DNA from: an uncultured Sphingomonadales bacterium
Lineage (GTDB): Bacteria; Pseudomonadota; Alphaproteobacteria; Sphingomonadales; Sphingomonadaceae
NCBI GenBank assembly: GCA_937863505.1
Contig: CALMGC010000051.1
Span: 1 to 32,961 of the forward strand
Direction of reading: 5' to 3'
Length of the DNA stretch: 32,961 bases
Both the position numbers and the translations under genes were made by a program. Shown in pieces: positions 1 to 32,961 of the stretch (within the stretch, counting starts at the first letter, position 1; every line of letters starts with the position of its first letter). The notes beneath the pieces were generated by a model, which saw only the letters and a program-made list of their open reading frames with translations, had not been told where the DNA came from and searched no databases.

Positions 1-137
1 CCGCCTGTGACACCGCCGGGACGGCCGACGTCGCCGCGACCCGCGCGGCGGGCGCGATCATCGCCGAGCGCCACGACGCGGAGGCTGACCGCGCGCTGAT
101 CGACCGCAGCATCGCCGGGCTCGGCCGCGCGCACTGA
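1..137 (+). CDS. C-terminal end of an unidentified protein (5' truncated by window edge)
   Basis: An open frame enters from the left edge (codons in phase with position 3) and stops at TGA 135-137, giving about 44 residues. They are rich in alanine, arginine and aspartate and end in LGRAH. I see no motif and do not recognise the family. The frame has the same strong third-position G/C bias as the genes that follow, which supports real coding. The stop lies 14 bases before the chorismate mutase start, so the two are probably co-transcribed. The identity cannot be settled from this tail. Confidence 0.6.
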   Translation, partial: ACDTAGTADVAATRAAGAIIAERHDAEADRALIDRSIAGLGRAH

Positions 138-151
138 CGCGTGGCGGGCCT

Positions 152-445
152 ATGGTCGACCCCGAAGACTGCCGCACCATGGCCGAGGTCCGCGCGGGCG
201 TCGACGCGCTCGACGAGACGCTGGTCAAGCTGCTCGCCCGCCGCTTTCGCTACATGGACGCCGCCGCGCGCATCAAACCCGAGCGGGCGCAGGTGCGCGA
301 CGAGGCGCGCAAGGCGGCGGTGATAGCCCATGCGCGGGCGATTGCCGAGCGTGAGGGTGTGCCCGACGCGCTCGTCGCCGAATTATACGAGAGGTTGGTC
401 GAGACGTCCATTGCGTACGAGTTGGACCGCTGGAATGAACGCTAA
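152..445 (+). CDS. Chorismate mutase, AroQ/PchB-type, stand-alone
   Basis: This 97-residue all-helical protein belongs to the AroQ class of chorismate mutases, which convert chorismate to prephenate for phenylalanine and tyrosine synthesis. PchB-type relatives can also act as isochorismate pyruvate-lyase. The diagnostic first helix is visible (RAGVDALDETLVKLLARR, about residues 16-33), followed by a conserved arginine/lysine stretch and a final helix ending in ELDRW. The length is normal for a single-domain AroQ protein with no fused prephenate dehydratase. No siderophore or salicylate genes are nearby, so the mutase role is more likely than the lyase role, but sequence alone does not decide. 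The start at 152 lies 14 bases after the preceding stop. Confidence 0.85.
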   Translation: MVDPEDCRTMAEVRAGVDALDETLVKLLARRFRYMDAAARIKPERAQVRDEARKAAVIAHARAIAEREGVPDALVAELYERLVETSIAYELDRWNER

Positions 446-509
446 CGGCTAGCCGGTGTATAGGCTGTTGTCCCATTGCCGCCACGATTTTCGGTCAGCT
501 GTCATCTCC

Positions 510-974
510 ATGACAGAAATCAGACACGCGATTTTTCCGGACGATACGGCTGCGGTGCTGGGCATCTGGCGTGAGTTCATTGCCAACTCCCCGGTCAATC
601 TCGACTACCAACAAAATGACGCCGAGTTCGCGGACCTGGCCGGCAAGTACGTGGCACCGGGCGGCTGCATATTGTTGGCGGGTCAGGGGAACGACATCGA
701 GGGGTGCGTCGCCTTTCGCAAGGTCGATGCCGACATATGTGAGATGAAGCGGCTCTATGTTCGTCCTCACGCGCGCGGTAAGCGTCTGGGTCACGAGCTG
801 GTTGGCCGATTGATCGCGGAAGCCCGCATGGCCGGCTATCGCGAGATGAGACTTGATGTGATGGAGAAGTTTGTCTCCGCCCGAGACCTTTATCAGAGCT
901 TCGAGTCCGTCGCGGCTGAGCCGATCTCGTACAATCCGGTTCCGGGCGCGTCGTTCCTCGGTTTTCGGCTTTAA
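510..974 (+). CDS. GNAT family N-acetyltransferase
   Basis: This protein of about 154 residues has the GNAT fold and probably transfers an acetyl group from acetyl-CoA to an unknown small molecule or protein. The key signature is the acetyl-CoA loop region MKRLYVRPHARGKRLGHEL (about residues 78-96), with the R-x-x-G-x-G/L-type motif A, followed by a helix and the DVMEKF strand. The upstream in-frame ATG at 456 would add residues that do not fit the family, and the ATG at 510 begins MTEIRHA, a usual GNAT opening. Base composition is less GC-biased at third positions than in the neighbours, which may mean later acquisition. The substrate cannot be told. Confidence 0.8.
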   Translation: MTEIRHAIFPDDTAAVLGIWREFIANSPVNLDYQQNDAEFADLAGKYVAPGGCILLAGQGNDIEGCVAFRKVDADICEMKRLYVRPHARGKRLGHELVGRLIAEARMAGYREMRLDVMEKFVSARDLYQSFESVAAEPISYNPVPGASFLGFRL

Positions 975-1078
975 TCGCGCGCACGATCGCCCGCGCTGCA
1001 CGAACTTAGGGACTGTTAGGCAGCAGCAACGGTCCAGTGCTCTAGCCCCGCGACTCTCGTCCCCCTACATCCTTAGTT

Positions 1079-3001
1079 ATGTCCTCCTACGGCCCGCCGA
1101 CCCGGTTTCACGAAGAGCAAGCCACTTTCACCATCCGGGGGAGCGACACGCCCGACCTCGACGCGGGCGTAGCTGCAATTCGTAACGTGTTGAAAACACT
1201 GCCCGCCGCGCCGGGCGTGTATCGGATGCAGGACGCCAAGGGCGACGTGCTCTATGTCGGCAAGGCGCGCGCGCTCAAGAACCGGGTCGCGAACTACACG
1301 AACGTGAACAATCTGACCCAGCGGCTCCGGCGCATGGTGTCGCAGACGCGGTCGATGACGATCGTCACCACCAACAACGAGGCCGAAGCGCTGCTGCTCG
1401 AGGCGCAGCTGATCAAGCGCTATCGCCCGGCGTACAACGTGCTGCTCCGTGACGACAAATCCTTCCCCTTCATCCTGCTACGTGGCGACCAGGAGTTTCC
1501 GCGCATCCAGAAGCATCGCGGGGCGCGGCGGGCGAAGGGCGACTATTACGGCCCGTTCGCGAGCGCGGGGTCGGTCAACAACACGCTCAACGCGCTTCAG
1601 AAGCTGTTCCTGCTGCGAAGCTGCACCGACGGGTTCTTCAAGACGCGCGACCGACCGTGCCTCCTGTACCAGATCAAGCGCTGTTCCGCGCCGTGCGTCG
1701 GACGGATCGACGAGGGCGGCTATGCCGAGTTGGTCGCCGACGCCAAGCAGTTCCTCGCGGGCAAGGCGACCGATGTGCAGGCCAAGCTCGGCAAGCAGAT
1801 GGAGGCGGCGGCGGAGGCGATGGACTTTGAGCTCGCCGCGCTGCTGCGCGACCGGCTGAAGGCGCTCACCTTCGTGCAGGGGACGCAGTTCATCAACGCG
1901 GAAGGCGTCGGCGATGCGGACATCTTTGCGATGGCGTGCAAGGACGGGGTGATCGGTATCCAGGCGTTCTTCATCCGCGGTGGGCAGAATTGGGGACACC
2001 GCAGCTTCTTCCCGAGCCATGTGAACGACGTGCCCGAAGATGAGGTGATGACAGCATTTCTCACGCAATTCTACGAGGAAGTGCCGCCCGCCCGCACCGT
2101 GTTCGTCGACCGCGAGTTGCCCGAAGCGGCGCTGCTCGCCGAGGCCTTCGCGGAGCAGGCGGGGCGCAAGGTCGAGCTGTCGGTGCCGCAGCGGGGCACG
2201 CGCCGCCGCCTGCTCGATCAGGCAAAGCGCAATGCGGAGGAGGCGCTCGACCGGCGGCTGGCGGAATCGACTACGCAGGCAAAGCTGCTGCGCGAGGTGG
2301 CCGAGCTGTTCGACCTGCCCGAGCCGCCCGACCGGATCGAGGTGTACGACAACAGCCATATCCAGGGCACCAACGCGCTCGGCGCAATGGTGGTCGCGGG
2401 GCCGGAGGGCTTCCGCAAGGGGCAGTATCGCAAATTCAACATCAAGGGTAACGAGGCCGCGACGGACGACGATTTCGGGATGATGCGCGAGGTGTTCCGC
2501 CGCCGCTTCGCGCGCCAGATGGAGGAAGCGCCCGACCGTGATGACGCGACTTGGCCCGACATCGTCCTCATCGACGGCGGCAGGGGCCAGCTCAACGCGG
2601 CGAGGGCGGTGCTGGAGGACCTCGGCATCGAGGACGTGTGCCTGGTCGGCGTCGCCAAGGGACCGCATCACGGGCGCGAGGGGCGCGAGGTGTTTCACAT
2701 GCTCGACGGGCGCGAGTTCCAGCTGCCGGTCAACGCGCCCGTGCTGTTCTACCTCCAACGGCTGCGTGACGAGGTCCACCGTTTCGCGATCGGCGCGCAC
2801 CGCGAGAAGCGCGCCAAGGCGATGGGGGCGAGCCCGCTCGACGAGGTGCCCGGCATCGGCCCCGCGCGCAAGAAGGCGCTGTTGATGCACTTCGGCACGG
2901 GGCGCGCGGTTCGGAACGCGAGCTTGGAGGACCTGCAAAAAGCGCCAGGCGTAAGCGTAAGCGTCGCGCAACAGGTGTACGACTTCTACCACGCGCGCTG
3001 A
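1079..3001 (+). CDS. uvrC: UvrABC excinuclease subunit C
   Basis: UvrC makes both incisions around bulky DNA lesions in nucleotide excision repair, acting in the cytoplasm with UvrA and UvrB. The 640-residue protein shows all family modules in order: an N-terminal GIY-YIG nuclease ([18 protein letters not shown], about residues 46-63), a cysteine-bearing stretch ([17 protein letters not shown]), a UVR domain for UvrB contact (about 215-250), the RNase H-like nuclease domain with [10 protein letters not shown] and [11 protein letters not shown], and a C-terminal helix-hairpin-helix ([12 protein letters not shown]). The N-terminal extension of about 30 residues is usual in sphingomonads. The last base of its TGA is the first base of the recO ATG, so the two are translationally coupled. 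I saw no clear alphaproteobacterial LexA box upstream. Confidence 0.97.
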
Positions 3002-3729
3002 TGCACCTCGCCGCGCCCGCAATCGTCCTGTCCACCCGCGCGCATGGCGAGCATGGGCTGATCGTCCGCGCACTGACGGAGCGGGACGGCGTGCAACCGG
3101 GCTATGTGCGCGGCGGGCGGTCGCGGCGGCTGCGGCCGGTGCTGCAGCCGGGCAATGCTGTGCTGGGCGATTGGCGAGCGCGGACCGCCGAGCAGCTTGC
3201 GGCGCTGACGGTGGAGCTGGTCGCGAGCTGCGCGCCGTTATGGGCGGAGCCGCTGCCGGCGGCCGCGATCGAATGGTCGACCGCGCTGACCGCCGCCGCG
3301 CTGCCCGAGGCGCAGCCCTATCCGGCGCTATACGCGGCGCTGAGCGGGATGCTCGGTGCGATCGAGGCGGCCCCCGCTGCGCGCGGCTGGGCGGCGGCGC
3401 TGGTGCGGTATGAGCTGTTGCTGTTGGGGGAACTCGGCTTCGGCCTCGATCTGGAACGGTGCGTGGTGAGCGGGGCGGAGGACGGACTTGCTTTTGTGAG
3501 CCCGAAGAGCGGCGGCGCGGTGAGCCGGGCGGCGGCGGCGGGCTATGAGGACCGGCTGTTCGCGCTTCCCGCGTTCCTGCGCGAGGGTGGCGCGGCGGAC
3601 TGGCCCGACATCTTGGCAGGCTTGCGGATCACCGGGCAGTTCCTGTCTCGCGACATCCTCACCGATCGCCGCGCCGAACCGCTGGCCGCGCGCGAGCGGC
3701 TAATCGAGCGCCTCAAGCGCGCCGCGTAG
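3001..3729 (+). CDS. recO: DNA repair protein RecO
   Basis: RecO helps RecR load RecA onto SSB-coated single-stranded DNA in RecF-pathway gap repair. The 242-residue protein starts with the typical OB-fold N-terminus ([16 protein letters not shown], then [18 protein letters not shown]), followed by a helical C-terminal domain with the family's [15 protein letters not shown] segment. The four-cysteine zinc site of some RecO proteins is not visible; only isolated cysteines remain, as in many alphaproteobacterial members. The gene overlaps the uvrC stop by one base, so the pair forms a repair operon. Confidence 0.93.
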
Positions 3730-3787
3730 CACTCCGCTTGTCGAACCGCCCGCTTTTACCTAGGCGAGAGGGCGTGAAGGACGGATC

Positions 3788-4843
3788 GTGACGCGCAAGC
3801 TGGTTGCTTTGCTCCCCGGTGACGGGATCGGGCCGGAGGTGGTCGCCGAAGCGCGGCGGGTGCTCGACGCGCTGGGGCTAGACCTCGCTTATGAGGAGGC
3901 CGCGGTCGGCGGCGCGGCGTACCTCGCGAGCGGGCACCCGCTGCCGCCCGCGACGTTGGCGCTCGCCGCCCGCGCGGACGCGATCCTGTTCGGCGCGGTG
4001 GGCGACCCGCGCTTCGACACGCTCGACCGCGCGCTGAGGCCCGAACAGGCGATCCTCGGGCTCCGCCGCGAACTCGGGCTGTTCGCCAACCTCCGCCCGG
4101 CGCGACTGTTCGCGGGGTTGGAGGACGCCTCCGCGCTCCGGCCCGAGGTCGCGCGGCGGATCGACATGGTGATCGTCCGCGAGCTGACCGGCGATGTGTA
4201 TTTCGGCGACAAGGGCCGCCGAACGACCGACGCGGGCCTGCGCCAAGGGTATGACGTCATGGCCTATGACGAGGCGGAGATCGCGCGCATCGCCCGGGTC
4301 GCGTTCGGCATGGCGTCGCGGCGCAAGCGGGTGCTGCACTCGATCGACAAGGCGAACGTGCTCGAAACGTCGCAGCTGTGGCGCGACGTGGTAATGGAGG
4401 TCGCGCGCGACTACCCGGAGGTCGCGGTCACGCACATGTATGTCGACAACGCGGCGATGCAGCTGGTGCGGAACCCCGGCCAATTCGACGTCGTCGTCAC
4501 CGGCAATCTGTTCGGCGATATCCTGTCGGATCAGGCCAGCATGTGCGCGGGGTCGATCGGCATGCTGCCCTCCGCCTCCTTGCGCGCGTGGGAGGGCGAC
4601 ACCGGGCTGTACGAGCCGATCCACGGCTCCGCGCCCGACATTGCGGGGCAGGGCAGGGCGAACCCGTGCGCGGCGATATTGTCGGCGGCGATGATGCTGC
4701 GGCACTCGCTGGGCGAGCCGGAGGCGGCGGACCGGGTCGAGGCGGCGGTGGCGCAGGCGATCGCGGCTGGCGCGCGAACGGCGGACCTTGGCGGCGCGCT
4801 CTCCACCCGCGCGATGGGCGATGCGGTGCTGGCCGCGCTATGA
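3788..4843 (+). CDS. leuB: 3-isopropylmalate dehydrogenase
   Basis: LeuB oxidatively decarboxylates 3-isopropylmalate with NAD+ in the third step of leucine synthesis. The 351-residue protein has the beta-decarboxylating dehydrogenase landmarks: [12 protein letters not shown] at the N-terminus, the substrate arginines in [24 protein letters not shown], the conserved lysine in HSIDKANVL, the metal-binding aspartates in [10 protein letters not shown] and the NAD-binding [11 protein letters not shown]. The start is GTG at 3788, preceded by a GAAGGAC-like ribosome binding site at suitable distance. The final ATGA overlaps the next gene's start. LeuC and leuD are not in the window. Confidence 0.96.
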
Positions 4844-5961
4844 CTGGGGCGCTCGAGCTGGCGGTCGTCATCCCGACCTTCAACGAGCTGGCCAACGTCC
4901 CGCTGATCGTCGCCAAGCTCGACGCGGCGCTGGCGGGCGTCGCGTGGGAAGCGATCTTCGTCGACGACAACAGCCCTGACGGCACCGCCGACGCCGCCCG
5001 CGCGATCGGCGTACGCGACCCGCGAGTGCGCGTGATCCAGCGGATCGGGCGGCGCGGCCTGTCATCCGCCTGTATCGAGGGGATGCTCGCGACCCCCGCG
5101 CCGGTGGTGGCGGTGATCGACGGCGATCTCCAGCATGACGAGCGCATCCTCCCCGACATGCTGCGCGCGTTGCAGCGCGACCCGGCGCTCGATCTGGCGA
5201 TCGGCTCGCGGTTCGTCGCCGGCGGCGGGACGGGCGAGTGGGACAGCGACCGGGTGGCGAAGTCGGCGCTGGCGACCCGGCTGTCGCGCCGCGTGCTCCA
5301 GGCCGACGTGTCGGACCCGATGAGCGGCTTTTTCATGATCCGGACCGCGCGCGCGCGCGATCTGGTGCCGCGCCTCAACGCGATCGGCTTCAAGATCCTG
5401 CTCGACCTGATGACCGCCGCGCCGGTGCCGCTGCGCTTCGTGGAGCTGCCCTATACGTTCCGGGTGCGCCAAGAGGGGGAGAGCAAGCTCGATCATGTCG
5501 TCGCGCTCGAGTTCCTGATCGCGCTGTACGACCGCATGTTCGGGCGCGTCGTGCCCGTCCGCTTCGCATTGTTCGCGGGGGTGGGCGCGCTGGGCGCGAT
5601 CGTGCACTTCCTGGTGCTGATCCCGCTGTTCCGGCTGCTCGCGGCGGAATTCGCGATCGGCCCCGATCCGGCGTTCCGGGCGGCGACGATCGCGGCGACG
5701 CTGGCGGCGATGACGTTCAACTACCTGCTCGACAACGCACTGACGTACCGTGACGCGCGGCTGAAGGGGGCGAGGGCGCTGGCGAAGGGGTGGGCGGTGT
5801 TCTGCCTCGTCTGCGGCGTCGGCGCGGTCGCCAATGTCGGGGTCGCGAGTTTCCTGTTCGACGCGCGCTATGGCTTCGCGCTCCCCGCGCTGGCGGGCAT
5901 CGCGGTGGGCGCGGTGTGGAACTACGCGCTGTCCTCGCGCTTCGTGTGGGGGCGATATTAG
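4840..5961 (+). CDS. Polyprenyl-phosphate glycosyltransferase (GT2, DPM1-like) fused to GtrA membrane domain
   Basis: This 373-residue protein probably makes a polyprenyl-phosphate-linked sugar (mannose or glucose type) at the inner membrane. Residues about 1-230 are a GT2 catalytic domain with [13 protein letters not shown], the nucleotide-sugar aspartates in [10 protein letters not shown], the DxD-like [10 protein letters not shown] and the acceptor region SDPMSGFFM. Residues about 235-373 are a GtrA domain with four hydrophobic segments, a proposed flippase or anchor. The ATG at 4840 overlaps the leuB stop by four bases. The facing PMT-like transferase at 5958-7232 is a natural consumer of such a lipid-linked sugar. 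The stop codons of the two genes overlap as TTAG. Confidence 0.9.
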
Positions 5962-7232
5962 AGCCAGCTCCTAAACCACATCCAGCGCTGGAAAGACTGC
6001 GCGCCGGCGAGCGGCATCGCTGACAGGATCGGGTAGAACCACGCGAACAGCGCCGCGAGCAGCACGAGCCACGCCTCGTCCCACCCCTTCAGCCGCCCGC
6101 GCCCGAACCGCGCCCACGCGCCCGCGATCGGCAGCGCGAGCAGGATGCTGGGCAGGTAGTAATAGTAGAAGAATCCGAGCGACTTGGGGATCACCGCCCA
6201 GACCGCGAGCCCGGCGATCCACAGCAGCGCGGCGGCGGTCAGCCTCGCGTCGCGCTCGCGCCAGCCCGCCCACAGGCACAGCGGCACCGCGACCAGCCCG
6301 CTCCACAACATCGCCGGGTTGCCGAGCATCAACACCCCGCGCTGCGCCCCGTCGACGCGCTCGTACAGATACCAGATCGGCCGGATCATCAACGGCCACG
6401 TCCACCAGACGGATTGGTAGGTGTGCGCCGGAAGCACTTGTGTTTGCTGATGAAACATCGCGACCTGGAACGGGATCAGCGTGGCGAGCGTCAGCGGCTG
6501 ATCGGCATAGAAGAAGGCGGGCGCGAAGGTGACGAGATAGGCGAGCGCCGCCACCGCGCCGAGCGAGAGCAGCGCGGGGAGGGCGGCCATGCCCGGCCAA
6601 TGGCGCTGCCCCCTGCCGCCCAGCGCGGGCCCGATCGCCCGGTGGTCGCGCCACCGCACCCACAGGAACGCCGCGCCCGCGAAGCCGACGTACGGCAGGG
6701 CCGCCCACTTGCACGCGGTCGCGAGCCCCAGCAGTGCCGCGCCGAGCAGCCACCTGCGCCATGCCGCGCCAGCCTGCCCCGCCCGCATCGACCAGAGCAA
6801 GGCGGCGATGCCCAGAACCGCGAACGCCGCCATGAACCCGTCGAGCATGGCGATCCGCGCTTGCACGAACACGGTGAAGTTGAGCACCACCGCCGCCCCC
6901 GCCAGCGCCGCCGTGCGCGCGCGACTCCAGATCAGCCACGCGATCGCGACCACGCCCACCACGACCGCGCTCGCCGCCAGCGTCGACATCACCCGCCACC
7001 CGCAGCTGTCATCCCCGAACAGCCACATGCCAAGCGCGATCAGCTCCTTGCCCAGCAGCGGGTGCTCGGTGTTGCGCGGCCCCGCCAGCGTCAGCAGCAC
7101 GCGCGCGGCGGGGACGTAATGCACCTCATCGAACACCGGCTTGCCCGGCACGCTCACGCGAAACAGGAACAGCGCCTCCGCGACCAGGCCGAAGACGAGC
7201 GCGAGCGGCAGGGGGCGGCGGAACCAGGGCAT
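5958..7232 (-). CDS. PMT/ArnT-like integral membrane glycosyltransferase (GT39 family)
   Basis: This 424-residue protein has about ten hydrophobic segments and the hallmarks of protein-O-mannosyltransferases and related lipid-sugar transferases. The first periplasmic loop carries an acidic motif, KPVFDEVHYVPAAR (about residues 31-44), followed by EHPLLGKELIALG. Such enzymes take a sugar from polyprenyl phosphate and place it on a protein or lipid acceptor on the outer face of the inner membrane. I chose the start at 7232 (MPWFRRPL), directly before the first membrane segment; the longer upstream frame would run into metZ. It faces the DPM1-like gene, which may make its donor. The acceptor is unknown. 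Confidence 0.85.
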   Translation of the reverse strand: MPWFRRPLPLALVFGLVAEALFLFRVSVPGKPVFDEVHYVPAARVLLTLAGPRNTEHPLLGKELIALGMWLFGDDSCGWRVMSTLAASAVVVGVVAIAWLIWSRARTAALAGAAVVLNFTVFVQARIAMLDGFMAAFAVLGIAALLWSMRAGQAGAAWRRWLLGAALLGLATACKWAALPYVGFAGAAFLWVRWRDHRAIGPALGGRGQRHWPGMAALPALLSLGAVAALAYLVTFAPAFFYADQPLTLATLIPFQVAMFHQQTQVLPAHTYQSVWWTWPLMIRPIWYLYERVDGAQRGVLMLGNPAMLWSGLVAVPLCLWAGWRERDARLTAAALLWIAGLAVWAVIPKSLGFFYYYYLPSILLALPIAGAWARFGRGRLKGWDEAWLVLLAALFAWFYPILSAMPLAGAQSFQRWMWFRSWL

Positions 7233-7284
7233 CGGGCAGCGCCTCCCTTGCAGGGCGGCGCACGGAAAGGCAAAGCGCCAAGCC

Positions 7285-8490
7285 ATGAAGCGCACCACCG
7301 GGCAGGACCGTTCGATCACGCAGGGCTGGCGACCCGCGACCCGCGCCGTCCGCGGCGGCACCGCGCGGTCGGAGTTCGGCGAGACGTCAGAGGCGATCTT
7401 CCTCACCTCCGGCTATTCCTACGATTGCGCGGAGGACGCCGCCGCACGGTTCGCGGGCGAGCAGGCTGGGATGACGTACTCGCGGCTTCAGAATCCGACG
7501 GTGGAGATGCTGGAACACCGCATCGCGCTGCTGGAAGGCGCGGAGGCGTGCCGCGCGGCCGCGAGCGGGATGGCGGCGATGACGGCGGTGTTGCTGTGCC
7601 AGCTGTCGGCGGGCGACCATATGGTCGGCGGGCGTGCGGCGTTCGGGTCGTGCCGGTGGCTGACCGACACGATGCTGCCCCGCTTCGGCATCGAGACGAC
7701 GGTCGTCGACGCGCGCGACCCGCAGGCATTCGCCGACGCGATCCGGCCCAATACCAAGGTCTTCTTCTTCGAAACGCCCGCCAATCCGACGATGGACGTG
7801 GTCGACCTGCGCGCGGTGTGCGATCTCGCCCGCGCGCACGGGATCACGACCGTGGTCGACAACGCCTTCGCCACCCCCGCGCTGCAACGCCCGATGGAAT
7901 GGGGGGCGGACGTCACCGCCTATAGCGCGACCAAGATGATGGACGGGCAGGGGCGCGTGCTCGCGGGCGCGGTGTGCGGGACCGAGGCGTTCATCAACGA
8001 CTCGCTGCTGCCGTTCACGCGCAACACCGGGCCGACGCTGTCGCCGTTCAACGCCTGGGTGGTGCTCAAGGGGCTGGAGACGCTCGACCTGCGTATCCGC
8101 CGCCAGTCGGAAAGCGCGCTGGAGGTGGGGCGCTTCCTCGAGCCGCGCGTGAATCGGATGCTGCATCCCGGGCTGCCGAGCCACCCGCAACACAATCTCG
8201 CGGCCACGCAGATGGACGCCTGCGGACCGATCTTCGCGTTCGAGGTGGAGGGGCGCGCGCAGGCACATGCGCTGCTCAACGCGCTGGGGCTGATCGACAT
8301 CTCGAACAACATCGGCGACTCGCGCTCGCTGATGACGCACCCCGCGTCTACGACGCATTACGGCGTCGCGCCCGAGAAGCGCGAGGAGATGGGTGTGACG
8401 GAGGGATTGCTCCGGCTCAACGTGGGGCTGGAGGATCCGGCGGACCTCCTCGCCGACCTTGACCAAGCGCTGACGATGGTGGGGCTGTGA
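7285..8490 (+). CDS. metZ: O-succinylhomoserine sulfhydrylase
   Basis: MetZ uses PLP to convert O-succinylhomoserine and sulfide into homocysteine, the direct-sulfhydrylation route to methionine. The 401-residue protein shows the Cys/Met metabolism PLP fold: SGYSYDCAEDAAARF near the N-terminus, TYSRLQNPT, the FFETPANPT loop, VVDNAFATPALQ and the PLP lysine K217 in YSATKMMDGQGR; the MMDGQGR form is typical of MetZ rather than MetB. The ATG at 7285 is preceded by GGAAAGG. The gap to the divergent glycosyltransferase is only 52 bases, too short for a usual SAM-II riboswitch, and none was seen. The GTG of apaG overlaps its stop. Confidence 0.93.
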   Translation: MKRTTGQDRSITQGWRPATRAVRGGTARSEFGETSEAIFLTSGYSYDCAEDAAARFAGEQAGMTYSRLQNPTVEMLEHRIALLEGAEACRAAASGMAAMTAVLLCQLSAGDHMVGGRAAFGSCRWLTDTMLPRFGIETTVVDARDPQAFADAIRPNTKVFFFETPANPTMDVVDLRAVCDLARAHGITTVVDNAFATPALQRPMEWGADVTAYSATKMMDGQGRVLAGAVCGTEAFINDSLLPFTRNTGPTLSPFNAWVVLKGLETLDLRIRRQSESALEVGRFLEPRVNRMLHPGLPSHPQHNLAATQMDACGPIFAFEVEGRAQAHALLNALGLIDISNNIGDSRSLMTHPASTTHYGVAPEKREEMGVTEGLLRLNVGLEDPADLLADLDQALTMVGL

Positions 8491-8885
8491 GGTCGCTCTT
8501 CCCCCATGCGGCGGAGACGGCGGGCGTGGTCGTGCGCGTGTCGGTCAGCTACCTGCCCGAACAATCCGAGCCGCGGCGCGGGCGCTGGTTCTGGGCCTAT
8601 CACGTCCGCATCGAGAATGAGGGCAGGCAGGCGGTGCAGCTGCTCACCCGCCACTGGGTCATCACCGACGGGCGCGGCGCTCGGCATTCGGTGGAGGGCG
8701 AGGGCGTCGTCGGCGAGCAACCGCTGATCGAGCCGGGTGGCAGCTTCGACTATGTCTCCGGCTGCCCGCTCGCGACGCCGACCGGACAGATGCAGGGCAG
8801 TTATCGCGTTGTCGGCGAGGACGGCGCGCAATTTGACGTCGCGATTCCCAAGTTCGCGCTGGTCGCCCCGGCGGTGGCGACGTGA
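8487..8885 (+). CDS. apaG: ApaG/DUF525 domain protein
   Basis: ApaG is a small cytoplasmic protein with an immunoglobulin-like beta-sandwich. It is linked in enterobacteria to cobalt and magnesium resistance, but its biochemical role is not settled. The 132-residue frame carries the family core: VRVSVSYLPEQSEP, FWAYHVRIENEG, LLTRHWVITDG, GEGVVGEQPLIEPGGSFDYVSGCPL and GQMQGSYRVV. The start is the GTG at 8487, giving a GTGA overlap with metZ and so probable translational coupling. The frame ends just before a large inverted repeat. Confidence 0.93.
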   Translation: MRSLFPHAAETAGVVVRVSVSYLPEQSEPRRGRWFWAYHVRIENEGRQAVQLLTRHWVITDGRGARHSVEGEGVVGEQPLIEPGGSFDYVSGCPLATPTGQMQGSYRVVGEDGAQFDVAIPKFALVAPAVAT

Positions 8886-8888
8886 CCG

Positions 8889-8980
8889 TCCCCCTCTCGC
8901 TTGCGGGAGGGGCTGGAGGTGGGCCGATCCGGTTGTTCTCCTCCAGCCCACCCCCGGCCCCTCCCGCAAGCGGGAGGGGG
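8889..8980. repeat. REP-like long inverted repeat between apaG and the LysR gene
   Basis: Two arms, about 8889-8924 and 8946-8980, are near-perfect reverse complements with few mismatches, separated by about 20 bases. Each arm also contains a smaller self-palindrome of the form CCCTCCCGC-TTGCGGGAGGG (left copy 8891-8912 with one mismatch, right copy about 8958-8979). The transcript can fold either as one long stem or as two short hairpins. From memory, very similar GC-rich palindromes are dispersed in Sphingomonas genomes, which makes this a probable REP/BIME-type element. It may end apaG transcription. Its right arm also supplies the purine-rich ribosome binding site of the next gene. Confidence 0.8.
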
Positions 8981-8985
8981 GAAGG

Positions 8986-9780
8986 GTGAAACGAACTCAC
9001 CTTCCGCTCAACGGCCTGCGCGTCCTCGACGCCGCCGCCCGGCATCTCTCCTTCACACGCGCCGCCGACGAGCTCGCGGTGACGCCCGCCGCGGTCGGGC
9101 AGCAGGTGCGCGCGCTGGAGGAGACGCTGGGCGTGGTGCTGTTCCGCCGCACGACGCGTGGGCTGGAGCTGACGCCCGAGGGGGAGGCGGGGCTGGTGTC
9201 ACTGCGTGGCGGCTTTCTCCAGTTCGAGGAAGCGGTGCGCGCGATGCAGGCGGGGCAGTCGTCCAAATCGTTGACGATCGCCGCGCCGCGCGACGTGACG
9301 GAGAAGTGGCTGATGCCGCACCTCGCCCGGCTGGCGCGCGGCGACCGCGAGCTGCGCTTCCTCTTGGTCGCGACCGATGGCGAGCCCGACTTCACCGAAG
9401 CCAATCTCGATCTCGCGATCCGCTGGGCGGATGGGCCGGGTGATTACGAAGGGGAAGCGCTCGAGTCAGAAGGGCTGGTCGCGGTCGTTGCGCCCGACGG
9501 AGCCCGCGACGCGCCCGCGATCGCCTGGCCCGGCTGCCCGACCGAGGATGTGGGCGCGCCCGTTCGGGTCGCGGATGCGGGGCTGGCGATCGACGCGGCG
9601 GCGGAGGGGCTCGGTCGCGCGACCGTGCCCGAATTGCTCGCGCGACGCGATCTCGCGGCGGGGCGGGTGCGGGCGCTGGGCGAGCCCCGGCCCTCGCGGC
9701 TCGGCTATTGGCTCGTCGCCCCGCTCCCGCAATGGCGGCAGAAGAAGGTGCGCGCGCTGGTCAACGCGCTGACCGAATGA
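8986..9780 (+). CDS. LysR family transcriptional regulator (GcvA-like)
   Basis: This protein of about 264 residues begins with a winged helix-turn-helix (LNGLRVLDAAARHLSFTRAA, then ELAVTPAAVGQQVRALE) and continues into a short periplasmic-binding-protein-like effector domain. GcvA-type LysR members commonly start with an L-L/R-x-F/L-x-A-A-A-R-H pattern as here. The GTG at 8986 is the only start that keeps the full DNA-binding domain; its ribosome binding site (GGGGGAAGG) lies in the right arm of the inverted repeat at 8889-8980. The effector domain is shorter than the usual LysR length of about 300. The end overlaps the next gene as ATGA. Target genes are unknown. Confidence 0.88.
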   Translation: MKRTHLPLNGLRVLDAAARHLSFTRAADELAVTPAAVGQQVRALEETLGVVLFRRTTRGLELTPEGEAGLVSLRGGFLQFEEAVRAMQAGQSSKSLTIAAPRDVTEKWLMPHLARLARGDRELRFLLVATDGEPDFTEANLDLAIRWADGPGDYEGEALESEGLVAVVAPDGARDAPAIAWPGCPTEDVGAPVRVADAGLAIDAAAEGLGRATVPELLARRDLAAGRVRALGEPRPSRLGYWLVAPLPQWRQKKVRALVNALTE

Positions 9781-10019
9781 GCGAGGACTTGGCCGCATAC
9801 CGGCACGCGGCGGCGCGGGTGGCGAGGCCTTTGCGAGTCGCTGGGCTTGCTCTGACGATTTTGGCGCTGGTGCTGGCGATGTGGCCGGGCCTGTCCAAAG
9901 CGGTGCCGCTCGCGATCGCCGCGCTCGCGTTGCTGCACCTGCTCGCCGCGATCAGCGTCCGGCTGCGTCGCCCCAAGCCGCAAATGCCAGCGCCTGACTG
10001 GTTAACGCCACGAAGCTGA
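9777..10019 (+). CDS. Small two-helix membrane protein, unknown function
   Basis: An 80-residue frame starts at the ATG of an ATGA overlap with the LysR gene. It has two predicted membrane segments (about residues 19-37 and 42-60), a basic stretch RLRRPKP after the second, and a proline-rich tail. I do not recognise a family. The coupled start and matching codon bias make it a credible gene, probably in the same transcript as the regulator. Confidence 0.65.
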   Translation: MSEDLAAYRHAAARVARPLRVAGLALTILALVLAMWPGLSKAVPLAIAALALLHLLAAISVRLRRPKPQMPAPDWLTPRS

Positions 10020-10073
10020 GCACGGGAGCGCCCGCGTCCACGCGGTATCAGCCGCGTCGCATGGCTTACCCCG

Positions 10074-10331
10074 TCAGCGGCACATCAGCGATGACGCGTT
10101 CGGCAATCCGCTTAACCGATCGCTGCTTAATGTGCATTCATGCGTGCCTGCGGGAAGGGAAGCCGTCAGCACCAAATCGGTTCCCCGATAATGGCAGGCT
10201 ATATAAACGGGCCCGCGTATCCCTTGAAACGTCCAGCGACTCATCGGGCCGGAGCCATGTTGCTGCAACGTGGTCGGCGCAAGCTCCACTTGGTCCCGAA
10301 CGACGCCATCGTAGAAGCCGATCGAACTCAG
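10074..10331 (-). pseudogene. STY0301-family protein remnant (C-terminal portion)
   Basis: Reading down from 10331 on the minus strand gives about 85 residues with the pattern I know from STY0301-family proteins: GFYDG near the N-side, then W-x-F, YIACHYRGTDLVLT, LPAGTHEC and the closing GLP...C just before the stop at 10074. The C-terminus looks complete. The N-terminal part, including any signal peptide, is missing: immediately upstream the sequence belongs to a different gene in another frame. An ATG at 10472 opens this frame, but the residues before GFYDG there are out-of-frame translation of the neighbouring remnant. In this family the protein often lies just downstream of a BPSL0067-type gene, as here. 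Confidence 0.65.
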
Positions 10332-10528
10332 GCAGGGCTGGCATAGCGCCCGTCTTCGAAAGTGGCGATAGCGGCTCCTTTGGCCAGTCCGGTCAAACCG
10401 CGGACCGGAGCTCCTTGCCGCCAATTCGCGGTCAATGGCGCGCCCGTATAGTGCTGGACCAAAGCGACACATTGCCCGCTACCCACCTTTGCAGTGCCCT
10501 CAAGGTCTTCGACTTTGGTGTAAACATA
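10328..10528 (-). pseudogene. BPSL0067-family amidase-like remnant (N-terminal portion, start lost)
   Basis: On the minus strand from 10528 the frame reads YVYTKVEDLEGT, then KVGSGQCVALVQHY, a W-R-x-G segment and AIATFEDGRYASPA before TGA at 10330-10328. This is the N-terminal half of the BPSL0067 family, whose first residues are usually M-A-Y-V-Y-x-K-V. The cysteine in GQC is the likely nucleophile of an NlpC/P60-like amidase. Here the start is destroyed: TAA stands directly before the YVY codons. The frame breaks just where the family continues with its histidine motif (GNHAAFY), which is absent. A deletion appears to have joined it out of frame to the STY0301-like remnant. From memory, BPSL0067-type proteins include type VI amidase effectors of the Tae2 type. 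Confidence 0.65.
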
Positions 10529-10594
10529 TTACGGTGGCAGCATCGGCATACTAATTACCCCCGCTCTGACACTATCAGTATAGGCTACACCGCT

Positions 10595-11446
10595 TCAGTT
10601 CTTGAGCTTCCACCCGCGCCGGAGCAGCGTGTAGCACAACAGCCCCAGCGCCACATCTAGCCCCAACACCACCGCGCCGCCCAGCAGCACCGGCGAGTCG
10701 GCGACGCCGAGGAACCCGAACCGGAAACCGGAGATGATGTAGAAGAACGGGTTCACATGGCTGAACGCCCTGAACGCGGGCGCGAGGTGCGTGACCGAGT
10801 AGAACGTGCCCGACAGCAGGGTCAGCGGCGCGATGGCGAAGTTCTGCACCGCCGCGGCATGGTCGAACTTCTCCGCCCAGATCGACGTCAGCACGCCCAC
10901 CAGCGCCAGCAGCACCGCGCCGAACACGCCGAACCACAGGATCGCGAACGGCTGCACCGGCGTGACATGCACCCCCGGCCACAGCGCCATCGCCACCCAC
11001 ACCGCCGCGCCGACACACGCCGCGCGCGTCACCGCGCCGCCGACCATCGCCGCCAGCAGCTCCGCGCTCGACAGCGGCGGCATGAGGTAATCGACGATCG
11101 TCCCCTGGATCTTGCCCACCAGCAGCGAAAAGCTGGCATTGGCGAACGCGGTCTGGAGCATTCCCATCACGATCAGCCCGGGGGCAATGAAGTCCGCGAA
11201 CGGCACCGTGGCCGCGCCGACGTGCACCGGCTGCCGCCCGCCGGTCGCGACGGTGAAGATGATCAGGAACAGCAAGGTGGTGATCGCGGGCGCCCAGATC
11301 GTCTGCAGCTGCACCTTGAAAAAGCGGCGCACTTCCTTGACATAGAGTGTCTTGAGCCCGCCCCAATTCACTTGCCGGATCACCGGTACGCCGGGGGCGG
11401 CTCGTATCGCCGATACGTTTTCGCCGAAGGGGGGCTGGCTGCTCAT
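10595..11446 (-). CDS. ABC-2 type transporter permease (YadH-like)
   Basis: This 283-residue inner-membrane protein has six hydrophobic segments and the ABC-2 permease signature (YVKEVRRFFKVQLQTIWAP near residues 34-52, then PGLIVMGMLQTAF and the late segment NPFFYIISGFRFGFLG). It is the membrane half of an exporter of the DrrB/NodJ/YadH kind. I chose the start at 11446 (MSSQPPF); the longer frame runs into gcrA. No ATPase gene adjoins it: gcrA is divergent on one side and the relic at 10074-10528 lies on the other, so its ATP-binding partner must be elsewhere. The substrate is unknown. Confidence 0.88.
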   Translation of the reverse strand: MSSQPPFGENVSAIRAAPGVPVIRQVNWGGLKTLYVKEVRRFFKVQLQTIWAPAITTLLFLIIFTVATGGRQPVHVGAATVPFADFIAPGLIVMGMLQTAFANASFSLLVGKIQGTIVDYLMPPLSSAELLAAMVGGAVTRAACVGAAVWVAMALWPGVHVTPVQPFAILWFGVFGAVLLALVGVLTSIWAEKFDHAAAVQNFAIAPLTLLSGTFYSVTHLAPAFRAFSHVNPFFYIISGFRFGFLGVADSPVLLGGAVVLGLDVALGLLCYTLLRRGWKLKN

Positions 11447-11497
11447 CGCGCATTCGCGTAACCGCCGCCGCCGCCGCCCGCAACCCGGCGCACGGGA

Positions 11498-12178
11498 ATG
11501 ATGACCATGATGACCTGGACCGACGAGCGGATCGAGACGCTCAAGAAGATGTGGGAAGCGGGGCAGACCGCGAGCCAGATCGCCGAGGAGCTGGGCGGGG
11601 TGAGCCGCAATGCGGTGATCGGCAAGGCGCACCGGCTCGAGCTGCAGGCGCGTCCCTCGCCGGTGAAGCCAAACGAGCCCGCTGCGCCGCCGCTTGAGCC
11701 CGAGCCCGTGGTGGCCGCGCCGGAGCCGGAGCCGGAGCCGGAGGTCGAGGCGGAGCCGGAGCCCGAGGTGGAAGCCGATATCGAGACCGCCGACGACATC
11801 GCGTCGCCCGTGCCCGTCATCGCCGCGCCGATGCCGCCGCGCGAGCCGGTGCTGCGCTCGGTCGGTCCCGGCGGCTTCCTTCGTCAGGCCCCCGGCGAGC
11901 AGCAGCCGCCAAGCTCGCCCGCGCCGCCGCGCCGGCTCGTTCCCGCGCGGCCCTCACCCGACATCGCGGGCAAGACCGGGCTGCTCGACCTCAACGACAA
12001 AATCTGCAAATGGCCGCTCGGCCATCCGGGCGAGCCCGACTTCCACTTCTGCGGCGAGAAGGTGAATCCAGGCTTCCCCTACTGCGTCGACCATTGCGGC
12101 CACGCGTACCAGGCGCAGCTCCCCCGCCGCGACCGCCGCGCGCCCCCGCTGCCGTTCGGGGGGCCGAGGGCGCGGTGA
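11498..12178 (+). CDS. gcrA: GcrA cell cycle regulator
   Basis: GcrA binds methylated GANTC sites together with sigma-70 RNA polymerase and times S-phase gene expression in alphaproteobacteria. The N-terminus WTDERIETLKKMWEAGQTAS is the classic GcrA helix-turn-helix, followed by NAVIGKAHRL and the basic SPVKPNEP segment. The C-terminal domain (about residues 165-212) holds CKWPLGHPGEPDFHFCG and PYCVDHCGHAYQ, the cysteine/histidine pattern of the family. Between them is a linker of about 100 residues dominated by Glu-Pro-Glu-Ala repeats, making the protein longer (226) than Caulobacter GcrA (about 173). ATGs at 11498, 11501, 11507 and 11510 are all possible starts; GGGA at 11494-11497 best fits 11507. 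It is divergent from the ABC permease. Confidence 0.95.
   Translation: MMTMMTWTDERIETLKKMWEAGQTASQIAEELGGVSRNAVIGKAHRLELQARPSPVKPNEPAAPPLEPEPVVAAPEPEPEPEVEAEPEPEVEADIETADDIASPVPVIAAPMPPREPVLRSVGPGGFLRQAPGEQQPPSSPAPPRRLVPARPSPDIAGKTGLLDLNDKICKWPLGHPGEPDFHFCGEKVNPGFPYCVDHCGHAYQAQLPRRDRRAPPLPFGGPRAR
11720..11743 (+). repeat. Hexamer tandem repeat inside gcrA
   Basis: Four exact copies of the hexamer CCGGAG encode Pro-Glu repeats in the GcrA linker, with a further imperfect copy group at about 11751-11770. In-frame hexamer repeats of this kind can change copy number by replication slippage without breaking the reading frame. Confidence 0.85.
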
Positions 12179-12184
12179 GACCGC

Positions 12185-12213
12185 ACGGGAAGGGGCCTAT
12201 AGTCCCTTCCCGT
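12185..12213. terminator. Bidirectional stem-loop between gcrA and the ceramide-synthase-like gene
   Basis: A perfect ten-base-pair stem (12185-12194 with 12204-12213, ACGGGAAGGG paired to CCCTTCCCGT) closes a nine-base loop. The loop contains the stop codon of the minus-strand gene at 12197-12199. It lies between two convergent genes, seven bases after the gcrA stop. There is no long T tract on either side, so it is a plausible but not classical intrinsic terminator. Confidence 0.65.
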
Positions 12214-13351
12214 AAACCTGGTAGACTTTGTTGACGCGGCTCTGGATGGTTTCCGCGATCGAGCGCATCCCTTGGTTGTCCTCGAGAATCCAGCCGATCT
12301 CGCCGCGGCTTGCGCCATAGCGGTCCACCGACGCGCGGCGGATATATTCGATCATCATGAAGGCGAGCTGCGAGGCCATGCGCGAGGCTTGCAGCTCCTT
12401 GACGACGCCCATCAACGGCACGCGCATTGTCCGCACCTTGGGCTTCCTCAGCCATAGCAGCAGCTTGGCCCAGCCGAACGGCAGCAGCTCGCCGCTCAGC
12501 GGCTTGATCGCCTCGTTGAGGTCGGGGAGCGTAATCATGAACGCAACGGGCTTGCCGTCCAGCTCGGCGATGCGGATCAGGTCGTTGAACACGATCGGCT
12601 TCAGCTTGACGCCGACATCGTCGATCTCGGGCTCGGTCAGCGGCACGAAGCCCCAATTGTCGCTCCACGCGTCGTTGAGGATGCCGAGGATGATCTCCGC
12701 TTCCTGCTTGAACTTGCGCTTGTCGACCTCGCGGATATGGATGCGCGAGTTCTTCTCGCCCGAGGCGATGATCCGCTTCACGATCGGCGGGAACTCCTGC
12801 GTGATGTCGAGATCATAGGTGAGCAGGCGTTTCTCGCAGGCATAGCCGGCGCGCTCGACCCACGCTTGGTACTCGGGCCTGGCATGGCCCATCATGATCG
12901 TCGGCGGGTGGTCGTGTCCTTCGGTCAGCAACCCCGGTTCCTCCCAGATCGATTGCGACACGGGGCCGAGCGCGCGGCTCATCCCTTCCTTGCGCAACCA
13001 CGCTTCCGCGCGGGCGAGCAGGGCGGTGAACACGCCCTCGTCCTCGGCATCCATCAGCCCCCAAAAGCCGACGCCGGGCCCGAACCCCTGCGCGGCGTCC
13101 ATCGACAACGCGAGCGTATCGATATGTGCGGAGATGCGGCCCACCACCTTGCCGCCGCGCTCGGCCAGGAAAAGCTGAGCGCGCGCATGGCTGTACCAGC
13201 CGTTTCTCTCGGGAGTTATCAAGCCCAGCGCCTCGCCCTTCAACGGCGGAACCCAGGCGGGGTCGTCCTTGTACAGGCGAAACGGCAAGTCGACGAACGC
13301 TTTACGATCGCGCTTGGTCTTGACCTCGCGGATGGTGACTTGGTCGGTCAT
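12197..13351 (-). CDS. GNAT-fold protein, probable bacterial ceramide synthase (bCerS)
   Basis: This 384-residue cytoplasmic protein has a GNAT-like acyltransferase fold and no membrane segments. It begins with VTIREVKTKRDRKAFVDLPFRLY, continues with VPPLKGEALGLI and FLAERGGKVVGRISAHID (the central GNAT strands), and repeats a second GNAT-like half ending in RYGASRGEIGWILEDNQGM. Databases often label this family simply N-acetyltransferase or dATP pyrophosphohydrolase. Caulobacter CCNA_01212, which N-acylates 3-ketosphinganine as bacterial ceramide synthase, is as I recall a protein of this type. The serine palmitoyltransferase, carrier protein and CerR-like genes 4-7 kb away support that role; the exact match needs an alignment. 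The start at 13351 (MTDQVTIREV) avoids an upstream extension that does not fit. Confidence 0.65.
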   Translation of the reverse strand: MTDQVTIREVKTKRDRKAFVDLPFRLYKDDPAWVPPLKGEALGLITPERNGWYSHARAQLFLAERGGKVVGRISAHIDTLALSMDAAQGFGPGVGFWGLMDAEDEGVFTALLARAEAWLRKEGMSRALGPVSQSIWEEPGLLTEGHDHPPTIMMGHARPEYQAWVERAGYACEKRLLTYDLDITQEFPPIVKRIIASGEKNSRIHIREVDKRKFKQEAEIILGILNDAWSDNWGFVPLTEPEIDDVGVKLKPIVFNDLIRIAELDGKPVAFMITLPDLNEAIKPLSGELLPFGWAKLLLWLRKPKVRTMRVPLMGVVKELQASRMASQLAFMMIEYIRRASVDRYGASRGEIGWILEDNQGMRSIAETIQSRVNKVYQVYGKGL

Positions 13352-13452
13352 GTCGGTCCCCCGTTCGTGCTTGCCCGCGACTGTACCCGGCGCGGGCGAT
13401 GCCGAAAAGGGCGGGTCTCGCATCGCCGCGAAGTCGCCATTATGTGCGGGCA

Positions 13453-14538
13453 ATGGACCGAGTTATGACGACGCTTGCCTTCTCTCGTGCGGCTCCGGCG
13501 GACAGGCCGGCGCGGGAGCGTGTCGCCGACGACAAGACGATGCTGCGGACGGCCGCCGAACTGACGCGTGATCTTAACGCGCCCCGCCGGGCGGTATACT
13601 GGGGTGACATGCTGGGCTCGGCCGCGCTCGGCTATGGCGCGCTGGCGGGGGCGGTGCTGTTGCCGGGCGGGTGGGCGATCGTCGCGGGGGTGGTCGCGGT
13701 GCTGGCGCTGTACCGGGCGAGCTTGTTCATTCACGAGATCAGCCACATGCGCCATGCCGCGGTGCCCGGCTTCAAGGCGGGGTGGAATGCGATGATCGGC
13801 GTGCCCCTGCTCGCGCCGAGCTTCATGTATGAGGGTGTTCACAACCTCCACCACGCGCGGACGCGGTACGGGACGGTGGACGACCCCGAATACCTCCCGC
13901 TCGCGTTGATGAAGCCGTGGACGGTGCCGCTGTTCGTCGCGCTGGCCGCGCTCGCTCCGGTGGGGTTTCTCCTTCGCTATGCGTTGCTGACGCCGCTGTC
14001 GTTGGTCGTGCCGGGGTTGCGGCGTGCGGTGGTGGAGCGCTTCTCGTCGCTGGCGATCAATCCGCAGTTCCGCCGCCGGATGCCGGAAGGCGCGGCCGGG
14101 CGCGAAATGCTGCGGCTGGAGCTCGCCGCGAGCGCGTGGGCGATCGCACTCGTCGCGCTTGTCGCGACGGGCGTCGTGCCGCTGCGCGCGATTGCCATCG
14201 CGTTGCTCGTGCTGTCGGCGGTGATGGTGCTGAACCAGGTGCGCACACTCGTCGCGCACCTTTGGGAAAATGACGGCGAGGCGATGAGCGTCACCGCGCA
14301 ATATCTTGACTCGGTCAACGTGCCGCCGCCGACGCTGCTGCCCGCTTTGTGGGCCCCGGTGGGGCTCCGCTACCACGCGCTCCATCACCTGCTGCCGGGG
14401 CTGCCGTATCATTCGCTGGGCGAGGCGCATCGGCGGCTGGCGCGCGCGGTGGACGCGGGCTCGCCCTATCACCGTGCGAGCTATGCCGGGCTGCCCGGAC
14501 TGCTCGGCAAGCTGGTGCGGAGCACGGTCGGGCGTTGA
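13453..14538 (+). CDS. Membrane fatty acid desaturase family protein
   Basis: This integral membrane di-iron enzyme of about 361 residues has four or more hydrophobic segments. The three histidine clusters of the desaturase/hydroxylase superfamily are visible: HEISHMRH (about residue 96), HNLHH (about 132) and HALHHLLPGLPYH (about 308). Such enzymes introduce double bonds or hydroxyl groups into acyl chains. The start may be the ATG at 13453 or the one at 13465. It is divergent from the ceramide-synthase-like gene and stops one base before the convergent lptG stop. Placement inside a sphingolipid-rich block makes a sphingoid-base or N-acyl-chain desaturase possible, which is inference only. 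Confidence 0.85.
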   Translation: MDRVMTTLAFSRAAPADRPARERVADDKTMLRTAAELTRDLNAPRRAVYWGDMLGSAALGYGALAGAVLLPGGWAIVAGVVAVLALYRASLFIHEISHMRHAAVPGFKAGWNAMIGVPLLAPSFMYEGVHNLHHARTRYGTVDDPEYLPLALMKPWTVPLFVALAALAPVGFLLRYALLTPLSLVVPGLRRAVVERFSSLAINPQFRRRMPEGAAGREMLRLELAASAWAIALVALVATGVVPLRAIAIALLVLSAVMVLNQVRTLVAHLWENDGEAMSVTAQYLDSVNVPPPTLLPALWAPVGLRYHALHHLLPGLPYHSLGEAHRRLARAVDAGSPYHRASYAGLPGLLGKLVRSTVGR

Positions 14539-14539
14539 G

Positions 14540-15631
14540 CTATTCCTCGGTGCGTACCAGCACGCTCTCGCCTATAAGCAAGAACATCAGGAACGGTGCC
14601 CAAGCCGCGAGGAACGGCGGGTAAGCACCCAGATTGCCCATCGCCAGCGCGAAATTGTCCGCGACGAAGTACGCGAAGCCGAGCGCCATGCCGATCACCG
14701 CGCGCACGAACAGCTGCCCCGATCGCGCCAGCCCGAACGCCGCCACCGCGCCGAGCAGCGGCATCAGCACCGCCGAGAGCGGCCCCGACAGCTTATGCCA
14801 GGCCGAGCCCTCCAGCGCCTTGGTCGGGCGGCCCGCGTCCGACAGGTCGCCGATCGCGGAGCGGAGCGCGCCGAACGACATCGAATCGGGGTCTACCGTC
14901 GCCAGCGTGAACTGGTCAGGCCGCACCCCCTCGGCGACATGCAGCGCCGGAAACCGCGTCTGCCTGTCCTTCGCCACGTCGAAGCGCCGCGCGGGGAAGA
15001 TGTGCCAGCCCTCGCCGTCGCGCACCCCGCGCGGGGCGGTGATGATCGACACCAGCCGTCCGCCCGTCCGGTCGTAGATGGTGACGCCCGTCAGCGTCGC
15101 CGCCGGTCCGCGGCCCTTGACCTGGTCGGCCTGGACAAGGTCGTCGCCGTCGAGCACCCACACGTTGCTCCGGTCGCCGCGATCGGTCGGCACTGCGCCA
15201 TACTCGACCAGCTGCCATTGCGTCAGCACGCCCGTGGCGCGGCTGACGACGCGGTCGTTGAACGCGAACGACAGCGCCGCGACGCCGAGGCTCGCAACCA
15301 GCAACGGCGCGAGCACCTGATGCGCGGACATGCCCGCGCCCTTGAGCGCAATCACCTCGCTGTTGGTGTTCATCTGCCAGAAGGTGACAAGCGTTCCGAG
15401 CAGTACCGCATAAGGCGTTGCAAAGGCGACCACCTGCGGCAAACGGAGCGACACGTAGCGCCACACCTCGGCCTCGCTGTTGCCCGGGTGCGCGAGAATC
15501 TTACCCGACTCGCTCAGCACCGCGAGCATCGTCAGCACCAGCGTCATGCCCGCGAGGATCGCGAACACGCGTACGAGGAACAGCCGCGCCATGTAGAGGG
15601 CGACCGTGCGCGAGGGGAACAGCCCGCTCAT
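14540..15631 (-). CDS. lptG: LPS export permease LptG
   Basis: LptG is one of two membrane subunits of the LptB2FG extractor that pulls lipopolysaccharide from the inner membrane. The 363-residue protein has the YjgP/YjgQ architecture: three membrane segments at the N-terminus (LVRVFAILAGMTLVLTMLAVL, then TPYAVLLGTLVTFW), a periplasmic beta-jellyroll, and three C-terminal segments (SAVLMPLLGAVAAFGL, VIGMALGFAYFVADN, APFLMFLLIG). Its start at 15631 overlaps the lptF stop by four bases (ATGA). In glycosphingolipid-bearing sphingomonads the cargo may be different; see findings. Confidence 0.92.
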   Translation of the reverse strand: MSGLFPSRTVALYMARLFLVRVFAILAGMTLVLTMLAVLSESGKILAHPGNSEAEVWRYVSLRLPQVVAFATPYAVLLGTLVTFWQMNTNSEVIALKGAGMSAHQVLAPLLVASLGVAALSFAFNDRVVSRATGVLTQWQLVEYGAVPTDRGDRSNVWVLDGDDLVQADQVKGRGPAATLTGVTIYDRTGGRLVSIITAPRGVRDGEGWHIFPARRFDVAKDRQTRFPALHVAEGVRPDQFTLATVDPDSMSFGALRSAIGDLSDAGRPTKALEGSAWHKLSGPLSAVLMPLLGAVAAFGLARSGQLFVRAVIGMALGFAYFVADNFALAMGNLGAYPPFLAAWAPFLMFLLIGESVLVRTEE

Positions 15632-16821
15632 GCGGTCGCCTCGCGCCGCCCCGGCAACCAGCGCCCGATCGCGCGGCCGAGCTTGGCGAACCCGCGCTCT
15701 AGCCCGCCGATGGGCTGCCCGCCCGGCACATAGGCGATGGTCCGATACATCCACAGCACCAACGCGGCGAAGAGGGCGAACGGTCCCCACAGCGCCAGCG
15801 TCGGATCGACCTTGCCGAGCGCGCCGAGCGAGTCGCCATACTGGTTCACCTTGTGATAGGTGACGACCATCACGATCGCGAGGAACACGCCGAGCGCGGA
15901 GGACGACCGCTTGGGCGGGACGCCGAGCGCGATGCCGAGCAGCGGCATCAGGAAGATCGACACGATCTCCGCGACGCGGAAGTCCCACTCGGCGCGATAG
16001 GTGTCGCGCTGCTCGCGCGTCGCGTCCTTGTTGCGACCGAGGCGGCGGAGCTCGGGCAAGGTAAGCTCCAGATTCTGCTCGCCGCGTTGCCGGAAGGCCT
16101 CGAACTTGGGCAGGTCGATCGGCAGGTCGTGCGAGGTGAAGGTGAGCACGCGCGGCTGCGGGAAGTCGGCGCGGTTGTGGATCAGCACACCATTGCTGAG
16201 CCGGAACACGATGGTGTCGGGATCGGGGCTGGCGAGAAAACGCCCGCGATCGGCGGTGATGCCGACCCAGTCACCCTTGCTCGACAGCGCCTGGACGAAG
16301 ATACCGGTCAGCTGCCGCCCTTCGTCATGGCTCTGCTCGACCCTGAGCGTCATCCGCTTGCCCAAGTGGGTGAACTCGCCGACCTTGATCGACGCGCCGA
16401 GCGCGCCCGTCCGCAGTTCAAACTTTAGCCGCTCGTACCGATAGCGCGCTTTGGGCTGGACATAGCCGACGATCGCGAAGTTGAGCAGCGCCAGCCCGAT
16501 CGCGAACAGGTACGGTACGCGCAGCAACCGCGTATAGCTTAGCCCCACGCCGCGCATGACGTCGAGCTCCGACGATCCCGCGAGCCGGCGGAACGCGAGC
16601 AGCACGCCGAGCAGCAGCCCGATCGGGATGCCGAGCCCGAGATATTCGGGCAAGAGGCTCGCCAGCATTCGCCAAACCACCGCGACCGGGCCGCCCTCGA
16701 TGGCGACGAACTGGAACAGGCGCTGCATCCGGTCGAGCACCAGCAGCGCGGCCGCGATGATCAAGGTGGAGAAGAGCGGCACCGCGATCAGCCGCGCCAT
16801 GTAACGATCGATCGACTGCAT
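15628..16821 (-). CDS. lptF: LPS export permease LptF
   Basis: This is the partner of LptG in the LptB2FG complex. The protein of about 397 residues starts with IDRYMARLIAVPLFSTLIIAAAL, the usual LptF opening, followed by LASLLPEYLGLGIPIGLLLG and the RLAGSSELDVMRGVGLS coupling helix that contacts the ATPase LptB. A periplasmic domain and three terminal segments (AEIVSIFLMPLLGIALGVPP, AIVMVVTYHKVNQYG, LWGPFALFAALVLW) follow. I prefer the ATG at 16821 because family members start just before IDRY; a GTG at 16863 would add 14 residues. LptB is not in the window. Confidence 0.92.
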   Translation of the reverse strand: MQSIDRYMARLIAVPLFSTLIIAAALLVLDRMQRLFQFVAIEGGPVAVVWRMLASLLPEYLGLGIPIGLLLGVLLAFRRLAGSSELDVMRGVGLSYTRLLRVPYLFAIGLALLNFAIVGYVQPKARYRYERLKFELRTGALGASIKVGEFTHLGKRMTLRVEQSHDEGRQLTGIFVQALSSKGDWVGITADRGRFLASPDPDTIVFRLSNGVLIHNRADFPQPRVLTFTSHDLPIDLPKFEAFRQRGEQNLELTLPELRRLGRNKDATREQRDTYRAEWDFRVAEIVSIFLMPLLGIALGVPPKRSSSALGVFLAIVMVVTYHKVNQYGDSLGALGKVDPTLALWGPFALFAALVLWMYRTIAYVPGGQPIGGLERGFAKLGRAIGRWLPGRREATA

Positions 16822-16981
16822 GGGCTGGCGGACGGGCTCGCGGACGGGAACGGCGTGGGGCACAAGCTATAGGTGGGGGACGCGCGCCCGTCAGCTTTAT
16901 TCGGCGGCGATCACCTCGGGCGCGCGGGTCGTCGCAGGGGCTTCCGCTCACTGCGCTGGCGGTAAGCGCGGCCGCATTTAA
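16822..16981. other. Gap between lptF and spt: no intact gene seen
   Basis: This stretch of about 160 bases holds the lptF upstream region and the spt downstream region. On the minus strand a short open stretch ending at a TAA at 16899-16897 encodes a tail of the form APEVIAAE, a common type of protein C-terminus in this lineage, but it is cut off upstream by a stop at about 16948. It could be the last trace of a deleted gene or chance. No terminator hairpin with a T tract was seen. Confidence 0.35.
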
Positions 16982-18244
16982 TTAATGAAGCGTTCCCGTC
17001 GCCTCGCCCGCCGCGCGGAACATCGCCAGCACCGTCGCGATCTGCTCGGGTGTGTGCTCGGCGCAGAGCGAGCAGCGGAGCAGGAAGGTCCCCGCCGGCG
17101 TCGCGGGCGGACGCGCCATGTTGACGTACAAGCCGCCTTCCAGAAGCGCCTGCCACATCGTCACCGCCTGTTGCTGGTCGTGGAGGATCACCGCGACGAT
17201 CGCGGACTGCGGCGTCGCCGTGCCGAGCGTGAAGCCCATTTCGGTCAGCCCCGCGTGAAGCGCGCGCGCATTGTCCCACAAGCGGCGGCGCTTGTCGTGC
17301 GCGAACATCAGCTTGCGGATCGACGCGGCGGCGGTGGCGACCACCGACGGAGGCAGCGAGGCGGTGAAGATATACGGGCGGCAGGCGAGCCGCATCACTT
17401 CGAACTTGGGATGGTTCGACACGCAGAAGCCGCCCACGGTGCCGACCGACTTGGAAAAGGTGCCGATGACGAAATCGACCTCGCCCTCCAGCCCCTGTTC
17501 CTCATACACGCCGCGCCCGTTGGGGCCGTAGAACCCCATAGAATGCGCTTCGTCGGACAGCGTCATGGCACCGTGTTTCTTCGCGACAGCAACCATTTCC
17601 GCCAGCGGCGCGACGTCGCCGAGCATCGAATATACGCCCTCGAGCACGACGAGCTTGCCCGCTTCCCTAGGCAGGCGGGACAGGCGACGATCGAGGTCCT
17701 CGACCGAATTATGGCGAAACCGCACGACCTCCGCATTGCCGAGCGCGCAGCCGTCATAAATCGACGCGTGGCTGTCCGCGTCGAGGATGATGTACTCGCC
17801 CTTGCCCGCGATCGTCGACAGGATGCCGAGGTTCGCCTGATAGCCGGTCGAGAACACCATCGCGTGCCGCGCGCCGTAGAACGCCTTTAGCGCCTCCTCC
17901 GCTTCGACATGGTCGCGAAAGGTGCCGTTGAGCATCCGGCTGCCGTTGGTGCCCGTCCCGAACCGGTCGAGCGCGTCCTTGCCCGCCCGGATCACGTCGG
18001 GGTCGAACGTCATGCCCATGTAATTGTAAGTGCCGAGCAGGATCGTCTTCCTGCCGCGGATCACCGCCTCGGTTGGCGAGGTGACCTCGTCCATGACGAT
18101 CCCGAACGGATCGCGCACCCCCGTCGCGAGCAGCGCCTCGCGCTCGGCGATGAGCGGGTCGAACTTGGAGAACAGGTCGCGCTCGGGAGCGACCGGGGCC
18201 GGGTCGAGCGTCAACGCCTCCGCTTGAAAGCCTGCCTCCGTCAT
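16982..18244 (-). CDS. spt: Serine palmitoyltransferase
   Basis: SPT condenses L-serine with palmitoyl thioester to 3-ketosphinganine, the committed step of sphingolipid synthesis. The 420-residue alpha-oxoamine synthase is almost collinear with the soluble Sphingomonas paucimobilis enzyme: LLGTYNYMGMTFDPDVI, GTGTNGSRMLNGT, the PLP-stacking histidine in LDADSHASIYDG, LSDEAHSMGF, the PLP lysine K265 in GTFSKSVGT, and VNMARPPATPAG near the C-terminus. No membrane segment is present, as in the bacterial homodimer. The start at 18244 overlaps the stop of the upstream carrier-protein gene as ATGA. The adjoining carrier protein and CerR-like gene support assignment over 2-amino-3-ketobutyrate ligase or ALA synthase. 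Confidence 0.95.
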   Translation of the reverse strand: MTEAGFQAEALTLDPAPVAPERDLFSKFDPLIAEREALLATGVRDPFGIVMDEVTSPTEAVIRGRKTILLGTYNYMGMTFDPDVIRAGKDALDRFGTGTNGSRMLNGTFRDHVEAEEALKAFYGARHAMVFSTGYQANLGILSTIAGKGEYIILDADSHASIYDGCALGNAEVVRFRHNSVEDLDRRLSRLPREAGKLVVLEGVYSMLGDVAPLAEMVAVAKKHGAMTLSDEAHSMGFYGPNGRGVYEEQGLEGEVDFVIGTFSKSVGTVGGFCVSNHPKFEVMRLACRPYIFTASLPPSVVATAAASIRKLMFAHDKRRRLWDNARALHAGLTEMGFTLGTATPQSAIVAVILHDQQQAVTMWQALLEGGLYVNMARPPATPAGTFLLRCSLCAEHTPEQIATVLAMFRAAGEATGTLH

Positions 18245-18483
18245 GCGGTGAGCTTGCCCACCGCATCGACGAGCTGGCCCACCGTCTCGATCTCCGCCTG
18301 CATGTTCATGGTAATGACGATATCGAACTCGTCCTCCACCGCCGCCACGAAGTCGAGCACGGTGAGGCTGTCCCATTCGAGGTCGCCCTGGAAGGTGGTC
18401 GCCTCGCTCAGCGCGACGCCCTTCTTGTTGAACGGCTCAATCTGGCGCGCGACGGTGTCGAAGATGTGCTGGCGGTCGGTCAT
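18241..18483 (-). CDS. Acyl carrier protein dedicated to sphingolipid synthesis
   Basis: This 80-residue acidic protein has the carrier-protein motif EWDSLTVLDF, with Ser39 as the expected phosphopantetheine site, and the downstream helix AAVEDEFDI. It differs from housekeeping AcpP, which carries ADSLDTVE, so it is a specialised carrier. Its gene overlaps spt by four bases. In Caulobacter and sphingomonads such a carrier next to spt is thought to present the palmitoyl chain to the enzyme; that role here rests on context. The ATG at 18483 has an AGGA ribosome binding site; an upstream in-frame extension to 18537 looks non-coding. Confidence 0.9.
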   Translation of the reverse strand: MTDRQHIFDTVARQIEPFNKKGVALSEATTFQGDLEWDSLTVLDFVAAVEDEFDIVITMNMQAEIETVGQLVDAVGKLTA

Positions 18484-18546
18484 GGGGAATCCTGATTGCC
18501 GGATGAATGCGGCGCGGTTGCGGCGGCGCGGCGCCACGTCCGCGCG

Positions 18547-19449
18547 CTATAGCAACCCGCGCGCGCTATACCATCGCGCGGTCTCGGTGAGCGCGTCGGG
18601 GGTGGGCGTCTCCGAGCGCCACAGCGAGGGCGGGGGTGGGCGGCGGCAGACCCAGTCGGGATGCGCCATGTAGCGGACCCGGTCGGGGGTGAGCTTCGCG
18701 CCGCTCCCCCGCGCCATGACGTCGACCGCCGCACCGAGGCGGAGCAGCGGGCGGGGGAGGGGCAGCGGCAGTACTCGCGCGCCCACCGCCGCGCCGATCG
18801 CGTGGGCGAAATCGCGGTGGTCCCAGCCTTCGGGCATACCGTCGTCGGGTTCCAGCGTGTCCCCGACCGCGATCTCCGACGTGGCGAGCGCGAGCAGGAG
18901 GCGGACCAGCTCGGGCGCATATATCCATGACGCCCGCCCGCCCGCAGGGGGGAGCGGCATCACGTGCTGCCGCGCCATCCGAAACAGGTCGAGCACGTCG
19001 GTATCGCGCGGTCCAAACACGCCCGGCGGTCGCACGATCGTCCAAGCGAGCGGAGAGCCGGTGACGACTCGCTCGGACTCCGCCTTGGACCAGCCATAAT
19101 CGGAGAGCGCGGGCTCGCGCGCGGACAGCGAGGAGACATGGACGAAGCGGCGCACACGCGCGGCTTCGGCGGCGGCGAGAACGGCGTGGGTGCCTTCGAC
19201 GTTGCCGGCCGCAAAGACGGCGCGGTCCGGGGCGCTTACGAGACCAGCGACATGGATGGCCGCATCCGCGCCCTCCACTAGGCGGACCAGCGCGTCGGCA
19301 CGGTCGAGCGCGCCCTCGACCCAGGTCACGCCCTCGCGCGGCGGCTGCGCCCGGCGGGTGAGCGCGCGGACGGTGTGACCTTCGCCGAGCGCGCGGTCGA
19401 GCAGGTGCCCACCGACGAACCCGGTCGCGCCCGTGATCGCCAGGATCAC
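18547..19449 (-). CDS. NAD-dependent epimerase/dehydratase family protein, probable ceramide reductase CerR
   Basis: This 300-residue extended short-chain dehydrogenase has the Rossmann glycine motif GATGFVGGHL (residues 7-16), the YxxxK catalytic pair as Y118 and K122 in YGWSK, and a catalytic serine region VHVSSLSA. In Caulobacter the SDR-type gene of the spt cluster, cerR, reduces the 3-keto group of oxidised ceramide; the closely linked spt and carrier protein here make the same role likely. It starts in a four-base overlap with the proB stop and lies about 60 bases upstream of the carrier-protein start, so proB, cerR, acp and spt probably share a transcript. Sugar-nucleotide epimerase activity is the main alternative. 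Confidence 0.8.
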   Translation of the reverse strand: MILAITGATGFVGGHLLDRALGEGHTVRALTRRAQPPREGVTWVEGALDRADALVRLVEGADAAIHVAGLVSAPDRAVFAAGNVEGTHAVLAAAEAARVRRFVHVSSLSAREPALSDYGWSKAESERVVTGSPLAWTIVRPPGVFGPRDTDVLDLFRMARQHVMPLPPAGGRASWIYAPELVRLLLALATSEIAVGDTLEPDDGMPEGWDHRDFAHAIGAAVGARVLPLPLPRPLLRLGAAVDVMARGSGAKLTPDRVRYMAHPDWVCRRPPPPSLWRSETPTPDALTETARWYSARGLL

Positions 19450-20546
19450 AACAGCGCCATGTGGCTGCGATGCACCAGCGCCGCTCGGGGCGCATAGCCC
19501 AGCAGCGCCGCGTGCTCATCCGAGCGACGACCGAGCAGGCGCGCGGCTTCGGCGCCGTCATACTCGCTCAGCCCGCGCGCGACCGGGCCTGTCGGGCCGG
19601 CGATCACGACCAGATCGCCGCGCGCGAACCGCCCTTCGACGCGCGTCCCCCCCGCCGCGAGCAGCGACCCGCCCCCCACCAGCGCGCGCGCCGCACCCGC
19701 GTCGATGTGGATGGTGCCCTTTGCAGTCAGCCCGCCCGCGAGCCACGCCTTGCGCGCGGGCGCGCTCCGCTCGGCGACGAACAGCGTATGGCGCGCGTCG
19801 GTCGAGAGCGGGTTGGCGGCCCGCCCCGACGCAACCGCGAGATGCGCGCCCGCCGCGTTGGCAATGCGCGCCGCGGCGACCTTCGACGCCATCCCGCCCG
19901 AGCCCATGCCCGAGGCGGAGCCGCCGGTCGCTATCGCCTCCACGCCCGCATCGACGCGCTCGACGCGAGCGATGTGAGTCGCGCCGGCGAGCGCCGGGTC
20001 GCGGTCGTACAGCCCGTCGACATCGGACAGGAGCAGCACGGCGCTCGCCCCCGCCGCCTGCGCCACCCGCGCGGCGAGCCGGTCGTTGTCGCCGAAGCGA
20101 ATCTCCTCGGTCGCCACGCTGTCATTCTCGTTAAGCACGGGGACGACGCCAAGCGAGAGCAGCCGATCGAGCGTCGCGGTCACGTTGAGATAGCGGCGGC
20201 GGTCTTCCAGATCATCGAGCGTCAGCAGCATCTGCGCGGCGGTAAGCCCCTGCGCGCCGAGCACCTCCGCCCAGACTTGCCCCAGTGCGATTTGCCCCAC
20301 CGCGGCGGCGGCTTGCGCATCCTCAAGCGTGGCGCGCCCGCCCTTCGCAAGTCCGAGCCGCCGCGCGCCGAGCGCGATCGCGCCGGAGGACACAACTGCA
20401 ACCTGCTGCCCTTCGCGTAGCCGAGCAGCGACGTTGGCGGCGACGCCCTCCAGCCACGCCCGCCGCACCGCGCCTTCGGGCTCGACGAGCAGCGCCGAGC
20501 CGATCTTGATGATCAGCCGCGGGCAGGAGGCGGGCGGAAAGAGCAA
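19446..20546 (-). CDS. proB: Glutamate 5-kinase
   Basis: ProB phosphorylates L-glutamate in the first step of proline synthesis and is usually feedback-inhibited by proline. The 366-residue protein has an amino-acid-kinase domain (IIKIGSALLV, VSSGAIALGARRLGL, VPVLNENDSVATEEIRFGDND, LLLSDVDGLYDRDP, GSGGMASKVAAARIA) and a C-terminal PUA domain starting near residue 275 (GTIHIDAGAARAL). The start seems to be TTG at 20546, since no ATG lies at the homologous position; the upstream ribosome binding site is weak. It begins seven bases after the Uma2-like gene stops, in an obgE-uma2-proB series. Confidence 0.93.
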   Translation of the reverse strand: MLFPPASCPRLIIKIGSALLVEPEGAVRRAWLEGVAANVAARLREGQQVAVVSSGAIALGARRLGLAKGGRATLEDAQAAAAVGQIALGQVWAEVLGAQGLTAAQMLLTLDDLEDRRRYLNVTATLDRLLSLGVVPVLNENDSVATEEIRFGDNDRLAARVAQAAGASAVLLLSDVDGLYDRDPALAGATHIARVERVDAGVEAIATGGSASGMGSGGMASKVAAARIANAAGAHLAVASGRAANPLSTDARHTLFVAERSAPARKAWLAGGLTAKGTIHIDAGAARALVGGGSLLAAGGTRVEGRFARGDLVVIAGPTGPVARGLSEYDGAEAARLLGRRSDEHAALLGYAPRAALVHRSHMALL

Positions 20547-20553
20547 CGTCGGT

Positions 20554-21114
20554 TCAGTCGCGCGCGAACACGTCCGCGTGCGGGATGGTGAGGTCGAGCG
20601 CGGGGATCACGATCCCGCGCGTGCCGGAGAAGATATGGTCGAGCCAACCCTCCTCCAGCCGTTCGACCGTGCGGCAGAGCTCGGCGTCGGGATCGACGAA
20701 CGCGATCGTTCGGATGGAGGGCACGCCCTTGTACTCGGCCAGCTTTTCGCCTTGGTCGAACGCGGCGGTGCCCGGCGACAAAACCTCGATAACAATGGTC
20801 GGGTCCAGCAGCGCTTTGGTCCGACGAAGATCCTCGCGCGGCGGCTGGTCGCAAAAGACGCTTACATCGGGGTAGCGTACCTGCGTATCGCTGACCTGCA
20901 CCGCAAAGTCGGAATCGTACGGGCGGCAACGGCTACCGCGAAGGCGCGTACGCAGCCAGCTGTATATGTTGCCCTTCACCCAAGAGTGCGGTTCCAAGCC
21001 ACCAACCATGGCGACGATCATGCCGTCATGAAGCTCGAACTTGCGGTCGCTGCCGAAATCCATGTTAAGGAATTCGTCGGCAGTAATTTTGCGATAAGCT
21101 GGATCGAGGCGCAT
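20554..21114 (-). CDS. Uma2 family endonuclease-like protein (DUF820, PD-(D/E)XK fold)
   Basis: This 186-residue protein belongs to the Uma2/DUF820 group, restriction-endonuclease-like proteins of largely unknown role that are abundant in cyanobacteria and scattered in other bacteria. Visible landmarks are FELHDGMIV (about residues 26-34), the aspartate of RYPDVSVF, and the catalytic-type stretch PTIVIEVLSPGT followed by DQGEKLAEYKG with its lysine. All nuclease positions appear present. Its codon use is less G/C-biased than obgE and proB, and it is set between these two genes that are usually adjacent, so it is probably an insertion into the operon. Transposon-associated function has been proposed for some members; no transposon ends were seen. 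Confidence 0.85.
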   Translation of the reverse strand: MRLDPAYRKITADEFLNMDFGSDRKFELHDGMIVAMVGGLEPHSWVKGNIYSWLRTRLRGSRCRPYDSDFAVQVSDTQVRYPDVSVFCDQPPREDLRRTKALLDPTIVIEVLSPGTAAFDQGEKLAEYKGVPSIRTIAFVDPDAELCRTVERLEEGWLDHIFSGTRGIVIPALDLTIPHADVFARD

Positions 21115-21129
21115 GGCCCCCTTTTATAC

Positions 21130-22176
21130 CTAAACCGGCGACCACTCCACCTCGTCCTCGCCGTCATCGTCCTTGCCCACGACGATTGCCGCCTCGCCGA
21201 TCGCGTCGAGCAGTCGGTCGAGCGCCCAGTCGACGCCGGTGCCCGCCGCCGCGGAGACCGGGATCACCTCCGCCCCGCTCGCCTCTTCCAGCTCGCCGAC
21301 CAGCGCGGCGATCAGCTCGTCGTCGAGCGTGTCGATCTTGTTGAGCGCGACCACCTGCGGCTTGTCGTCCAGCCCCGCGCCGTACGCGGCGAGTTCGTCG
21401 CGGACGATGCGGTAGCTCTCGCCCACATCCGCGTCCCCCGCATCTACAAGGTGAAGCAGCACCCGGCACCGCTCGATATGGCCGAGAAAGCGGTCGCCGA
21501 TGCCGGCGCCCTCCGCCGCGCCCTCGATCAGGCCGGGGATGTCGGCGAGCACGAACTCGCGCGCGTGGTGGCGCACGACGCCGAGCTGCGGGCGGGTGGT
21601 GGTAAAGGCGTAGGCGCCGACTTTCGCCTGCGCGTTGGTTACCGCGTTGAGGAACGTGCTCTTGCCCGCGTTGGGTAACCCGACCAGCCCGGCGTCGGCG
21701 AGCAGCTTGAGGCGCAGCCACACCCACGCCTCCTCGCTCGGCCAGCCGGTGCCGTGCTGGCGCGGCGCGCGGTTGGTGGAGGTCTTGTAGCTCGCATTGC
21801 CGCGCCCGCCGTCGCCGCCTCGCAGGAACACCTCGCGCTGGCCGGGGGCGGTGAAGTCGAGCAGCACCTCCTCGCGGTCCTCGTCCAGCACCTGCGTGCC
21901 GACCGGCACCTGGATGACGCGATCGTCCCCGCCGCCGCCGGTGCGGTTCGCGCCCGCGCCGCCGCTGCCCCTCGGCGCGCGGAAATGCTGGGTGTAGCGA
22001 AAGTCGATCAGCGTGTTGAGGCCGGGCACCGCCTCGAAAACGATATCGCCGCCTTTGCCGCCGTTGCCGCCGTCGGGGCCGCCATATTCGACGAACTTCT
22101 CGCGCCGGAACGACACCGCGCCGGGGCCGCCCGCGCCGGAGCTGACGTAGATCTTTGCCTGGTCGAGAAAGTGCAT
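21130..22176 (-). CDS. obgE: Obg family GTPase (CgtA)
   Basis: ObgE is an essential ribosome-associated GTPase acting in large-subunit assembly and stress response. The 348-residue protein has the glycine-rich Obg fold (MHFLDQAKIYVSSGAGGPGAV through GGNGGKGGDIVFEA), then a G domain with GLPNAGKST, the G3 motif ADIPGLIEGAAEG, NKID in LNKIDTL and the terminal G5 region ending VSAAAGTGVDWALD. The short acidic C-terminus (DDDGEDEVEWSPV) is typical of alphaproteobacteria. It heads the minus-strand series running to spt and is divergent from the PYP gene across a gap of about 350 bases. Confidence 0.96.
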   Translation of the reverse strand: MHFLDQAKIYVSSGAGGPGAVSFRREKFVEYGGPDGGNGGKGGDIVFEAVPGLNTLIDFRYTQHFRAPRGSGGAGANRTGGGGDDRVIQVPVGTQVLDEDREEVLLDFTAPGQREVFLRGGDGGRGNASYKTSTNRAPRQHGTGWPSEEAWVWLRLKLLADAGLVGLPNAGKSTFLNAVTNAQAKVGAYAFTTTRPQLGVVRHHAREFVLADIPGLIEGAAEGAGIGDRFLGHIERCRVLLHLVDAGDADVGESYRIVRDELAAYGAGLDDKPQVVALNKIDTLDDELIAALVGELEEASGAEVIPVSAAAGTGVDWALDRLLDAIGEAAIVVGKDDDGEDEVEWSPV

Positions 22177-22218
22177 GGCGCGCCGTATCGGTTTAGCGGA
22201 GCTAAAGCGAGGCTCGGC

Positions 22219-22331
22219 GAGTGTCGGGCCGGTCGTCCCCCGGACGACCTGAAACAGCCGGGGGCTGTTTCACCCGACACTCCCGGCCAGCGGCGTCCCA
22301 GCGCCGTCTGACGACGCGGGCTTTGCCCGCG
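22219..22331. repeat. Three-way-junction inverted repeat plus following hairpins upstream of PYP
   Basis: An outer ten-base-pair stem (22219-22228 with 22273-22282, GAGTGTCGGG/CCCGACACTC) encloses two perfect hairpins: 22231-22236 with 22244-22249 (GGTCGT/ACGACC) and 22250-22259 with 22263-22272 (TGAAACAGCC/GGCTGTTTCA). Two more hairpins follow, 22291-22295 with 22302-22306 and 22315-22321 with 22325-22331 (CGCGGGC-TTT-GCCCGCG). The whole can fold as a Y- or clover-like structure in DNA or in RNA of either strand. It lies in the gap of about 350 bases between obgE and pyp, which holds no gene. I recall related TGAAACAG-containing palindromes in other sphingomonads, so it may be a dispersed repeat. 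Confidence 0.8.
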
Positions 22332-22525
22332 GCGCGCCTGCCAAGCGGATCGCGATTTCTCTATTCGTCGAACCCGGTCCCGAACCCGCGCCGTCGTTAC
22401 CGTTTTTCAACGCACGACCGCCTAGGACCTCCGGCAGCAGGGCGGCACGACCGAATCGGCGTTCTGCCTTGCCTTGTCAGTACCGACCCGCCCCTGCGCG
22501 GAACCGAGCTCAAGGACTTGCACGC

Positions 22526-22900
22526 ATGGAAGTGATCAAATTCGGATCGGACGACCTGGAGAACAGGCTGGCCACGGACCCGTCGCGCGCCGAGCTGCTG
22601 CCGTTCGGGGCCATCATGGTCAACCAGCAGGGTGACGTGATCCGCTACAACCACGTCGAGTCGGGGATCAGCGGGCGCAACCCGGGCGACGTGGTCGGCA
22701 AGAACTTCTTCAACGACGTCGCCCCGTGCGCGAAAGGGCAGGCGTTTTATAATCACTTCTTCCGCGCCGTCGCCGACGGCCATGTCAACACCATGTTCGA
22801 CTACCAGTTCGACTACAAGATGCAGGCGACCAACGTACGCATCCACATGAAATCCGCCGATGCCGCCCGCGGCATCTGGATCTTCATCAAGCGCGTCTGA
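22526..22900 (+). CDS. pyp: Photoactive yellow protein (PYP)
   Basis: PYP is a small soluble PAS-domain blue-light receptor that binds p-coumaric acid as a thioester on a cysteine and undergoes a trans-cis photocycle. This 124-residue protein aligns along its whole length with Halorhodospira PYP (125 residues). The opening FGSDDLEN and the core GKNFFNDVAPC are conserved. Chromophore residues are all kept by position: Y41 (Y42), E45 (E46), S49 for T50, R51 (R52) and C68 (C69), as is the FDYQFDYKM strand, and the protein ends IFIKRV. The AAGGA site at 22512-22516 is well spaced to ATG 22526. The gene is first of three on the plus strand and faces the ligase that should activate its chromophore. 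Confidence 0.96.
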   Translation: MEVIKFGSDDLENRLATDPSRAELLPFGAIMVNQQGDVIRYNHVESGISGRNPGDVVGKNFFNDVAPCAKGQAFYNHFFRAVADGHVNTMFDYQFDYKMQATNVRIHMKSADAARGIWIFIKRV

Positions 22901-22928
22901 GCGTGCCGCCTCTCTGGAGATCGAAGCA

Positions 22929-23306
22929 ATGAAAGAGACACCTATCGAGAGGGCGGGCGATTACGACTCCGACCTGTTCTCGCCCGAGGAGTTGGAGATG
23001 ATGCACGGCGCGCAGGGCGTGACGGAAGAAGCGGACTTGCACCACGACGCGGTCGAGTTGCAGCGGCAATACGCCGCGCTCGCGCGCATGGTGGCGGAGG
23101 GCGGCGAGCGCGAGCGGCAGCTGCGCGCGCTGGTCAACGAGCTGAGCCTCCTCGCCAAGGCGAACGAGCAGCAGCGTTCCTATCACGAGCAGACGCAGAA
23201 CCTCGCCCGGCTGGTGCTGGCGAGCAGCGAGCGCGAGCTCCACCTCCAGCAATGTCTGGAGGCGGTCCGCAACGTCGCGTTGACGCGCGTCCGCAACATC
23301 GTCTGA
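22929..23306 (+). CDS. Coiled-coil protein of PYP locus, unknown function
   Basis: A 125-residue protein starts 28 bases after the PYP stop with a GGAG site upstream of ATG 22929. It has an acidic N-terminal segment (DYDSDLFSPEELEMM, about residues 11-25) and then an almost unbroken amphipathic helix from about residue 40 to the end, rich in Glu, Gln, Arg and Leu with heptad-like spacing (ERERQLRALVNELSLLAK). There is no signal peptide, membrane segment or known enzymatic motif. I do not recognise the family. Position and spacing suggest co-transcription with PYP, so it is a candidate signalling partner or scaffold; this is inference. Confidence 0.8.
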   Translation: MKETPIERAGDYDSDLFSPEELEMMHGAQGVTEEADLHHDAVELQRQYAALARMVAEGGERERQLRALVNELSLLAKANEQQRSYHEQTQNLARLVLASSERELHLQQCLEAVRNVALTRVRNIV

Positions 23307-23319
23307 GCCGAGCGACCCC

Positions 23320-23829
23320 ATGCAGACTGCGACCCAAGCCGCCGCTTCGCCCTTCCGCGAGCTGCGCCACCTCGACCAGCAAGCGCAGGACCGGCTCGCC
23401 GACCTCGGTGCGACACTCGCGCCGATGCAGGCGCTGAAGCGCACCGGGCGTCGCCCGTTGCTGTTCAACGGCACCACCGTCGCGACGATGTGCGGGGTCA
23501 CCCCGGCGCTGCCCTTCTGGTACGAGTTGAACGTCCACCGGACGGTGATCGGCAGCTATGTCAGCGACATCCGGCTGTTCCACAAATCCCCCGACCTCCA
23601 CGACCTGTTCTGGGTCGAGGAGCATGACGAGCTGGAAGCCGTGGTCAGCTATCTCGAACGCTACGACCCGGCGGGGGACGTCGGCGTACCGCGCGAGATG
23701 ACGACGCGCGCAGGCTCGCCGGCGGAGCTGGCGCTGTGGACGGCGCGGTTGCAGATGCAGGTCGATGCGATCACGCAGCACTACCGCGCGCTGGCGGGCG
23801 AGCTGTTGCACACGCTCACCAAGGGGTAA
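23320..23829 (+). CDS. Conserved-looking protein of PYP locus, no recognised family
   Basis: This 169-residue soluble protein starts 13 bases after the coiled-coil gene and ends inside a terminator stem. N- and C-terminal parts look helical (RELRHLDQQAQDRLADLG; WTARLQMQVDAITQHY). The middle, about residues 45-110, is aromatic and hydrophobic, with PFWYELNVHRT, SYVSDIRLFHK and DLFWVEEHDELEAVV. This pattern suggests a compact alpha/beta ligand- or partner-binding domain. No catalytic signature or membrane segment was found and I cannot name a family. It is third in the PYP operon, so a role downstream of light sensing is a reasonable guess. Confidence 0.8.
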   Translation: MQTATQAAASPFRELRHLDQQAQDRLADLGATLAPMQALKRTGRRPLLFNGTTVATMCGVTPALPFWYELNVHRTVIGSYVSDIRLFHKSPDLHDLFWVEEHDELEAVVSYLERYDPAGDVGVPREMTTRAGSPAELALWTARLQMQVDAITQHYRALAGELLHTLTKG

Positions 23830-23865
23830 GGCGCACTCCTCTCCTTGGTGGGGAGGAGCCTTACC
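23825..23865. terminator. Shared palindromic terminator of the PYP operon and the facing ligase gene
   Basis: The outer stem GGTAAGGC (23825-23832) pairs with GCCTTACC (23858-23865), and inside it TCCTCTCC (23837-23844) pairs with GGGGAGGA (23850-23857) with one G-U pair around a short loop. The plus-strand stop TAA (23827-23829) and the minus-strand stop (23861-23863) sit at mirror positions in the outer stem. It should act in both directions, though no long T tract is seen. Confidence 0.75.
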
Positions 23866-25036
23866 AGTCCGCGGGCTTCCCCATCGCGTTGACCGGTAAC
23901 GCCCCGCCCAGCGCGAAGCGGCGCGGGCGTTCGGGCGCGGAAAGGCGGTCGCCGCACCAGCGGTCGAGATTGCCCAGCAGCGCTTCGTCCTCGGCGCCCA
24001 CCGGCACGACAAACGCCTTCAACCGCCCCGTGTCCGCCTCCAGCCGCACCACCGCGTCCGCCACCCCGGCATGGGCGAGCAGGGTGTCGCGCACCCGCGC
24101 GGGAAAGACGTTGACGCCGCCGACCTGCACCGCGCCGTCGCGGCGGCCCTCGACCACAAAGTGCCGCTTGCCGAGCCAGCGGAGGTGATCGGGCACCCCG
24201 GCCGCGAGCCGGGTTCCATCGGCCAGCAGCCGTTCCAACCGCCCGTCCTGTGCGGACCAGCCGTCCAGCAGTGTATAGGCCGCGCCCTCATGCTCGCGCA
24301 CCGCGACGCCGCCCGTCTCGCTCGACCCATAGACCTCGACCAGCCGTTCCAGCCGTTGCCCGCGCAGGCGATGCGCGAGCTGCGACGGCATCGGCGCGGT
24401 TGAGGTGACGCCGGTGACGCCGTCAGGAAAGGCGAGCAGCGAGCGGGCGAGATAGGCCCAGTGCGTCGGCGTCCCGATCACCAAGGTGGCCGGCGCGGCG
24501 GCGCGCACCGCTTCCGCGCCCGTCACCTCGACCAGCTCGCACCCGAGCAGGTCGGGGAGCAGCGCGGTGAAGATCGCGCCATAGATGTGATGTCCCGGCA
24601 CCAACGCGACGACGCGGCGGGTGCCCGCGAACCGCGCCGCCCAGCCGTCCGCTTCCGCGCTAAGATCGGCGATCGCGTGGGTGCAGCGCTTGGGCTCGCC
24701 GGTCGACCCGGAGGTGCGGAAGGTCAGGTGCGTTCCCGTCGCCGCCAGTGATTGCTCGATCAGGTCGCACCAATCACCGACGCTCGGCAGGGCGAGCAGG
24801 TAATCCTCCACGCCGTGCTCGTGGAGATGAAAGAATTCGTTAAGCGCGGAGGCGACGTCGAGCCGTTCGAGGCTGTCGAGATCGAGCCCGCCCTCGTCGA
24901 CCCGCGTGGCCTCGCTCCAGCCCGCCCGCCCCAGCGTCGCCGCCGACCGCCCGCGCGACCGCGCCAGCTCGGCGGCGAGGAGGTCGAGCACGAGCCGCCG
25001 CACCGCGCGACGCGACAGGACAGGGGTGGACGCCAT
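23861..25036 (-). CDS. pcl: PYP-type 4-coumarate ligase with N-terminal acyl-carrier-protein-like domain
   Basis: This 391-residue ANL-superfamily enzyme should adenylate p-coumarate and form a thioester for PYP chromophore attachment. It matches the short 4-coumarate-CoA ligase subfamily known from PYP clusters. The ANL part has the P-loop TSGSTGEPK (about residues 108-116), GHHIYGAIFTALLP, YGSSETGGVAV, the GGVNVFPARV hinge region, and the last-lysine motif MGKPADW at the extreme C-terminus. Residues about 10-98 look like a carrier protein: LDLDSLERLDV with Ser55 in the DSL position, then NEFFHLHEHGVED and SVGDWCDLIEQSL. A strong AAAGGAG site precedes ATG 25036. No tyrosine ammonia-lyase gene adjoins it. 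Confidence 0.9.
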   Translation of the reverse strand: MASTPVLSRRAVRRLVLDLLAAELARSRGRSAATLGRAGWSEATRVDEGGLDLDSLERLDVASALNEFFHLHEHGVEDYLLALPSVGDWCDLIEQSLAATGTHLTFRTSGSTGEPKRCTHAIADLSAEADGWAARFAGTRRVVALVPGHHIYGAIFTALLPDLLGCELVEVTGAEAVRAAAPATLVIGTPTHWAYLARSLLAFPDGVTGVTSTAPMPSQLAHRLRGQRLERLVEVYGSSETGGVAVREHEGAAYTLLDGWSAQDGRLERLLADGTRLAAGVPDHLRWLGKRHFVVEGRRDGAVQVGGVNVFPARVRDTLLAHAGVADAVVRLEADTGRLKAFVVPVGAEDEALLGNLDRWCGDRLSAPERPRRFALGGALPVNAMGKPADW

Positions 25037-25115
25037 GCTCGCTCCTTTGCCCTTCGATGGGCCCGAGCGATTAAGCGCCGACGCGGTTAACGAAGGGTAA
25101 GCGGCTGTCGGTTGC

Positions 25116-26369
25116 CTAGCCGATCAGCAGCCCGGCGAGCGCCGCGCTCATCAGGTTGGCGAGGCTTCCCGCCGCCAGCGCGCGCAGGCCGAGGCGCGCG
25201 ATGACGGGGCGTTGGTTGGGCGCGAGCCCGCCCGTCACCGCCATCTGGATCGCGATGGAGGAGAAGTTCGCGAAACCGCACAGCGCGAAGGTGATCACCG
25301 CAACCGTGCGCGGAGACAGCTGAGCGGCCTGTTTGCCGAGGTCGATATAACCCACGAACTCGTTGAGGACGATCTTCTCGCCGAACAGCCCGCCCGCGAT
25401 GCCCGCCTCATGCCAGGGGACGTTGAGGAGGAACATCACCGGCTTGAACACGAGGCCGAGCAGGCTCTGGAAGCTCAGCCCCGGCAGGCCGACCAGCGCG
25501 CCCAAGCCGCCGAGCAGCCCGTTGGCGAGCGCGACCAGCGCCACGAAGGCGAGCACCATCGCCCCTACCGCGACCGCGAGCCGAACGCCCGTCTGCGCGC
25601 CCTGCGCGGCGGCCATGATGATGTTGGCGGGCTTTTCCTCGTCATGCGTCGCGTCGGGAAGCGGCTCGCCCGCGATCGGTCCGGCGACCGCGCGGTCTTC
25701 GGTCGCGAGCGCGCGACGGTCGGGCATGATGATCTTCGCCATCAGGATACCGCCGGGCGCGGCCATGAAGCTGGCGGCGAGGAGGAATTCGATGCGGATG
25801 CCCATCGAGGCATAGGCGGCGAGGATCGTGCCCGCGACGCCGGCCATGCCGCTGGTCATCACCGTGAACAGCTGCGGCGGGGTCAGCGCGGCGAGATAGG
25901 GGCGGATCACCAGCGGCGACTCGCTCTGCCCAACGAAGATGTTCGCGGCGGCGCACAGCGATTCCACCTTGGACACGCCGATCACCCGCTCGATCGCGCC
26001 ACCCAGCCAGCGGACGATCAACTGCATGACGCCGAGATGATATAGGATCGACACCAGGCTGGCGAAGAAGATGATGACCGGCAGCGCGGCGATCGCGAAG
26101 CTGGTGCCGCCGATCTCGGGCTTGGCGAGCGGGCCGAACAGGAATTCGACACCCGCATGGGCATAGCCGAGCAGGTTGGCGACACCGCCGGACAGGAAAC
26201 GCAACGCGCTCACCCCCCAGGGGGCGTAAAGCACCATCACCGCAATGCCTGCCTGCAACGCGAACGCCGCACCGACGACACGCAGGCGGATCGCGCGGCG
26301 GTCGGTCGACAAGGCAAGGGCGATAAGCAGGATGGCGGCGATGCCTGCCATGCCGATCAGGAAACGCAT
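25116..26369 (-). CDS. NupC family concentrative nucleoside transporter
   Basis: This 417-residue inner-membrane protein imports nucleosides with H+ or Na+. It shows the CNT family landmarks: GGTSFAIAALPVIIFFASLVSILYHLG in part, the NIFVGQSESPLVI substrate loop, SGMAGVAGTILAAYASMG, and late motifs KIVLNEFVGYIDLG and FALCGFANFSSIAIQ. The start at 26369 lies directly before the first membrane segment; a longer upstream frame overlaps the divergent promoter region. No nucleoside catabolism genes adjoin it; its left neighbour is the PYP ligase gene on the same strand about 80 bases away. Confidence 0.93.
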   Translation of the reverse strand: MRFLIGMAGIAAILLIALALSTDRRAIRLRVVGAAFALQAGIAVMVLYAPWGVSALRFLSGGVANLLGYAHAGVEFLFGPLAKPEIGGTSFAIAALPVIIFFASLVSILYHLGVMQLIVRWLGGAIERVIGVSKVESLCAAANIFVGQSESPLVIRPYLAALTPPQLFTVMTSGMAGVAGTILAAYASMGIRIEFLLAASFMAAPGGILMAKIIMPDRRALATEDRAVAGPIAGEPLPDATHDEEKPANIIMAAAQGAQTGVRLAVAVGAMVLAFVALVALANGLLGGLGALVGLPGLSFQSLLGLVFKPVMFLLNVPWHEAGIAGGLFGEKIVLNEFVGYIDLGKQAAQLSPRTVAVITFALCGFANFSSIAIQMAVTGGLAPNQRPVIARLGLRALAAGSLANLMSAALAGLLIG

Positions 26370-26505
26370 GTGGCCGTGTCGTCCTTCACCGCCCGCCGCC
26401 GGGCTCCCCGGGCCCGGTATGGCCGGGCGAAGCGGGGTGGCACAAGCGTTTCCGGCGGCGCTCACCCGCATTGACGCATCTCCGCGAGCCGGTAGCGTGC
26501 GCGCG

Positions 26506-27180
26506 ATGACGCAAGCTGCACCCGTGCCTAGGTCCCTGTTCGCGCTGTCGGTCTTCTATGGCGGGATGGTGTGCATCGCGGGGGTGCTCGGCAACAAGCA
26601 GGTGTCGTTGGGGCCGCTCTCCGCGCTGGGGCCGATGCTGGGGCTGGGCCCGCTCGCGATCGAGGGCGGCATCTTCGCGTTTCTGCTGCTGGTCGTGGTG
26701 TCGAGCGCGGTGGCGGAGCTGCACGGGCGCAGCGTTGCCAACCGGCTGGTGCGGTTCGGCTTCGTGCCGTTGATCGCGTCCATCCTGCTCGCACTGCTGG
26801 TGCTGGCATTCCCGCCTTCGCCCGAGATGCGGGGCGAGAATCTTCAGGCATTCACGTCGATGATGACGGGGACGCCGCGCATCTGGGTGGCGGGGATCAT
26901 CGCCTATGGCATCTCGCAGACGCTCAACGTGACGGTGTTCGCGTGGTTGAAGGGGCGCGAGGGCGCGTCGCTGCTGTGGCTGCGCGCCGCGGTGGCGAGC
27001 GTCGGGAGCCAGATCGTCGACGCGCTGTTCTTCATCACGATCGCCTTTTACGGCCAGTTCCCGATCGGCCCGCTGCTGATCGGGCAGCTGGTGGTCAAGG
27101 TGCTGCTGTCCGCGCTGCTGGTCCCACCCGCGATCTACGCGGCGGTGGCGCTGGGGCGATGGCTGGATGCGCGTGGTTGA
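26506..27180 (+). CDS. Queuosine precursor transporter, YhhQ/VUT family
   Basis: This 224-residue inner-membrane protein has six hydrophobic segments. The YhhQ family imports queuine precursors such as preQ0 and preQ1 for tRNA modification. Landmarks are LFALSVFYGGMVCIAGVLGNKQV at the N-terminus (in part), GGIFAFLLLVVVSSAVAEL, and the charged helix FAWLKGREGASLLWLRAAVASVGSQIVDALFF, which carries the conserved R-x-x-x-S-x-x-x-x-Q-x-x-D pattern. The start ATG at 26506 fits the family; the frame opens much earlier but that part is non-coding. I searched the 136-base upstream gap for a preQ1 riboswitch and saw none. Confidence 0.9.
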   Translation: MTQAAPVPRSLFALSVFYGGMVCIAGVLGNKQVSLGPLSALGPMLGLGPLAIEGGIFAFLLLVVVSSAVAELHGRSVANRLVRFGFVPLIASILLALLVLAFPPSPEMRGENLQAFTSMMTGTPRIWVAGIIAYGISQTLNVTVFAWLKGREGASLLWLRAAVASVGSQIVDALFFITIAFYGQFPIGPLLIGQLVVKVLLSALLVPPAIYAAVALGRWLDARG

Positions 27181-27250
27181 TCGGATCGCCGCGGCCTGCT
27201 ACATGGGTCACCGGAGCCCGCGGTCATGGGAAAGCCGTATAGAGTAGGGT

Positions 27251-27266
27251 AACCGGGCGACCGGTT
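27251..27266. terminator. GNRA-capped hairpin between yhhQ and the PBECR-like gene
   Basis: A perfect six-base-pair stem (AACCGG 27251-27256 with CCGGTT 27261-27266) is closed by a GCGA tetraloop in the 91-base gap between two convergent genes. No T tract follows on either strand, so terminator function is only likely from position. Confidence 0.4.
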
Positions 27267-27271
27267 CGACA

Positions 27272-27814
27272 TTACTCGCGGCGGGCTCCACCTTTTACTG
27301 CCCGCTTACGCATCGACTTTAGCGCCACGACGCGGTTCGGTCTCAACTCTTCGGCGTACCGGTATTCGTGGCCATCGATTAAGGCAATATATTCTAGGCG
27401 CAGCGGCTTGGCTGATCGCGCCTTCCCAATTGCAGCAATCGCGTGGGCACGCCCGATTACCTCATCTATGCGCGCAAAATCGGATTTGCGGATCGCTGCC
27501 TGTCCTCGCGCGGCTTCGCTCGCCGGGTCGCCATGCGATCTGAAGATGTGACGAATCTCGCTGCTTTGAACCACGCGGGTGTACCCAGCGATCGAGTGAC
27601 CGGTGCTATCCAGCACGGCCGCAACGTTCCTGACGGAGACTTGACCGAGCGACGTCGTGGAATGCTCCTTGCCGGAACGCATGGCGCGGGTGACGTGCTC
27701 TCTTAAGGCAGCGGCTTCTTCGGGGGTCACGAGTAGGCTTCTCCGTCGCTGGGCTGACGACCGCTGCTCCGGCGTAGAGCTTTTTCCAATGACGTAACGA
27801 CCGTTCATTTGCAC
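27272..27814 (-). CDS. PBECR-like (phage barnase/EndoU/colicin/RelE-type nuclease fold) domain protein
   Basis: This 180-residue protein carries, from about residue 65, a pattern I associate with the PBECR toxin domains found at the ends of Mu-like phage MuF proteins: [10 protein letters not shown], then [37 protein letters not shown] and a basic tail. Such domains are predicted nucleases of the barnase-EndoU-colicin-RelE fold. The N-terminal part of about 60 residues ([18 protein letters not shown]) is helical and not MuF-like, so it stands alone. GTG 27814 or ATG 27808 can start it. GC content is visibly below the neighbours, which suggests transfer. No immunity gene is evident; argB lies 29 bases away, divergent. 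Confidence 0.6.
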
Positions 27815-27843
27815 CCGCCCCTGCGCCCGTTAAGGCACACCGC

Positions 27844-28740
27844 ATGACCGATCACTCCCCCCATCCTGCCCTGCTCGCCAAGGCGGAGACGCTGACGGAG
27901 GCGCTGCCGTACCTTCAGCGCTATGCGGGCAAGACGTTCGTGATCAAATATGGCGGGCACGCGATGGGCGATCCCGATGCGGCGCGCGACTTCGCGCATG
28001 ACGTGGTGTTGCTGAAAGCAGTCGGTATCAACCCGGTGGTGGTGCATGGCGGCGGGCCGCAGATCGGCGCGATGCTCAAGCGGCTGGGCGTGCAGTCCGA
28101 GTTCATCGGCGGCCTGCGCGTGACCGACAAGGCGACGGCGGAGATCGCCGAAATGGTGTTGGCGGGCTCGATCAACAAGGAGATCGTCGGCTGGATCGGG
28201 CAGGCGGGCGGGCGCGCGGTGGGCCTGTCGGGCAAGGATGCGGGGCTGGTGCGCGCGGAGAAGATCGCGGGCCGCGCGCCCGATCCGTTGCAGGGCATCG
28301 AGCGGCACGTCGACCTGGGCTTCGTAGGCGCCCCGGTCGCGGTCGACCGGACGATCATCGACACGCTGTGCGACGCGGGGATGATCCCGGTGGTCGCCCC
28401 GATCGGGATCGGCGCGGACGGGCACACATACAACATCAACGCCGACACGATGGCGGGCGCGATCGCCGCCGCGCTGGGGGCGGCGCGATTCTTCCTGCTC
28501 ACCGACGTAGCGGGTGTACTGAAGAACGGTGAGCTGCTTACCGATCTCACCCCCGCCGCCATCCGGCGGCTGCGTGAGGAGGGCGTGGTCACCGGCGGGA
28601 TGATCCCCAAGCTCGACACCTGCATGGCCGCGGTCGGCGCGGGGGTGGACGCGGCGGTGATCCTCGACGGGCGGGTGCGGCACGCGCTTCTGCTGGAGAT
28701 CTTCACGCGCAAGGGCGTGGGCACGCTGGTGCGGTGTTGA
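27844..28740 (+). CDS. argB: Acetylglutamate kinase
   Basis: ArgB phosphorylates N-acetylglutamate in the second step of arginine synthesis. The 298-residue protein has the amino-acid-kinase motifs [45 protein letters not shown] in part, [20 protein letters not shown] in part, [24 protein letters not shown] and a C-terminus ending in TRKGVGTLV. An N-terminal helix (residues 8-25) resembles that of arginine-sensitive hexameric ArgB enzymes, so feedback control by arginine is likely. Its start is only 29 bases from the divergent PBECR-like gene. Confidence 0.96.
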
Positions 28741-28761
28741 GCGGAGCAGGGGTTACTCCGC
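28741..28761 (+). terminator. Possible argB stem-loop
   Basis: GCGGAG (28741-28746) pairs with CTCCGC (28756-28761) around a nine-base loop directly after the argB stop. There is no T tract; it may be an attenuating hairpin before yggT rather than a true terminator. Confidence 0.35.
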
Positions 28762-28807
28762 GCGCGCGCATCGGCTAATCGGCGCGGCAACACACCGGAG
28801 CGCCGCC

Positions 28808-29107
28808 GTGATTACACTGACCATTATTCAAATCCTCCACGTCATCCTCAACGTGGTATGGTGGATCATCATCGCGCAGTTCGTGGTGTCGCTGCTGATC
28901 ACGTTCAATGTCGCCAACAACATGACCATCCGTTCGATCGCCAGCGGGCTCGATCAGGTGACGGAGCCGCTCTACCGCCCGATCCGGCGGGTGCTGCCGG
29001 TGATGGGCGGGCTCGACTTCGCGCCATTGGTCGTGCTGGTGCTAATGCAGATCATCACCATCGTCATCGACAATGTCGCAGCCAGCTTCATGGCGGGCGT
29101 GGGCTGA
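28808..29107 (+). CDS. YggT family membrane protein
   Basis: This 99-residue inner-membrane protein has two hydrophobic segments (about residues 8-33 and 70-90) with the YggT signature [19 protein letters not shown] followed by [15 protein letters not shown] between and into them. YggT proteins are widespread and linked to membrane stress or cytokinesis, but no biochemical activity is established. Its stop overlaps the folD start by one base (TGATG). Confidence 0.92.
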
Positions 29108-29979
29108 TGACCGCGCGCATCATCGACGGCAAGGCGCGCGCGGCGACGTTGCGCGCCGAGGTGGCCGACGGCGTCGCGGCGTTCGCGCAAGCGGCGGGGC
29201 GTGCTCCGGGGCTGGCGGTGGTGCTGGTCGGCGAGGACCCGGCGTCCGCCGTCTACGTCCGCTCTAAGGGGCGCGCGACCGAGGCGGCGGGGATGCTCGG
29301 GTGGGAGCACCGGTTGCCTGTCGAGACTTCGCAGGCCGAACTGCTCGCGCTGGTGGGGCGGCTCAACGCCGACCCGGCGGTGGACGGCATCTTGGTCCAG
29401 CTGCCGCTGCCGCCGCACATCGACGCGAGCGCTATCATTCTCGCAATTGACCCCGACAAGGACGTCGACGGCTTTCACCCGGTCAACGCGGGGCGTCTGG
29501 CGACGGGGCTGCCCGGCTTCGTCCCCTGCACCCCGCTCGGCTGCCTCATCCTGTTGCGCGACGCGGAGCCGCATCTGGCGGGGCTCGACGCAGTGGTGGT
29601 GGGCCGCTCCAACATCGTCGGCAAGCCGATGGCGCAGCTGCTGCTCGGGCAAAGCTGTACCGTCACAATGGCGCACAGCCGCACCCGCGATCTGTTCGCG
29701 CGCGTGCGGCAGGCGGACGTGGTCGTCGCGGCGGTCGGCGTCGCGGGGATGATCCGGGGCGAATGGATCAAGCCGGGCGCAACCGTGATTGACGTCGGCA
29801 TCAACCGCACGGACAAGGGCCTCGTCGGCGATGTCGACTTCGCCTCGGCGAGCGAGGTCGCGGGTGCGATCACGCCGGTGCCGGGCGGGGTGGGGCCGAT
29901 GACGATCGCCTGCCTCATGCGCAACACGCTGGAAAGCGCGTGTCGGCGCGAGGGCGTCGCCTTTCCCGACGAGCTGTAG
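29107..29979 (+). CDS. folD: Bifunctional methylenetetrahydrofolate dehydrogenase/cyclohydrolase
   Basis: FolD interconverts 5,10-methylene- and 10-formyl-tetrahydrofolate with NADP+, feeding purine and formyl-methionine synthesis. The 290-residue protein has [21 protein letters not shown] with the catalytic lysine, [33 protein letters not shown], the nucleotide-binding [17 protein letters not shown], and the C-terminal [13 protein letters not shown]. The first methionine at 29107 overlaps the yggT stop. MarC begins at the very next base after its stop, so yggT, folD and marC are co-transcribed. Confidence 0.96.
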
Positions 29980-30597
29980 ATGCTCGAACTCTACGTCTCC
30001 GCGCTGGTCACGTTCTTCGTGGTCATCGACCCGCTCGGCTGCGCGCCGATCTTCGCGGGGCTGACGGCGGGGGCGTCGGCGGCGCATCGGCGCAGCCAGG
30101 CGGTCCGCGCGGTGGGGATCGCGTCGGGCATCCTGCTCGTGTTCGCGGTGTTCGGCGAGGACCTGCTCCGAGGGCTCGGCATCGAGCTCGCGAGCTTCCG
30201 CATCGCGGGCGGGATCATGCTGTTTCTGATCGCGCTGGAGATGGTGTTCGAACGCCGGACGCAGCGCCGCGAGGATCGCGCCGCCAAGGTCGCGCAGGCG
30301 AACGAGGAGGATGTGTCCGTTTTTCCCATGGCGATGCCGATGATCGCCGGGCCGGGCTCGATCGCGAGCGTGATGCTGACGGGCGCGCGGCATCCGGGGC
30401 TGGCGCAGCATCTGGTGGTGCTGGGGGCGATGGCGACGATCCTGATTGCGACCTTGCTGTCGCTGCTGGCGGCGGGGCCGCTGATGCGGCTGCTCGGCGC
30501 GCGGATCGAGGCGGTGATCACGCGGTTGCTGGGGGTGCTGCTCGCGGCGCTGGCAGTGCAGTTCGTGGTAGATGGGTTGGCGGTGAAGCTGGGGTAG
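29980..30597 (+). CDS. MarC family membrane protein
   Basis: This 205-residue protein has six hydrophobic segments and the MarC/UPF0056 hallmarks: FFVVIDPLGCAPIFAGLT near the N-terminus, AGGIMLFLIALEMVF, and the reentrant-type motif FPMAMPMIAGPGSIASVM. It was once thought linked to multiple antibiotic resistance, but its transport substrate is unknown. It starts immediately after the folD stop. Downstream the sequence changes to lower GC. Confidence 0.92.
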   Translation: MLELYVSALVTFFVVIDPLGCAPIFAGLTAGASAAHRRSQAVRAVGIASGILLVFAVFGEDLLRGLGIELASFRIAGGIMLFLIALEMVFERRTQRREDRAAKVAQANEEDVSVFPMAMPMIAGPGSIASVMLTGARHPGLAQHLVVLGAMATILIATLLSLLAAGPLMRLLGARIEAVITRLLGVLLAALAVQFVVDGLAVKLG

Positions 30598-30619
30598 ACA
30601 GAAGGTCGGTACTGTGTTT

Positions 30620-30871
30620 TCACCGAATCAAGATTGCAACTTCCGGAGTATCTCGCATAGAGTACTCGTGATCTCCTCTTTTCAGTCCAATTTTGAGAGG
30701 AAAGTGTACTATGCGATCCACTGTGGCAAATTGCTGAGTATGTTGCCACTCGAAGTTGATCGTGTCACCCGCGCGAGGAAGAGCAATGAATTGAAAATCT
30801 CCAATGTCCTCGCTTTCAAGTGCCTCACCGCCGGGACCAAGTTTCGGACGGACCACATTACCCATAATCAC
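30620..30871 (-). CDS. Small lower-GC protein, unknown function
   Basis: An 83-residue frame on the minus strand starts at GTG 30871, with a clear GGAGG site seven bases upstream; an ATG two codons later is less well spaced. The middle reads DFQFIALPRAGDTINF and then VDRIVHFPLKIG, which resembles small beta-rich sphingomonad proteins with an x-PRAGD-x-I/V pattern. I cannot name the family. GC content is well below the window average, in line with the whole 30598-30934 segment, so recent acquisition is likely. Its stop lies 23 bases after the convergent marC stop. Confidence 0.6.
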   Translation of the reverse strand: MIMGNVVRPKLGPGGEALESEDIGDFQFIALPRAGDTINFEWQHTQQFATVDRIVHFPLKIGLKRGDHEYSMRDTPEVAILIR

Positions 30872-30934
30872 TCGTCTTCCTCCGCCTTGGAAATGTGTTA
30901 AGAGACGGCCAACTGCGCTACCTATTCTTTACGG

Positions 30935-32767
30935 TCAACCCACCCGGAACACCCGCAACGGATCACCCCTCGGCAGCGGCAGCGGGGTCAGCCACGGAAA
31001 CGTCGCCCCACGCGCGAGCTGCGCGTAGAAGCCCTTGGGTGCCCGCGCGCGGTAGACGGTGGACTCGGCCATGTTGGGGCACACCACCAGCAACGTCGCC
31101 CTGTGCCGCCGCATGATCGCGCGCGCCTGTGTCGGCGGGCCGGTGAAGGCGTGCTGGACGTCGAGGATCGCGTCGCCGTTGCGGTGATATGGTCCCGCCA
31201 CCGCGTCGTGATGGGTGACCGTGATCATTCGCGGGCCGAGGTCGACGAAGCTGAACGCCGTCTGCGCCGGAAATCGGTCGAGCGCGGCGAGCGCGGGCAG
31301 GGTCATGCAGCGAGCGTTGGCGCGGTTGACGCGGGCGGCGAAGGCATCGGGCTTTCCGCCCGTCGGCACCCAGCGCAGGATCATGCTCGCGAACACGCCC
31401 GCCACCACCAGCAGCGCGAGCGCGCCCCCCGCCGCCCACACGCGGGACTTGCGACGGTGGCGCGCGACCCAGGGGACCAGCGCCCAGACCAACGCTACCA
31501 CGCCCGGCACGCCGAGCAGCTGCGCGCCCGCGCCGCTGCGCACCTGCCAGAACATCATCGCCGCCCCGAACATGGAGAACAGCAGCACCGGCCCCCAGCC
31601 GGTCCAGCGCGTGCGCCGATCCGCGCGCGCCGTGGCGAAAATCGCGCCGATCAACCCGATCACCGGCAGCGCAGCGAGCGGAACGCCGAGACGCCAGCCA
31701 TACTGGTAAATGGGCTTGGCCTCGCGCACGTTGCTTAGCCAGTTGCGTTCGAGCTCGGGCGAGACCTGTTCGGGTCGACCGAGGCATTGCGGGAAGAAAT
31801 GCGCGAACCCCGCCGCGATGGCGAGACCGGCGACGACCGCCAGCGCAAGCCGCACCTCGCGCCGCGCCGGGCTCAGCTGCGCGAGGACGAGCAGAAGCAC
31901 GCCCGCAGCGGCCACCACGCTCAGCCATACGGGCGTCAGCGCGTCGCAGCGCAGCACGCTCGAGTCCCAGGACTGGAAGCCTTCATAACCGATCAGCCCG
32001 CCGGCGCCGAGCGCCAGCGCATAGACGGTCAGCCGCTCCGCCTCGCGCCGGTCCCACACCCATCGCAGCGCCAAGATCGCGCCCGCCATAGCCGCAAAGG
32101 GCAACATCTCCAAGCCGATCGCGAGACTGACCGCGCTCGCCGCCCCCACCAGCGCGCCGCCGCGCCGCGCGGCGGGATCGCACAGGCCCGCCACCGTCAG
32201 GCTCAGCATCGCCAGCTGCCAACCGTGATGGTCGATGCGGTCGGGCATGAACATCGGCAGCGTCGCCGAGCAGCAGACCAGCCCCAGCACCGCCAGCGGC
32301 CAGGCGAGCGGGCTCACCAGCCGCCGCACCGTCGCCCCGAGCCCGAGCATCGCCACCGCCATCGGCAGCAACGGCGCGACCCCGCAGGCGATCCGCTCCG
32401 CCCAGAACGTGCCCGTGAACGGGCGTAAGCCGAGAATCAGCGCGGCGAGCGGCATGTCAACGATGCGCGACCAATGGATGTTGAAGCCGAGCGGCGGGTT
32501 CATCCGGTGCTGGCGCAGGTCGAACCACGCTTGTCCGTGGAGCAGCGCGCGCACCTGCATCAGCCGCATATTGTCGTCGGTGTCGCCGAGCCCGAGCCAG
32601 TAGATCTGCCCCCACCGGCTCCAGAACAACGCCGCCGCGACGAACAGCCACGCGGCCAGCGTGAGCCGCATCCAGTGCCGGTCGAGCTCCTCGATCAGCG
32701 TGGCGGGGCGGCGGCGGACGGGGAGCGGCCAATCCAAAGTCACTTTATTCACGCGGGCGCTCGCCAT
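30935..32767 (-). CDS. Large STT3-like multi-spanning membrane protein, probable glycosyltransferase
   Basis: This 610-residue protein has an estimated 11-13 hydrophobic segments followed by a soluble C-terminal domain of about 110 residues. Just after the first segment lies GLGDTDDNMRLMQVRALLHG, an acidic loop like the first external loop of STT3/PglB-type GT-C enzymes, then RMNPPLGFNIHWSRIVDMPLAA and DRIDHHGWQ. These features suggest a transferase using polyprenyl-linked sugars, but no WWDYG-type acceptor motif is seen, so it is not a plain oligosaccharyltransferase. The start at 32767 (MASARVNKV) precedes the first segment. It is divergent from a GtrA gene. Confidence 0.75.
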   Translation of the reverse strand: MASARVNKVTLDWPLPVRRRPATLIEELDRHWMRLTLAAWLFVAAALFWSRWGQIYWLGLGDTDDNMRLMQVRALLHGQAWFDLRQHRMNPPLGFNIHWSRIVDMPLAALILGLRPFTGTFWAERIACGVAPLLPMAVAMLGLGATVRRLVSPLAWPLAVLGLVCCSATLPMFMPDRIDHHGWQLAMLSLTVAGLCDPAARRGGALVGAASAVSLAIGLEMLPFAAMAGAILALRWVWDRREAERLTVYALALGAGGLIGYEGFQSWDSSVLRCDALTPVWLSVVAAAGVLLLVLAQLSPARREVRLALAVVAGLAIAAGFAHFFPQCLGRPEQVSPELERNWLSNVREAKPIYQYGWRLGVPLAALPVIGLIGAIFATARADRRTRWTGWGPVLLFSMFGAAMMFWQVRSGAGAQLLGVPGVVALVWALVPWVARHRRKSRVWAAGGALALLVVAGVFASMILRWVPTGGKPDAFAARVNRANARCMTLPALAALDRFPAQTAFSFVDLGPRMITVTHHDAVAGPYHRNGDAILDVQHAFTGPPTQARAIMRRHRATLLVVCPNMAESTVYRARAPKGFYAQLARGATFPWLTPLPLPRGDPLRVFRVG

Positions 32768-32846
32768 AAGAGGTCGCTCCCGCGCCGTTTTCGCGCCGGG
32801 AGGGGCTGGGCGCGTCCTATCGGCGTCCACGCAAAGGGCAAGACGC

Positions 32847-32961
32847 GTGGCGGTGACGGATCGGCTTGAGCAATGGCGGGCGAGCGGCGTGTTGGGACAA
32901 CTTGTCCGCTTTGGCATCGCGGGCGGGCTGTCGAGCGTGGTATACTCGCTAGTCTATATAC
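32847..32961 (+). CDS. GtrA family membrane protein, N-terminal part (cut by window edge)
   Basis: The frame runs from GTG 32847 (AAAGGG site about eight bases upstream; GTG 32853 is an alternative) to the window end, giving 38 residues. The stretch LVRFGIAGGLSSVVYSLVY is a standard GtrA opening with its first membrane segment. GtrA proteins are small four-helix membrane proteins linked to polyprenyl-phosphate sugar translocation. It lies 79 bases from the divergent STT3-like gene, a natural functional partner. Confidence 0.8.
   Translation, partial: MAVTDRLEQWRASGVLGQLVRFGIAGGLSSVVYSLVYI

Follow-up and report, generated by a model that had tools for sequence, protein, structure and literature searches.

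FadD22-type didomain enzymes adenylate an aryl acid and hold it on a carrier domain of their own, an arrangement like the one proposed here for the p-coumarate ligase (pCL) of the photoactive yellow protein (PYP) system; unlike pCL, their carrier is C-terminal and their cargo goes to a polyketide synthase. The aryl-polyene acyl-ACP synthetase ApeH handles a related hydroxyaryl acid, 4-hydroxybenzoate, which it reportedly adenylates and transfers to ACP with no CoA intermediate (PMC8253772). A flexirubin cluster encodes the ligase FlxY, which produces free 4-coumaroyl-CoA in vitro (PMC3992019). The known pCL family itself, described by the TIGR02372 model, is drawn as a plain CoA ligase: an operon review presents it as a CoA ligase with demonstrated activity and p-coumaryl-CoA as the donor (PMC12826048), and a second PYP paper likewise calls it a CoA ligase (PMC9664959). 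A carrier domain is mentioned in neither of these two papers, both of which concern PYP gene neighbourhoods, and a literature search that covered few subscription papers and not the original biochemistry of pCL returned none that describes one.

The window, meaning the whole stretch of 32,961 nucleotides analysed, contains a real gene of this family at 23861-25036 (-), with a Shine-Dalgarno-like AAAGGAG (25042-25048, -) upstream of its ATG start. The 391-residue product matched TIGR02372 with 351.8 bits, above the curated cut-off of 334.7, and aligned to positions 2-384 of the 386 in the model. Since this match spans the whole model, the N-terminal 98 residues belong to the family model and do not represent a local fusion; the protein is a full-length pCL, and it differs from the family as usually drawn in having an N-terminal carrier domain. 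The adjoining gene at 22526-22900 (+), convergent with the ligase, encodes a PYP (TIGR02373, 156.3 bits, cut-off 143.05) with the Y...E and APC residues of the chromophore site, and this protein is the proposed acyl acceptor. A PYP-like gene adjoins the ligase in all 20 of the 20 distinct related loci. Two small genes located between PYP and ligase, at 22929-23306 (+) and 23320-23829 (+), gave no significant family match; for the product of the latter, a relative at 34% occurs at 1946-2218 of another PYP locus, L044. Locus L048 (4876-8323) displays four PYP-like sequences, in two similar pairs, around one divergent ligase.

The first-pass annotation had proposed that the first 98 residues of pCL (24743-25036, -) read like an acyl carrier protein, pointing to LDLDSLERLDV and SVGDWCDLIEQSL, both of which lie in the N-terminus as described. 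The profile search it had called for gave a divided answer for the window protein by itself: residues 1-99 showed a weak match to an ACP model (NF006031, E 0.021), while the search of this domain against Pfam returned no match at all. A missing Pfam match was rejected as proof that no carrier domain exists, given that the family profile is clearly positive. Using a profile built from 19 family N-domains against all PDB chains, we found that essentially all top matches are carrier proteins (best E 8.7e-5), their phosphopantetheine serine aligning with that of the family, and a second profile of 16 N-domains again retrieved carrier proteins from the PDB (E 3.2e-6). In agreement with this, hhalign comparison of the family N-domain with six carrier proteins gave a score of 34.6 (probability 87%), far above the controls (at most 14.1 for 50 column-shuffled alignments and 15.4 for the reversed one). 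The PP-binding family PF00550 matched ten out of ten further members and was the top Pfam family in nine of them, all at or below the gathering score; the best of these ten reached 20.8 bits and so equalled, without exceeding, the printed threshold (20.8). Such scores in single members are probably why the domain is unannotated. On profile comparison, then, residues 1-98 of pCL are homologous to acyl carrier proteins, with which they share the DSL motif, and from which they diverge in scoring at or below the gathering threshold and in a conserved Trp89 in the last helix. Descent specifically from the aryl-polyene carrier proteins was unsupported, the genome's own AcpP-like protein being the one that scored best. 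A separate carrier protein (18241-18537, -; PP-binding, 33 bits) lies beside a serine-palmitoyltransferase-like gene (16982-18376, -) identified from its translation, and these two genes probably serve ordinary sphingolipid synthesis.

The predicted 4'-phosphopantetheine attachment site within the DSL motif is Ser55 (codon AGC, 24872-24874, -). Homologues were collected from genomes and plasmids, most of them by genome search and from the plasmid collection, whereas the single-sequence contig scan gave one relative. Across 22 full-length homologues, the window pCL included, the N-domains share a mean pairwise identity of 33.5%, and no column of the domain other than Asp54 and Ser55 is invariant. 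The Asp54-Ser55 pair is also invariant in 64 of the 64 sequences below 90% identity (69/69 overall), in an extended alignment that comes in large part from one genus, that of genome G1244. The suggestion that the domain is common to the whole subfamily held throughout this sample, which contains none of the classic Halorhodospira and Rhodobacter enzymes by name; the TIGR02372 model itself spans the N-domain. An apparent loss of the domain in locus L089 was discarded, because a frameshift falls just before the P-loop and the DSL motif is intact in another frame; this gene is either a pseudogene or an assembly error. The ligase of locus L093 is cut by the contig end. The codon for Ser55 is AGY in about three separate lineages of the tree and TCN elsewhere, which implies that the serine has persisted across two codon sets that no single step connects. 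An invariant serine of this kind is what would be expected of a phosphopantetheine site. Within the genus of G1244, the ligase occurs in 44 of 62 genomes, several of which have two copies, and it is rare elsewhere.

The catalytic part that follows is an adenylate-forming (ANL) domain, for which PF00501 matched pCL with an E of 3.6e-15. Its P-loop, FRTSGSTG (residues 106-113; 24698-24721, -), comes directly after the carrier domain, followed by the YGSSET motif (residues 236-241; 24314-24331, -) and by Lys387 in PVNAMGK (23876-23878, -), which we take to be the C-terminal catalytic lysine of ANL enzymes. G110, Y236, G237, S239, E240 and K387 are all invariant in the 22 homologues. This part had been estimated at about 290 residues, and its length of 293 bears out that it is short. 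Only 102 residues, nearly all of them carrier domain, precede the P-loop strand in pCL, against 133-208 in ApeH, EntE, FadD and CaiC; the usual ANL N-lobe (the first 130-180 residues) is absent and the carrier domain occupies exactly that place. This exact replacement is also an argument for a different reading, in which the carrier-derived domain has become a structural cap that stands in for the missing lobe of an ordinary CoA ligase with an unmodified Ser55. The CoA-ligase activity assigned in the literature (PMC12826048) and the single-member scores at or below the Pfam threshold are in line with such a cap. A cap, however, does not need an Asp-Ser pair as its only two invariant residues, nor a serine retained across two disjoint codon sets, and we consider this reading unlikely.

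To place the ANL part among known enzymes, we compared it with ApeH, CoA ligases and EntE. In a maximum-likelihood tree with a small outgroup, the pCL and ApeH sequences grouped together (100/99), apart from the CoA ligases and EntE; the ANL part of pCL does not fall inside the ApeH group, and forms its own clade (100/99) next to it. The best NCBIfam model for E. coli ApeH is TIGR02372, aligned only from model position 98 on. By these sequence comparisons ApeH appears to be the closest relative of the pCL ANL part among those tested, a kinship that favours pantetheinylation, loading in cis and hand-over by pCL. The two systems differ in that ApeH keeps the ANL N-lobe and works with the separate carriers ApeE and ApeF, whereas pCL has its carrier as an N-terminal fusion and would finally deliver to the cysteine of a photoreceptor. 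The same comparison bears on an intermediate reading, in which pantetheinylation and loading of the arm do occur but amount to a side or relay step, with p-coumaroyl-CoA as the main product released, or in which the domain chiefly serves for docking of PYP or of a second protein. The CoA-ligase activity of the characterised enzymes (PMC12826048) and the free 4-coumaroyl-CoA obtained with FlxY (PMC3992019) agree with it; on the other side, direct loading of a carrier is reported for the relatives that came closest to the ANL part in these tests, and PYP and the signalling genes of the PYP neighbourhood are the only partners that recur beside the ligase in the loci with annotation. We regard it as quite unlikely.

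AlphaFold2 was run with an input of two sequences, both at full length and for the N-domain alone. The models place helices at 9-26, 55-68, 76-80 and 86-100, which fits the carrier helix pattern, at a low pLDDT of about 53. The full-length pCL model, of the same low confidence (pLDDT about 53), matched ANL enzymes in a fold search, while Foldseek returned no significant match for the isolated N-domain model, again of low confidence. This empty fold search, together with the E of 0.021 and the absent Pfam match of the window pCL alone, is what speaks for a chance resemblance of an unrelated helical domain that happens to carry a DSL motif, a reading rendered highly improbable by two family profiles at E 8.7e-5 and 3.2e-6 whose match lists consist almost wholly of carrier proteins, with the controls far below. 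Approximately four residues lie between the P-loop strand and the last helix of the carrier domain, a short spacing that weakens the case for the arm reaching the active site of its own enzyme.

We consider it fairly likely that p-coumarate ligases of the PYP type consist of two domains and load themselves, the p-coumarate held on the arm being passed to the PYP cysteine. In this mechanism, Ser55 of the N-terminal carrier domain would receive 4'-phosphopantetheine, probably through the AcpS of the cell; an ACPS-family phosphopantetheinyl transferase gene is present in the genome. The shortened ANL domain would then adenylate p-coumarate with ATP and, as we infer, transfer it to the thiol of the pantetheine arm that the enzyme itself carries, so that p-coumarate is probably loaded there and not only on free coenzyme A. 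Finally, thioester exchange would acylate PYP at its chromophore cysteine from the p-coumaroyl-S-pantetheinyl arm. This functional half of the proposal, in which pantetheinylation, cis loading and hand-over would proceed with no free coumaroyl-CoA, is consistent with the evidence; what the sequences show is the carrier homology, the Asp-Ser invariance, the ANL motifs, the AcpS-family gene and the linkage to PYP. A fragment of an aromatic ammonia lyase gene was also found in the genome, at a contig end.

PYP is a model photoreceptor, and a chromophore held on a carrier arm, if true, means that the usual activation scheme needs changing. On balance it seems probable that the whole photoreceptor-activating family, long drawn as CoA ligases, consists of self-loading carrier-ligases that attach the dye from a built-in pantetheine arm, and that chromophore attachment shares its logic, and probably its ancestry, with aryl-polyene biosynthesis. 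If so, a phosphopantetheinyl transferase would be needed for heterologous production, the ligase would be a tool to place thioester chromophores on proteins, and the chromophore supply of a light sensor would be linked to the enzymes of pigment biosynthesis.
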